In this document: positions 1-53,042 of the stretch, one piece after another
How positions within the stretch are numbered: position 1 is the first letter of the stretch
How the letters are laid out: every line of letters begins with the position of its first letter
Assembly: GCA_029238175.1 (NCBI GenBank)
Contig: JAQWGO010000122.1
Coordinates: 1-53,042 of the forward strand
From: Henriciella sp.
Lineage (GTDB): Bacteria; Pseudomonadota; Alphaproteobacteria; Caulobacterales; Hyphomonadaceae
Reading direction: 5' to 3'
DNA length: 53,042 nucleotides
Made by a program: the position numbers and the translations under genes
Notes under the pieces: generated by a model
Seen by the model: only the letters and a program-made list of their open reading frames with translations
Told to the model about the DNA's origin: nothing
Databases searched by the model: none

Positions 1-246
1 TTTTGCCGCGCTCAAGCAGTTTGTTGCCGTGCCCGACCATGTCGCGGCCATACTCATAGCGCAGTTTGATCGCTCTGCAGTATTCGACCAGACCTTCAGC
101 GCCGACAGGGTAGGGTCCAACCCAATAAGGTGAGGTCTTGGAATGGCCCGCACAGCAGCGTTTGCGTCTTTAACGAAAGTCTTGGCGGTGGTGCAGGCAG
201 GCAATAGGAAAGTTACTGCGAGAAGAGCAAAGAGAGCAGGGCGCAT
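1..246 (-). CDS. Partial lipoprotein-type gene with probable frameshift, runs off left edge
   Basis: Reading leftward from an ATG at 246, the first 22 codons give a lipoprotein signal peptide (MRPALFALLAVTFLLPAC, lipobox LPAC) followed by KTFVKDANAA. This frame stays open to the window edge, but after about position 165 it reads like noise (rich in S, T, A, N). A second frame becomes convincing from about 140 to 1: it contains SPYWVGPYPVG, then GLVEYCRAIKLRYEYG and HGNKLLERGK. That frame has a stop (TAA) near 167 and no start codon of its own. The simplest reading is one exported lipoprotein gene broken by a -1/+2 shift between about 120 and 165, either a real mutation or a sequence error. 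Product unknown; the gene continues beyond the window. Confidence 0.5.
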   Translation of the reverse strand, partial: MRPALFALLAVTFLLPACTTAKTFVKDANAAVRAIPRPHLIGLDPTLSALKVWSNTAERSNCAMSMAATWSGTATNCLSAAK

Positions 247-334
247 GTGTTTGTTCCAGTAGATGTTTCCTGACGTCTAGAACGAAGGCATGACCAAACC
301 GCAAACGTCATGTTTTAAATGGTTAAAATGCTGG

Positions 335-1309
335 TTACGGACAGATGACAACTTTGCCGACGACTTCGCGGTTTTGTAGCATCCGAAAGCCGTCCAAGGC
401 TCGGCCTAAGGGGAGGGCAGCGTGGACTGCGGGGCGTGTTTTGCCTTGGCGCGCCCAGTCCCAGATTTGGGCCACATTTTCGGCTCCGCGTTCAGGGAAT
501 TGGCGTCCATATTCGCCCGCCCTCACACCAACGACTGAGAAGCCTTTGATGAGGGGCATATTGGTCGAAACAGTTGCGATACGCCCAGAGGTGAAACCGA
601 TCACGAGCAAGCGGCCATCAAAGGCGATGCAGCGCACACTCTCGTCGAAAACATCGCCGCCAACGGGGTCATAGATAACGTCCGCGCCGCGCCCATCGGT
701 GAGGTTCTTGACCTGTTGGCGAAACCCATTTGCGGTGTTCAACACGTGGTCGGCGCCGTAAGCCTTCACTTTGGCGAGTTTCTCGTCGCTGCCACCTGTT
801 GCGATGACCGTGGCGCCGAGCAATTTGCCGACATCAACAGCCGCCATGCCAACGCCGCCGCTTGCGCCGTGGACAAGGAGTGTTTCGCCAGCTTTCAAAT
901 TGCCTCGGCGAACCAGAGAGACATAGGCTGTCAGGTATGCGGCGCTGTAGGAGGCCGCTTCTTCGAAGGACATATTGTCCGGCTTTTTTTGCAAGCCTGC
1001 TGCGCTGACAATGGCGTATTCGGCAAATCCACCGAAACGTGCGCCGCCGCAAACCGCGTCGCCGACTTCGAAACCGTCTACATCGTCGCCAATCGCTTCA
1101 ATAATGCCTGAAATGTCCATGCCCGGCGTAAAGGGAGGCTCCAGCTTGAGTTGATACTTGCCTTGGGTCAGCAAGATGTCAGGGAAGTTCACACTGGTTG
1201 CGGCAACTTTGATCAGAACCTCGCCCGGCTTTGGCGTTGGCTTGGGGACATCTCTGACGCCGACACCTGACAGGTCATCGGTGAGCGTGTGGCAGACAAG
1301 CGCGCGCAT
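335..1309 (-). CDS. NADPH:quinone oxidoreductase, zinc-independent MDR family
   Basis: This 324-residue protein is a medium-chain dehydrogenase/reductase of the quinone oxidoreductase (QOR) type, expected to reduce quinones or enoyl-type substrates with NADPH in the cytosol. The N-terminal GroES-like domain holds the TSVNFPDILLTQGKYQ region and PFTPGMDISGIIEAIG; the Rossmann domain has VHGASGGVGMAAVDVGKLLGA (about residues 145-165) and a typical GADHVLN segment. Structural and catalytic zinc cysteines are absent, which separates it from alcohol dehydrogenases. Its ATG directly abuts the TAA of the upstream esterase gene (0 nt gap), so the two are probably co-transcribed. The substrate cannot be told from sequence. 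Confidence 0.88.
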   Translation of the reverse strand: MRALVCHTLTDDLSGVGVRDVPKPTPKPGEVLIKVAATSVNFPDILLTQGKYQLKLEPPFTPGMDISGIIEAIGDDVDGFEVGDAVCGGARFGGFAEYAIVSAAGLQKKPDNMSFEEAASYSAAYLTAYVSLVRRGNLKAGETLLVHGASGGVGMAAVDVGKLLGATVIATGGSDEKLAKVKAYGADHVLNTANGFRQQVKNLTDGRGADVIYDPVGGDVFDESVRCIAFDGRLLVIGFTSGRIATVSTNMPLIKGFSVVGVRAGEYGRQFPERGAENVAQIWDWARQGKTRPAVHAALPLGRALDGFRMLQNREVVGKVVICP

Positions 1310-2344
1310 TTAGAGTTTGGCGTAGGCCGCGCGGACCATTTCTGCGATTTCGCGGCAAGCTTCGTCTGCCGCTGGCGCAACAGCCGTAAAAGCGGTGAAG
1401 CCGTGTGCGAGGCTGTCAAAGCATTTGTAGACTGTTTCTACGCCTTCGGCGTCTAACTTCTTTGCATAGGCCGGGCCGTGATCGGCCAATGGGTCAAAAC
1501 CGGCCGTGACGATGACTGCTGGCGGTAAGCCCTCCAATTTTGGATTTTGGCCCGGGGAAACACGCGGGCTGGCGCGGTCCATGTCTTCGGGTAGGAAATG
1601 GCCCATGAACCAATTCATTGTATCGGTGCTGAGCGGGTATGTTTCGCCATAGAGCATCGCGGATGGGAATTCTTCAACTAGATCTGTGGCGGGATAGATC
1701 AGCAATTGAAGGTCAGGCATTGGGATGCCGTCTTCGCGGACATCCTGACAGAGAACAGCGCTGAGGTGTCCGCCCATACTGTCGCCGCCGACTGTTGCGC
1801 GCCCGGCGGGTGCGCCGTGTTCTTCAGAATGCTTCAAAGCCCACTCGTAGGCGCAAATGAAATCTTCCAGTCCGGCAGGGTGCTGGTGCTCAGGGGCCAG
1901 CCGATAGTCAACTGACAGGACCGGGCATTTCACAATACTCGCAATCATCGTGCAGAAGGCATGACATGTCTCAAGGTCGCCAATCACGCCGCCGCCAAAG
2001 TGAGCATAGACCATCATTGGAGCCTGCGGGTTTTGATCGGCTGGTTTATAGAGGCGAACAGGAATTTGGTGGCCCGCACCGGACGCAATATCGAAATTGT
2101 CCCAGCTGACCCCTGGTTCTGGTTTTGCCGCAAACATTGCTAATCCAGCAGCGGAGGCGGCGCGTCCATCTTGAGCGCTTAGAGAGGACATTGGCGGCTG
2201 CTTGGCCGCGCCATAGGCTAAGAACTGAAAGTTTGGATCAAGTGTGCGCCCGCCAATCGTAACGGGTTCGCCGCCCGACATTTTGACTTTCCAGCTTGCG
2301 GGTAGTTTCAGCAAAAGCTTTGCAATTGTGGCTTGTAGGCTCAT
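1310..2344 (-). CDS. Alpha/beta hydrolase, hormone-sensitive-lipase (HSL) family esterase
   Basis: The 344-residue protein has the HSL-family layout: the oxyanion motif HFGGG (His115, Gly117-119, a variant of HGGG), the nucleophile motif GDSMGG (Ser189), the acid in DPLAD (Asp294) and the catalytic His in AHGFTAF (His324). No signal peptide is seen, so it should be a cytosolic carboxylesterase acting on short or medium acyl esters. A strong ribosome site (GGGAGG) lies just upstream of the ATG at 2344. It is followed without a gap by the quinone oxidoreductase gene and preceded at 24 nt by a TetR regulator gene on the same strand, suggesting a small TetR-controlled operon. Confidence 0.88.
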   Translation of the reverse strand: MSLQATIAKLLLKLPASWKVKMSGGEPVTIGGRTLDPNFQFLAYGAAKQPPMSSLSAQDGRAASAAGLAMFAAKPEPGVSWDNFDIASGAGHQIPVRLYKPADQNPQAPMMVYAHFGGGVIGDLETCHAFCTMIASIVKCPVLSVDYRLAPEHQHPAGLEDFICAYEWALKHSEEHGAPAGRATVGGDSMGGHLSAVLCQDVREDGIPMPDLQLLIYPATDLVEEFPSAMLYGETYPLSTDTMNWFMGHFLPEDMDRASPRVSPGQNPKLEGLPPAVIVTAGFDPLADHGPAYAKKLDAEGVETVYKCFDSLAHGFTAFTAVAPAADEACREIAEMVRAAYAKL

Positions 2345-2368
2345 GGCCGTATCCTCCCGTAATTATTA

Positions 2369-3004
2369 TTATGAATTGCGCCCGTATTTTGTCAGCTCGT
2401 CGATACTTGTGATGATGACTTGTGTGGCGAAGTTGGCGGCATAGTCGGCATTAACGGGACGGCGTTTCAACATGTGATCGCCCATCTCTCTGGCGATACC
2501 AATCGCTGCGGCTGTTAGGTAGTCGGTATCAATATGACCATTCCCGGTTTTTTGCAGAACAGCCTCTAGATCGGTGCGAATTTCGTCAGAAATGCTTTGC
2601 ATTTCCGGTGTATCAACGCGCACGCCAATCAAGGCCATGTGCGGGGCGCCTGCCTCAATCGCGGGGTCGTTTTCGACAGCTAGAAAGTTGAAATATGCAC
2701 CATAAGCGGCGCGGATATAGCCTTCTAAATCTTCGGCTTCTTCCCGAACCTTTTGCAGCAGAGGGCGAAAGCGTTTGACGCTATCGTCGGCGATGGCTTC
2801 GAAGACTTCTTCTTTGGATTTGAAGTAATTATAGAACGTGCCGCTGGCCAAATCAGTTTCGCGTATGATGTCACGGATGTTGGCCGCCTCGTAGCCAATG
2901 CGCGCAAAAACAGTCCGCGCGGCTTCCAATATAGCTTTGCGGTTTGCTTCCTTGGCCAATGCGCGCTTACCGCGCCGGACACCTAGATCGGCAACGTCTG
3001 ACAT
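2369..3004 (-). CDS. TetR/AcrR family transcriptional regulator
   Basis: This 211-residue protein has an N-terminal TetR helix-turn-helix (about residues 18-63), recognisable by KAILEAARTVFARIGYEAA, IRDIIRETDLASGTFYNYF and KSKEEVFEAI. The C-terminal half is helical and should form the ligand pocket and dimer interface. It sits at the head of the same-strand esterase and quinone-reductase genes and probably controls them. A GACG-GAA-CGTC inverted repeat lies about 50 nt upstream of the start (3053-3063), inside the end of the preceding gene, and could be an operator. The inducer is unknown; acyl or aromatic CoA thioesters would fit the neighbours, but that is inference. Confidence 0.88.
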   Translation of the reverse strand: MSDVADLGVRRGKRALAKEANRKAILEAARTVFARIGYEAANIRDIIRETDLASGTFYNYFKSKEEVFEAIADDSVKRFRPLLQKVREEAEDLEGYIRAAYGAYFNFLAVENDPAIEAGAPHMALIGVRVDTPEMQSISDEIRTDLEAVLQKTGNGHIDTDYLTAAAIGIAREMGDHMLKRRPVNADYAANFATQVIITSIDELTKYGRNS

Positions 3005-3048
3005 AAAAGAATCCCTGAACTTTCTTTTGAAGCCCTATGTGCGCCGAT

Positions 3049-3741
3049 TTATGACGGAACGTCAACTTTTTGTTTGGGCAAGTCGCCATCTAAACGCATT
3101 CTGCGGCGGACGGTCATGAAGACGCCCCAGATTGCTCGCAGGCCGATTAGCGCGAGAATGCCCCAAAGCGGGTTCCCGAGAAGGGCCAAGCCACCCGCCC
3201 CAGCAAATATTCCAAAGTGTAGGACAACGACCCGGCCATAAGGCGCGGCCATTTCTTCGCCGACGTCGGTTTCTTTGTACTGGCCCCGCATGATGAAGTC
3301 GCGAACATACAAAAAGACCTGAACCACGATGATTGCGCCGATGAAAGTTGGCATATTCGGCGCTGAGTTCAACGCGTTCTCAAAGAGGCCCCATGGCGAA
3401 AGGAAGCCGAAGCTGCCGCCTGTTTCCATGTTTGCGAAAGCGGCGACGAAAATGCCGTGCACAAAACAAAACATGCCATAGTGGACCGTGAAGAACGGAC
3501 CTAGAAATACCATTCCCAGCAGGCCAAATGGGCTCTCTTTCATGCTTGATGCAATCATGCGTGCGAGCGCGACGGCGCCGACGATCAGATTTTCTAGCCA
3601 GTATAGAAAGACAAGCGGCGCGGCGCCCCAGCCCATTGTTAGCACGGCCCAAATTGGGAAGAGGTCTACGGCTAGAATAACCCATGCGACCGGGTCGCGG
3701 TAGGTGCGTGCAAGCGTGTTGGGGTCGAGGAAGTTTCGCAC
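3049..3741 (-). CDS. DUF6498-type integral membrane protein
   Basis: The 230-residue product is strongly hydrophobic, with about five membrane-spanning stretches, for example in the segments containing VILAVDLFPIWAVL, FLYWLENLIVGAVALARM, FTVHYGMFCFVHGIF, FIGAIIVVQVFLYV and GLALLGNPLWGILALIGL. The conserved FLYWLENLIVG segment and the later FTVHYGMFCFVHG motif match my recollection of the DUF6498 family of bacterial inner-membrane proteins, whose function is unknown. Its start abuts the stop of the upstream lipoprotein gene (adjacent bases), so the two are likely co-transcribed. No transport or catalytic motif is visible. Confidence 0.7.
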   Translation of the reverse strand: MRNFLDPNTLARTYRDPVAWVILAVDLFPIWAVLTMGWGAAPLVFLYWLENLIVGAVALARMIASSMKESPFGLLGMVFLGPFFTVHYGMFCFVHGIFVAAFANMETGGSFGFLSPWGLFENALNSAPNMPTFIGAIIVVQVFLYVRDFIMRGQYKETDVGEEMAAPYGRVVVLHFGIFAGAGGLALLGNPLWGILALIGLRAIWGVFMTVRRRMRLDGDLPKQKVDVPS

Positions 3742-4308
3742 TTAGTTCGCAGGTGCCTTAAGCTGTGGAAGTGTTTCATTTGTCGGGCTGTAGATGAAGG
3801 CGTGTCCGGCTTTCCATTCGCCATTGTCGAGATATTCTGAAGTGACCACACTGGTGCCGTCATCATTCAGCACGCTGGTTGAGCGCACTTTTGTAATCGA
3901 TGGGTGGCCTTCGACGGCTTCTTCTGCGGTGTAACTGCCATCGTCATTGACGAACATCACGCCTTCGGTGCGGAAGCCCGCATTGGTGATGTAGACGTAA
4001 GCGAGGTCGCCGGTTTTGGCGTCTTTGTAGACGTAAGTGTCGCCGCCATAGGCCCCGTTAGCGAGCGCGTGCTTGATGAGTATGGCTGTGCCGCCCAGCG
4101 CCCATTCCCAAGTCTGTGTGTCTGGATTTGGTTCTGTTGAGCCATCCGCAGGCGCGCCGCGAAAGCTTTTGCCGACGAGATTTGCGAGGGGGCCGAAGGT
4201 TTCGACTTGCTGAACGGTTGGTGCTGGCTGTGAAACAGGAGTTTCGGTCACTGAAACTTCGCCGCAAGCGGTTACGAAGGCCAGAAGTGCAATCGCGATT
4301 AGTCTCAT
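3742..4308 (-). CDS. Putative lipoprotein of unknown function
   Basis: The 188-residue protein starts with a lipoprotein signal peptide ending in the lipobox VTAC (Cys15), so it is probably anchored to a membrane on the periplasmic side. The mature part has a Pro/Thr/Gln linker, then a beta-rich domain with LVGKSFRGAP, a WEWALGGTAILIKH stretch, YVYKDAKTGDLAYVYI and several Asp-Gly turns. The regular strand/turn pattern resembles small lipocalin-like or THAP4-like barrels, but I do not recognise the family. It abuts the membrane-protein gene downstream and follows the M23 lipoprotein gene by 12 nt, making a three-gene envelope cluster. Confidence 0.65.
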   Translation of the reverse strand: MRLIAIALLAFVTACGEVSVTETPVSQPAPTVQQVETFGPLANLVGKSFRGAPADGSTEPNPDTQTWEWALGGTAILIKHALANGAYGGDTYVYKDAKTGDLAYVYITNAGFRTEGVMFVNDDGSYTAEEAVEGHPSITKVRSTSVLNDDGTSVVTSEYLDNGEWKAGHAFIYSPTNETLPQLKAPAN

Positions 4309-4320
4309 TTCGTACTCTCT

Positions 4321-4989
4321 CTAACTGCCCGTATCCAAGCCCGCATAGGCCGGAAAATCGAGCGGGTTGTGGGCTGTCAGGCCCCATGATTTCTTTGGCG
4401 TATTATAATCACCGCGCAGAACTTCGTAATGCAAATGGATGCCAGTGGCATTGCCGCTTTTGCCCATGCGGCCAAGTGGTTCACCAAATCCAACACGTTG
4501 GCCCGCCGCGAGTGCAGGCGCGAAACTCTCTAAGTGAGCGTAGCGCGTATAAACGCCGCCGCCATGGTCGATCAGGACTTGATTGCCGAACCCGGTTTGT
4601 TGGGTGACTTCAAGGATGGTTCCGGGCGCGCCAGAGTAAACCGTGCCCGCTGGACGAGCGAACAAGTCTATCCCTTTGTGCATGCGGCCATTTCGGGGGC
4701 CAAAACCAGAAGATAGGCAAACATCATTAGCGGGCGCGGCAGCCAGCACAGTGCCGAAAGCAACAATGATTGGGTTATACTCAATCACCTGTCCGTCGGC
4801 CGCGCTGTTGGGCCGATTGGACACAGACATGTTGCAAACAAACAGGTTCGCATTCGGCTGAAACGGCCCTTGGGGCGGTGTTTCGAATGGCAAATTTTTG
4901 GTGTTGCCAGCAGGATACTTAACCGGAGAAGGGCTTGAGCAAGCCGCCAGCGTAAAGGCGGTGGCCAGCGCGACTGTAACGAGACGCAT
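4321..4989 (-). CDS. M23-family (LytM-type) peptidase-like lipoprotein
   Basis: This 222-residue protein has a lipoprotein signal (lipobox LAAC, Cys17) and a C-terminal LytM/M23 domain. The zinc ligands expected for active family members are present: His104 and Asp108 in HKGID, and His187 in HLHYE, with the extra catalytic His185 in GIHLH and His152 in AHLES. It should therefore be an outer- or inner-membrane-anchored periplasmic endopeptidase that trims peptidoglycan cross-links, or an activator of amidases. It lies in the same-strand envelope cluster, 18 nt downstream of the flavin monooxygenase gene. Confidence 0.85.
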   Translation of the reverse strand: MRLVTVALATAFTLAACSSPSPVKYPAGNTKNLPFETPPQGPFQPNANLFVCNMSVSNRPNSAADGQVIEYNPIIVAFGTVLAAAPANDVCLSSGFGPRNGRMHKGIDLFARPAGTVYSGAPGTILEVTQQTGFGNQVLIDHGGGVYTRYAHLESFAPALAAGQRVGFGEPLGRMGKSGNATGIHLHYEVLRGDYNTPKKSWGLTAHNPLDFPAYAGLDTGS

Positions 4990-5007
4990 GCCGCGCTCCT
5001 TCTTGGT

Positions 5008-6348
5008 TTAGGCGTTCACTTTCGCCCGTTTCTTTCCACGTTCGATCTCTTTCATCAAATCCTTGACGTAAGTGTTAAAATCCACCTGCATTGTATGTCG
5101 CGCCGCCTGATAGAAGTGGCCCATATGGGTTTTCTCATCTGCTGCTGTGATGCGGTCCATCTCTGCGTGTGAGGGGAATGCATACGCGCCCGTGACGGCG
5201 AGAGCAGCCAGTTTGGACTGTTGCTCAGCAAAGTTCACGAGCGTTGGCAGCGGCTGTGCGAGCGCGAGGAAGAAAAGGTTTTCATAGCCCGGCTTCACCA
5301 TGCGCTTATACAGCGGGAAGCGGTTGTCGACTGGGGCCAAATCGGGATTATCGAAGAATGGAAAGCTGACTTTGTAGCCCGTTGCCCAGACAATCGCGTC
5401 GATATCTTCGCGGCTGCCATCGGCGAAGATGACGCCGCCTTGATCAAACCGGTCTATAGCGCCTTTGGCATTGATGTCGCCGCAACCCACACGCGTCAGA
5501 AACTCGCCAGATACGGATGGATGCGCGTCGAGCGGTTCATGGTCGGGCTTGGGTAGGCCGTAATTTTCCGGATTACCGATCTGCTTTTTGATCATATTGC
5601 GGGCCAGCTTGCGGCCAATGCTTGGGGGCATCCAGCCGGGCAGGACGGCCTTGTCGGCAGGCTCACCGTTCAAGTATTTTGGGAGCACCCATACGCCGCG
5701 ACGCATGGAGATGGTTAGCTTTTTCGCAATCGGCCGCTGTGCCAGTTCAGAGGAAATATCCATTGCCGAATTGCCCGCGCCAACGACAAGAACGCGCTTT
5801 CCGCGAAAATCATACGCTTCGAACGGATCTTCGTAATTGTGGCTATGGATTTGGTAGCCTTTGAAAGTGTCTTGTCCCGGATAATCATCGGGTGTGCGCG
5901 GGTCCCAGTGATGACCGTTCCCGACGAACAGCCATTGATAAGTCTGGGTTTTGCCATCTGATGTGGTGATATCCCAATCGCCATCGTCGCGGCGCGCCGC
6001 CTTGGTCACAGCAGTGTTGAACTTGATGCTGTCGCGCAACCCGAAATGGTCAACATAATCATGGAAGTATTGCAGAAGTTGGCTGTGGTGCGGAAAATCG
6101 GGCCAGTCATCCGGCACGGGATAATCCTCAAACGCCAAGCGCCATTTGGACGTGTCGATGTGCAGGCTCTCATAACAAGAGCTCATACCGTTTGGGTTCT
6201 TATAGTACCAATTGCCGCCAATATTGTCTGACGCTTCGAAACAATCAAACGCGACACCATAGTCTTTAAGGCGTTTGGCCATCGTAAAGCCGCTACACCC
6301 TGCGCCAATGATGCAGGCCTTGCCGTTTGGTGGTGCGTCGAATGCCAT
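5008..6348 (-). CDS. Flavin-containing monooxygenase (FMO/Baeyer-Villiger-like)
   Basis: The 446-residue enzyme has an N-terminal FAD-binding GxGxxG (GAGCSG, residues 15-20), an FMO-identifying sequence variant in FKGYQIHSHNY (the FxGxxxHxxxY/F pattern), and a second dinucleotide site VVGAGNSAMDIS for NADPH. This is the class B flavoprotein monooxygenase plan, so it should oxygenate a soft nucleophile or ketone using NADPH and O2. No membrane anchor is visible at the C-terminus, which is Lys-rich. It is transcribed divergently from the thioesterase pair at 6432, with a palindrome (6398-6415) in the shared upstream region. Substrate unknown. Confidence 0.86.
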   Translation of the reverse strand: MAFDAPPNGKACIIGAGCSGFTMAKRLKDYGVAFDCFEASDNIGGNWYYKNPNGMSSCYESLHIDTSKWRLAFEDYPVPDDWPDFPHHSQLLQYFHDYVDHFGLRDSIKFNTAVTKAARRDDGDWDITTSDGKTQTYQWLFVGNGHHWDPRTPDDYPGQDTFKGYQIHSHNYEDPFEAYDFRGKRVLVVGAGNSAMDISSELAQRPIAKKLTISMRRGVWVLPKYLNGEPADKAVLPGWMPPSIGRKLARNMIKKQIGNPENYGLPKPDHEPLDAHPSVSGEFLTRVGCGDINAKGAIDRFDQGGVIFADGSREDIDAIVWATGYKVSFPFFDNPDLAPVDNRFPLYKRMVKPGYENLFFLALAQPLPTLVNFAEQQSKLAALAVTGAYAFPSHAEMDRITAADEKTHMGHFYQAARHTMQVDFNTYVKDLMKEIERGKKRAKVNA

Positions 6349-6397
6349 GTGTGTTTCCCCGATATATTGGTTTTTTCTTATAGATTGGGATGGTATC

Positions 6398-6415
6398 GAC
6401 GTTTACGCGAACGTC
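6398..6415. promoter_or_regulatory. Operator-like palindrome between FMO and thioesterase genes
   Basis: GACGTT and AACGTC form perfect 6-bp arms around a 6-nt spacer, centred on CG. The site lies between the FMO gene start at 6348 and the thioesterase start at 6432. It resembles ACGT-containing palindromes bound by LiuR-type (MerR) or FadR/TetR-type regulators of acyl-CoA catabolism. Assignment to a regulator is inference. Confidence 0.45.
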
Positions 6416-6431
6416 AATTTATGAGGCCGGA

Positions 6432-6914
6432 ATGAGCGACCCAATCAATGACTTGGATGCCCGCATCGCATTTATGCGGGCGAACATGGAAAATATGATG
6501 AAAGTCACGCCTTGGGCTAATGAGATGGGCTTTAAGGTGACGCGCATCGAAAAGGGCCATGTCTGGGGCGTTCAGCCTTTTGATGAGAAACTGATTGGCG
6601 ATCCGGAAACGCGGGTCATCCATGGCGGCGTCATTACGACCTTGCTGGATAATCTGTGCGGGTCGTCATGCGGTGCGGCGCTTAAAGAGTTTCGGTTTGT
6701 GGCAACGTTGGACTTGCGGATCGACTATATGCGGCCAGCGGAAAGCGGCCGTGACATTCTGGCGGAAGCTGAATGCTACCACATCACCAAATCCGTCGCG
6801 TTTTGCCGGGCGTGGGCGTATCACGAGACCCGCGACAAGGTGATTGCCACAGCGCAAGGCGCATTTGCGATTAACCAGCCGCGCACCAACCTAAAACCGG
6901 GGAGCCAGCTATGA
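6432..6914 (+). CDS. PaaI-family hot-dog thioesterase (first of a pair)
   Basis: The product is a single hot-dog domain protein of the PaaI/YbgC acyl-CoA thioesterase type. Family hallmarks are HGGVITTLLDNLCG (the HGG at the start of the long helix, with the catalytic acid nearby) and DLRIDYMRPAESGRDILAEA (a typical beta-strand pair). I chose the ATG at 6432, which follows a GAGG ribosome site; an in-frame ATG at 6390 would add 14 residues but has no clear ribosome site and would overlap the palindrome. It should hydrolyse an acyl- or aryl-CoA thioester in the cytosol. Its TGA overlaps the ATG of the next gene (ATGA), so the two are translationally coupled. Confidence 0.86.
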   Translation: MSDPINDLDARIAFMRANMENMMKVTPWANEMGFKVTRIEKGHVWGVQPFDEKLIGDPETRVIHGGVITTLLDNLCGSSCGAALKEFRFVATLDLRIDYMRPAESGRDILAEAECYHITKSVAFCRAWAYHETRDKVIATAQGAFAINQPRTNLKPGSQL

Positions 6915-7327
6915 GCGAGACCATCTCACGCGGCGATCAGTTGAAAGCTTTTCTGGATCAGGTGCCGATTGTGCAAACACTAGGCATGCATTGCGATATC
7001 AAGGGCGATGATATGGTTGGCGTTCTGCCGTTTCAGAACAAACTCATCGGCAATTTCACGATTAAAGCTCTGCATGGTGGGGCGATGGGAACCTTCCTAG
7101 AAATGACAGCAATGGCGCAACTTTTCCTCGTTTCAGACGCACCGCGTCCGGCCCGCACGATCAATATTACGGTTGATTACTTGCGGCAGGGTAAGGCGCA
7201 AGACCTGTATGCCCGCGCCACGGTTATCAAACTGGGCCGGCGCATGGCGAGCGTTAGAGCTGAAGCTTGGCAGAGTGAACGCGATAAGCCTGTGGCAGCG
7301 CTTTTGGGGCACTTTTTGGTTGGGTGA
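6911..7327 (+). CDS. PaaI-family hot-dog thioesterase (second of a pair)
   Basis: This 138-residue hot-dog protein has the same plan as its upstream neighbour: LHGGAMGTFLEMTAMAQLF corresponds to the HGG helix and TINITVDYLRQGKAQDLYA to the central strands. It starts inside the stop codon of the first thioesterase gene (ATGA), which usually means coupled translation and often subunits of one complex. The two proteins are clearly different in sequence, so they may form a hetero-oligomer or act on successive substrates. The expected reaction is hydrolysis of an acyl-CoA thioester. Confidence 0.86.
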   Translation: MSETISRGDQLKAFLDQVPIVQTLGMHCDIKGDDMVGVLPFQNKLIGNFTIKALHGGAMGTFLEMTAMAQLFLVSDAPRPARTINITVDYLRQGKAQDLYARATVIKLGRRMASVRAEAWQSERDKPVAALLGHFLVG

Positions 7328-7367
7328 GTTTCGTGAGTTCGGAAGCAAACTTGCGGGGTAAAAATTA

Positions 7368-7405
7368 CTTAATTTGCGTTGTTTGAATAATTAAGCAGTT
7401 TTTTT
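7368..7405 (+). terminator. Weak intrinsic terminator candidate after thioesterase pair
   Basis: An A/T-rich stem CTTAATT (7368-7374) / AATTAAG (7389-7395) is followed by CAG and a run of seven T (7399-7405). The stem is weak, so termination here may be partial. The T-run is also close to the next gene's ribosome site at 7431. Confidence 0.35.
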
Positions 7406-7442
7406 CGTACTTAGAGATTTTATACTATTTAGGAGTGGTCAT

Positions 7443-8324
7443 ATGAAATTGTGCTCAGCATTTTTATTGACTCTTGGATTTGTTTTTGGGTTTATTTCCC
7501 CTGGTTCGAAAGCGCATGCGCAAAAAGCGTTCTCCATCCCATCAACAGAGGTTCATACTCTTGTCGAGGCGACCTCAGGCAGAGAATACGATATCTACGT
7601 AAAGCTTCCGGTCGGATACTCAAAACTTGAGGAAGCCAATCGCCTTTATCCGGTTATATACCTCAATGATGGGCCTTATACATTTCAAGTCGCTTCAGGA
7701 GTAACCCATTTGCCGATGGGCGGCAGCAATAAAATGGACCGGGCTATTTTAGTCGCCATTTCGTTCGCTCAAAATGAAAATGGCATGGCGAGCCGTGTCC
7801 GCGATCTGACTCCGGTTCAGGACAAGGATTGGGTAAGATACCAAACAGGTGGAGCGCCCGTTTATCTAGATTTCATTGAGAGCCAGATTATCCCTTTCGT
7901 CGAAACTAATTATCGAACGGATTCAAAGCGTCGCACTCTATCGGGTCAGTCTCTTGGTGGATCATTTGGAGCTTGGGTCATGCTTGAGCGGCCCGAGCTT
8001 TTTTCCAGCTATATCCTGACCAGCCCATCACTTTGGTTCAAGGATAAGTTCATATTTGAAATGGAGCGCGAGTTTTCGAAAGCTGAAACAAAACTTGAAG
8101 CGAAAGTCTATTTTGCCGTTGGATCGGAAGAAACACCAAGTAACGGAGTGCGTCATCCGATGCGGTCGCAGCTTGAAGCTTATGCTAAGCAGCTTGGATC
8201 ACGCGGGTATAAGGGGTTGCAAATTAAGGCCGAAATTATTGATGGCGCGATACATGAGACGACCTTCCCGCAAGGATTTACGAGAGGGGTGCATTGGATA
8301 TATGGGACAGCACCGAAAGAGTAA
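7443..8324 (+). CDS. Secreted esterase D-like alpha/beta hydrolase (putative esterase family)
   Basis: The 293-residue protein carries a signal peptide (about residues 1-26, ending ...KAHAQ). The mature enzyme matches the esterase D/IroE/Fes-like alpha/beta hydrolases: REYDIYVKLPVGY, YPVIYLNDGPYTF, and the nucleophile motif GQSLGGSFG (Ser near residue 166), with a C-terminal His in HETTFPQGF. Such enzymes hydrolyse ester bonds of siderophores, S-formylglutathione or glycans. The start is set by an AGGAG site 8 nt before the ATG. Its DNA is more AT-rich than the flanking genes. No siderophore gene is nearby, so the substrate is open. Confidence 0.8.
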   Translation: MKLCSAFLLTLGFVFGFISPGSKAHAQKAFSIPSTEVHTLVEATSGREYDIYVKLPVGYSKLEEANRLYPVIYLNDGPYTFQVASGVTHLPMGGSNKMDRAILVAISFAQNENGMASRVRDLTPVQDKDWVRYQTGGAPVYLDFIESQIIPFVETNYRTDSKRRTLSGQSLGGSFGAWVMLERPELFSSYILTSPSLWFKDKFIFEMEREFSKAETKLEAKVYFAVGSEETPSNGVRHPMRSQLEAYAKQLGSRGYKGLQIKAEIIDGAIHETTFPQGFTRGVHWIYGTAPKE

Positions 8325-8359
8325 CTGATATGGTTATTCGTGGTTCAAAGTAGGATTGA

Positions 8360-9250
8360 ATGCTCCCGCTTATCCATCACCCTGACTATGACGCGCAATC
8401 TGTCGGCGATGAGCATCGGTTTCCGATGCGCAAATATTCACTGGTGGCGGAGATGCTTCGCGCGCAGGGGTATGCGTTTGAACGCCCGGATCATGCGCCG
8501 CAGCGTTGGTTGGAACTGGCGCATGATGGCGACTATGTGCATCAGGTTCTAACCTCGTCATTAGACCGGAAGGCCGCGCGCCGGGTGGGGTTTGAGATGA
8601 CGCCAGCGATTGCGGCGCGTTCTCGCGCATCTTGTGGCGGGACGACTTTAGCGATGCGTCGTGCGGTGGAATTTGGGGCCGCCGCGTCTTTGGCCGGGGG
8701 TAGCCATCATGCCGATCGGGATGGCGGGGCGGGGTTTTGCGTATTTAACGATGTCGCCGTTGCAGCCTTAGTTGCGCTTGAAGAGGGCTTGGCCCGGCGT
8801 ATCGCGGTGATCGATCTGGACGTTCACCATGGTGACGGTACGGCTTTAATCTTTGCTGATGATCCGCGTGTTTTTACCGCGTCAATGCATTGCGAGGATA
8901 ATTGGCCGCGCGTGAAACCTGCGTCTGATCTTGATGTTGGATTAGACAAAGAAGTAGGCGACGCCGTCTATCTGGAGCATGCGCGAAAGCTGGTTCGGGA
9001 TGTGATTGATGCTGCCAAGCCTGATTTGATATTCTACAATGCTGGGGTTGATCCGCATGCTGATGATCGCCTTGGCCTGCTGTCCTTGAGTGATGATGGA
9101 CTGCGCGCGCGAGACGCGCTGGTGGCGGATGCCGTAAAGGCGGCAGGCGTGCCAATTGTCGGGGTTTTAGGCGGAGGTTACTCTAAAGATGCCGCCGCGA
9201 TTGCTGGGCGACATTTGTTTATGGTCAATGCGTTGGCCGCGATCATTTAG
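8360..9250 (+). CDS. Histone deacetylase family protein (acetyl-amide hydrolase)
   Basis: The 296-residue protein is a bacterial arginase/deacetylase-fold amidohydrolase. Zinc and charge-relay residues are visible in order: GGSHHADRDGGAGFC (the HH dyad), NDVAVAAL, DLDVHHGDGTA (metal Asp and His), and GVDPHADDRLG (second metal Asp). A glycine-rich GGGYS supplies the usual transition-state Tyr. This is the AcuC/HDAC-like deacetylase plan; likely substrates are acetylated lysines, polyamines or other acyl amides. An AGGA site lies 6-10 nt before the ATG. The gene follows the secreted esterase gene by 35 nt and may be co-transcribed. Confidence 0.88.
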   Translation: MLPLIHHPDYDAQSVGDEHRFPMRKYSLVAEMLRAQGYAFERPDHAPQRWLELAHDGDYVHQVLTSSLDRKAARRVGFEMTPAIAARSRASCGGTTLAMRRAVEFGAAASLAGGSHHADRDGGAGFCVFNDVAVAALVALEEGLARRIAVIDLDVHHGDGTALIFADDPRVFTASMHCEDNWPRVKPASDLDVGLDKEVGDAVYLEHARKLVRDVIDAAKPDLIFYNAGVDPHADDRLGLLSLSDDGLRARDALVADAVKAAGVPIVGVLGGGYSKDAAAIAGRHLFMVNALAAII

Positions 9251-9257
9251 TCGATGA

Positions 9258-9728
9258 TTAGCTTTGTCGGCGGGCCTTAAAAGCGTCTAGCCTGTCGCAA
9301 ACGGAAGCAGAGATTGTATCGCTTCGTACAACATCACCGTTTGAGCGGACGATCTTGAACGTGGTTCGGATGCCTTCTTTCGCCAGACCGCTACGCCGGA
9401 AGACAGGGCACATTTGGTCTTGGAACTGGATTGAAAAATTATTGGGAAATCCCATCCGTACAGACCCTTTAACCTCAATCGCAAACGTGATCTCTTTGCG
9501 TTCGGGATCATATTCTTTTGAAGACAAGGCCATTTGCGCGTGATTCATGCCGGACGCTTTTAAGCCATCTGACACGCCGCGACCAATCTCATCGCCGCGC
9601 TCTTTCAGCCATACGGTGCGCTCTTCATCGGTCGCTTCAGCATAGTCGATGGAGCTTGTTGGCGTAACAGTTGCGCCGATCGCGCCAAGGGCGACAAGTC
9701 CGCCAACGATTGCAAGTAACCACTTCAT
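9258..9728 (-). CDS. Hypothetical exported or membrane-anchored protein
   Basis: The 156-residue product begins with a hydrophobic stretch (residues 3-20, WLLAIVGGLVALGAIGAT) that could be a signal peptide or single membrane anchor. The rest is soluble, with an acidic helix (EATDEERTVWLKERGDEIG) and a beta-rich part containing two Cys (DQMCPVF and ASVCDRL) that could form a disulfide if it is periplasmic. I do not recognise the family. It is convergent with the deacetylase gene (7 nt apart) and divergent from recQ. Confidence 0.6.
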   Translation of the reverse strand: MKWLLAIVGGLVALGAIGATVTPTSSIDYAEATDEERTVWLKERGDEIGRGVSDGLKASGMNHAQMALSSKEYDPERKEITFAIEVKGSVRMGFPNNFSIQFQDQMCPVFRRSGLAKEGIRTTFKIVRSNGDVVRSDTISASVCDRLDAFKARRQS

Positions 9729-9839
9729 GAGACCATTTCCTTGCTCGTGAGCGTATCAAAATAGGATTTACGGCTTTTGAAGCGGTTAGATTGAATTTCA
9801 ACGGTTGTTTGAACCTGCGATTCCGCAGACATAGTGGGC

Positions 9840-11678
9840 ATGTCCACGGTTAACGCTCCAACCCTTGAAGATGCACGCGATCTGCTGCAGCGCGTATATG
9901 GCTATCCGGATTTTCGCGGGTTGCAGCCGGACGTCATTAAGGACGTACTGGAAGGCAAGGACGGCTTGGCGGTTTTGCCAACTGGGGGCGGGAAGTCGCT
10001 TTGCTATCAAATCCCGGCATTGCTGCGAGATGGTGTTGGAATTGTCGTGTCGCCCTTGATCGCTTTGATGGCTGATCAGGTAGATGCTTTGAAAGCGGTT
10101 GGTGTGCGGGCTGAGCGGCTTGATAGCTCAATGGCCTATGAAGACCGCATGGCGGCGCTGCAGGCCGCGGGGCGCGGCGAGATGGACATGCTGTATGTCT
10201 CTCCAGAAGCGTTGGCGGGTGGCTTGGTGAATTCGCTATCGCGGTTAAACGTGTCGCTTATTGCCATTGATGAGGCCCACTGCGTTAGTCAGTGGGGGCA
10301 TGATTTCCGGCCTGATTATCGCGCGCTAGGCAAGCTGAAACAGATTTTCCCCGATGTGCCGCGCATGGCCGTTACCGCGACAGCTGATGCGCGGACGCGG
10401 GCCGATATTTTGGAGCAATTAGACCTCAATCATCCAGCTTTGCATGTGGCGAGTTTCGATCGCCCGAACTTGACCCTGTCGGCGGAACCAAAAGCGGGCA
10501 ATAAGACTGACCGTTTGGTGAATCTTATCAAGCCTCGAAAAGGCCAAAGCGGGATTGTGTACGCCGCGACCCGTAAAGGTGTTGAGAGCACCGCAGAGGC
10601 GCTGGAACGGTATGGCATCCCGGCGCTAGCTTATCATGCGGGTCTTGATCCGGACGTAAGAGCCGAACGTCAGCGCCGGTTCTTACTCGAAGATGGTCTG
10701 GTCATGTGCGCGACCGTGGCCTTTGGCATGGGGGTCGATAAACCAGATGTACGGTTTGTGATCCATGCCGACCCACCAAAAACGATGGAAGCCTATTGGC
10801 AAGAAGTTGGCCGCGCGGGCCGTGATGGGGAGCCTGCTGAAGGGGTTGCCTTGTTTGGCCCCGCTGATATGCGCCGCAGCCTGATGTGGACCTATGACGG
10901 CGATGCCAGTGAGACCGTAAAGCGCGTGCAGATCACGAAGACACGGCAGCTGTTCGCGTTCTTGAACGGCGAGGGTTGTCGCCGCCAAACCGTGCGCCAG
11001 TATTTTGGTGAGGAGACGGCTGAGGCCTGCGGAGACTGTGATAATTGCCAGTCTGAAGGCCATGAAAGTCACGATGTAACGCGCTGGGCGCAAATGGCTG
11101 TGTCTGCTGTTTTGCGCTGCGGTCAGAAAATTGGACGTGGGCGTTTGTTGATCCATTTGATGGGGCAGGCCAAGGATGGCTTTGATACAGAGCTTTCCAA
11201 CCAATCGACGTATGGCATCGGAGCCGAACTTCCGAAGCCGGGTTGGAACGCGATTTTTGATGAATTGCTGTTTTCAGGGCTGCTGGCGGAAGGCGGGGAA
11301 GTGACCCGGCCATTTATCATGGTGCCCGACCATGAGGCGATCAAAGCCTTGTTTAAAGGAGGCCGTGAAGTCCGCCTGAAGACTGATCCGGCCGCGCGCC
11401 GCAAGACGTCTCGTCAAAGCCGTGTTGCAAGTGTGGCCTTCGCTGAACTTTCCAATCGCGACCGTGAGCTATTCGAGGCCCTACGCGGATGGCGCGTTGA
11501 AGTAGCGCGAGACAAAGGTGTGCCGCCTTACGTGATCTTCCACGACAAAACACTGGCCGCAATCGCGACCGAGCGCCCGGTTGATGAGAGCGAGTTACGC
11601 TTGATCTCTGGCGTGGGTGAGAAGAAGGTTGGACGCTACGGCGAAGATATAGCCCGCATCGTGCGCGAAGCTGCCTAG
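9840..11678 (+). CDS. recQ: ATP-dependent DNA helicase RecQ
   Basis: The 612-614 residue protein is a complete RecQ, a 3'-5' DNA helicase used in replication-fork repair and recombination. Visible elements in order: Walker A LPTGGGKSLCYQIPA, the DEAHC box (DEAHCVSQWGHDFRPDY), motif III AVTATAD, motif VI QEVGRAGRDG, the zinc-binding cysteines in EACGDCDNC, the winged-helix region and a C-terminal HRDC domain (near VARDKGVPPYVIFHD and LRLISGVGEKKVGRYGEDI). I prefer the ATG at 9840; a GTG two codons earlier (9834) is equally possible, and neither has a strong ribosome site. Confidence 0.95.
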   Translation: MSTVNAPTLEDARDLLQRVYGYPDFRGLQPDVIKDVLEGKDGLAVLPTGGGKSLCYQIPALLRDGVGIVVSPLIALMADQVDALKAVGVRAERLDSSMAYEDRMAALQAAGRGEMDMLYVSPEALAGGLVNSLSRLNVSLIAIDEAHCVSQWGHDFRPDYRALGKLKQIFPDVPRMAVTATADARTRADILEQLDLNHPALHVASFDRPNLTLSAEPKAGNKTDRLVNLIKPRKGQSGIVYAATRKGVESTAEALERYGIPALAYHAGLDPDVRAERQRRFLLEDGLVMCATVAFGMGVDKPDVRFVIHADPPKTMEAYWQEVGRAGRDGEPAEGVALFGPADMRRSLMWTYDGDASETVKRVQITKTRQLFAFLNGEGCRRQTVRQYFGEETAEACGDCDNCQSEGHESHDVTRWAQMAVSAVLRCGQKIGRGRLLIHLMGQAKDGFDTELSNQSTYGIGAELPKPGWNAIFDELLFSGLLAEGGEVTRPFIMVPDHEAIKALFKGGREVRLKTDPAARRKTSRQSRVASVAFAELSNRDRELFEALRGWRVEVARDKGVPPYVIFHDKTLAAIATERPVDESELRLISGVGEKKVGRYGEDIARIVREAA

Positions 11679-11682
11679 CAAA

Positions 11683-11708
11683 AAAGCCGCCCCAGAAGGA
11701 GCGGCTTT
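11683..11708 (-). terminator. Intrinsic terminator of amtB, facing recQ
   Basis: AAAGCCGC (11683-11690) and GCGGCTTT (11701-11708) form a GC-rich stem around a 10-nt loop. Read leftward it ends in six T, so it best serves the amtB transcript; read rightward it has only three T and would be a weaker stop for recQ. Confidence 0.75.
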
Positions 11709-11730
11709 CATGATTGTATTTCAAATGCCT

Positions 11731-13050
11731 TTAATGATGTCCGTAAGCGCTTTCACCATGCGTGGCGGTGTCTAGGCCGCTTTCTTCGTCTTCCTGACTG
11801 ACACGTAAGCTCATCAAAAGTTTGATGACAAAGAGCAATATTGCGGACGCGATGCCAGACCAGACGCATACGGCAACAACGCCAGTTAGCTGCGCACCTA
11901 GTTGGCTGGTTATCGTCATGCCTTCGGCCAAGCCCGGTGCCATTGGGCCGAGTGTGGCCAAAAACGGAATAAGCAACGTGCCTAGAATGCCGCCGACGCC
12001 GTGAACCGCGAACACATCAAGACTATCATCAATCTTCATTTTCGATCTGATGAGTACGACGGCCATATAGCAAATCACGGCAGCTAGCGTGCCGATAATG
12101 ATAGCGCCCATTGGACCAACTGAGCCAGCCGCTGGAGTAATTGTTGCAAGGCCGGAAATCGTTCCGGTTGCGGTGCCGACAAGTGTTGGCTTGCCATATT
12201 TGAACCACTCGATTGCCATCCAGACGAGAGATGCCGTGGCTGCTGATAGGTGTGTCACCAACATGGCTTGGCCTGCGCCTGTACTTGCGCCCAGCGCTGA
12301 ACCAGCGTTGAAGCCGAACCAACCGACCCACAACATACATGCGCCCAGCATGACAAATGCAGGATTATGCGGCGGGCGGATATCTTGTGGGAAGCCTGTT
12401 CGCTTGCCCATCATCAGGACGAAAACCAGCGAGGTGATGCCTGCGGTCGCGTGCACGACGAGGCCGCCGGCAAAGTCAGCCACGCCGCGATCAGCAAGCC
12501 AGCCGCCGCCCCAGACCCAGTGAGTCACAGGCGCATAAACAACAATCAACCATAGGGTGCTGAACAAGAGGACAGCGCCGAAATTGACGCGCTCAGCATA
12601 GGCGCCAACAATCAGGGCAGGCGTAATGATCGCGAACGTCATCTGGAACATGATGAAGACGCTTTCAGGGATCGTCCCCTCCATACTGCTTGTTTCGACA
12701 CCGCCTAAGAATGCTTTTGACAAGCCGCCCCAAAGCGCGCCCGTGCCTTCAGCGGCGCCATTTCCATCACCAAAGGCGATTGAATAACCGACGACGATCC
12801 AAACAAGTGACATCAGGCAGGCCAACGCGAGGCATTGCATCAGGACCGACAGGACATTCTTGCCCTGCACAAGGCCGCCATAGAACAGGGCAAGGCCTGG
12901 TAGGGTCATAAACAAGACAAGGGCTGTTGAGGTTAGGATCCAAGCGGTGTCGCCAGAATCTGCGAAAGCTGGGTTAGCTAAACCAAGTGTAGATACAAGT
13001 AGGAAAAGAGCGCGAGCCAATCCGGCCCCGCTAAACAGGTTTTTCATCAT
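11731..13050 (-). CDS. amtB: Ammonium transporter (Amt/MEP/Rh family)
   Basis: The 439-residue protein is a full-length Amt channel: an N-terminal signal peptide (ending PAFADS) and about 11 membrane helices. Functional residues are recognisable: the Asp of DFAGG, the first pore His in VVHATAG, the second pore His in FAVHGVGGILGTLL, and the signature WVGWFGFNAGSALG. It should conduct NH4+/NH3 across the inner membrane under nitrogen limitation. A GGGAGGG ribosome site precedes two tandem ATG codons at 13050. Unlike many Amt genes it has no glnK/glnB next to it here. An intrinsic terminator lies about 25 nt beyond its stop. Confidence 0.94.
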   Translation of the reverse strand: MMKNLFSGAGLARALFLLVSTLGLANPAFADSGDTAWILTSTALVLFMTLPGLALFYGGLVQGKNVLSVLMQCLALACLMSLVWIVVGYSIAFGDGNGAAEGTGALWGGLSKAFLGGVETSSMEGTIPESVFIMFQMTFAIITPALIVGAYAERVNFGAVLLFSTLWLIVVYAPVTHWVWGGGWLADRGVADFAGGLVVHATAGITSLVFVLMMGKRTGFPQDIRPPHNPAFVMLGACMLWVGWFGFNAGSALGASTGAGQAMLVTHLSAATASLVWMAIEWFKYGKPTLVGTATGTISGLATITPAAGSVGPMGAIIIGTLAAVICYMAVVLIRSKMKIDDSLDVFAVHGVGGILGTLLIPFLATLGPMAPGLAEGMTITSQLGAQLTGVVAVCVWSGIASAILLFVIKLLMSLRVSQEDEESGLDTATHGESAYGHH

Positions 13051-13269
13051 TTATTCGCCCTCCCGAAGCGATTGGTGTCAAAATCGACATTGGCTGTGGC
13101 CAGGCAAGTCACGTTTATGGAGCTTTTGGGCGTAGGTCTGTTTTTGCGCAGGCTTTAGGCAGTCTTGCCGCTTTATTGGGCGAAAGCGGTCAAGGCGCGT
13201 GCTTGATTTAGAATCGAATGATTGCCGAGCCACGCGTGTTCAGGCAGAAACCCATCAAAGGACTTGATC

Positions 13270-13659
13270 ATGGATATGTTAGACGCTGCAAAAGCTGTTC
13301 GCCTGAATGCGCACGCACCATATTCTGGTTTTAAAGTTGGCGCTGCGATTAGGTCTGCTTCTGGCGTAATCTATGCTGGGTGTAACGTTGAAAACGTGGC
13401 GTATCCTGAAGGAACCTGCGCTGAAGCTGGTGCTATTTCAGCTATGGTTGCGGCGGGTGAAACTGAAATCACCGAGGTCCTTATCATTGCCGATGCCAAA
13501 GAGCCGATCACACCCTGCGGCGGCTGTCGCCAGCGATTGGCTGAGTTTGCGCCGCCGGACGTCGCGATCACGATGATGACAGTCAGTGGTCAGACGAAAA
13601 CTGCGCAAATGGGAGAGCTTCTTCCAGGTGCATTCGATGCTAAGTCGATGGAAACCTGA
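13270..13659 (+). CDS. cdd: Cytidine deaminase
   Basis: The 129-residue protein is a small homotetrameric-type cytidine deaminase converting (deoxy)cytidine to (deoxy)uridine in pyrimidine salvage. Zinc-site motifs are intact: GTCAEAGAI (Cys and catalytic Glu) and PCGGCRQ (two Cys). The N-terminus NAHAPYSGFKVGAA is typical. I set the start at the ATG at 13270, preceded by AAAGGA; a further upstream in-frame ATG at 13222 would add 16 residues without family support. The MATE gene follows after 6 nt. Confidence 0.92.
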   Translation: MDMLDAAKAVRLNAHAPYSGFKVGAAIRSASGVIYAGCNVENVAYPEGTCAEAGAISAMVAAGETEITEVLIIADAKEPITPCGGCRQRLAEFAPPDVAITMMTVSGQTKTAQMGELLPGAFDAKSMET

Positions 13660-13665
13660 TCTGAC

Positions 13666-14994
13666 GTGACCGCAGTAGCGAATTTATCCCATGCCAGCGT
13701 CATGCGGTTGGCCGTTCCGGTTATGCTGGCGCAGGTGGCGATTGCGGCGACTGGAGTCGTGGATACTGCGATCATGGGGTTGAGCGGTGACAAAGCTGAT
13801 CTGGCTGCAGTGGCGGTTGCGAGCGCGGCGTTTGGGTTCATCTATTGGGGCTTTGGCTTTCTGCGCATGTCGACGACAGGTCTGGTTGCGCAGGCCATTG
13901 GAAGCGGTGATCAAGCGGGTGCGCGCGCCGTACTGCAGCGCGGACTATTGCTGGGTATTATTGTTGGCACGGTGATCTTTGCGCTGGGGCCGCTATTAAG
14001 GCTGCTTGTGTTCATGCCGTTCGGTGTTGAGTCAGAAGTTGAGGACTTAGCCAAGGGATATTTCTCTGCCCGGATTTGGGGCGCGCCGGCTTTATTGATG
14101 CAATATGCCATTACGGGATGGTTGCTTGGGACAGGCCGGACCGGGGCTCTGTTGGCGATGCAGATCGTGATGAACGGTGTGAATATCATACTCGATGTCT
14201 GGTTCGTTATGGGCTTAGGTTGGGGCCCGGTAGGGATTGGTGCAGGTACCGCGATTGCCGAATGGGTCGCTTTGGCGTTCGGCATTGCCATCGTCTTCAA
14301 AGCTTTGAAGCGTGAACCGGGATTGTTTGATCGGTCGGCACTCCTCGCCATGTTCAACGCTAATCGGGATATATTGATCCGAACACTGGCGCTTCTGTTT
14401 TGCTTTGCATGGTTTATCCGTTCAGGCGCGATGATGGGGACAGCGCAGCTTGCTGGAAATGAAGTGCTGCTGCAGTTCATCACTGTTTCTGCCTTTGTGC
14501 TCGACGGCTTTGCCTTCGTGGCTGAGAAAGAAGTGGGTGAGGCGTATGGTGGGCGCAATCCGGTTCGTCTGCGCCGCGCAATGCGGGTTACGACAGAGCT
14601 TGCTCTAGTTTCAGGTGTTCTATTTAGTGCGGTCTATTTCATCGGCGGCAGCGCGGTGATTGAGACATTTATTAAGGACGAAGAGGCAAGAGCTGCGGCG
14701 CTCGCATTCTTACCTTATTGTGCGATTGTGCCTTTGATTGGCGTTCCGGCATGGCAGCTGGATGGCTTCTTCTTAGGCGCAACGCGCGGCGGCGCGATGC
14801 GCACGGCGGGTGTCTTTTCGGCGGTGGCCTATGTTTCAATGGATATTCTGCTGAGGCCGCTTTGGGGAAATACGGGTGTGTGGCTCGCATTTCTAAGCAT
14901 GTATGTGTTTAGAGCGGGGGCGTTGGCTGTTTTCTTGCCGAGCCTATTGAAAGCTAGCGAAGATCAGCCCCAACCGCTTCAGCCACAGAGCTGA
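13666..14994 (+). CDS. MATE-family efflux transporter (DinF-like)
   Basis: The 442-residue protein has about 12 hydrophobic segments and opens with SVMRLAVPVMLAQVAIAATGVVDTA, the usual first helix of DinF-type MATE exporters. It should export organic cations or toxic metabolites using an H+ or Na+ gradient. The start is a GTG at 13666, six bases past the cytidine deaminase stop with a poor ribosome site, so translation may depend on coupling; an ATG at 13702 is an alternative. Its 3' end overlaps the 3' end of pyrD on the other strand by 41 nt. Confidence 0.88.
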   Translation: MTAVANLSHASVMRLAVPVMLAQVAIAATGVVDTAIMGLSGDKADLAAVAVASAAFGFIYWGFGFLRMSTTGLVAQAIGSGDQAGARAVLQRGLLLGIIVGTVIFALGPLLRLLVFMPFGVESEVEDLAKGYFSARIWGAPALLMQYAITGWLLGTGRTGALLAMQIVMNGVNIILDVWFVMGLGWGPVGIGAGTAIAEWVALAFGIAIVFKALKREPGLFDRSALLAMFNANRDILIRTLALLFCFAWFIRSGAMMGTAQLAGNEVLLQFITVSAFVLDGFAFVAEKEVGEAYGGRNPVRLRRAMRVTTELALVSGVLFSAVYFIGGSAVIETFIKDEEARAAALAFLPYCAIVPLIGVPAWQLDGFFLGATRGGAMRTAGVFSAVAYVSMDILLRPLWGNTGVWLAFLSMYVFRAGALAVFLPSLLKASEDQPQPLQPQS

Positions 14995-16057
14995 ACCCAT
15001 CCGCTTTCAGCAAGCTTGGGAGGTCTTCATTTATGCGAGCAACCAAGCCCGGCCCATGGATGCTAAGCGCTGAGTAAAGTTGTACGGCATGGGCGCCGCT
15101 GCGAATTTTGGCATAGGCATCAGCGCCGCTGAAAATTCCGCCGCAGCCGATCAGGTCGAACTCACCAAGCAATTCACTTGCGATTTCTTTCAAAACGCGT
15201 GTTGATTTTGTCATCAACGGCGCACCGGACAGGCCGCCGCTTTCGCCCTTGTGATGGCTGACTAAGCTGCCGGGACGGTCAATCGTGGTGTTTGAGATGA
15301 TCAATCCAGACAGCCAGTGACCCGCGCCGCGAACGGTCTCGACGATGTCCTCAATAGCTTCGGAATCGAGGTCGGGTGCAATCTTCAGGAAGACAGGCTT
15401 CCAGCCATCAAAATCGCCGCCGTGCGTTTCTTCCGATGCGGTCTGAGCTTGCAATTGCGCGTTTTCGCAACGGTTCAATAGTGCTTCCAATGCGGCTTTA
15501 CCCTGCAATCCACGCAGGCCGGGCGTGTTCGGGCTGGAGATATTGATCGTGATATAGGTCGCGATCGGATAGACCGCTGCAATGCCAGCTTCATAATCGG
15601 CGATGAAGTCATCGCTGGTCTTATTCGCCCCCACATTTGCGCCGAACGGGCACGTGATGTTTGCAGGATTACGGCGCAAGCGGCGGACGAAATAGTCCAG
15701 CCCGTGATTGTTAAATCCCATGCGGTTGATAACGCCTTGGTCTTCTTTCAGGCGAAATAAACGCGGCTTTGGATTGCCCGGTTGCGGGCGCGGCGTCACG
15801 GTTCCGCATTCGACAAAGCCAAAGCCAAAGCGCGCCATCTGGCGGTGCACATCTGCGTTCTTATCAAAGCCCGCAGCAAGGCCTACCGGATTATAGAATG
15901 TGAGCCCTGATCGCGGGAGCTCTATCGGCGTATTCCAAGTCGCAGGATTAATTTTTGGCAGGCCAATTCCTAGCTTCAAGCCTTTAATCGTTGCCTCATG
16001 CGCAGCCTCTGGCGACAGCGCTTTTACGAAAGGGAGGGCGAGATCAGCGAGGCTCAT
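14954..16057 (-). CDS. pyrD: Dihydroorotate dehydrogenase (quinone), class 2
   Basis: The 367-residue enzyme catalyses the fourth step of UMP synthesis, oxidising dihydroorotate with FMN and passing electrons to membrane quinone. Class 2 features: an N-terminal helical membrane-association segment (residues 1-40), GLAAGFDKNADV, FVECGTVTPRPQPGNP, NRMGFNNHG, INISSPNTPGLR (with the catalytic Ser of class 2 enzymes nearby) and the FMN phosphate loop GCGGIFSGADAYAKI...AHAVQLYSAL. Its ATG overlaps the stop of the upstream DUF952 gene by 4 nt (ATGA), and its last 41 nt overlap the MATE gene on the opposite strand. Confidence 0.95.
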   Translation of the reverse strand: MSLADLALPFVKALSPEAAHEATIKGLKLGIGLPKINPATWNTPIELPRSGLTFYNPVGLAAGFDKNADVHRQMARFGFGFVECGTVTPRPQPGNPKPRLFRLKEDQGVINRMGFNNHGLDYFVRRLRRNPANITCPFGANVGANKTSDDFIADYEAGIAAVYPIATYITINISSPNTPGLRGLQGKAALEALLNRCENAQLQAQTASEETHGGDFDGWKPVFLKIAPDLDSEAIEDIVETVRGAGHWLSGLIISNTTIDRPGSLVSHHKGESGGLSGAPLMTKSTRVLKEIASELLGEFDLIGCGGIFSGADAYAKIRSGAHAVQLYSALSIHGPGLVARINEDLPSLLKADGFSSVAEAVGADLR

Positions 16058-16413
16058 CCATCAATACTATCAGGTAGAATTGGAATGCCTGCCGTATTAT
16101 TCTGTAGCACCCACATACGCTTAGCGGCATCAAGGCGAAGCGTTGAGTAAAGGTGGGGAAACAGTTTTCCGCCCCGGCTTTCTTCCCAGCGCACTTCGCC
16201 GCTGAAATGCTCTACGACATATTCGAGTAATCTAACTTCGGTTTGTCCGGGATAGTGCAGGCTTAGGGTTTCCTGCACCTGCTCGCGGGTCGACAGATGG
16301 ACATATCCGTCACCCTCATCCAATGCGGTTTTGCTATAACCCAGCGCTTTGGCCGCGGCATAGTCTGGCGCGCTAAGGATTTTATAGACAAGGGTTTGCG
16401 GTAAATCGGTCAT
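16054..16413 (-). CDS. DUF952 domain-containing protein
   Basis: This 119-residue protein matches the DUF952 family found widely in Alphaproteobacteria: VYKILSAPDYAAAKALG, DGYVHLSTREQVQETL, and the C-terminal FPHLYSTLRLDAAKRMW. The family resembles small glutathione-transferase-free ADP-ribosyl/RNA-phosphotransferase-like folds, but no function is established to my knowledge. It is translationally coupled to pyrD through an ATGA overlap, a recurrent pairing that hints at a link with pyrimidine synthesis without proving it. Confidence 0.82.
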   Translation of the reverse strand: MTDLPQTLVYKILSAPDYAAAKALGYSKTALDEGDGYVHLSTREQVQETLSLHYPGQTEVRLLEYVVEHFSGEVRWEESRGGKLFPHLYSTLRLDAAKRMWVLQNNTAGIPILPDSIDG

Positions 16414-16533
16414 GGCTTGTCTTCACCCCTTTTTGAGCCATTTTCAAGCCTGAACAAGAGTGTGATTGATAAGACAATATTCCTATGATAGGACTTAATG
16501 TGTTGTTAACTATACACGTCGGGACAGGCGAGC

Positions 16534-17154
16534 ATGCAACATGGGGATATCTGGCGCGGCGTTGATCTTTTGGCCGAGCATAATGATCTGACGCCGTCAG
16601 GGCTTGCCCGATTGGCTGGATTAGATGCGACCGCATTCAATAAATCTAAGCGTATGGGTAAAGATGGCCGTCTTCGCTGGCCTTCAACCGAAAGTATTTC
16701 GCGGGCTCTGTCCGCGGTTGGCGCTGGGTTTGATGATTTTGCGGCATTGGTTGAAGGGCGGCGCGGGATGACGGCCCCGCTGATCGGTTTTGCGCAAGCT
16801 GGCTCTGACGGGTTCTTTGATGATGCAGGGTTTCCGCTCGGTGGTAGTTGGGAAGAAGTCCGGTTTCCGGGCGATGAGGCCGATGGAAGCCTTTATGCCT
16901 TAGAAGTCAGCGGCGACAGTATGGAGCCTGCCTACCGGGCCGGCGACCGCATTGTCGTGTCACCCACTGCGCAGGTTAGAACCGGCGATCGCGTCGTTGC
17001 GAAAACCGTTGAGGGCGAGGTGATGGCCAAAGTTCTCACCCGGCGCACGCAGAGCAAGGTCGAACTCGCTTCATTGAATACCGATCACAAAACCCGCACG
17101 TTTAAGCCCGCAGAGCTGGCTTGGATTGCTCGCATCCTGTGGGTCAGTCAGTAA
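16534..17154 (+). CDS. S24/LexA-like transcriptional regulator with N-terminal HTH
   Basis: The 206-residue protein combines an N-terminal helix-turn-helix (about residues 5-60: VDLLAEHNDLTPSGLARLAG, FNKSKRMGKDGRLRWPS) with a C-terminal S24 peptidase domain. The catalytic Ser is in SGDSMEPAYRAGDRI and the Lys lies in RVVAKTVEGEVMAK. Such proteins are CI/LexA-like repressors that can self-cleave when RecA is activated, although many chromosomal members act as ordinary regulators. No phage genes are nearby, so this is a chromosomal regulator rather than a prophage repressor. Target genes are unknown. Confidence 0.85.
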   Translation: MQHGDIWRGVDLLAEHNDLTPSGLARLAGLDATAFNKSKRMGKDGRLRWPSTESISRALSAVGAGFDDFAALVEGRRGMTAPLIGFAQAGSDGFFDDAGFPLGGSWEEVRFPGDEADGSLYALEVSGDSMEPAYRAGDRIVVSPTAQVRTGDRVVAKTVEGEVMAKVLTRRTQSKVELASLNTDHKTRTFKPAELAWIARILWVSQ

Positions 17155-17239
17155 TTGTAATATTAGCGCTTTGTATTTCGCATGTGCAGCAAGGAATAGA
17201 CTTGCCTAAGCCCGCCTTGATGTGAAAGGACTTCTCGTC

Positions 17240-18142
17240 ATGGACTGGGATAAGCTGAAATCTTTTCATGCCGCCGCCGAGGCTGGCAGCCTCACCGCCG
17301 CTGGTGAGCGCTTGAGCATTTCGCAGTCAGCCGTTTCCAGACAGATCGCAGCGCTGGAAGAACAGTTGGGCGTTTCATTGTTCCAACGCCATGCCCGAGG
17401 GCTGGTTCTCACTGATGCTGGCCATACGTTGCATCGGTCGACAGTGGAGATGGCATCGGCCGCGCAAGGCGCTAGCGCTGCGCTGCGTGATCAGCAGGAC
17501 GTTGCGCAAGGTGACCTGATCGTGACGGCCCCCGTTGCGTTTGGGTCAACTTGGCTTGTTCCGCGCCTTGGGAAATTTGCGGCCCAGCATAGTGATATGC
17601 GGATCGACTTGCGGCTGGATGATGGTGAGAGTTACGACCTTCTCAAACTAGAGGCAGAGTGCGCAATCCGTCTTTGGGCGGCTGATAAGGCTGACCTTAT
17701 TCAACGCAAACTCGCGACGGTTGCGACAAACCTCTATGCGTCGCCAGAATATATTGAAGAATATGGGATGCCGCGCACGCCGCAAGATTTGGATAATCAT
17801 CGGATCATTGCCTATGGCGATGCGAAAAGCCCGATGAATGCGATGAGTTTCGCTGAACGTATTGGCCGTGATGATGCTGGACCGCGCAAGGCGGCGCTGA
17901 CGGTTAACAATGTTCCGGCCATGCTGCGCGCGGTTGAGGCAGGTTTGGGGGTCGCGGATTTGCCGGATTATATGGCGAGCGCTGTGCCGCGCCTGGTTCG
18001 CGTACTGGAAGATTATACGGGCCCGAGCTTTGATCTTTATTTCATCTATCCGAGTGATCTGAAGCGGTCCAAACGGATATCTGCGTTTCGGGATTTTCTA
18101 ACAACTGAAGTTGAAGCGTTCCGTAATTCGCCTTTGCGCTGA
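17240..18142 (+). CDS. LysR-family transcriptional regulator
   Basis: The 300-residue protein starts with MDWDKLKSFHAAAEAGSLT and has the LysR winged HTH (residues 4-62: AAGERLSISQSAVSRQIAALEEQLG) followed by a periplasmic-binding-protein-like effector domain. The ATG at 17240 sits 9 nt after GAAAGGA; an in-frame ATG 18 nt upstream is less likely. No obvious divergent target gene adjoins it. A candidate small RNA lies about 110 nt downstream on the same strand. Confidence 0.88.
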   Translation: MDWDKLKSFHAAAEAGSLTAAGERLSISQSAVSRQIAALEEQLGVSLFQRHARGLVLTDAGHTLHRSTVEMASAAQGASAALRDQQDVAQGDLIVTAPVAFGSTWLVPRLGKFAAQHSDMRIDLRLDDGESYDLLKLEAECAIRLWAADKADLIQRKLATVATNLYASPEYIEEYGMPRTPQDLDNHRIIAYGDAKSPMNAMSFAERIGRDDAGPRKAALTVNNVPAMLRAVEAGLGVADLPDYMASAVPRLVRVLEDYTGPSFDLYFIYPSDLKRSKRISAFRDFLTTEVEAFRNSPLR

Positions 18143-18214
18143 GATTTGCATTATTGAGGCTGTGTCAGGCTGACGCATATGCGAAATTGCATGGTGAATT
18201 TGCGGACATGCATG

Positions 18215-18243
18215 TTGCAATTACAACTAATTCTCCCATATAG
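18215..18243 (+). promoter_or_regulatory. Sigma-70-like promoter of candidate small RNA
   Basis: TTGCAA (18215-18220) is followed after 17 nt by ATATAG (18238-18243). This would start transcription near 18250, just before the structured region described next. TATAGC with an 18-nt spacer is an equivalent reading of the -10. Confidence 0.5.
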
Positions 18244-18249
18244 CGCGTG

Positions 18250-18357
18250 TGTTAAGGTCTCGGACACAACCCGATCTTTCCTCCGATTGGGCGTTTCCTC
18301 CCCCAGACGAGACCGCACTTTAAGCCCGGCGCGTTCAAACGCAGCCGGGCTTTTTTT
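18250..18357 (+). ncRNA. Candidate anti-Shine-Dalgarno small RNA (copy 1)
   Basis: Between the LysR gene and ttcA lies a compact structured element. An outer stem GGTCTCG (18256-18262) / CGAGACC (18308-18314) encloses an inner hairpin CCCGATC (18270-18276) / GATTGGG (18285-18291) whose loop is TTTCCTCC. A second TTTCCTCC run (18294-18304) is left unpaired before the outer stem closes. A strong intrinsic terminator follows: AAGCCCGGC (18322-18330) / GCCGGGC (18344-18350) and seven T. Exposed CCUCC motifs complementary to ribosome-binding sites are the hallmark of the alphaproteobacterial CuckooRNA/CcsR and alpha-r14-type small RNAs. Expected role: block translation initiation of target mRNAs. 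A second, similarly built element is at 42851-42945. Confidence 0.65.
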
Positions 18358-18390
18358 GTGTGCTAGAGGCGTCAGCGCCCCGGACCGTAC

Positions 18391-19263
18391 TTAGAACGGC
18401 ACGCCGTCGTCGGTTTCGCCTTTGCCGCCGACGGCTAGCCCGGCAAAATCAAACAAGCTGGCATCATGTAAATGGCTTGGACGGACCGTTGCCATTGCGT
18501 GGGCCATGACTTGCCTGACGCCGGGCTTTTTACGCTCCCATTCGTCTAGCATTTGCTTCATGGCGACGCGCTGTAATCCGTCTTGTGAACCGCACAGGTT
18601 GCAGGGAATGATTGGGAACTTCATGGCTTGTGAGAATTTTTCCAGATCGTCCTCTGCGCAAGTGATGAGGGGACGATAGACCATCACGTCGCCTTCATCA
18701 TTGAGCAGTTTGGGCGGCATCGCTGCTAAACGACCGCCATGAACAAGGTTCATCATGAAGGTTTCAAGCGCATCATCGCGGTGATGGCCGAGGATGATGG
18801 CGTCGCAACCCTCTTCGCGGGCGATGCGATACAGGGTACCGCGCCGCAAACGTGAACATAGCGCGCAGAAAGTTCGATCGGCAGAGATTTTCTCCGTTAC
18901 GATTGAATAAGTGTCCTCTGTCTCAATTCGATAGGGGACGCCCGTCGTCTCTAACCACTCGGGCAGGATATGCTTTGGAAAGCCAGGCTGTCCTTGATCA
19001 AGATTACAGGCGAGAAGATCGACCGGAAGTGCGCCTTGCCACTGCAAATCAAGCAAAACCGATAGCAAGCCATAGCTATCCTTGCCACCAGATAGGCAAA
19101 CCAGCCATTTGGGCTTCTTTGCCGCGCTGCGATCAACCAATCCATATTGGTCGATGACCTGCAAAGCATTCCGTACCAACCGCTTGCGCAGTTTCTTGAA
19201 GCTGACGCTGGAAGGCACGTCTTTGAAGATTGGGGGGACGGTTGAGAATGATGTATCGGCCAT
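18391..19263 (-). CDS. ttcA: tRNA 2-thiocytidine(32) synthetase TtcA
   Basis: The 290-residue protein is TtcA, which thiolates cytidine 32 in certain tRNAs using ATP and an iron-sulfur cluster. The PP-loop is [10 protein letters not shown], and the two CxxC pairs that hold the cluster are in CALCSRL and CNLCGS. I set the start at 19263 ([13 protein letters not shown]); an extension to 19341 would add 26 unconserved residues and overlap the divergent DUF4287 gene. The ribosome site is weak (AAGACA). Confidence 0.93.
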
Positions 19264-19328
19264 GCCGTGTCTTGATCTGTTCAAGGCGATGACGTCAAGA
19301 TACGTTTCGCTGATTGGGAGGAAACGAG

Positions 19329-19886
19329 ATGGCGAAATCACCAGAAGAGCTGCGCGACACGATGATTGCGAACTTGCCTGAGAAAACCGGTAAGCCGCTG
19401 GAGGATTGGGTCACTTTGTTGAAGGCGAGCGGCCTAGAAAAGCATGGCGAGATGATGAAACTGCTCAAAGGTGAGCATGGGGTCAGCCACGGTTTTGCAA
19501 ATCTAATTGTTCACATGGCGCGCGGCGGGATTGAACCGGGGCCAGCTGATCCGGTGGCTGAACAGTATGCTGGGGCGAAAGCTGGGTTGAAGCCGATCTA
19601 TGACGCGGTCATCGCCTTTGTTTCTGCGCTTGGTGATGATTTGGAAATATCGCCGAAGAAAACGTATGTCAGTTTGCGGTGCTCCAAACAGTTTGCGCTG
19701 CTTCAGCCTTCTACCAAAACGCGGGTTGATCTGGGCATCAATCTGAAAGGGCGAGACCCCGAAGGGCGCTTGGAGGCGTCTGGCAGCTTTAATGGCATGG
19801 TCAGCCACCGCGTGCGCTTGGCCGAGGTTTCAGATTTCGACGCTGACGTGCAGGCGTGGCTGAAAGACGCTTACGATGCGGCTTAA
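19329..19886 (+). CDS. DUF4287/DUF5655 domain protein
   Basis: The 185-residue protein has an N-terminal DUF4287 domain ([21 protein letters not shown], then [17 protein letters not shown]) and a C-terminal DUF5655-like domain ([15 protein letters not shown] ... [27 protein letters not shown]). Functions of both are not established; DUF5655 is often associated with DNA-end or restriction-like proteins, so a nucleic-acid role is possible. The start at 19329 follows a GGGAGGAAA site. Its TAA is immediately next to the TAG of the opposite-strand GIY-YIG gene. Confidence 0.8.
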
Positions 19887-20393
19887 CTAAGCCGCTTTAT
19901 CGTTCAGCTTATAATAATCGCGGGTCGTTGAGGCAGCGAGCTTTGCATCGGCTTGATCTTGTTTCGGCGCAGGCTTGGCGTGCTTTCCGATGCCATAATA
20001 CTCTTCTGCGCACATCCAACGACGCTTTAAGTCCTTATGGTTTGGCGCATCGCAAGCATCTTTCGGCATTAGCATGCGGTTGAGCTTTGGGCGGTGCTTG
20101 CGGATCAGGTCTTCTTCAATCCGTTGGCGTTTGCTTTCAGAGCGGACGCACAAGAAATGACGTTCTGATGCGCCTTTCTTCTGGGCTTCGATCCACCGCT
20201 CATGCCCAATGAGGCGCGACTGAAGATTAGACGCTTTGCCGATATAGACCGGCTTTAGCCAGAAAATGCAGGTTCGTTTCACCATGAGGTATATCCCGCC
20301 AGCGTCCGGAATAGCATTGTCATTTTTAGCTTTCTGGAAGCGCCAATCTTCACGCGTTTCACCGCTCCAAGTGTACCAACGATCAAAAAACAT
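19887..20393 (-). CDS. GIY-YIG nuclease-like protein
   Basis: The 168-residue protein contains a GIY-YIG core: GGIYLMVKR..., then VYIGKASNLQSRLIGHERW (the YIG plus the catalytic Arg), and the metal-binding Glu in IEEDLIRKHRPKLN. It is a small stand-alone nuclease-like domain with an N-terminal WYTWSGETREDWRF extension and a basic/disordered tail. The spacing between the GIY and YIG parts is longer than in minimal family members. Role unknown; possibilities are DNA repair or a solitary homing-type domain. Two direct GGTTAAC repeats lie just upstream (20415-20442). Confidence 0.78.
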   Translation of the reverse strand: MFFDRWYTWSGETREDWRFQKAKNDNAIPDAGGIYLMVKRTCIFWLKPVYIGKASNLQSRLIGHERWIEAQKKGASERHFLCVRSESKRQRIEEDLIRKHRPKLNRMLMPKDACDAPNHKDLKRRWMCAEEYYGIGKHAKPAPKQDQADAKLAASTTRDYYKLNDKAA

Positions 20394-20454
20394 GACTAAA
20401 CTCTCCGCTTCGAAGGTTAACAGATACGATCAATCGGTTAACCAATTGCCAACG

Positions 20455-21039
20455 CTAAGAGGTCAGGGCCAAGGCTTTTCGAACCGGCGCGAAAGTCATG
20501 CGGTGATGGGGGCAGGGACCAAGTCGATTTAAGGCTTCAGTATGGGCGGCTGTGCCGTAGCCTTTATGCGCGCTGAAGCCGTATTCCGGATAATTATCGC
20601 ATATCTCAATCATAAGCCGATCACGTGCATTCTTGGCGAGGATTGAGGCCGCTGAAATCGCAGGTTCCGTCAGGTCGCCCTTTATGATCGCGGTCGCTGG
20701 CGCAGGAAGGTCTTTGGGCAGTGCGTTACCGTCGATAATGATGTGCGTTGGTGTTGCACCAAGTGTCGCAATTGCGCGCTGCATCGCCATGAATGTCGCT
20801 TCGCGGATGTTAAACTCATCTATATCTTCTGGGCTGAAATGTGAAACGGCCCAGTATGCGGCTTTCGCTTTGATCTTCGGTTCAAGCGCTAAGCGTTTCT
20901 TTTCGCTTAGCTTTTTGGAGTCGGTCAGTCCTTCGATTGGCTGACTTGGATCAAGGATCACCGCGCCAGCCGTTACAGGGCCAGCCCATGGGCCACGTCC
21001 GGCCTCGTCTACGCCGCAGATCAGGTCTAAAGATATCAT
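20455..21039 (-). CDS. rnhB: Ribonuclease HII
   Basis: The 194-residue enzyme is RNase HII, which nicks RNA at RNA-DNA junctions to remove single ribonucleotides and primer remnants. Motifs: CGVDEAGRGPWAGPV (first catalytic Asp-Glu), DSKKLSEKKR, IIDGNALP (catalytic Asp) and SAASILAKNARDR (catalytic Asp nearby), ending HRMTFAPVR. It is divergent from the quinone oxidoreductase at 21074. Confidence 0.95.
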   Translation of the reverse strand: MISLDLICGVDEAGRGPWAGPVTAGAVILDPSQPIEGLTDSKKLSEKKRLALEPKIKAKAAYWAVSHFSPEDIDEFNIREATFMAMQRAIATLGATPTHIIIDGNALPKDLPAPATAIIKGDLTEPAISAASILAKNARDRLMIEICDNYPEYGFSAHKGYGTAAHTEALNRLGPCPHHRMTFAPVRKALALTS

Positions 21040-21073
21040 AAGTGCTTAAAATAGTGATTCCGGAGAGGCCGCC

Positions 21074-22045
21074 ATGACAGACCCTTATGTGATTGAGTTT
21101 TCTGAAACGGGTGGACCCGAGGTGATGAAGAAAGTCGCCCGGGCACCGCGCCAGCCGAGTGCCGGGCAAGTTTTGGTTCGCCAAACAGCGGCGGGATTGA
21201 ATTTCATCGATACATATTACCGGACAGGTCTGTATCCCGCCAAGTTACCTTTCGTTCCCGGCTCTGAAGGGGCGGGTATTGTTGAAGCAGTCGGAGAAGG
21301 TGTTTCGCATATTAGTGTTGGTGACCGCGTCGCGTATTTGGGCGCGGGGACGTATTCGACCCATTATACGGGGCCTGCTGCAACAATGCTGAAATTGCCG
21401 GAGGGTATTTCAGAAGAGGATGCGGCAGCGGTGCTGTTAAAAGGCCTGACGGCTTGGATGCTTCTGTTTGAAATTCGCCGGGCTTCGCCGGGTGATACAG
21501 CCTTGGTTTGGGCCCCAGTTGGCGGAGTTGGCAGCCTTCTCTTGCCATGGGCAACGGCGATGGGCGTTCGGGTCATTGCGGTAACGTCGAGCGAAGAGAA
21601 AGCTGCCCGCGCGAAAGCGTTAGGGGCGTCAGATGTCGTCTTCTCTAATACTGATGTTGCGGCGCAAGTGCGTGAGCTAACGGATGGCGAGGGTGTTGAT
21701 GTTAGCTATGACAGTGTCGGCAAAGCTTCGGCTCAGGCTTCACTGAATAGTCTAAAGCCGCGTGGGTGGTGGATCAGTTATGGCAATGCATCTGGCGCGG
21801 TCGAGCCTTTAGCGCCAGGCGTTCTGGGGGCTAAAGGGTCGCTTGTGCTCACGCGGCCAATTTTGTTTTCGTTCGTCAGCACGCCAGACGAAATGCGCAA
21901 AGGCGCTGCGGCTCTATTTGGTGCGCTGAGGTCAGGAACGATTCAGGCGAATATTGGTCAAACGTTTGCCATGTCAGAGGCGGGTGATGCTCACCGGGCT
22001 ATCGAAAGCGGAAAGACGGTTGGGTCGACGCTACTCTTGCCCTGA
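21074..22045 (+). CDS. NADPH:quinone reductase (QOR1-type MDR)
   Basis: The 323-residue protein matches the classical E. coli QorA plan more closely than the copy at 335: AAGLNFIDTYYRTGLYP, PFVPGSEGAGIVEAVGEGV, the loop VWAPVGGVGSLLLPWATAMG for NADPH, and GAEVSYDSVGKA-type strands. It lacks zinc ligands. It should carry out NADPH-dependent reduction of quinones. A GGAGAGG site precedes the ATG. Its 3' end overlaps the M23 peptidase gene by 15 nt, tail to tail. Confidence 0.9.
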   Translation: MTDPYVIEFSETGGPEVMKKVARAPRQPSAGQVLVRQTAAGLNFIDTYYRTGLYPAKLPFVPGSEGAGIVEAVGEGVSHISVGDRVAYLGAGTYSTHYTGPAATMLKLPEGISEEDAAAVLLKGLTAWMLLFEIRRASPGDTALVWAPVGGVGSLLLPWATAMGVRVIAVTSSEEKAARAKALGASDVVFSNTDVAAQVRELTDGEGVDVSYDSVGKASAQASLNSLKPRGWWISYGNASGAVEPLAPGVLGAKGSLVLTRPILFSFVSTPDEMRKGAAALFGALRSGTIQANIGQTFAMSEAGDAHRAIESGKTVGSTLLLP

Positions 22046-22936
22046 TGCGTGCGGCTCTAGCTCAAGCAAAAGCGCGGGATCGATATAGAAGTCACGCTTG
22101 CGACTGTCGCTGCCTGGATTGCGCCACTTCACAGCCCAATGCAGATGCGGGCCTGTGGTGCGCCCGGTGTTCCCAGATGCACCAAGCCGTTCCCCAACAG
22201 ATACTGTGTCACCGGGTGCAACGTCTACAGCCGACATATGCATGAAGACTGAAACCAGTCCGTCACCATGGTCCAGAAACACTGTGCCGCCTTCATAATA
22301 AAGGTCTTCATCGCCGAGGATCACTGTTCCGGCCGCTGGCGCTACAATCGATGTGCCGATTGGGACGGCGATGTCATAGCCATAGTGCACTGAAGTTTTG
22401 TCGCACGGCTTTCCGTCTTTGCCGACGCCGATATATTTTCGCGCTGGACCGAAAGGCGACGACATCGGACCATCTGTGGGAACAATGAAGCCGCTGCGCG
22501 CGCCGTTACCGTCTGAAAATGTACCAAATGCGTTTTGTTTTGTTTGCCAGCTGCGGCCAGCATGGGCTTTTTGTTCGGGCGTGCGTGCATCAACTTTGTC
22601 GCAATCTAGCCCTTCAATTGTACGAAACGGATCATCTCGCTTTGCGAGCGTGACCAGTTGCGGCGGCAAGTCGTGTTCTTTTGAAGCGACCTTCAGTTCG
22701 AGTGTTTCGGTTCGCAATAGGCCAATCGTGCCAACTCCATCTGCATTAACCGGTACTTCCCGCTTTGCTTCACCGTTTGGGCCCGACACGATCAGTGTGC
22801 TTTCAGCAGGCGCAGAGCATAAAAGCAGGCCACCTTGTGTGGCTTGCCCTGAACATGTCAGTGTTTCTGCTGCGATAGCAGGAGCGGGCAGGCCGACCCA
22901 GATCGCAACAATTAAAAGCCAGTCGCGCAGAAACAT
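22031..22936 (-). CDS. M23-family metallopeptidase, exported
   Basis: The 301-residue protein has a signal peptide (residues 1-22, ending APAIAA) and a C-terminal M23/LytM domain. The zinc site is intact: HYGYDIA (HxxxD), FMHMSAV and GPHLHWAVKW (HxH). Residues between are a linker/immunoglobulin-like segment (SPAESTLIVSGPNG...). It should be a periplasmic peptidoglycan endopeptidase. It is the second M23 protein in the window and is distinct from the lipoprotein form at 4321. The DUF2093 gene ends immediately before its start. Confidence 0.88.
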   Translation of the reverse strand: MFLRDWLLIVAIWVGLPAPAIAAETLTCSGQATQGGLLLCSAPAESTLIVSGPNGEAKREVPVNADGVGTIGLLRTETLELKVASKEHDLPPQLVTLAKRDDPFRTIEGLDCDKVDARTPEQKAHAGRSWQTKQNAFGTFSDGNGARSGFIVPTDGPMSSPFGPARKYIGVGKDGKPCDKTSVHYGYDIAVPIGTSIVAPAAGTVILGDEDLYYEGGTVFLDHGDGLVSVFMHMSAVDVAPGDTVSVGERLGASGNTGRTTGPHLHWAVKWRNPGSDSRKRDFYIDPALLLELEPHASGQE

Positions 22937-23146
22937 CTAAGCTTTCTCGACCATGCGAGAAGCGGCTGCAGCTGCGTCGACATAGGCTTCCTGCAAGTCG
23001 ACACTCCAATAGCGCAGCGCCGCGAGCGGGATTTTTCGGCCGGTTACTGCGCATATGACATAGTCGCCCGCCGCGATTAGATCGAGGTCGGCATCTAGGT
23101 ATTTGATATGAGCTTCGCCGGGTTGGCGGTTCGTTTTCTTAAGCAT
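22937..23146 (-). CDS. DUF2093 domain-containing protein
   Basis: This small protein (about 69 residues from the ATG at 23146, or 76 from 23167) matches DUF2093, a family restricted mainly to Alphaproteobacteria: [24 protein letters not shown], then [19 protein letters not shown]. Function unknown. Its TAG is directly followed by the ATG of the M23 peptidase gene (0 nt), so the two are probably one transcript, divergent from recA. Confidence 0.8.
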
Positions 23147-23216
23147 GAACACACCATGCCCCATCACGAACCTGTTGAAAAGACTCCTGTTCCAGAAGTT
23201 TCTGCTTTGTTCTTCG

Positions 23217-23231
23217 GAACATATGTGGTAC
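23217..23231. promoter_or_regulatory. Candidate LexA (SOS) box upstream of recA
   Basis: GAAC-N7-GTAC at 23217-23231 differs at one base from the alphaproteobacterial LexA direct repeat GAAC-N7-GAAC (equivalently GTTC-N7-GTTC). A GTTC at 23209-23212 with a 4-nt gap also forms an inverted repeat with the first GAAC. The site is 70-85 nt upstream of the recA start, a usual position. Confidence 0.55.
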
Positions 23232-23300
23232 GAAATTCTCAGCGGGCGATCCGGAGCCTATTTCAAACCGGGTATTGTTATAGACGAAAGGAAGCGACTC

Positions 23301-24392
23301 ATGGCCAAAGCAAACTTACAACTCGTGGATAAGGAATCCGGTGTGGATAAGCAGAAAGCTCTAGAAACGGCGCTCTCCAATATTGATCGTGCCTTTGGTA
23401 AAGGTTCGGTCATGCGGCTGGGTGAGAAAACATCAATGGATGTTGAGTCGATCCCAACTGGGTCACTCGGCCTAGATATCGCACTTGGTATTGGTGGTTT
23501 ACCAAAAGGCCGTGTGATTGAAATTTATGGACCTGAAAGTTCCGGTAAGACGACACTCGCTTTGCATGTCGCTGCAGAAGCACAAAAGAATGGAGGCGTG
23601 TGCGCCTTCATTGATGCCGAGCATGCGCTTGATCCTGTTTACGCAGGAAAACTAGGCGTCGATTTGGACGATCTACTCGTCTCGCAACCAGATACAGGTG
23701 AGCAAGCGCTAGAAATTGCCGATACGCTCGTTCGGTCTGGCGCGGTTGATGTTTTGATTGTCGATTCGGTTGCGGCGCTTACGCCTCGCGCCGAAATTGA
23801 AGGTGAAATGGGCGATAGTTTGCCCGGCCTGCAAGCGCGATTGATGAGCCAGGCGCTTCGTAAACTGACAGGCTCAATCTCTAAGTCGAACTGTATGGTG
23901 ATTTTCATCAACCAGATCCGGATGAAGATTGGTGTGATGTTTGGTAGCCCAGAGACGACATCTGGCGGTAACGCGCTGAAGTTCTATGCCTCAGTCCGGT
24001 TGGATATTCGCCGGATTGGTGCCCTGAAGGACCGTGATGAAATCGTTGGTAACCAGACTCGCGTCAAAGTGGTGAAGAATAAGGTTGCACCGCCATTCCG
24101 GCAGGTTGAGTTTGATATCATCTATGGAGAAGGTATCTCTAAAACAGGTGAGCTGATTGATCTTGGCGTTAAATGCGAAGTTATTGAAAAGTCCGGTTCT
24201 TGGTATTCTTACGGCACAGAGCGTATTGGTCAGGGACGTGAAAAAACACGAGCGTTTCTGAAAGCGCATCCGGCGATGGCGGACGAAATTGAGATGGAAA
24301 TTCGTAAACGTTCAGGGCTGCTATCCGATGTTTTGCTTAGCGAAGGCGGCGGCGCTGAGGCTGACGGAGAAGACACAGCCAAAGCAAGTTAG
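23301..24392 (+). CDS. recA: Recombinase RecA
   Basis: The 363-residue protein is a full RecA: Walker [39 protein letters not shown] (Walker B region), the L2 loop [13 protein letters not shown] and the C-terminal domain ending in a short acidic tail. It forms filaments on single-stranded DNA, pairs homologues, and triggers LexA-type self-cleavage. The ATG at 23301 follows AAAGGAAG and gives the normal N-terminus [11 protein letters not shown]; the open frame runs further upstream, but that part covers the promoter. No recX or lexA adjoins it; alaS is next, as in many Alphaproteobacteria. Confidence 0.97.
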
Positions 24393-24408
24393 GTCCTCAA
24401 AACTAGCA

Positions 24409-24453
24409 ATATATGCAACGCGTCAGCTTAACGGCTTGGCGCGTTGCATATAT
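24409..24453. repeat. Perfect 14-bp inverted repeat between recA and alaS
   Basis: ATATATGCAACGCG (24409-24422) and CGCGTTGCATATAT (24440-24453) are exact inverted copies around a 17-nt loop with a minor inner pairing. There is no T-run after it, so it is not a standard intrinsic terminator; it may attenuate or process the recA transcript or control alaS. Confidence 0.6.
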
Positions 24454-24513
24454 GGTCATATATCCTGCAGCTGAATAAGCATTCCGGCTGGGGTGCGGGC
24501 TAAAGGAAATTCC

Positions 24514-27165
24514 ATGACCAGTGTCAATGAACTGCGCGAAACGTTCCTCTCTTACTTCGAAAGTAAGGGACATGCCCGCAAAGCCTCGTCGCCGCTGGTG
24601 CCAGAGAGTGATCCGACATTGCTTTTCGTGAATGCGGGCATGGTTCCGTTCAAGAATATTTTCACGGGCGCAGAAACCCCGATTTCACCGCGCGTTACGA
24701 CTTCGCAAAAGTGCGTGCGAGCGGGTGGTAAGCATAATGACCTAGACAATGTTGGTTATACAGCCCGTCATCACACATTTTTTGAAATGCTCGGCAACTT
24801 CTCTTTTGGCGACTATTTCAAAGATGATGCGATCGCATTTGGCTGGGAACTGGTCACGAAAGAGCTGGGCCTTTCTAAGGACAAACTTCTGGTCACGGTC
24901 TATTCAGAAGACGAAGAAGCAGCCGATATCTGGAAGAAAGTTGCTGGCCTATCCGATGACCGGATTATACGTATTCCAACCTCTGACAATTTCTGGTCGA
25001 TGGGTGATACAGGGCCGTGCGGCCCATGCTCAGAAATATTCTACGATCATGGCGAGAATGTCTGGGGCGGCCCTCCGGGGTCTGCAGAGGAAGATGGTGA
25101 TCGTTTCATCGAAATCTGGAACCTGGTCTTTATGCAATATGACCAGCAGGCAGGTGGTGAGCGAAACCTGTTGCCTAAGCCGTCAATCGATACAGGCATG
25201 GGGCTAGAGCGTGTTGCGGCAGTTTTGCAGGGTGTTCACAACAATTATGAGATTGATCTCTTCCAAAACCTGATCGCAGCCGAACAAGATGTTTACGGGC
25301 AGAAGGCTGAAGGTGATCATCTGGGATCATTCCGGGTGATTGCGGATCACCTGCGTACATCGGCTTTTCTTGTCGCTGATGGTGTGACGCCATCTAGTGA
25401 TGGGCGCGGTTATGTTCTGCGCCGGATCATGCGCCGTGCGATGCGGCATGCGCACCTGCTTGGCGCGCGGGAACCGGGCATGCACAAGCTGGTTCCGGCT
25501 TTAATTACAGAAATGGGCGCCGCCTATCCTGAACTTGGCCGGGCGCAAGCCGCTATTGAAAATGCACTTGAGCAAGAAGAAGGCCGTTTCCAGCGGACCC
25601 TCGGTCGCGGCTTAGCACTGCTTGATGATGCCAGTGTTGATATGAAAGAGGGCGATGTTCTGCCGGGTGAAACCGCGTTCAAACTCTACGACACTTACGG
25701 CTTTCCGGTTGATCTTACCCAAGATATTCTTCGCGGGCGCGGCATGACTGTTGATGAAGATGGGTTCAACACGGCAATGGCCGTCCAGAAAGAGGGCTCG
25801 CGCACAGGCGGGTTTAAGTCTGGCGATGCGGCATCTGATGAAGTTTGGTTCAAAGTTCGCGACAAATCTGGCGTGACTAAATTCCTTGGCTATTCAGAGC
25901 ATGAATCCGAAGCTGTTTTGAAGGCGCTTATTGTCGGTGGCGAGCCGGTCGATACTGCCGCCGCTGGGGCGCAAGCTGAAATCGTTTTGGACCAAACGCC
26001 ATTTTACGCTGAAAGCGGCGGCCAGGCGGGCGACCGCGGAACGCTTACTTTTGCAAATGGTGCTCGTTTTATCGTGCGTGACGTTCAAAAGCGCGCGGGT
26101 GACTTGCACATCCATGTTGGTGAAGTTGCTGAAGGCGAGATCGAGGTCGGCAACGCTGTTTCGGCGGTGATCGATAGCGATCGTCGGGCGCGTGTTATGG
26201 CCAACCACTCTGCCACGCACTTGTTGCATGCTGCGCTGCGTGATGTGTTGGGTGAGCATGTGACGCAGAAAGGGTCTCTTGTTGAAGAGGATCGGCTGCG
26301 GTTTGACTTCTCCCATAACTCGCCGGTCACTGCCGCTCAAATTGAAGCGATTGAAGATCAGGTCAACGAAGTTGTGCGTCAGAACAATGCCGTTGGCGTG
26401 CAGGTGACGAGCCCGGACAAAGCGATTGAGGCGGGCGCTCTAGCGCTGTTTGGTGAAAAGTATGGCGATGAGGTTCGCGTACTTTCGATGGGCGCAGCCT
26501 TAAAGCCGTCTGATAAGCCATATTCCGTGGAGCTTTGCGGTGGTACGCATGTTGAGCGCACCGGCGACATTGCAACATTTGTTGTGACATCTGAGGGCGG
26601 AGTTTCAGCAGGTGTGCGCCGGATTGAAGCCGCAACAGGCGCGGAAGCGATAGGGTTTTTGCGAGGCCGCGCCCAGGTTTCTGTAGATCTATCTGAGCAG
26701 CTTAAGGTTCCGCTGAAAGATGTTGCCAAGAAAGTTGCAACACTCTCAGAAGATCGCAAAACGCTTGAGCGTCAGCTTGCTGATACAAAGCGTGCACTCG
26801 CTATGGCGGGTGAAGGCGGCGGGCCATCCGGCCCTGAAGAAATCAACGGTGTGAACCTGATTGCGCGCGTCGCTGAAGGCGTGGGTGGCAAAGACCTTCG
26901 CGCCCTGATTGACGAAGCTAAGGCGCAGATGGGTTCTGGTATCGCTGTCTTTATCGGCGTGAATGAGGGTAAAGCAGCTGTCGCCGTGGGTGTGACTAAA
27001 GATTTGGTCGATACACATTCGGCGGTTGAGTTGGTCAAAGTAGCCTCTGCGGTCGTTGGCGGCAAAGGCGGGGGCGGTCGTCCTGACATGGCGCAAGCTG
27101 GCGGACCTGATGGTAGCAAAGCTGAAGCAGCGCTGGACGCGGTTCGCGCATCGCTTAAAGGCTAA
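24514..27165 (+). CDS. alaS: Alanyl-tRNA synthetase
   Basis: The 883-residue enzyme charges tRNA-Ala. Class II catalytic core at the N-terminus: [33 protein letters not shown] (motif 1/2 region), and the proofreading domain with zinc site [12 protein letters not shown] and [10 protein letters not shown]. The C-terminal part has the coiled-coil/DHHA1-type domain with [15 protein letters not shown]. The ATG at 24514 follows AAAGGAAA. Length is in the normal range. Its TAA overlaps the opposite GST gene's TAG (27162-27165). Confidence 0.97.
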
Positions 27166-27827
27166 GTATTTGGCGGGAAAACAGGTTCTTCGTCGCCTGT
27201 TTTCCATTGCTTATATTTCGGCATGATTTTTTGGAAGAGGTCGCTATTCAGGTGACGCTCTAACCATGCTTGTAATTGCGGCAAGTCCAACTGGTCAAAC
27301 CAAGTTCGGTCCGTGTTGGCGAACTGACGGATAAACGGAAAAATTGCGATATCGGCTAGGCTAACCCGGTTTCCGAACAGGTTGTCTGAGGCAGTGAGTT
27401 TGCTGTTCAATGTCTCCAAAAACGCTAGTCCCTTGGCGCGTTGGTCATCACGAACAATACCCTCGTTTTCATAGCGGTTCGGGTATTTGTACCGATCCAA
27501 GGCGCTTTTAAACGGGCCGTCACATTCCGTAATTAGGGCGCGGATATCCGCAAGCGTACCAGTTTCCGGCGAAAGCCACTGTTCTGGATCATTTTGAGAA
27601 AGCGCCCAATCAATGACGTCCAAGCTTTCTTCAATGACGTTGCCAGAGCCCTCGATAATAACAGGAACCGTGCCTTTGGGAGACGCCGCGAGCATTTCGG
27701 TTGGCTTGTCTCTTAATACGACTTCACGCAGATCACATTGCACGCCCGAAGCAGCAATCGCCATTCGCGCACGCATCGCATAGGGACAGCGCCTAAAAGA
27801 GTAGAGGATCGGGCGTGGTTTGCTCAA
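27162..27827 (-). CDS. Glutathione S-transferase-like protein
   Basis: The 221-residue protein has a thioredoxin-like GST N-domain with a glutaredoxin-style active site CPYAMRAR (Cys14) and the cis-Pro motif GTVPVII followed by [10 protein letters not shown], then an all-helical C-domain ([14 protein letters not shown]). This is a Cys-type (omega/beta/glutaredoxin-2-like) GST, probably a thiol transferase or deglutathionylating enzyme. Its stop codon interlocks with that of alaS. Confidence 0.85.
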
Positions 27828-27959
27828 TTAGGTGCCTAGTTTGCTTTTTTATGACTTGAAATACCTTTGTACGGTAGTTTCGATCAGCGGTTAGTGGGCT
27901 ATTGTAGTCTACTAGAGAAAACGGTACTCAGGCGGAAAAACAATAGAGGCAAGAAATTT

Positions 27960-29927
27960 ATGACAACCTACCTAAAGCATGTAGATGGATTGAGAGCTTT
28001 CGCTGTCCTAATTGTGCTTCTGTTTCACTTCAAAGTGCCAGGCTTTGAACATGGTTATTTAGGCGTTGACATTTTTTTCGTCATAAGTGGGTTTTTGGTT
28101 ACAGGCGTGGTTATTCGTGACTATGAAGACCATGGAAAATTGAGATTTGGTCGATTCTTGTTTCGCAGAGTACGCCGTCTCTTTCCAGCGCTTGCAGTCA
28201 CATGCGCAATCACGTTTATAGCTGCCTATATAATAATGGATTCTGCTAGTTTGGCTCGTTTTGGAGAGTCGCTGAGTGCTGCAATTATATCTTTGTCAAA
28301 CATACTATTTTGGGCACAGTCTGGTTATTTTGACGTTGCTAGTGAAACAAAGCCGCTCTTGCATACTTGGTCTTTGAGTGTTGAGGAGCAATTTTATCTA
28401 ATTTGGCCTCTGACTCTTTCATCATTTGCATTGATGTTTGGTGCTAAGAAAGCTGTCTGGCTTCCTTTGGTCTTACTGGTCCTGTCATTGTCTCTATGTA
28501 TTTTTTGGCTTGGTGCTGGGTTCGACGCTAAATCTGAATCGACAGTTTTCTATTGGATGCCTTTTCGTGTCTATGAGTTGATGATTGGTGCTGGCGCGTT
28601 TTTTGTGTGGGTCAATTTGTCGAAGAGGATCAGTGAAGTCCCAATTGGTTTGAATGTTGTGATGAGTATCATAGCAATATGCTTACTAACTATAAGTATG
28701 TTGCCGACAAGCTGGTTGTCGCTTGTCCCTTTAACGTACCTTGCTGTTCTTCGAGGTGTTCTCGCCTGCTTTGGCGCCTCGATTGTCATTCTATTTTGCA
28801 ATGAACGTTACTTAAAAGCTGTTTTAGTTTATCCGCCAATTGTTTGGTGCGGTCAGATTAGTTACTCTTTGTATTTAGTTCATTGGCCAATTTGGGTTTT
28901 TGCGAGCCCGTATTTCGCGCATGAGCTAGTGAGAGCGATTTTCATGATGTCGGCGTCATTTGTAGCGGCAGCGCTTCTTTACTACTCTGTTGAAAACCCT
29001 TTGCGTCGTGGATGGTTATCCAATCGACTAGGCAATAAAAGGGTGGCGGAAGTTTCAGTATTTGTTGTAGTGGCAACGTCGCTAGTTGTTTTAGGCATGC
29101 TTGTGCACAATGCCCAAAAACTCCCTTTTAGGGGCCAAGCGTTTTTAACGCCTGATCAAATTACCCAAGGTATGCAAAACCGTTTTGAGTTTGTTCGACG
29201 CGATTGCAATTTAACTAGAATTGACGATGAAAATGTTTGCAAAATGGATCGTAGCAAACAAGTCCTAGTAATAGGAAATTCTCACGAGCCAGACATTTAC
29301 AATAGCCTGAAGTTCATTCTAGCTGACGAGTCAGAAGTCAACTTGATTTCATTTGGCACAGTCAATGGGTGTTCGCCGCGTATTGAGAACGGACAGCTTC
29401 TAGATGAAACAATTGCTCGAAATTGCCGAGAGCGCTCCGCAAAACTTGAAAAGTTGATTTCTGAGCGTAGGATCACTCACATTGCTTACGGTGCAAATCG
29501 TCCATTTGCTGCGGATAAAGAAGACATATTTGATGTCATTACAAATATTAATGAACGTATTCCGCATGTAAAAACGATACTTTTTGGCGGATTTGTGAAT
29601 ACAACAGATCTTTGTTCAAAAATAATAAATTCTGATATGACATACTCAGCTTGTTTTGATCCTACATATGTGAAAAGTTTCCCCGTCAATGAGAGAGCAG
29701 ATATACCGTCGCGTGTTAAGGGTAGGTTTGAATATCTTTATATTGACAGGTTTTCAGTTATGTGTGCGGATGGTGTTTTAGAGAAATGTGAAGTTGTTGG
29801 GTATGGTGAGCCATTTTCTTATGATGAGCATCACATTACTTTTGGGTACTCAAGATTAATCTCAGACCGTATCGCTTCAAACTATTTTGAAGAGCTTGTG
29901 GAAGTGGGTCTGGTTACCAACGATTAA
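27960..29927 (+). CDS. AT3-SGNH O-acyltransferase (OafA/YrhL-like)
   Basis: The 655-residue protein has an N-terminal acyltransferase-3 membrane domain of about 10-11 helices, starting YLKHVDGLRAFAVLIVLLFH with the conserved His and then the characteristic YLGVDIFFVISGFL. After residue about 385 follows an extracytoplasmic SGNH hydrolase domain: the Ser block VLVIGNSHEPDIY and the C-terminal DEHHITFGYSR (Asp-His). Proteins of this type O-acetylate lipopolysaccharide, peptidoglycan or capsule sugars. The start at 27960 follows GAGGCAAG. The DNA is visibly more AT-rich, with different codon use from its neighbours, which suggests recent transfer. No sugar-synthesis genes adjoin it. Confidence 0.85.
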   Translation: MTTYLKHVDGLRAFAVLIVLLFHFKVPGFEHGYLGVDIFFVISGFLVTGVVIRDYEDHGKLRFGRFLFRRVRRLFPALAVTCAITFIAAYIIMDSASLARFGESLSAAIISLSNILFWAQSGYFDVASETKPLLHTWSLSVEEQFYLIWPLTLSSFALMFGAKKAVWLPLVLLVLSLSLCIFWLGAGFDAKSESTVFYWMPFRVYELMIGAGAFFVWVNLSKRISEVPIGLNVVMSIIAICLLTISMLPTSWLSLVPLTYLAVLRGVLACFGASIVILFCNERYLKAVLVYPPIVWCGQISYSLYLVHWPIWVFASPYFAHELVRAIFMMSASFVAAALLYYSVENPLRRGWLSNRLGNKRVAEVSVFVVVATSLVVLGMLVHNAQKLPFRGQAFLTPDQITQGMQNRFEFVRRDCNLTRIDDENVCKMDRSKQVLVIGNSHEPDIYNSLKFILADESEVNLISFGTVNGCSPRIENGQLLDETIARNCRERSAKLEKLISERRITHIAYGANRPFAADKEDIFDVITNINERIPHVKTILFGGFVNTTDLCSKIINSDMTYSACFDPTYVKSFPVNERADIPSRVKGRFEYLYIDRFSVMCADGVLEKCEVVGYGEPFSYDEHHITFGYSRLISDRIASNYFEELVEVGLVTND

Positions 29928-30877
29928 ACTCTCATCTTGCGCGGCGTTAAATCGACTTCGTCGCCGAGATGAGCTTCGCCGCGCTCTGCTGCGAGTCGGA
30001 CTTGTTTCTGGCGTTCCCGCAATCCGGCGATTTTGGCCTCTGTATGAGTACCGTTGCAACGCGGGCAAGAGACGCCGTCTTCATAGGTTGGCATTTCACG
30101 CTCTGCTGCACTGACCGGGAAGCGGCATGCGTGGCAGAGTTGATAGTCGCCAACTTTCAGGCCGTGACCGACGCTGACACGCTCATCAAACACAAAACAC
30201 TCGCCGTCCCATAGGCTCTCTTCCTGCGGCACGACCTCTAGATATTTTAAGATGCCGCCTTGCAGGTGAAACACATCATCAATGCCGAGTGATTTGACAT
30301 AAGACGTAGATTTTTCGCAGCGTATCCCGCCGGTGCAGAACATCGCAATCTTCGGTGAGCGGCCCTCGGCGGCTAGCTTTTCGCGGAACCCTTCAAACCA
30401 TTCTGGGAACTCACTGAATGTCGCTGTTTCGGGATCAACCGCGCCTTTGAACGTGCCAAGTTCAACTTCATAATCGTTGCGGGTATCAATCGTGACCGTA
30501 TCTGGATCGCTGATGAGTGCGTTCCAGTCTTGCGGTTTAACATAGGCGCCGACCAAGCAGGTTGGATCAGTTCCCGGGACACCCATTTTGACAATTTCCT
30601 GCTTCAAGCGAACTTTAAGTCGCAAGAATGGCATCGCCGTTGCTGTACTATCTTTGCTATCTAGGTTGCTGCATCCGGGGAGAGCTTTGAGCGCCGCGAG
30701 TGCGCCATCAACTGCCTCTGGCGTCCCTGCGATCGTGCCGTTCACGCCTTCGCTGGCCAGCAGGACCGTGCCCTTGACGCCCAGGGCATCAAGCGCGTCG
30801 TAAAGTGGTGCTTGCAGGCTCTCATGGTCATCAAGCCGGACGAATTTGTAAAAGGCGGTAACGCGTATCTCAGTCAT
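29924..30877 (-). CDS. trhO: tRNA uridine(34) hydroxylase TrhO (rhodanese family)
   Basis: The 317-residue protein is TrhO (YceA), which oxygen-dependently hydroxylates U34 of tRNA. It has an N-terminal acylphosphatase-like domain, a rhodanese domain with the active-site loop FCTGGIRCEKS (Cys181 and Cys187), and a C-terminal Cys-rich segment CHACRFPVS...CPRCNG. It is convergent with the AT3 acyltransferase gene with interlocked TAA codons (29924-29927). Confidence 0.9.
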   Translation of the reverse strand: MTEIRVTAFYKFVRLDDHESLQAPLYDALDALGVKGTVLLASEGVNGTIAGTPEAVDGALAALKALPGCSNLDSKDSTATAMPFLRLKVRLKQEIVKMGVPGTDPTCLVGAYVKPQDWNALISDPDTVTIDTRNDYEVELGTFKGAVDPETATFSEFPEWFEGFREKLAAEGRSPKIAMFCTGGIRCEKSTSYVKSLGIDDVFHLQGGILKYLEVVPQEESLWDGECFVFDERVSVGHGLKVGDYQLCHACRFPVSAAEREMPTYEDGVSCPRCNGTHTEAKIAGLRERQKQVRLAAERGEAHLGDEVDLTPRKMRV

Positions 30878-30905
30878 GGTGGGGCTTATGCCAAAAATGC
30901 TTAGA

Positions 30906-31697
30906 TCAGGCTATGCGTTCTTTCAGAAAGGTGATGACCTCTAACAGTTTCTGTTTTGTGACGCTGTTATCGGCGTCGACCAAATCAGCCGTCAGAACCG
31001 AATGCGGGTACTTCAAAGGTCCATCAGGGTTTCGATGTTCGTCTGCAATCACATGCTCTTGAAAGCGATCAGGGCCGACGACTTCGCGGATGGCATCGAA
31101 GCGAGCCGCCTTGCAAAGCTTGTCTCCGGCGAAGCGCAAACCCATCACATCTGTTCCGGCTGCGGCGAGCGCTTTGCGTTCCGCCTTGTTCATCTGTAAG
31201 CTGCCATCGCGTTTGGTCAGCAGGGATGATGCGGGAATGCCCGGCTGTGAGGTGACAGGCGCGGTCACCCAAGGGTCAAGCGCCAGTGTTAGCGCAAAAT
31301 TGCCAGTCATGCACATACCAATAGTGCCAATGCCTTTGCCGCCAACTTCAGTGTGGAGGTCTCGCGAGAGCGCCCGTAGCCACTGGGTAACTGGGCCGGG
31401 ATCGTTATTCTTGAAGAGATTGATTTCACGGCTGATGCAGGCTTTGAAAGTAAGCTTGGCTAGACTTGGCTTGGTCGGTGTTTCCGAGTGACCAAACAAA
31501 TCTGGTGCCCAGACGGTAAAATGCTCTGATAGCCAATTTGCGAGCCGCCAAAACTCTGGGGTCATGCCGGGCAGCTCGTGCATTAAGAGGACACCGGGAC
31601 CCGATCCAGCCTTGAAGACCGAGTGCGAAATTCCGTCATGTTCGAAAATCGATTGCGCCGTGAATGGTGCCGCGTTGGCCTGTCCAAGATCAGTCAC
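30906..31697 (-). CDS. Dienelactone hydrolase family protein
   Basis: The 263-residue protein is an alpha/beta hydrolase of the dienelactone hydrolase type, with Cys as nucleophile in GTIGMCMTGNFAL (Cys129), an N-terminal LLMHELPGMTPEF loop and a C-terminal His in LKYPHSVLTAD. It is shorter in sequence identity to classic DLH and may act on another lactone or ester. Only one base separates it from the CoA-transferase gene upstream, so the pair should be one operon. Confidence 0.84.
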   Translation of the reverse strand: MTDLGQANAAPFTAQSIFEHDGISHSVFKAGSGPGVLLMHELPGMTPEFWRLANWLSEHFTVWAPDLFGHSETPTKPSLAKLTFKACISREINLFKNNDPGPVTQWLRALSRDLHTEVGGKGIGTIGMCMTGNFALTLALDPWVTAPVTSQPGIPASSLLTKRDGSLQMNKAERKALAAAGTDVMGLRFAGDKLCKAARFDAIREVVGPDRFQEHVIADEHRNPDGPLKYPHSVLTADLVDADNSVTKQKLLEVITFLKERIA

Positions 31698-31698
31698 T

Positions 31699-32874
31699 CT
31701 AAAGCCCTAAGCTCGCGAGGACGGTCTCAGTATCTGCGCCGAGCGTTGGCGGATCCAAGGCGATATCAGCGGGTGTGGCGCTGAATGAAACGGGATGTTT
31801 CATCGACCGGTACGGTCCGGCTTGCGGGTGCTCACGTGTCTGGAAAAAGTTGACGGCCTCAAGATGTTCATCCGTTAGAACATCCGCCATTTCATTGAAG
31901 CGCATTGAGGGGATGTTGGCCTCGTCCAGTAGGTCCAGCCATTCATCCGTTGTTTTTTGCAACGCGACTTCGCCGATGATTGCGTAAAGCTCTGTGATAT
32001 TTTCTGTTCGCGCTTGATAGGTTGAGAAGCGCGGGTCGTCGAACACCCCTGTTCGTCCGCCCATTTCAAAGAACGCTTCCCATTGCTGGTCGCTATACGG
32101 GACGAGGCCGACATAGCCGTCCTTTGTCTTATAGGGCTTACGGTTAGCGTTGATGGAGCGGGTATAGGCGAGTTTGCCATTTCCGGGCAGGAAAGTCTCG
32201 CCATACAGATTTTCAACCATGTTGAAGAAGGTGAAGCTTTCCAACATTGGGACCTGCACAAACTGCCCTTCGCCAGTTTTCTCTCGGTGAAGCAGCGCGG
32301 CTAATGTTGCATAGGTCGCGAACAGGCCGACCGTCTTGTCGGCAACCAGACTTGGTGCGTAAGCGGGCTCTGACCCGTCTCGCATGACCGACAGGTGGGA
32401 GAAGCCAGACGCGCCTTGGATCAGGTCATCATAGGCTTGGCGGTGTTCATAAGGGCCGCCAACGCCGAAGCCAGCACAATGGACGTATACGATACCCGGA
32501 TTGATCGCTTTGACGCTGTCATAGTCGAGGCCTAGCCGCGCCATGCCAGCCAGACGGACATTGTGAAAAAAGACGTCAGCGTCTTTCAGCAAGGCGACAA
32601 TTGCGGCTTTGCCGTCTTCGGTTTTTGCATCCAATTGGACTGATTTTTTATTCCGGTTCAGGTTTGTATAGATGGGGCCAAGGTCACCTGTTGGGGATTT
32701 ACCGGCGTATCGCATCGTATCCCCGGCTTTGCCCGGTTGAGCGCTTTCGATTTTGATGACGTCTGCACCAAGGTCACCGAAAATCAGCGTTGCAAACGGT
32801 CCGAGTACAACGCTGGACATATCGACAATTTTGACGCCTGCGAGCGGTCCGGTGCGTTTTTGAGTCTCGGTCAT
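31699..32874 (-). CDS. CaiB/BaiF (class III) CoA transferase
   Basis: The 391-residue enzyme matches family III CoA transferases. Landmarks are LAGVKIVDMSSVVLGP, LGADVIKIES, NLNRNKKSVQLD, and RQAYDDLIQGASG with the putative catalytic Asp (Asp149). It would move CoA between carboxylic acids, activating a substrate for beta-oxidation-like degradation. It is the first gene of a pair with the dienelactone hydrolase-family gene. The substrate (a bile-acid-like, aromatic or branched acid) cannot be read from the sequence. Confidence 0.88.
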   Translation of the reverse strand: MTETQKRTGPLAGVKIVDMSSVVLGPFATLIFGDLGADVIKIESAQPGKAGDTMRYAGKSPTGDLGPIYTNLNRNKKSVQLDAKTEDGKAAIVALLKDADVFFHNVRLAGMARLGLDYDSVKAINPGIVYVHCAGFGVGGPYEHRQAYDDLIQGASGFSHLSVMRDGSEPAYAPSLVADKTVGLFATYATLAALLHREKTGEGQFVQVPMLESFTFFNMVENLYGETFLPGNGKLAYTRSINANRKPYKTKDGYVGLVPYSDQQWEAFFEMGGRTGVFDDPRFSTYQARTENITELYAIIGEVALQKTTDEWLDLLDEANIPSMRFNEMADVLTDEHLEAVNFFQTREHPQAGPYRSMKHPVSFSATPADIALDPPTLGADTETVLASLGL

Positions 32875-32978
32875 GCGGCATTTCCTGTCTTATGATAAGT
32901 CCTAGTTAGAGGGCATATCGCTGCGACAGCAAAGGTCTTTTTTTGTGCGTTCTGGAGCTGCCTGCATCGGCGCAGTGC

Positions 32979-33380
32979 TTATGCTTGATAGCTTTCTTTA
33001 TGTTGCTTGCCACTGTCGCCGATTTCGTCCCAAGGCGCTTTTGAGCCGACCCAGATATGGTGGGCGATTGTCAGCTTGTCGCCGCCCTCAGTGATTGATC
33101 CAGCCGGAATGAACATGTGTGCCTCATCATTCTCGCCGGGTAGCGCTGAGCCGCATGTGCTGCAGAACCAGCTTTGCCAATCAGCATCGGGCTTGATCCA
33201 ATTCGAAATCAGACCCTCACCTTGCAGCCATTTGAAAGCCTGTTTTGGCGCTATCACCACAGGTATAGAGCCACTTCCAGTGTAACGTCGGCATATAGAG
33301 CAATGGCAGGCAAAGATGGGTGAGGTTTCAGAACTCACTTCAAATTTAACCCCGCCGCAATTGCACTGTCCTGTCAGCAT
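32979..33380 (-). CDS. GFA (CENP-V/glutathione-dependent formaldehyde-activating) family protein
   Basis: The 133-residue protein carries the GFA zinc-binding Cys pattern: QCNCGGV near the start, CHCSICRRYTG and FCSTCGSAL. It belongs to the GFA/CENP-V fold, whose members bind zinc; formaldehyde activation is known for some, but most family functions are unproven. It lies alone between the CoA-transferase and PEP-carboxylase-like genes. Confidence 0.87.
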   Translation of the reverse strand: MLTGQCNCGGVKFEVSSETSPIFACHCSICRRYTGSGSIPVVIAPKQAFKWLQGEGLISNWIKPDADWQSWFCSTCGSALPGENDEAHMFIPAGSITEGGDKLTIAHHIWVGSKAPWDEIGDSGKQHKESYQA

Positions 33381-33446
33381 GATGATATCTAAAATCCCTC
33401 AATGCCAACATTCAGACAACAGAGCGTGTTGGAATATTGGCTAAGT

Positions 33447-36284
33447 TTATCCAAATGCCCCATAGGCTTGGCAGATCGCTAATGTAATTGTCTGTAGCTG
33501 GCGGTCAATTGCGTCGAGTGGCGCGATGATCTCAGCATGAATTTGATCGTAACCGTTCGCGTCGCTATCCGTCATGTGCCCGGTTTCATCTAGGGCGCGA
33601 AGACGTATTTCATTTTCGCGAGAGGCTGGGAAGATCGTACAAAGTACACTTACGGCTTCACCAATTTGCATGGTTTGGATAAGCCCCATAATGTCACCAA
33701 CCGATTGTTCGTGTCGCTCTGAGACATTTGGAAGACGTCCCGCAATGGCCAGCGCTTTCATCATAAGCGCCTGCCGCACGCCATGTAGAACGTGTACGCT
33801 TAGGCGACCTTCATGACGTTCAGCCGAGCTTGGCGCTTTCTCCATTTCGGCCAACATCGGATCGAACTTGCTCAGATCGATGCTGAGCATATTGGCGATC
33901 TTTTCTATCGACGTATTGGTCTGACGATCCTGCAGCAGGTAATAGATCCGGCGATAGGCGAGAGCTTGTTCGCTATCTTCTGTCGAGCGGGTAAGGGCGA
34001 CCCAAAAGCCGGGATCATATATCGCGCCATAAGCCCGCAAAGCCGGAACACTGGTAGCAGATCGCGCCATCGATGCGAGCTTGATCAGGTGGCGCATGCG
34101 CGGCGAGATTCTGATCAAATCATTGACCTGCGCACGTTCGCGGCGAAGCGCTGAGCCAATGCCTGCGGCTGTGTTCAGCGGAACGCCCAATTGTTGCAGC
34201 GTCGCATTGTGAGAGATGGCGCGCAGTGAGCGCGGGCCTTGCGGGCCTGAGCTGCGGCGGCGTTGGCGTGACCCCGCTTTGACGGGGAAGTTCACTGCGA
34301 AGTCACTTAGCAGGCGGGCATAGTCGCGATTGTCGAACAAGCGTTCATGCCATTTGCGTAGGGCGCGATAGAAATCCCAGACAAGGTCTGTACGTGTATA
34401 GAACGGGTCGTCCTCGGTGCCTTCGTCAGGCTCAGAAAGCAAGTGCAGAGCGAAGGCAGAATAGGTCGCGGTTGCGAGTTCTTCATTCGCGAAATGTAGG
34501 AAGCCATCGCCGCCCTGGAAGCTGACTTCATGGCGAAGGGGCACGCCGCGTCGGCGCGACTGTTGCCGGGTCCATTGTGATAATAGGTGATCGAAACGTT
34601 GTTTAAAGGTGCCAGGCCAAGCCCCACGCCCCATCGACTCGCCATGTGTATTGAAGATGAGCAGCGAAAGAGGCGCATCGGCTTTGCTGACTGCGCGGCT
34701 GATCAGGTTATGGATACGCTCAATCGCCATGTCGGCCGCGACTTGTCCGATAAATCGGCCAGCGTCAGAGAAACCAAGCTGAATAGAGAGATACCCACGT
34801 TGCTTCAGGTAGACCATATATTCCGGCTCTTCCAGCAGCTGTTCGATAAAACGTCCGCCCGTTTCCAGTGCTTCTGGCGTTTCAAATAGCGGCGAAATAT
34901 CAAGCTGATGGGCAACGCCGTATTGGCGGGCGAGATATAGTGCGCCCATCACTGTTGCTGGGTTTTCACTCTCTGCGATGAGAAAACGGATCGTGCTGTC
35001 CGCGTCGATATGCTTAAGGAATTGCGCGCACATCATAAATTGTCGACGGGCTGTCGATTGCTCAAGGAACAAGTCTGCGAAATTGACGGGCAGAACATCC
35101 TTCGTCGCGGCGAGCGTGGATAGCTTATGTAGCGCGCTACGGCCAAGGTCGCGATTTTCTGTTTCCAGCTTCAAGTCGCGACTAATGACCGTGCGGATTT
35201 GGGCAGCATTCAAGCGTAGGTGAATACGCGCCGTGCCAAGACGCACTGTCTTCATGCGCGCAGCGAGCGTCAGTATCTGCCGTGCAAGCGTTGGATCAGC
35301 GATCAATGCGGTAGCTTCAAGCTCGGCGATCGTTGGCTCTAGCGTGTTTAGCTGACCGTCGTGGTTCTCAGTTAGCGCATTCGCAGCGGCGACGAGCGTA
35401 TCTGGCGCGGTTAAGTCAGCGTCGAAGAGATCGGCATTCTTGCGGGTCAAACCCTCAGCCACGCCCAAGCGCTCGAAGATTGTTTCGAGTACGGTTCTCA
35501 CGTCACCGGAGGCCGTTTCGATCAGCGCGGCAACCGATGCTTTATAACGCCCGAGCTGTGTTACTTTTTCCTGCAAGCGCATGGCAAATGACTGTGACCA
35601 GTGAATGTCTGTTCGGCCATCAAGATCATAACCGATCCAGCTTGCGATAGTTGGTGCATATGGCTTTAGCGTGCGCCATTGGTCCGGGAATTTCTGCGCT
35701 GCAACGTTCAATACAGTATCAACGTAGGCGGTCAGGGCAGCTTGCGCATTCTCGATCGCGTCTTGGGATTCTGCATGCTCGCCCAGCAGGGAAATGGACT
35801 TCGCCCAAGTTCGGTTATCGTCTTTCAGGCTTTGCGTTAGCTCTGCTTTAGATGCGGACGTTTCTTCCAGAACGTGATTGGCAAATGCAGCGCGCGCCGA
35901 TTTGGGTAGGGCAAAGGTTGGGTGCCCGGTGAAGACTATTCCGCCCGTTTCTGACTGCACAGACGCACTGTAGGCATCCCATCCTTGCTCAGCAATAGCA
36001 TTCAGGCGTTCGGTCAATTTTTGCTGATAGGAACCATCGGCGGGCATATGCTGTGCGCGGAATTTGGCTGCGCGTTGATCAATTAGATCCGCATAAACGT
36101 CCTGTGACAGGGCGCCGAGATCGTCGATTGTGATCTTTCCGGTCTCAAGTTCCCCGAACAATTTACGGGCATACGCGAAAACTGAGTTATACTGTGGATT
36201 ATGATCAATGCGGTTGGCAAAGTCGCGAAGTGTTTCGCGAGCGGATTCAACATTGGGCGCGGTGTTCGTGTCTATCGCTGTCAT
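33447..36284 (-). CDS. Divergent phosphoenolpyruvate carboxylase-like protein
   Basis: The 945-residue protein aligns along its length with PEP carboxylase. Conserved: GHPT (His121, E. coli His138), WIGYDLDGR (220s), RIHLR (Arg357), PLFET (Glu468), FSD (Asp507) and THG (His547). Changed: the lysine of the GYSDSAKDAG motif is Arg510 in GFSDAGRFIG; HGRGG becomes HGES (Glu549, two residues shorter) before GRG (Arg553); and the TQNR arginine motif is missing, as is the canonical C-terminal MRNTG. By knowledge of PEPC, the lysine and the HGR arginine help bicarbonate/PEP chemistry. So catalysis is uncertain; it may be a low-activity or re-purposed family member. It is annotated as Ppc-like only. 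Confidence 0.72.
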   Translation of the reverse strand: MTAIDTNTAPNVESARETLRDFANRIDHNPQYNSVFAYARKLFGELETGKITIDDLGALSQDVYADLIDQRAAKFRAQHMPADGSYQQKLTERLNAIAEQGWDAYSASVQSETGGIVFTGHPTFALPKSARAAFANHVLEETSASKAELTQSLKDDNRTWAKSISLLGEHAESQDAIENAQAALTAYVDTVLNVAAQKFPDQWRTLKPYAPTIASWIGYDLDGRTDIHWSQSFAMRLQEKVTQLGRYKASVAALIETASGDVRTVLETIFERLGVAEGLTRKNADLFDADLTAPDTLVAAANALTENHDGQLNTLEPTIAELEATALIADPTLARQILTLAARMKTVRLGTARIHLRLNAAQIRTVISRDLKLETENRDLGRSALHKLSTLAATKDVLPVNFADLFLEQSTARRQFMMCAQFLKHIDADSTIRFLIAESENPATVMGALYLARQYGVAHQLDISPLFETPEALETGGRFIEQLLEEPEYMVYLKQRGYLSIQLGFSDAGRFIGQVAADMAIERIHNLISRAVSKADAPLSLLIFNTHGESMGRGAWPGTFKQRFDHLLSQWTRQQSRRRGVPLRHEVSFQGGDGFLHFANEELATATYSAFALHLLSEPDEGTEDDPFYTRTDLVWDFYRALRKWHERLFDNRDYARLLSDFAVNFPVKAGSRQRRRSSGPQGPRSLRAISHNATLQQLGVPLNTAAGIGSALRRERAQVNDLIRISPRMRHLIKLASMARSATSVPALRAYGAIYDPGFWVALTRSTEDSEQALAYRRIYYLLQDRQTNTSIEKIANMLSIDLSKFDPMLAEMEKAPSSAERHEGRLSVHVLHGVRQALMMKALAIAGRLPNVSERHEQSVGDIMGLIQTMQIGEAVSVLCTIFPASRENEIRLRALDETGHMTDSDANGYDQIHAEIIAPLDAIDRQLQTITLAICQAYGAFG

Positions 36285-36335
36285 ACGCCCGGTGTAGCAG
36301 AATGCCGTAAGGTGACCAGTCCCAATTATGGGAGG

Positions 36336-36758
36336 CTAGGTTTCCGATTCTACGACGAACGCGCCCAAAACCTCAACCCATTCAAGGACATCCTCGCCCA
36401 CGCCCTCTTTGCGAAGGAAGCCGGTGAACGCTGGGATAAGTTTTTGTGGGTCACCGCATTGGTCGACGGCCAAATTGAGCTCGGGAAGGACCTTGCGTTC
36501 AAACGCTTCCGCCAAATCCTTGAAGTCTTCGATCATGCCTGGAATTTTGAGCGCAGTTAACGGGCCGACATTGCCGCCCTCTAAAGTCTGAGAAAATTTT
36601 CTAAGACGGTTGATCTCGCTATAATTGCTGCGTGCAAAACTGGTCAGAACCCGCTCTGTCTTCCATTCAACCCATTCGGAGGTGCAGGGCTCTGGCTCCA
36701 TCGAAGCACAGGCGCCAAGGGCTGCGAGACTAGCAAACGCAACAGTAAGTTTCAGCAT
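36336..36758 (-). CDS. Putative small lipoprotein of unknown function
   Basis: The 140-residue protein has a lipoprotein signal (lipobox LGAC, Cys16), a following ASMEPEPC segment and a helical, acidic mature domain (FARSNYSEINRLRKFSQTL, LNLAVDQCGDPQKLIPAFTGFL). No family recognised. A GGAGG ribosome site precedes the ATG. It lies between the PEPC-like gene and the thiolase gene on the same strand, but gaps of 51 and 41 nt leave operon membership unclear. Confidence 0.65.
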   Translation of the reverse strand: MLKLTVAFASLAALGACASMEPEPCTSEWVEWKTERVLTSFARSNYSEINRLRKFSQTLEGGNVGPLTALKIPGMIEDFKDLAEAFERKVLPELNLAVDQCGDPQKLIPAFTGFLRKEGVGEDVLEWVEVLGAFVVESET

Positions 36759-36799
36759 GAATAATCCTCCTGCAGGTGAGTGTGACAGGCGGCGCTGGC

Positions 36800-38311
36800 T
36801 TAGGCAAACTGGAATGTGTGACGTTCCCGGTCAGTCGTCACATTGACAGGTAGGCCAACGGGGCTGTCTTCTTCCAATAGCCTTGGCATAGCCTCTGGCG
36901 CAGCGACGGCGATAAATCGTTCACCGGTTTCTGTGCGGGCAAAGATAATGCCGCCGGATGGACCATTTTTGCCGTGTGTTACTGTGTAGGTCTCCACGAT
37001 ACCTGTGGTTGGCGCGTCGGCGAGCGTGACTTTTACAGGCGCTTTCGCCATCGCTTCAACAGGATGGAAGCTTTCAGGTTTCGCGGTTGACCAGACACCG
37101 ACAGCTTCCTTGGTCATCCAGCCGCCATTGGCAAGGACAAGTCCATACTCACCTTGATGGTCGCGCAAGTGCCGCGCCATGCTGACAATGCCGTGCATTG
37201 AGTAGTTGTTTCCGGGGCCACCAAAGAATGGCAATCCGCCGGTTAGCGTGAGGGGGCGCGTTTCGGTATTGTGGTCGATGCCAAGCACATCCATTGAGCT
37301 AAACACGGCGCAAGGAAAACAAGAATAGAGGTCGAATGCGTTCATTTCTGTTGGTGTCTTGCCGGCTTGTTCCAAAGCGCGGTTGATCGCCGTTTCCATC
37401 GCCCACGATCCGTCCAGCTTTGGCCGCTCCGAAATGTAATCGTCGCCCGCTTCGCCGCCGCCATGCAGATACACGCGCTTGTTCTGAGCCACCCCGAGTT
37501 CATCGGCTTTTTCCTCTGACATCAGGATCATGGCTGCGCCCTGATTTACAGCGTCTTGCGCGATATGCCATTTCAGGAATGGGTCTGCGAATGGGTAGTT
37601 TGCTTTGCTCGGCGTCGCGAGGAAGCTTGCATCGAAGCTGCTCGTGTCAAACTGCGAATCTGGATTGTTGGCTGCAACCTTCGCGAACTTGGCGAACAAG
37701 TCAGACATGGCGGCGCGGCGGGCGCTGCGGCCTTGGCCATCACGCGCGGCCATAGCGTTTTCAAACAGGGCGTAGAAATAGGCAGGCGCGACAATGCCAT
37801 GCTTTATCTCAGCCCGGCTAAGCAACATGTCGCCCATGCCGCGGTCTTCGAAAGCGAGGTCCGCGCTCTCGGTCCAGTCAATTGCAACGCTATGTTTGCG
37901 GGCAGCTTTAGAGGCTTTGTTCGCCTCTGACCCAGTGACGAGCGCGCATTCGATTTCACCCGCATGAATGCGAGCGGCCATTTCATTGGCGAGCTGCTGC
38001 GGGCTTTGTCCACCAACTGCGGCATAGATCGCGCGTTCAGGTGCAGCGCCTATATCGCGCGCAATTGTGCCGGGCAGGTTGGAATTGTGCCCATGTGGGT
38101 GATTTTCGCCGGGAACGCTGTCTTCAAAAATCCGCACAACGGCGAGCGTATCAATTGCGCTGGGTGGAATGCCCGCATCTTTGAGTGCTTGTTCTGATGC
38201 TGTTACGCACAGGCTGTTCGGGCTCGGCGCGCCATCCGGGCCTGCAGTCCCGTCCCAATGACTGGTAAACTGTCCGACCCCAACAAGAACGGGGATTGAT
38301 CCCTTAGGCAT
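36800..38311 (-). CDS. Thiolase-family protein (acetyl-CoA acetyltransferase, SCP-x like)
   Basis: The 503-residue protein has a thiolase fold with the SCP-x-type features: IPVLVGVGQFTSHWDG, a catalytic-region DLYSCFPCAVFSSM, and C-terminal MHGIVSMARHLR and LANGGWMTKEAVGVWS. It is longer than biosynthetic thiolases and matches the acyl-CoA acetyltransferases of steroid or branched-chain degradation. Residues that would take the roles of the classical Cys/His nucleophiles are not placed with certainty. Expected reaction: CoA-dependent cleavage of a 3-ketoacyl-CoA. Confidence 0.82.
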   Translation of the reverse strand: MPKGSIPVLVGVGQFTSHWDGTAGPDGAPSPNSLCVTASEQALKDAGIPPSAIDTLAVVRIFEDSVPGENHPHGHNSNLPGTIARDIGAAPERAIYAAVGGQSPQQLANEMAARIHAGEIECALVTGSEANKASKAARKHSVAIDWTESADLAFEDRGMGDMLLSRAEIKHGIVAPAYFYALFENAMAARDGQGRSARRAAMSDLFAKFAKVAANNPDSQFDTSSFDASFLATPSKANYPFADPFLKWHIAQDAVNQGAAMILMSEEKADELGVAQNKRVYLHGGGEAGDDYISERPKLDGSWAMETAINRALEQAGKTPTEMNAFDLYSCFPCAVFSSMDVLGIDHNTETRPLTLTGGLPFFGGPGNNYSMHGIVSMARHLRDHQGEYGLVLANGGWMTKEAVGVWSTAKPESFHPVEAMAKAPVKVTLADAPTTGIVETYTVTHGKNGPSGGIIFARTETGERFIAVAAPEAMPRLLEEDSPVGLPVNVTTDRERHTFQFA

Positions 38312-38390
38312 AGCGCATCTCCCAATAATCTTTCACAGAGGGATAGGCGATTGAGACAGTGGTTCAATCCGTGCCGTTGGGGGAAGGGCG

Positions 38391-38711
38391 TTAAAGCGTT
38401 TTTGCCCAATCTTCCGACCACTTGTTTAGGGGAGACAATTTTTCTAAGAGCGCCTCTCCTTGCTGTGAGAGGGCGTAACCCGTTGATGTCGTTTCAACCA
38501 AGTTGAGTGATCGAAGTGTTTTCAGTCTCGTGTTTAGGACTGTTGGTGAGACGGCTTCACACCGTGATTGCAGCAATCGGAATGTGTGAGGTCCATCCCG
38601 CAATTCCCAAATGATACGTAAGGTCCAGCGCTGTCCTAGCGCATCAAGCAAGACCATAATGGGCCGACCGCTATTGGACCCGCGTACGGCTTTCCCAGGT
38701 TTCAAAGGCAC
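38391..38711 (-). CDS. HxlR-family transcriptional regulator
   Basis: The 106-residue protein is a minimal winged-HTH of the HxlR type: VLLDALGQRWTLRIIWELRDGPHTF, CEAVSPTVLNTRLKTLRSLNLVE and TTSTGYALSQQG. The N-terminal redox Cys of sensors such as YodB/HypR is missing, though a Cys occurs at the recognition helix (SRCEAVS). It is divergent from the carboxymuconolactone decarboxylase gene with a 12-bp inverted repeat in the shared upstream region and probably regulates both. Confidence 0.88.
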   Translation of the reverse strand: MPLKPGKAVRGSNSGRPIMVLLDALGQRWTLRIIWELRDGPHTFRLLQSRCEAVSPTVLNTRLKTLRSLNLVETTSTGYALSQQGEALLEKLSPLNKWSEDWAKTL

Positions 38712-38731
38712 TTTTTGTATCTTTCTCTTTA

Positions 38732-38777
38732 CGCTACTAAAAACGTAGCATGTATCGTTGCTATCTTTTTAGTAGCG
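38732..38777. promoter_or_regulatory. Operator-like 12-bp inverted repeat between hxlR and CMD gene
   Basis: CGCTACTAAAAA (38732-38743) and TTTTTAGTAGCG (38766-38777) are perfect inverted copies 22 nt apart, in the promoter region shared by the HxlR gene and the gene at 38788. The first half also contains GCTAC...GTAGC (38733-38749). These are well placed as sites for the adjacent regulator. Confidence 0.6.
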
Positions 38778-38787
38778 AGGGGCTTGC

Positions 38788-39333
38788 ATGTCCAATAAAT
38801 TATCTCCCATAGAGCAGCCATATCCATCGGAAGTCGCAGGCATTCTGGCCGCGTATCCACAGCAGGACGGTTATATCCTTTCCCTTTTCCGAACCTTCGC
38901 CAATAGCCTAAGGTTCCTCAAAAAAGGTGTGCCGAACCTGTTAGATAAAGAAAGCCCTCTACCACTTCGGATACGAGAAATTGTCATTCTGCGTACGACA
39001 GCAAACAAAAACTGCGAATATGAGTGGGGAGTCCATGTGTCGATTTTTGCGCGGGCAGCCAAACTGACGCCGCATCAAGTCGCAGCGACCGCCTCGAAGG
39101 TGGTCGATCCAGAAAATTGGAGTCCAGTGGAGGCGAGATTAATCAATGTCGTTGATGAACTTTGCGCAAGTGGCGTCATCTCTGAAGACGCGTTGGCGGG
39201 ATTCGAATCGGACTGGACGAAAGAGCAGCAGCTGGAAGTCCTAGCTTTGGTCGGCATGTATCATACAATCAGCTTTGTTGCGAACACTGCACGTTTGCAA
39301 AACGAGCAGTTTGGCGCGTCATTCCCGGCTTAG
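38788..39333 (+). CDS. Carboxymuconolactone decarboxylase family protein
   Basis: The 181-residue protein matches the AhpD/CMD fold: [26 protein letters not shown] and a following HQVAATA segment. The peroxidase-type CxxC pair is absent (only NCEYEW), so it belongs to the branch with decarboxylase-like or unknown activity rather than AhpD. It is divergent from hxlR and preceded by the inverted repeat above. Its stop is interlocked with that of the YjdM gene. Confidence 0.82.
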
Positions 39334-39662
39334 GCCTTCTTCACAAATTGCGTTTTGAGTTGCATCGGTCCGATGCCCGGAATCTTGCAATCGATGTCAT
39401 GGTCGCCGTCAATCAGGCGGATGTTTGTCACCTTGGTGCCGACTTTCACGACGAGAGATGAACCTTTGACCTTAAGGTCTTTGATCACCGTAACCGTGTC
39501 GCCATCGACGAGTGTATTGCCGTTTGCATCTTTGAAAGTTTTGGAATTCGGATCGAGGCTGGGATCGGCTGACCATTCATGTGCGCATTGGGGGCAGATA
39601 AGCAGCGCGCCGTCTTCGTAAGTGTATTCAGATGCGCATTGCGGACACGGGGGCAGGGTCAT
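39330..39662 (-). CDS. YjdM/PhnA-type zinc-ribbon protein
   Basis: The 110-residue protein has an N-terminal zinc ribbon ([14 protein letters not shown]...[10 protein letters not shown]) and a C-terminal beta-barrel-like domain ([38 protein letters not shown]). This matches the YjdM (PhnA) family once associated with alkylphosphonate use; its true function is unproven. It overlaps the CMD gene tail to tail by 4 nt. Confidence 0.87.
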
Positions 39663-39677
39663 TTGGTTTTCCGATTG

Positions 39678-39749
39678 CCCCGGATTTGATCCGGGGTCTC
39701 TGGCATCTGCTCTGTTTGTGTGGCAAGAGGTCCCGGGTCAAGCCCGGGA
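39678..39749. repeat. REP-like double palindrome
   Basis: Two GC-rich hairpins lie in the gap between the YjdM and ScoB genes: CCCCGGAT/ATCCGGGG (39678-39696, 3-nt loop) and TCCCGGG/CCCGGGA (39731-39749, 5-nt loop). The motif with a central TTGATCC or GTCAAGC is a widespread intergenic repeat in Alphaproteobacteria. Only this copy is visible in the window. Confidence 0.6.
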
Positions 39750-39756
39750 GCACGGC

Positions 39757-40386
39757 TTAAGCCACCAAAGCCGCCTCTGTTTTCGCCTTAACTTCGTCCA
39801 TTGTTACGTCTGGCGCGAGTTCCACGACTTTCAGGCCACCTTCGACCACGTCAAAAACGCCAAGATCGGTGATGATCATGTCGACGACATTCTTCCCCGT
39901 AAGGGGCAGGGTGCATTCTTCTAGAAGCTTGGCATCGCCTTTTTTATTGTTGTGATCGGTGATGACGATGACGCGGCCAACGCCAGCGACGAGATCCATC
40001 GCGCCGCCCATGCCTTTGACCAGTTTGCCGGGGATCATCCAATTGGCCAGATCACCGTTTTCTGCCACTTCCATTGCGCCGAGGATCGCCATGGCAATCT
40101 TGCCGCCGCGGATCATTGCAAAGCTGGTTGCGCTGTCAAAGAAAGCCGTTTGCGGCAGTTCGGTAATCGTCTGCTTGCCCGCATTTATCAGGTCGGCATC
40201 TTCCTCACCCTCAATCGGGAATGGCCCCATGCCGAGCATGCCATTCTCGCTTTGCAGGGTGACGGTCATGCCATCGGGGATATGGTTCGCGACAAGCGTG
40301 GGGATGCCAATGCCAAGATTGACATACATGCCGTCTTTTAGCTCTTGCGCGGCGCGGGCCGCCATCTCATCACGTGTCCAGGGCAT
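39757..40386 (-). CDS. scoB: 3-oxoacid CoA-transferase subunit B
   Basis: The 209-residue protein is the beta subunit of a succinyl-CoA:3-oxoacid CoA transferase (class I, OXCT/AtoA type). The catalytic Glu is in LQSENGML (Glu47), with [13 protein letters not shown] and [23 protein letters not shown] further on. It forms a heteromer with subunit A (40597). The two genes are split by a small membrane-protein gene. Confidence 0.9.
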
Positions 40387-40395
40387 TAAAGGCTC

Positions 40396-40596
40396 CTAAA
40401 ATATCCAGCCAAATAGGCCGCGAACTACTATCCAATATATTGGCCAAATAGCAGACTGAAAAATGTTTACCGGAATTGCTATGAGCCAATTCCACCAAGT
40501 GTATCCGTACCCATCAAAGAACGTGAGATACAAAAAAGTACCAAACGCCCCGATATTATAGACGATCATGAGAAGAAAAGTTGGCCATTCTCTCAT
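40396..40596 (-). CDS. Small two-helix membrane protein between CoA-transferase subunits
   Basis: The 66-residue protein is almost entirely hydrophobic with two likely membrane helices (FLLMIVYNIGAFGTFLYLTFF and WLIAIPVNIFQSAIWPIYWIVV) and is rich in Trp and Tyr. It abuts the scoA gene stop (adjacent bases) and precedes scoB by 9 nt, so it is in the operon. I do not recognise a family. A role in anchoring or transporting the CoA-transferase substrate is speculation. Confidence 0.6.
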   Translation of the reverse strand: MREWPTFLLMIVYNIGAFGTFLYLTFFDGYGYTWWNWLIAIPVNIFQSAIWPIYWIVVRGLFGWIF

Positions 40597-41295
40597 TTAG
40601 TCGTTTTCCCTAACCGTCCGTTGCTCAATCCGCTTCTCGTGCTGACCCTGTACGAGGCGGTGCACATAAATGCCGGGGATGTGCACGTGATCTGGGTCGA
40701 GCGTGCCGGGTTCGACAATCTCTTCGACTTCCATCACGCAAATCTTGCCGCACGTGGCAGCGGGTAGGTTGAAGTTGCGCGCGGTCTTGCGGAAAATTGC
40801 GTTGCCGGTTGTGTCGGCTTTCCATGCTTTTACGATGGCGAGGTCGGCGACGATGCCTTCTTCGAGGATATAGTCTTGGCCGTTAAAGGCTTTGACCTCT
40901 TTGCCCTCGGCAATCACGGTTCCGACGCCGGTTTTGGTGTAGAAGCCGGGAATGCCGGCGCCGCCAGCGCGCATACGTTCGGCGAGTGTGCCTTGCGGGT
41001 TAAACTCAAGCTCTAACTCGCCAGAAAGGTACTGGCGCATAAACTCTGCATTTTCGCCAACATAGGACGAGCACATTTTTTTGACTTGCTTAGTCTGCAA
41101 GAGAAGGCCGAGACCGAAATCATCAACGCCCGCATTGTTCGAATAGACTGTGAGGTCTTTCGTTCCAGCATCACGGATCGCAGCGATTGCCAGTTCAGGA
41201 ATGCCGCAAAGGCCAAAGCCCCCGGCGGCGATTGTCATGCCGTCAAACAGGACACCGTCTAAAGCTGCGGCTGCGGTTTTATAGACTTTGCTCAT
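40597..41295 (-). CDS. scoA: 3-oxoacid CoA-transferase subunit A
   Basis: The 232-residue protein is the alpha subunit of the class I CoA transferase: [48 protein letters not shown] and the C-terminal [26 protein letters not shown] chose the ATG at 41295, which gives the normal length for ScoA; an in-frame extension to 41406 would overlap the WYL regulator gene and add unconserved residues. It should transfer CoA from succinyl-CoA to acetoacetate or a similar ketoacid. Confidence 0.9.
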
Positions 41296-41368
41296 ACGGG
41301 CGTGATTACGCTGCGTTAGTTGGGATTGCAAGTGATCAGAAGGGCTCAAACTAGCCGGACAGGACCGC

Positions 41369-42067
41369 TCAGGCTCTGTAAGGGTCATCCCGATTAAGCT
41401 GTCCAAGATAATCGCGAAGCATGGCGACGCGGTGAGGCCTGAACGAGCGCTCTGTTACGGTCATCTTGTGTATGCGATCGATTCGAAACGACCGGAACGT
41501 CTGGCGCAATTCACAGTAAGCGAGCACGACGAGTGAGCGATCAAAAAAGACGATTGCAAGCGGTTGAATGTCTCTCTGCGTTTGGTTTCCGTCAACATCA
41601 CCATAGTCGATTGCGATGACGCGTTCTTCTCGTGTGGCGATACGCAGTTCAGAAATATCTATGCTGATTTCAGGGCGGCAGTTAAATCGTTTGGCATACA
41701 GTACCGCATTTTCAAACTCGCTACGCATCCGTGCAGGAAGTGAGGCCCTCAGTTTGGACAACGCATTGTCGGCCGCCTTTGCTAATACTGGGTCCGCAAC
41801 TTGCACCACTTCGCGTAGACCCAGAACCAATGCTTCCATCTCGTCCCGGCTGAACATCATGGGTGGTAGGGCGGGGTCTTCCTGCAGCGTATAGCCATAG
41901 CCTGCCTCGCCATCAATTAGCGCACCAGAGCGGCGAAGCGCATCAATATCGCGGTAGATTGTGCGCGGGGACACGCCCAGCTCTACGCCTAACTGGCTGG
42001 CTTGCACGGGCGCGGGCAGCGTCCGCAGACACTGCATCAATTGAAGAAGACGATCACTGCGGGCCAT
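41369..42067 (-). CDS. YafY-type HTH/WYL-domain regulator
   Basis: The 232-residue protein has an N-terminal HTH_11 ([45 protein letters not shown]) and a C-terminal WYL domain (RRDIQ...[20 protein letters not shown]). WYL proteins are ligand- or DNA-damage-responsive transcription factors. It is divergent from the GST gene at 42149 with a palindrome plus direct repeats between them. It also precedes scoA by about 70 nt in the same direction. Confidence 0.87.
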
Positions 42068-42086
42068 GAGCTTTGTATACTATCAC

Positions 42087-42109
42087 CTACTGACAGAAAC
42101 TGACAGTAG
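42087..42109. promoter_or_regulatory. WYL-regulator operator candidate
   Basis: CTACTG (42087-42092) and CAGTAG (42104-42109) are inverted copies. The same stretch contains two direct CTGACAG copies (42090-42096 and 42100-42106) at a 10-bp period, about one helical turn. It lies between the WYL gene start (42067) and the GST gene start (42149). Confidence 0.55.
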
Positions 42110-42148
42110 AGCGATGCTAGGGAGCGAGGCTTAGCAAGGAACGAATGT

Positions 42149-42847
42149 ATGATTACCCTCACTATTTACCCTGAAAGCTTTGGCGAACCGTCCGCTAGCC
42201 CATTTTGTACTAAAGCACTGTGCATGCTGAAGGCGACAGGTCTCGCGTTTCAAATCGACGAGTCGCCGGACCCCAGAAAAGCGCCGAAACAGAAATTGCC
42301 GATGATCGAGCATGATGGCCACATCATTCCAGATAGTGAGCAAATTCGCGAGCATATTGAGGCGGCCGCTGACCATGATTTCAACGCTAGCCTAAGCGAT
42401 GAGCAGAGAGGTATTGCCGATGCAGTGACGCGGATGCTGGAAGAGCACTTTTACTTCGCCGTGGTTGCCGATCGATGGGCGAATGATGCGAACTGGGAGC
42501 ATGTGAAGAAGGCATTCTTCTCCGATATCCATGCGCTTCTTAGGCCGATAATTACCCGGTCAATCCGGAAGCAGGCATTAGGTCAATTGAATGGACAAGG
42601 GATTGGGCGTCATTCTGAAGCAGAACGGTTCGGTCGTGCAAGCCGCGACGTACTGTCAGTTAAGTCGGTTTTGGGCGATAAGCCATTCCTGTTCGGTGAT
42701 GCGCCAACGGCCGCCGATTATACGGCTGTCCCTATGTTGCGAGCCTCGATCGCGACGCCTGTTCCGACCATGCTTAGCGATTTTATACGCAGTGAAGATA
42801 AGATTATGAGCTATCTCGAGCGGGGCAAAGAGGCGCTTTATCCATAA
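42149..42847 (+). CDS. GST/metaxin-like (Fax-type) thioredoxin-fold protein
   Basis: The 232-residue protein has an N-terminal GST-like thioredoxin fold (ITLTIYPESFGEPSASPFCTKALCML, then KLPMIEHDGHIIPDSEQIREHI) and a C-terminal all-helical domain (KPFLFGDAPTAADYTAVPML). The pattern is that of the failed-axon-connections/metaxin-like branch of GSTs in Alphaproteobacteria. Substrate unknown. It is divergent from the WYL regulator. A structured region with CCTCC motifs and a strong terminator follows its stop. Confidence 0.82.
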   Translation: MITLTIYPESFGEPSASPFCTKALCMLKATGLAFQIDESPDPRKAPKQKLPMIEHDGHIIPDSEQIREHIEAAADHDFNASLSDEQRGIADAVTRMLEEHFYFAVVADRWANDANWEHVKKAFFSDIHALLRPIITRSIRKQALGQLNGQGIGRHSEAERFGRASRDVLSVKSVLGDKPFLFGDAPTAADYTAVPMLRASIATPVPTMLSDFIRSEDKIMSYLERGKEALYP

Positions 42848-42850
42848 TTT

Positions 42851-42945
42851 TTTGCAACTCGGCATGAGAGTTTCCTCCCAGAACTCTCCTCCTCATGCCA
42901 GATGTAGAAAAGAAAAAGGGCGGCTCGATTGAGCCGCCCTTTTGT
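42851..42945 (+). ncRNA. Candidate anti-Shine-Dalgarno small RNA (copy 2), possibly 3'-UTR derived
   Basis: Just after the GST stop lies an element built like copy 1 at 18250. An outer stem GGCATGAG (42861-42868) / CTCATGCC (42892-42899) encloses an inner hairpin AGTT (42869-42872) / AACT (42882-42885) whose loop carries TCCTCCCAG; the strand back to the outer stem carries CTCCTC, leaving a second CCTCC-like motif exposed. A terminator GGGCGGCTC/GAGCCGCCC with flanking A and T runs follows (42915-42944). No good separate promoter is visible, so it may be processed from the GST mRNA, as reported for CcsR RNAs. Assignment to the CuckooRNA/alpha-r14 class is by motif and layout only. Confidence 0.6.
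42915..42944. terminator. Bidirectional intrinsic terminator between GST/sRNA and groEL
   Basis: AAAAGGGCGGCTC (42915-42927), a 4-nt loop GATT and GAGCCGCCCTTTT (42932-42944) form a 9-bp GC stem with A/T tracts on both sides. Leftward it ends groEL, with five T at the end; rightward it ends the GST/sRNA transcript. Confidence 0.85.
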
Positions 42946-42965
42946 ATTTTGAAAAGCAGGTTGGA

Positions 42966-44627
<1,662 letters not shown>

Positions 44628-44665
44628 TTAGAATTAGTGGGAAAAGCAAACAGGGGAGGAAGCTC

Positions 44666-44956
44666 TTAAGCTTCGATCACGCCCATAATGTCGCTTTCTT
44701 TCATGATCAGCAGGTCTTCGCCGTCGATCTTAACTTCGCTACCACCCCATTTACCGAAGAGGATTTTGTCGCCGACTTTGACGTCAAGCGCGACGCGCTC
44801 ATTGTCGTCGCCAATCGCGCCGTTACCAACAGCAAGGACTTCGCCTTCTTGAGGCTTTTCAGTGGCTGTGTCTGGAATGATGATGCCGCCAGCAGTTTTG
44901 GTGGCTTCTTCTACGCGGCGGACCAATACGCGGTCGCCTAGAGGACGGAACTTCAT
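44666..44956 (-). CDS. groS: Co-chaperonin GroES (10 kDa)
   Basis: The 96-residue protein is Gro[40 protein letters not shown], the hydrophobic mobile loop around that region, and the C-terminal [18 protein letters not shown]. First gene of the heat-shock operon with groEL. Confidence 0.98.
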
Positions 44957-44996
44957 GGTAGTACCCTTTGTTCGTCAGGTTGATTTGTTTCACTCG

Positions 44997-45023
44997 TTGG
45001 CACTCGACGATTGAGAGTGCTAA
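44997..45023. promoter_or_regulatory. CIRCE element (HrcA operator) of groESL
   Basis: TTGGCACTC (44997-45005), nine bases, GAGTGCTAA (45015-45023) matches the CIRCE consensus TTAGCACTC-N9-GAGTGCTAA with one mismatch in the left arm. It lies about 40-70 nt upstream of the groES start in the leader. Confidence 0.9.
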
Positions 45024-45033
45024 CGATGGCCGT

Positions 45034-45062
45034 CAGGTAGGGGTGCGACCTGCCAGCGTCAA
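45034..45062 (-). promoter_or_regulatory. groESL promoter candidate (sigma-32/sigma-70 like)
   Basis: On the minus strand TTGACG (45057-45062) and, after 17 nt, TACCTG (45034-45039) preceded by CCCC. The -10 with CCCC resembles alphaproteobacterial RpoH promoters (CTTG-N17-CCTTAT-like). It lies directly upstream of CIRCE. Confidence 0.5.
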
Positions 45063-45112
45063 CACTTTCGTAAGTAATTTTTTTGGAAAATTGTGTAGAT
45101 TTTTGTGGCTGC

Positions 45113-45727
45113 TTAGGTGCGTCCTAGTTCAGCTTTCAGGAACGCATTTTCCTGACGTAGCGTTTGCAGCTCTTCCACGATCGGTGTGAGTGTCGCGCCA
45201 AGCTCTTCTTGCGTGAAGCGAGGCGTGATGAATTTTGGACAGTTCCAGTCGAAAGCTTCGATTTCGATTGTGAAGAGACGCTCAACTGTGCCTTGGCCTT
45301 CGATCGCGAGTTGCTCTGCGAGTTTCGAATCGCCCGCTGCGTCTTGAGTGGTTGCCCGGCCTAGTATCTTTAGTCGGCGGCGATTGACGTAATCCATCAG
45401 GAATAAGGATACGCGTTGATCAGTCTTAAGGTTACCGACCGAGACATATTGACGGTTGCCGCGATAATCCGCAAAGCCGATTTGTGTTGGCGATAGGGTT
45501 TTCAGAAAGCCAGCTGGCCCACCTCGGTGCTGCACATAAGGCCACCCTTCTTCGGACACGGTCGCCATATAGAAGCTATCGCGCATAGAAATGAACTGGA
45601 TCTCGGAATCTCTTAGCCCTGATGGCGCAGGGCGCGCTGTCATGCCTGCATAGGTTTCACGCGAGCCGTGCTTTTCTTGTTCCGCTTTTACATGATCAGT
45701 AAAAGCGATCTCACCAAAATTCTTCAT
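45113..45727 (-). CDS. Pyridoxamine 5'-phosphate oxidase-fold (split-barrel FMN) protein
   Basis: The 204-residue protein has the PPOX split-barrel pattern: FISMRDSFYMATVSEEGWPYVQHRGG, FADYRGNRQYVSVGNLKTDQRVSLFLMDYVNRR. Such proteins bind FMN or F420/haem and act as oxidoreductases of unknown substrate; this is not clearly the vitamin B6 enzyme PdxH. The ATG at 45727 follows CGGAG; an in-frame upstream extension of 18 residues is less likely. Confidence 0.85.
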   Translation of the reverse strand: MKNFGEIAFTDHVKAEQEKHGSRETYAGMTARPAPSGLRDSEIQFISMRDSFYMATVSEEGWPYVQHRGGPAGFLKTLSPTQIGFADYRGNRQYVSVGNLKTDQRVSLFLMDYVNRRRLKILGRATTQDAAGDSKLAEQLAIEGQGTVERLFTIEIEAFDWNCPKFITPRFTQEELGATLTPIVEELQTLRQENAFLKAELGRT

Positions 45728-45808
45728 TGCGCGGCTCCGTCTATCTGGAACCAATTTGGGTGTATCGCGGCTGGGCTGCAATGCCCCAGCCGCGATATGA
45801 CTTATGCG

Positions 45809-46816
45809 CTATTTGTGTTGAGGAGGCTGAGCCGGTACATCATCGACATCATTCAGGATGATGTTGGTGTAAGGCGCGGTTTGGCGCAGGGCGACCGTGT
45901 TGGCGGGCGTATTGGCGAGGAAGACAGTCTCTGGCCCGTTCGTGTAGCTATCATTGTGGATCGTTCCGGGCCTGATGGTCAGCGCCGTTCCATCAGGGGG
46001 CACACGGAAGGTCGTGAAATGATAGGCAGGTTGCTCTTCTGGCGCAGACTCAATCTTCCGACCGAGTGTGATTTTTGAAACGGTGAACGCCTCATCGCCG
46101 TCATCAGGTTTCGGCTGAGAGATGTGCGGGAAGGGGTGATGTTCGACGAATAATCCGCCGCCACCAAAGGGCTGCATCGCAAATCCGCTAATGTAATCTG
46201 GAAGGCGTCCATAATACTGCATCCCAAACAGCGGCAGGTCGAAGCCCATCGCAAACTCTTCACCCGGATGCAGCAGCTTGCCGCCGTAATAAGCGAGGGT
46301 TTGATGATATCGCGGATCAATCACATCCAGAACGGGTATCTCAACGACATCCTGATTGACCAGCAGCGAGCCTGTGCCACCAAAGACGTTAGAAGCGCTG
46401 GACAGACCCGGAATAGCGCCGCCATCAGCAACGCTTATCCACTTAGCGAGGACTTTGGTCGCCGCTGTTTCATCAATACTGACGGTTTCGCGATAGAACC
46501 GATCAAGTTGTTCGATAACAGTTTCGCCTCCCTGATAGGGGCCGACGACTTCAACGCCGGTGCCTTGGCCGGGTGTCAGCCTTGTTCGGTCACCGGGAAA
46601 GATCGGTCCGAATATGCCTGTTGTTGTTAGGAATGGTACACCTTCGCGTCCCGCGCGTACCGTCACCCCGTTGTTTAGAAACGTGAAATATTCTTTCAGC
46701 GTTTCATATGGAATGGCCACATCAACCGTTTTCCAGCGCAATTGTTTCATTTGCTCACGAATAAATTCGTCAGTCACCGGCACGGAATCCGGGCGTGTAT
46801 GTTTTACAGAAGTCAT
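45809..46816 (-). CDS. Unrecognised cupin-like protein behind a perfect inverted repeat
   Basis: The 335-residue protein is not a family I recognise. It has no signal peptide. It contains VSIDETAATKVLAK, ASNVFGGTGSLLVNQDVVE, HQTLAYYGGKLLHPGEEFAMG, a His-rich FVEHHPFPHIS and a cupin-like ending: FTTFRVPPDGTALTIRPGTIHNDS then GPETVFLANTPANTVAL. The spaced His and Glu residues would fit a metal-binding cupin lyase, isomerase or dioxygenase, but this is inference. I chose the ATG at 46816 (GGGGAAAA site); an upstream ATG at 46831 overlaps a palindrome. A thioesterase gene lies upstream on the same strand, across the inverted repeat at 46833-46865. Confidence 0.6.
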   Translation of the reverse strand: MTSVKHTRPDSVPVTDEFIREQMKQLRWKTVDVAIPYETLKEYFTFLNNGVTVRAGREGVPFLTTTGIFGPIFPGDRTRLTPGQGTGVEVVGPYQGGETVIEQLDRFYRETVSIDETAATKVLAKWISVADGGAIPGLSSASNVFGGTGSLLVNQDVVEIPVLDVIDPRYHQTLAYYGGKLLHPGEEFAMGFDLPLFGMQYYGRLPDYISGFAMQPFGGGGLFVEHHPFPHISQPKPDDGDEAFTVSKITLGRKIESAPEEQPAYHFTTFRVPPDGTALTIRPGTIHNDSYTNGPETVFLANTPANTVALRQTAPYTNIILNDVDDVPAQPPQHK

Positions 46817-46832
46817 AAATTTTCCCCACACT

Positions 46833-46865
46833 AGATTGAATGCTCAACAGTTGAGCATTCAATCT
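46833..46865. promoter_or_regulatory. Perfect 15-bp inverted repeat upstream of the cupin-like gene
   Basis: AGATTGAATGCTCAA (46833-46847) and TTGAGCATTCAATCT (46851-46865) are exact inverted copies with a 3-nt spacer (CAG). It sits 17 nt before the gene start. There is no T-run toward that gene, so an operator for a MarR/TetR/GntR-like protein is more likely than a terminator. No regulator gene adjoins it. Confidence 0.6.
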
Positions 46866-46921
46866 GTTTTGTAGCGCAGGTCGGATAATTATTCGTAAAA
46901 CTAGACTTGGTTTTATTTGGT

Positions 46922-47392
46922 CTAAGACTTCGTGCGGAGTTCATCCATTGTGCGAATGGCTTTCGCGGCACTGATGCGGGCGAGGTGCCGGCCCTTTTCA
47001 TCACGCCAGTCCGCCTCAACAAAACCAGTTGTGCGACCCCGGCTAACAAGACGGCCTTCAATTGTGATCAAGCCGTTCGGAACAGGGCGCAGGATGCGGG
47101 TTTGTAGCTCTGTCGTCGTGAACCACTCGCCATCTTCCAGCGCGCTGGCCATCGTCATCGACACGATGTGATCAGAGAAACCCGCAATCCAGCCGCCAAA
47201 AACCCGGTCAGGCTGAATATCGCGGTCACCAGAATTTGGCCACTCATAAAGCGTGCGGCCATAGCTGACCTCTTTCAGCCAAGCCTTCGGATTAATGCCG
47301 AGATTTTTGATGCCAGCAGGAAGTTCCCAATCCCCAGAGCGGAGATTGGCGAAGAAGGTTTCCTGCTGGGCTGATAGCGCGGTACGGGTCAT
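46922..47392 (-). CDS. PaaI-family hot-dog thioesterase
   Basis: The 156-residue protein has the hot-dog acyl-CoA thioesterase pattern GGWIAGFSDHIVSMTMASAL (helix and catalytic Asp), with FTTTELQTRILRPVPNGLITIEG and RGRTTGFVEADWRDEKGRHLARISAAK as the strands. It is 5 nt downstream of the SDR gene on the same strand, so the two are likely co-transcribed. It would hydrolyse an acyl-CoA. Confidence 0.84.
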   Translation of the reverse strand: MTRTALSAQQETFFANLRSGDWELPAGIKNLGINPKAWLKEVSYGRTLYEWPNSGDRDIQPDRVFGGWIAGFSDHIVSMTMASALEDGEWFTTTELQTRILRPVPNGLITIEGRLVSRGRTTGFVEADWRDEKGRHLARISAAKAIRTMDELRTKS

Positions 47393-47397
47393 GTGAC

Positions 47398-48165
47398 CTA
47401 GTTGACCGTCGCGCCGCCATCGATGACCATCATCTGGCCTGTCATGAAGCTACCTGCTGAACTGGCAAGATAAACCGCTGCACCAGCGATTTCGATAGGC
47501 TCACCAATGCGGCGTAGCGGCGTCGTTGACGTTGCGCGTTTCAGCGTTTCTGGGTTCTCCCACAGGGCGCGTGCAAAGTCAGTACGAACCAGACCCGGCG
47601 CAATACAGTTGACGCGAACATTATCTTTGCCGAACTCTTCCGCCAAGTTGCGGGCGAGTTGGAAGTCAGCAGCTTTAGAGATGTTATAAGCACCAATAAC
47701 TGAAGATGCACGCAAGCCACCAATAGATGAAACGATCACAATTGCGCCATCCTTACGTTCACGCATTTGCGGCGCGCACATTTGGATCAGCCAATGGTTA
47801 GAGATAATGTTGTTCGACAAGATTTTCTCAAACGCATCGTCAGATATACCGCTCATCGGGCCGTAGTACGGGTTTGAGGCCGCGTTACAGACGACGATAT
47901 CAACCTTACCAAACGCGTCATTTGTGGCATCGACCATGCGCTGCAGCTCTTCTTTTGAAGAGATGTTCGCGGGCACCGCAATGGCTGTGCCTTCACCGTG
48001 CTTTTCATTAAGGGCTGCAGCAACTTCCTGACACGGGCCGGGCTTGCGCGAAGAGATAGTGACGTGCGCGCCAGCTGCGGCCATCTGTTCGGCGATGGCC
48101 TTGCCAATACCGCGTGACGAGCCAGTGATGATGGCTGATTTTCCGGTCAAATCAAATAGGTTCAT
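47398..48165 (-). CDS. SDR-family oxidoreductase (FabG-like)
   Basis: The 255-residue protein is a classical short-chain dehydrogenase: NAD(P) motif TGSSRGIGKAI, the NNAG-equivalent NAASNP, catalytic Ser in VSSIGGLR, and YNISKAA for the Tyr-Lys pair. The ATG at 48165 follows TTGGAG; an extension to 48264 would add 33 unconserved residues. It should reduce or oxidise an alcohol/ketone, probably a 3-hydroxyacyl-CoA, in line with the thioesterase gene following. Confidence 0.87.
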   Translation of the reverse strand: MNLFDLTGKSAIITGSSRGIGKAIAEQMAAAGAHVTISSRKPGPCQEVAAALNEKHGEGTAIAVPANISSKEELQRMVDATNDAFGKVDIVVCNAASNPYYGPMSGISDDAFEKILSNNIISNHWLIQMCAPQMRERKDGAIVIVSSIGGLRASSVIGAYNISKAADFQLARNLAEEFGKDNVRVNCIAPGLVRTDFARALWENPETLKRATSTTPLRRIGEPIEIAGAAVYLASSAGSFMTGQMMVIDGGATVN

Positions 48166-48283
48166 AATGAGGGCTCCAATAACATTTGTGATTTTGACGG
48201 TGTGATAGGGGGCGAAAACCGCGCTGGCGAGGGGTAACCTAGCGGGAGGGGCAAATTGAAACATTCCATTAGATCAATGCCAT

Positions 48284-48312
48284 TTGGCAAGCGATCCGCG
48301 CCTTCGTACAGA
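48284..48312 (+). promoter_or_regulatory. Promoter candidate for the PnuC-NadR gene
   Basis: TTGGCA (48284-48289) with a 17-nt spacer to TACAGA (48307-48312). Transcription would start near 48319, giving a leader of about 65 nt with two small hairpins (GCAG-AAC-CTGC, and AGTCTG with CA-GGACT just before the ATG). No known NAD-sensing riboswitch is recognised. Confidence 0.45.
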
Positions 48313-48383
48313 TTAAGCCTTGAAACAGCCGGGCAGAACCTGCAATCGACATAGTCTGAATTCTCACGACAGGACTAAAAAGC

Positions 48384-49475
48384 ATGTCGCCTCAGTTTTG
48401 GCTCGAAATGGCGGCAAACGCCACGTTGGTCACCGCGGTCTTTCTGGCGGCGCGGAACAAGTCCGTAAGTTGGTTGTTTGGGATTGCCGGTTGTGCCCTG
48501 TTCGCCGTCTTTTTCTTCCAGATTAAGCTCTACGCTGATGTAACGTTGCAGTTCTTCTTTATCCTGACCAACATGATTGGTTGGCTGCAATGGCAGCGGG
48601 GCGGTGAGGCGCAAACAGTCCTGCCGATTAGCCGCGTCAGGCCGCTCTGGCATCTTTTACTTTACTTCCCGGTCGCGCTGCTAACAGCTTGGGGATATAG
48701 TGAGCTGCTGCGGCGCTTTACGGATGCTAGCTTCCCAATGCTCGACTCGATGATTTTGACATTCTCTGTCGTGGCACAGCTATTGTTGATGCGCCGAAAA
48801 TTGGAGACGTGGGCGTTCTGGTTGATCGCCAATACGGTTGCGGTGCCTCTTTATTTTACCAAAGGCGCCTACATCACGTCCTTTGTATACGCGGTGTTTT
48901 GGCTCAATGCCTTCTATGGGGCATGGCAATGGCGTCGGCAGTTGCAGGCGCAGAGCGAAGGCACGGCAGAGGTTAAAACCATCTGTTTCGTCGGTGCGGA
49001 GTCCTCTGGGAAATCCACACTCGCACTTCGGTTGGCGGCGGATTTAGAGACGGTCAGCGTTGAAGAGTATGGCCGCACGCTCTGGGTTGAGCGCGGCGGT
49101 AAGCTCGATTTTGAAGACTATCTCCACATCGCTGAAACGCATATCAAAATGGAGGACGCGGCTAAGAAAAACGCTAATCGTTTTGTCTTTGTGGATACCA
49201 CGCCGCTCACCACATTGTTCTATTCTGACGAGCATATGGGCAAGATTGATCCCAAACTACTAGACCTCTCCAACCGCAGTTATGATTATACCTTCCTTTG
49301 CAATCCAGACTTTCCCATGGTGCAAGACGGATGGCGCGGCGATGAGAGTTTTCGCCAAGCTCAACATGAGTGGTATGTCCGCGAGCTAGAGGCTCGCGGT
49401 GTGAACTATATCAGCCTAACCGGCACGTTCGAGGACAAGGTCGCGTTGATCAAGAAAACGATCAGCGACAGCTAA
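48384..49475 (+). CDS. Fused PnuC-type nicotinamide riboside transporter and NadR-like kinase
   Basis: The 363-residue protein joins two domains. Residues 1 to about 190 form a membrane part of six or seven helices with the PnuC layout: NKSVSWLFGIAGCALFAVFFFQIKLYAD, QFFFILTNMIGWLQWQRGG and FWLNAFYGAWQWRRQL. From about residue 198 follows a P-loop kinase domain resembling the nicotinamide riboside kinase part of NadR: CFVGAESSGKSTLALRLAA (Walker A), SVEEYGRTLW, FVDTTPLTTLFY and a C-terminal LEARGVNYISLTG. The NMN adenylyltransferase domain of NadR is absent. The inferred job is uptake of nicotinamide riboside and its direct phosphorylation to NMN at the membrane, trapping it. AGGAC lies before the ATG. 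Confidence 0.83.
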   Translation: MSPQFWLEMAANATLVTAVFLAARNKSVSWLFGIAGCALFAVFFFQIKLYADVTLQFFFILTNMIGWLQWQRGGEAQTVLPISRVRPLWHLLLYFPVALLTAWGYSELLRRFTDASFPMLDSMILTFSVVAQLLLMRRKLETWAFWLIANTVAVPLYFTKGAYITSFVYAVFWLNAFYGAWQWRRQLQAQSEGTAEVKTICFVGAESSGKSTLALRLAADLETVSVEEYGRTLWVERGGKLDFEDYLHIAETHIKMEDAAKKNANRFVFVDTTPLTTLFYSDEHMGKIDPKLLDLSNRSYDYTFLCNPDFPMVQDGWRGDESFRQAQHEWYVRELEARGVNYISLTGTFEDKVALIKKTISDS

Positions 49476-49477
49476 GC

Positions 49478-49669
49478 CTATACAAGGCCAGCTTTGTGAA
49501 GGGCTGCGCGGGCTCGAAACCGAACGCGTGCGCAAAACTCGCGCTCTGGGTCCGGGGTCTCGTCATTGCAAAGGCAGCGCTGTGATAAAGTTTCTAGGTC
49601 AGCCGGATCTAACCAAAGCGCAACACGGCCACGTTCCTTTTCGGCTGTTTCATCTGTTGGCTCGGTCAT
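49478..49669 (-). CDS. Small conserved hypothetical protein
   Basis: The 63-residue protein is acidic at the N-terminus and helical: EKERGRVALWLDPADLETLSQRC, then CDETPDPEREFCARVRFRARAALHKAGLV-type sequence. The LWLDPADLETLSQRC and REFCARVRFRARAALHKAG parts look like a small DNA- or RNA-binding or regulatory helix pair. I do not recognise the family. Its ATG overlaps the TAA of the thioesterase gene (TAATG), so translation is coupled. It is also only 2 nt from the stop of the PnuC-NadR gene on the other strand. Confidence 0.65.
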   Translation of the reverse strand: MTEPTDETAEKERGRVALWLDPADLETLSQRCLCNDETPDPEREFCARVRFRARAALHKAGLV

Positions 49670-50106
49670 TATGAAATCGCTTCCCTCGGTATTGCATACG
49701 TCACAACAGCATTGCTCGACAGGCGGTTATCGCCTTCGGCTTTAATCTCAACATTCATCACAGCGAGTGCTTTGCCGATCTTCATCACGCGGGCATCCGC
49801 GATGACCGCCGCCCCTATGCATGGACGCAGGAAATTTATGTTCAGATTGCTTGTCACGGTCATCGGCTCAATTCCGGTTAGCGTCATCACCGCCATATAG
49901 GCCGCGCTATCGGCGACAGCCATCTGTGTTGGCCCGGAGATATAGCCGCCGGGGCGCAAGTGTTCTTCGCGGGTTTCCAAACGCTGGACGGCGCGGCCTG
50001 GTTCCATGATTGTGATCTTTGCCTGATGGTCGGGCCGATCAAATGCACCGTTCAGAAAGCTATTGGCTTCCTCGACCGAGACCTTGCTCATTGCGATACT
50101 TGTCAT
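49669..50106 (-). CDS. PaaI-family hot-dog thioesterase
   Basis: The protein of about 145 residues is a hot-dog thioesterase: RPGGYISGPTQMAVADSAAYMAVM is the helix and SNLNINFLRPCIGAAVIADARV is the strand pair. The ATG at 50106 follows a GGAAGG site. It is divergent from the cassette at 50207 and coupled to the small gene at 49478 through TAATG. Expected reaction: acyl-CoA hydrolysis. Confidence 0.85.
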   Translation of the reverse strand: MTSIAMSKVSVEEANSFLNGAFDRPDHQAKITIMEPGRAVQRLETREEHLRPGGYISGPTQMAVADSAAYMAVMTLTGIEPMTVTSNLNINFLRPCIGAAVIADARVMKIGKALAVMNVEIKAEGDNRLSSNAVVTYAIPREAIS

Positions 50107-50206
50107 GGTTTTCCTTCCGTGAGGCATTGACGCCTGCATCTCTTCGCGCCCAACTTACCCAAAGCACGGGACCCGCCAAGAGGTCTCGCCACGGGAGGAT
50201 AAACGA

Positions 50207-51304
50207 ATGCTGACCAAAGGCGACGAGTACCCCATCCACCAGACACCGGAACCTGTTGCGTTCTCAGGGTCTGATCGGAACTTTTATGATCGCTATTTCT
50301 TTAATGGTTATTCGAAGGATGGTTCGATCTTCTTCGCGGCGTCATTCGGTGTCTATCCGCATCTGAATGTGATGGACGGGGCGGTATCGATTCTGAAAGA
50401 CGGCGTTCAGCGCTCAGTGCACGTCTCACGCATTCTCGGCATGGAACGAATGGACACGAAAGTCGGACCGCTATCAGTTGAAGTGGTTGAGGAACTCAAG
50501 CGCATTCATTTGAAGCTAGATGAAGCCGAAGGCCTCGCCCTCGACGTCACGTTTACAGGCCGCCATTTCCCGGTTGAAGAACCGCGCTTTACCTATCGCC
50601 AGGGTCCGCGCATGTTGATTGACTGCACGCGCATGACCCAGAACGGCCACTGGTCGGGCAATATGCGGATTGATGGCGAAGAAATTGAAGTGCGCGACTT
50701 CTACGGTACGCGCGATCGCAGCTGGGGCGTGCGCCCTATCGGTGAGAAAGACCCACAGGCGGTTGTGCCGGTTCAGCTTCCGCAATTCTATTGGCTTTGG
50801 GCGCCGATCAATTTCCCGAATGCCTCGCTCTATTTCCACGTCAATGAAGACGCAAATGGCAATGCTTGGAATACGCGGTCCGTCTTCGCCATGGACGGCG
50901 CAGATTGTGATGGCTTGATGCATATGAACCGCCCGCAAATGGATGTGACTTGGCGCGAACAATCGCGCCGCGCGGCATCCGCTGACCTTGTGACGACAGA
51001 TGCGTCTGGTCGTGAACACCGCGTCAGTTACGAGCCTATCGGCACGTTTATGATGAAGGGAATTGGCTATGGCCATCCAAGTTGGGGACATGGTGTATTC
51101 AAAGGCGGCTATGCGATCGAACGTGAAGACTTCACGCCAGACAATATGCCATGGCAGCAGCCGGACAATCTTCATATCCAAGCCATTGTGAAGGCTACGC
51201 ATACCGGGCCAGACGGGCAGGGGAGTGAGGGCGTAGGTATACTCGAACAGCTTTGTATTGGCCCGCATGGCCCAAGCGGCTGGAAGGACGTTCTTGATGC
51301 TTGA
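50207..51304 (+). CDS. DUF7064/7065-like beta-sandwich protein
   Basis: The 365-residue protein has two related beta-rich halves resembling the CrtC/AttH or DUF7064/7065 type: FFAASFGVYPHLNVMDGAVSIL, HLKLDEAEGLALDVTFTG, DFYGTRDRSWGVRPIG (a strongly conserved motif), FYWLWAPINFPNASLYFHVNED and a C-terminal GYGHPSWGHGVFKGGYA. No catalytic motif is certain. Known homologues occur next to phosphotransferases in lipid or steroid-degrading bacteria, as here. It overlaps the next gene by 8 nt. A GGAGG site precedes the ATG. Confidence 0.65.
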   Translation: MLTKGDEYPIHQTPEPVAFSGSDRNFYDRYFFNGYSKDGSIFFAASFGVYPHLNVMDGAVSILKDGVQRSVHVSRILGMERMDTKVGPLSVEVVEELKRIHLKLDEAEGLALDVTFTGRHFPVEEPRFTYRQGPRMLIDCTRMTQNGHWSGNMRIDGEEIEVRDFYGTRDRSWGVRPIGEKDPQAVVPVQLPQFYWLWAPINFPNASLYFHVNEDANGNAWNTRSVFAMDGADCDGLMHMNRPQMDVTWREQSRRAASADLVTTDASGREHRVSYEPIGTFMMKGIGYGHPSWGHGVFKGGYAIEREDFTPDNMPWQQPDNLHIQAIVKATHTGPDGQGSEGVGILEQLCIGPHGPSGWKDVLDA

Positions 51305-52343
51305 GGAAGAGCTAAAGTCTAGATTTGCCCACTATGCCGCCGCCCGCATTCCGGGCGCGCGGAATATGAAAATAACTCAGATGAGTCGCATCCATGGCGG
51401 GGCCAGCCGCCAAACCTATTCAATCGATTTGGCCTATGACGATGCCCACGGACCACAGACAAGGGGTGTCATCTTGCGCCGCGATCCGCCTGACAGCCTT
51501 ATCGATACTGAGCGCCGGGTTGAGTTCGCCGCTATTCAGAGCGCTTATGGCCAATATGGTATTCCGGTCCCGGAAGCGATGTTCCTTGAAACCAGCAGCG
51601 ACGCACTAGGCGCGCCTTTCTTTGTTATGGGCCGGATAGAGGGCGGGGAGCCGCTGAACCCATTTAAGATGGATGCGATTGAACCTCACCGCGAGGCGGT
51701 TGGGCGTCAATTCTTTCAGCATCTAGGTGCGATTGCGGCGCTGCCGGTTTCAGGGTCAGCTCTGACCCGCGAAATTGATACACCGACACCGGACGCCTGT
51801 TGGAAGCGTGAACTGACATACTGGACAAATGAAATCCGAAGGAATGCAAAGACCCCACAGCCGGTGGCAGAAGCAGCGATCCGCCACTTAGAGCGCAACC
51901 CGCCGCCGCCAGCGCAACGTCTTTCAATCGTTCACGGCGATTACCGAACCGGGAATTATCTTCATGACGGTAACGGCAAGATCAACGCCATCCTCGACTG
52001 GGAAATGGCCCACATTGGTGACCCATATGAAGACCTTGCATGGGCCACAGACTTGCTTTGGTGCGGAAATGATATGGAGCGCGCCGCAGGCTTTTTGCCA
52101 TGGCCGGACGCTATTCGAACTTGGCAAAGCGCTTCGGGCTGCGTGTTTGATCCAGCCGCGTTTGAGTGGTGGTCGCTCTTCTCGCACATCAAGGCGTTAG
52201 GCATCTGGGTCACGTCAGAGAAAGCCTTTGCGGACGGGGCGAATGATGACCCCATCCTCGCTTGGTCTGGCTGGTTTACCCACGCTGCGCACGAGTTGAT
52301 GCTCGCCATGCGGCTGGGACAGAAATATGGAGTAGACCTATGA
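51297..52343 (+). CDS. APH/ChoK-type phosphotransferase family protein
   Basis: The 348-residue protein has an aminoglycoside phosphotransferase-like kinase fold: GGASRQTYSIDLAY, FVMGRIEGGEPL, the catalytic loop VHGDYRTGNYLHDGNGKINAILDWEMAHIGDPYEDLAW (Brenner HxDxxxxN and the metal Asp). Members near acyl-CoA dehydrogenases phosphorylate hydroxyacyl substrates (ACAD10-like), so a hydroxyl of the pathway intermediate is the probable acceptor. ATG at 51297 overlaps the upstream stop by 8 nt. It is followed by an ATGA overlap with the last gene. Confidence 0.85.
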   Translation: MLEEELKSRFAHYAAARIPGARNMKITQMSRIHGGASRQTYSIDLAYDDAHGPQTRGVILRRDPPDSLIDTERRVEFAAIQSAYGQYGIPVPEAMFLETSSDALGAPFFVMGRIEGGEPLNPFKMDAIEPHREAVGRQFFQHLGAIAALPVSGSALTREIDTPTPDACWKRELTYWTNEIRRNAKTPQPVAEAAIRHLERNPPPPAQRLSIVHGDYRTGNYLHDGNGKINAILDWEMAHIGDPYEDLAWATDLLWCGNDMERAAGFLPWPDAIRTWQSASGCVFDPAAFEWWSLFSHIKALGIWVTSEKAFADGANDDPILAWSGWFTHAAHELMLAMRLGQKYGVDL

Positions 52344-52762
52344 CCGATATTGGAATGGTTCTTGGCCGTCTGGGCACAAAACTCGTCACGGAAGTCGCGC
52401 CAAAATTAGAAGGTGATTATTCCGGCGGTCATGCCGCGATGGCGGGGCTTATGTCCGTTATGGCAGGTGAGGCTTGGGACGGCGCTGCAGATCGTTTGTT
52501 CACGGAAATCGGTGAAATCCGAAGCCTATTGCAGCAAGGCGGCATGGCCGTTGATGTGCCGGAATCGCCGAGCTTAAAAGTCTCTGACCTGACCAAAGAG
52601 CGCGACTTTCTGGCCTTGAACCTGATCGCGCTGCAAGCAAGTGTTGAGACACGCGAAGACGAGGCGGCAAAGATGCTCAACGCTCAAATATGGGTCCACC
52701 TCATGAAAACCGCCCAAGCACGAATGCCCAGCCCGCCCGTGTTTCCGGATGCGGAAGGTTAA
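52340..52762 (+). CDS. Small conserved protein coupled to the phosphotransferase
   Basis: The 140-residue protein has no recognised catalytic motif. It is mainly helical: MVLGRLGTKLVTEVAPKLEGDYSGGHAAMAGLMSV, then DRLFTEIGEIRSLLQ, and a C-terminal VETREDEAAKMLNAQIWVHLM. The size and context recall the small helical proteins (for example DUF6285-type) that accompany APH-like phosphotransferases, but the match is not firm. ATG overlaps the upstream TGA (ATGA). It is the last gene of the three-gene cassette. Confidence 0.6.
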   Translation: MTDIGMVLGRLGTKLVTEVAPKLEGDYSGGHAAMAGLMSVMAGEAWDGAADRLFTEIGEIRSLLQQGGMAVDVPESPSLKVSDLTKERDFLALNLIALQASVETREDEAAKMLNAQIWVHLMKTAQARMPSPPVFPDAEG

Positions 52763-52820
52763 GAGTGCTGTGATAATGCCTGCTTTTGGTCAGGAGAAGG
52801 CGTAACATCGCCACCGTTGT

Positions 52821-52850
52821 TTGATTTTTCAGGAGCTTCCAGCTTATAAT
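52821..52850 (+). promoter_or_regulatory. Promoter candidate before the right-edge gene
   Basis: TTGATT (52821-52826) with an 18-nt spacer to a perfect TATAAT (52845-52850). Transcription would start near 52857, about 36 nt before the ATG at 52893. Confidence 0.5.
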
Positions 52851-52892
52851 TACAAGTGAACAAGACATTACCTTTGGGAAGATCTAATTACT

Positions 52893-53042
52893 ATGCGTCA
52901 GAACGGAGTTGATCCGCGAGCATTGTCTGCACGCATTGAGTCCATGCCTACAAGCAAACGCAAAAAAGTATGGGCGAACTATAGATTGTGGATAGCCGAA
53001 GGCGCGAAGGCACAAGGGTGGTTAGGTGGTATTGGCGCCATG
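52893..53042 (+). CDS. Partial open reading frame at the right edge
   Basis: Reading from the ATG at 52893, 50 codons remain open to the window end: MRQNGVDPRALSARIESM, then KRKKVWANYRLWIAEGAKAQGW and GGIGAM. The composition is plausible for a real gene, and a good promoter lies upstream. There is only a weak ribosome site (GGGAAG at 52876-52881). The product cannot be identified from this fragment. Confidence 0.45.
   Translation, partial: MRQNGVDPRALSARIESMPTSKRKKVWANYRLWIAEGAKAQGWLGGIGAM

Follow-up and report, generated by a model that had tools for sequence, protein, structure and literature searches.

A candidate anti-SD regulatory element in the 3'-UTR of a GST gene of Henriciella

Layout and predicted fold of the GST 3'-UTR

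The window analysed here is a stretch of 53,042 nucleotides from Henriciella sp. (contig JAQWGO010000122.1), which is contig C144 of a genome, G000, of 2.85 Mb in 181 contigs. It carries a GST gene with its stop codon at 42845-42847, and the stretch of interest, 42851-42945, starts three bases after that codon. The neighbours of the element are GST and groEL, the latter on the opposite strand (Table 1). An earlier note had described at this place an outer stem, a hairpin with a CCTCC loop, a second exposed CCTCC and a terminator after the GST stop, and both the sequence and the RNAfold prediction agree with this layout. The fold of another element, at 18250-18357, likewise matches the description that was given of it. 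On the plus strand of the window, TTTCCTCC occurs at three sites, all of them inside one or the other of these two elements.

In the MFE fold, the inner stem GAGUUU/GAACUC encloses the loop CCUCCCA (42874-42880). For the window's genome, the CCUCC of this loop is predicted to be unpaired at a mean of 0.93 and the bulge UCCUCCUC at a mean of 0.68, while the UUU of UUUCCUCC pairs as part of the closing stem, the whole motif being 0.65 unpaired. The CTCTCC of the second conserved motif is 0.80-0.98 unpaired in seven relatives, compared with 0.45 in the window's genome. In three relatives (G009, G015 and G019) the MFE fold contains a UUCC/GGAA pairing which partly closes the motif, and there CCTCC is 0.64-0.65 unpaired. 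The layout as a whole is similar in five relatives and partly retained in two more, and a terminator is found downstream on the GST strand in all eight aligned sequences.

The whole stretch folds with a z-score of -6.4 against dinucleotide shuffles. For 42851-42906 alone the value is -2.75, with 1/200 dinucleotide shuffles equally stable, and in single genomes the element without its terminator ranges from -1.1 to -4.7, i.e., its stability exceeds that of shuffles only moderately. Folding alone would be weak evidence for the element, and it is conservation that decides. No sigma70-like promoter was found in 42000-43100, thus an independent transcript is unsupported.

Table 1. Positions of the features discussed in the text, in window coordinates
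Feature	Position	Strand	Basis
GST gene, host mRNA, 232 aa	42149..42847	+	ORF; Pfam GST_N_4 (5.2e-24), GST_N_3, GST_C_6
Candidate anti-SD element: basal stem UUUGCA/UGUAGA, outer stem, inner hairpin, bulge	42851..42908	+	RNAfold
Outer stem GGCAUGA/UCAUGCC (42861-42867 with 42893-42899)	42861..42899	+	RNAfold; equivalent stem of other sequence in relatives
First seed UUUCCUCC, inside GUUUCCUCCCAGAA (42870-42883)	42871..42878	+	6/9 orthologues; G019 has C for the first U
Second conserved motif ACUCUCC; 5' part paired in the window's genome	42883..42889	+	Invariant, 8/8 aligned
Bulged UCCUCC, the second CCTCC of the earlier note	42887..42892	+	G000 only, 1/9
Intrinsic terminator, 13 bp, bidirectional with convergent groEL	42914..42943	+	GST-strand terminator also present in the eight aligned sequences
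Separate double-seed anti-SD sRNA candidate, between lysR and a convergent ttcA-like gene	18250..18358	+	Fold; ttcA-side in relatives

Conservation among GST orthologues

A search of the 28 other genus genomes found a GST orthologue in eight of them, with 54-62% identity across residues 1-232; together with the window's own GST these gave a set of nine. Among their 3'-UTRs, (T/C)TTCCTCC is present in 6/9 and ACTCTCC in 8/9. The one sequence without ACTCTCC, from G013, was left out of the alignment of eight 3'-UTRs, across which this motif is invariant while the stems vary. The 4-fold degenerate sites of GST, compared between the window's genome and the others, are saturated, with 18-45% identity. 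Conservation of the motifs against such a background supports the proposal, made from the window sequence, of a structured RNA with an anti-SD motif in the GST 3'-UTR. The importance ascribed to both CCTCC motifs is not supported, as the second CCTCC is present in 1/9 and the conserved second motif is ACUCUCC. The earlier note had also considered that the exposed motifs might be lost in relatives to leave a bare terminator hairpin; this is not so for the first motif, kept in 6/9, and is so for the second CCTCC (1/9). The loop of G021 and G014 lacks the seed, so that of the two motifs only ACUCUCC remains in place; UUUCCUCC or UUUCCUC sits between the outer stem and the terminator instead. In G013 both motifs are gone, and the GST frame has a TAG near its end.

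Support for the stems was assessed by counting pairs over a few related sequences, with a structure written by hand on the five best alignable relatives. RNAalifold, applied to the eight-sequence alignment, returned a different, mixed fold with a covariation term of -0.23 (almost none). We put this down to poor alignment of the stems of G000, G021 and G014, and for this reason the counts were made on the five alignable relatives. There, 97.9% of 145 cells are paired in the proposed structure, and pairing falls to 55-60% when partners are slid by one column. Both partners have changed in four pairs (one lying in the terminator), a number reached by 4/500 column shuffles. Covariation is 0.186 versus 0.113 in shuffled columns, with 0/500 column shuffles as high. 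One of the five measures, further pair types, is no better than shuffles (293/500).

Outside the genus, both CCTCC and CTCTCC are absent within 200 nt of the stop in 17 GST loci; these come from a list of 29, of which 20 were covered, the three others being the genus's own. Six distant GST loci within the genus (L018-L023, 32-35% identity) were inspected and not counted as orthologues, and two partial ones (L024, L025) were left out. In 2/6 of these distant loci, L019 (G008) and L023 (G026), GCGTTTCCTCC lies just past the stop of the GST homologue.

Distribution of the seed and comparison with known RNAs

The two-motif pattern TTCCTCCN{2,8}ACTCTCC occurs in 12/105 family genomes. Six of the 29 genus genomes carry it, once each and always at the GST 3'-UTR. 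In six genomes outside the genus it is found at chance-like places, five in long ORFs and one (L062), by our own reading, at the RBS/start of an opposite-strand gene. By this distribution, the two-motif form of the GST element is a single-copy RNA that only part of the genus possesses. The 18250-18357 element is spread otherwise: its core TTCCTCCGATTGGGNGTTTCCTCC, allowing up to two mismatches, is present in 70/105 family genomes, including 25/29 in the genus, with no control matches. It adjoins ttcA in G013, G014, G021 and G022, and a one-seed form is found in G025. The view that the window holds two copies of one design is thereby not borne out, since a core found in 70/105 family genomes stands against a two-motif GST form found in 6/29 genus genomes. 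The 18250-18357 element is the better supported sRNA candidate, yet a different RNA. In the window, no Rfam match above cut-off was obtained for 18250-18358; nine orthologues among the matches listed score 23.8-30.1 bits with RF00519, under the cut-off.

The seed itself recurs throughout the genome. GTTTCCTCC occurs 32 times, as compared with 3 for the reversed pattern. Twelve of these sites are coding, seven serve as SDs for genes on the opposite strand (in one case a short leader ORF), and the remaining 13 are noncoding, for which the binomial probability is ~3e-6 at the window's 9.5% noncoding share. The gene calls near the sites come from a home-made codon-usage caller trained on 37 window ORFs; L083 and L175, called coding, may be SDs, and L090, counted among the 13, is probably transcribed from the other strand. 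A same-strand terminator lies downstream of 8/13 noncoding sites (L068, L070, L073, L074, L087, L089, L092 and L095), L087 being the 18250-18357 element and L089 the GST element. Thus, the idea of a multi-copy system stands for the seed, with its 32 GTTTCCTCC sites, and not for the RNA, whose two-motif form occurs once per genome. The complete genome G009 has 17 GTTTCCTCCC sites, and among these are positional counterparts of seven of the 13 noncoding sites, namely those at GST, the 18250-18357 element, alphaR8, the leaders of fusA and pspA, the stretch following amt, and the 3'-UTR of hisG (fusA, pspA and amt being named from our reading of the translations). Comparison of L074 with L170 of G009 gave no match, and the other five noncoding sites were not matched up. 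In the family scan, GTTTCCTCCC has at least one match in 104/105 genomes, and G000 has 20, where the reversed pattern gives 1; part of these counts is due to SDs.

Several of the individual sites deserve a separate mention. In L069 (fusA leader) and L072 (pspA leader), GTTTCCTCC lies in the 5' leader at positions matching those in G009, and in such fusA-like and pspA-like leaders it could possibly exert anti-SD control in cis. L070 (G000:C12:9157) and L092 (G000:C152:10360) are intrinsic terminators with the anti-SD seed in their own hairpin loop. L174 (G000:C172:36008) and its similar equivalent L162 in G009 contain a short leader ORF, MRPTVVLVIRHLR, with the SD GGAGGAAAC; by our own reading, it looks like a leader peptide by which a branched-chain amino acid operon would be attenuated.

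The same seed is known from the alphaR8 sRNAs. The Caulobacter members SisA-D are described as sharing the single-stranded core seed UUUCCUCCCU, with multiple copies of alphaR8 sRNAs in Caulobacterales and other genera, and SisA is reported to repress mRNAs (8/10 tested targets) and to be countered by the sponge CrfA via a G/A-rich stem-loop (PMC12559287). As given in that source, UUUCCUCCC makes up the first nine bases of the alphaR8 10-mer. The window has 9/10 of the 10-mer UUUCCUCCCU, as UUUCCUCCCA, and its relatives also differ at the last position. As far as the description in PMC12559287 extends, the GST element resembles alphaR8 (MmgR; SisA-D; RF00519) in having the core anti-SD seed UUUCCUCCC close to a hairpin and upstream of a terminator, and a Rho-independent terminator does close its 3' end at 42914-42943. 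However, the alphaR8 seed is single-stranded downstream of a weak hairpin, whereas the GST-element motif lies in the hairpin loop and closing stem within a longer outer stem, and is followed by the second motif ACUCUCC. Linkage to FGase, usual in single-copy members of the family though not universal, is likewise lacking: the element lies in the GST 3'-UTR with groEL on its other side. For 42700-43000, RF00519 gave no plus-strand match at E up to 5 and 16.9 bits on the minus strand, against a cut-off of 41, and of the seven matches in G000, none of the six listed is in the window contig. A genuine alphaR8/MmgR sRNA of the same genome, L073 (G000:C24:2858-2935), served as the positive control with 44.3 bits; it adjoins the N-formylglutamate amidohydrolase (FGase) gene, the linkage described for this family.

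Two other groups of RNAs invite comparison. The alpha-r14 (NfeR1)/cuckoo RNAs are described as bearing several anti-SD motifs in loops on stems of variable sequence (PMC10746234, PMC7143759), and in these published descriptions the likeness to the GST element consists in several exposed anti-SD motifs and variable stems. However, alpha-r14 has three hairpins with identical unpaired CCUCCUCCC, unlike the GST element with its one loop, one bulge and different motifs; CCUCCUCCC is absent from 42851-42945. CcsR1-4 of Rhodobacter sphaeroides (RF02791), named after the CCUCCUCCC motif according to the Rfam title, are reported to be processed from a 3'-UTR (PMC8625941), and are similar as C/U-rich motif RNAs of such origin. 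They differ, in the account given there, by the host gene ccaF1 (DUF1127) and by being four homologous RNAs, and RF02791 scores 14.7 bits (E 0.4) for the GST element versus a cut-off of 65.3. Membership of the GST element in alphaR8, alpha-r14/cuckoo or CcsR therefore fails on defining features. Its position after the stop and its terminator would fit the class of 3'-UTR-derived sRNAs. Anti-SD sRNAs are an already known kind, and the GST element would be a variation on them. In the open-access literature, we found no sRNA study in Hyphomonadaceae and nothing relevant on small RNA in Henriciella.

One of the noncoding seed sites, L090 (G000:C147:8994-9009, plus strand of the contig), draws attention by its opposite strand, where a hairpin, GUUUCUGGGAGGAAAC, lies 36 nt past the stop of hisG (Pfam HisG), with a hisG-strand terminator after it. 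An exact match to the 16-mer of this hairpin is present in 68/105 family genomes and 27/29 in the genus, with no control matches, once per genome save for one genome with two; in an order-wide sample it occurs in 49/299 genomes, one of the 49 being outside the family. At 13 hairpin loci, inspected by eye, it lies 35-49 nt past a long ORF (tested as HisG at L090 only) and is followed by a further hairpin with a T run. The hairpin is perfectly complementary over 14 nt to the GST loop, over 12 nt to alphaR8 and over 12 nt to the 18250-18357 element, and the respective duplex energies were matched by 0/500, 8/500 and 0/500 mononucleotide shuffles of the hairpin. This complementarity makes it a candidate sponge of anti-SD seeds, although in principle it could be read from either strand. 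It resembles CrfA, described in PMC12559287 as having a G/A-rich stem-loop complementary to the anti-SD seed; the possible analogue of CrfA here would be this hairpin and not the GST element, the likeness being drawn from the description and not from sequence. Rfam gave no match for L090 at E 0.01, and no paper linking hisG, sponge RNA and sRNA was found in the open-access literature.

Possible roles of the GST 3'-UTR element

On balance we lean towards the view that the GST 3'-UTR bears a trans-acting anti-SD regulator with the seed of the alphaR8 (Caulobacter SisA) sRNAs. What is seen directly for the element is its sequence, predicted fold, conservation, some covariation, and the recurrence and identity of its seed. 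From these we infer processing or release from the mRNA, binding of Hfq, the targets, and repression as the sign of regulation. According to the proposed mechanism, the structured, terminator-capped end of the GST mRNA would probably be released, or would act in place. The motifs (G)UUUCCUCCC and ACUCUCC, in or beside the hairpin loop and the bulge, might then pair with RBSs such as GGAGGAAAC of other mRNAs, and pairing with RBSs of this type would block ribosome entry. Since the GST RNA has as its first seed the one found in the alphaR8 (MmgR/SisA) sRNAs and in the 18250-18357 RNA, it would add to a pool of anti-SD RNAs whose targets overlap, and would tie this pool to GST expression. In the window, a complement to the seed of at least 7 nt is found in the RBS region of only 3/55 called genes, which counts against this reading, and one of at least 6 nt in 10/55.

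More particular targets were also considered. A single conserved target complementary to both motifs was rejected, as the search of both strands finds only the GST loci in the genus. A minus-strand gene whose SD, GGGAGGAAAC, would be the loop read in reverse complement, with an ATG 4 nt further on, was dismissed too, because in the five loop-keeping relatives, read by eye, there is no close ATG. The groES and groEL RBSs have a complementarity to the element of 4-5 nt.

The loop could instead be a landing site for a G/A-rich RNA, be it a CrfA-like sponge or some other sRNA, which by pairing with the GST 3'-UTR would control the GST mRNA or would itself be titrated by that mRNA. The 14 nt of perfect complementarity between the hisG 3'-UTR hairpin and the window's loop speak for this, with a duplex of -32.4 kcal/mol to which no hairpin shuffle in 500 comes as low, and so does Caulobacter CrfA, which is described as pairing with the same seed and lowering the RNA that carries it (PMC12559287). 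However, the hairpin is also complementary over 12 nt to both alphaR8 and the 18250-18357 element, as suits a general sponge; in seven relatives the perfect match with the GST element shrinks to 7-12 nt; and a hairpin present in 68/105 genomes contrasts with a two-motif GST element present in six, all in the genus. We consider such a role unlikely.

We would give rather little credence to action in cis only, with the structure serving to protect or terminate the GST mRNA, and the C/U motifs being bound by Hfq, Rho or a nuclease instead of pairing with SDs. The position directly past the stop codon and ahead of the terminator would suit it, as would the retention of ACUCUCC even where UUUCCUCC is lost, but the recurrence of the alphaR8 seed at unrelated noncoding loci speaks against it. 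Autoregulation via GST's own RBS was rejected, no consistent excess complementarity being found: the longest complement is 4-5 nt in all nine orthologues, and the pairing clearly beats shuffles in just 2/9 (5/200 as low, compared with 21-109/200 in the others). This poor pairing disfavours one form of cis action, not all. That we are dealing with an ordinary terminator region with a chance C/U loop seems very improbable. Much of the folding signal is indeed supplied by the terminator and the loop motif is absent in 3/9 orthologues, but conserved motifs and compensated stems are hard to reconcile with chance next to 4-fold sites as diverged as those of GST.

With the trans-acting reading of the GST 3'-UTR in mind, we put forward a wider picture, as a tentative suggestion that we would not yet wager on. 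A single seed, (GC)GUUUCCUCCC, exactly complementary to GGAGGAAAC RBSs, may be common to several unrelated RNAs of Henriciella and its family: alphaR8, the double-seed RNA beside ttcA, the GST 3'-UTR and other terminator-linked loops. The conserved, RBS-mimicking hairpin of the hisG 3'-UTR may be their common sponge, and mRNA tails may compete to set the translation of a shared regulon. If true, this would extend the theme of anti-SD sRNAs beyond stand-alone genes, to the 3'-UTR of a GST gene, and would suggest one seed common to many unlinked RNAs and countered by an mRNA-borne decoy. It would also make testable why bacteria retain several RNAs with the same seed, as each host gene might contribute a signal of its own to a common pool.
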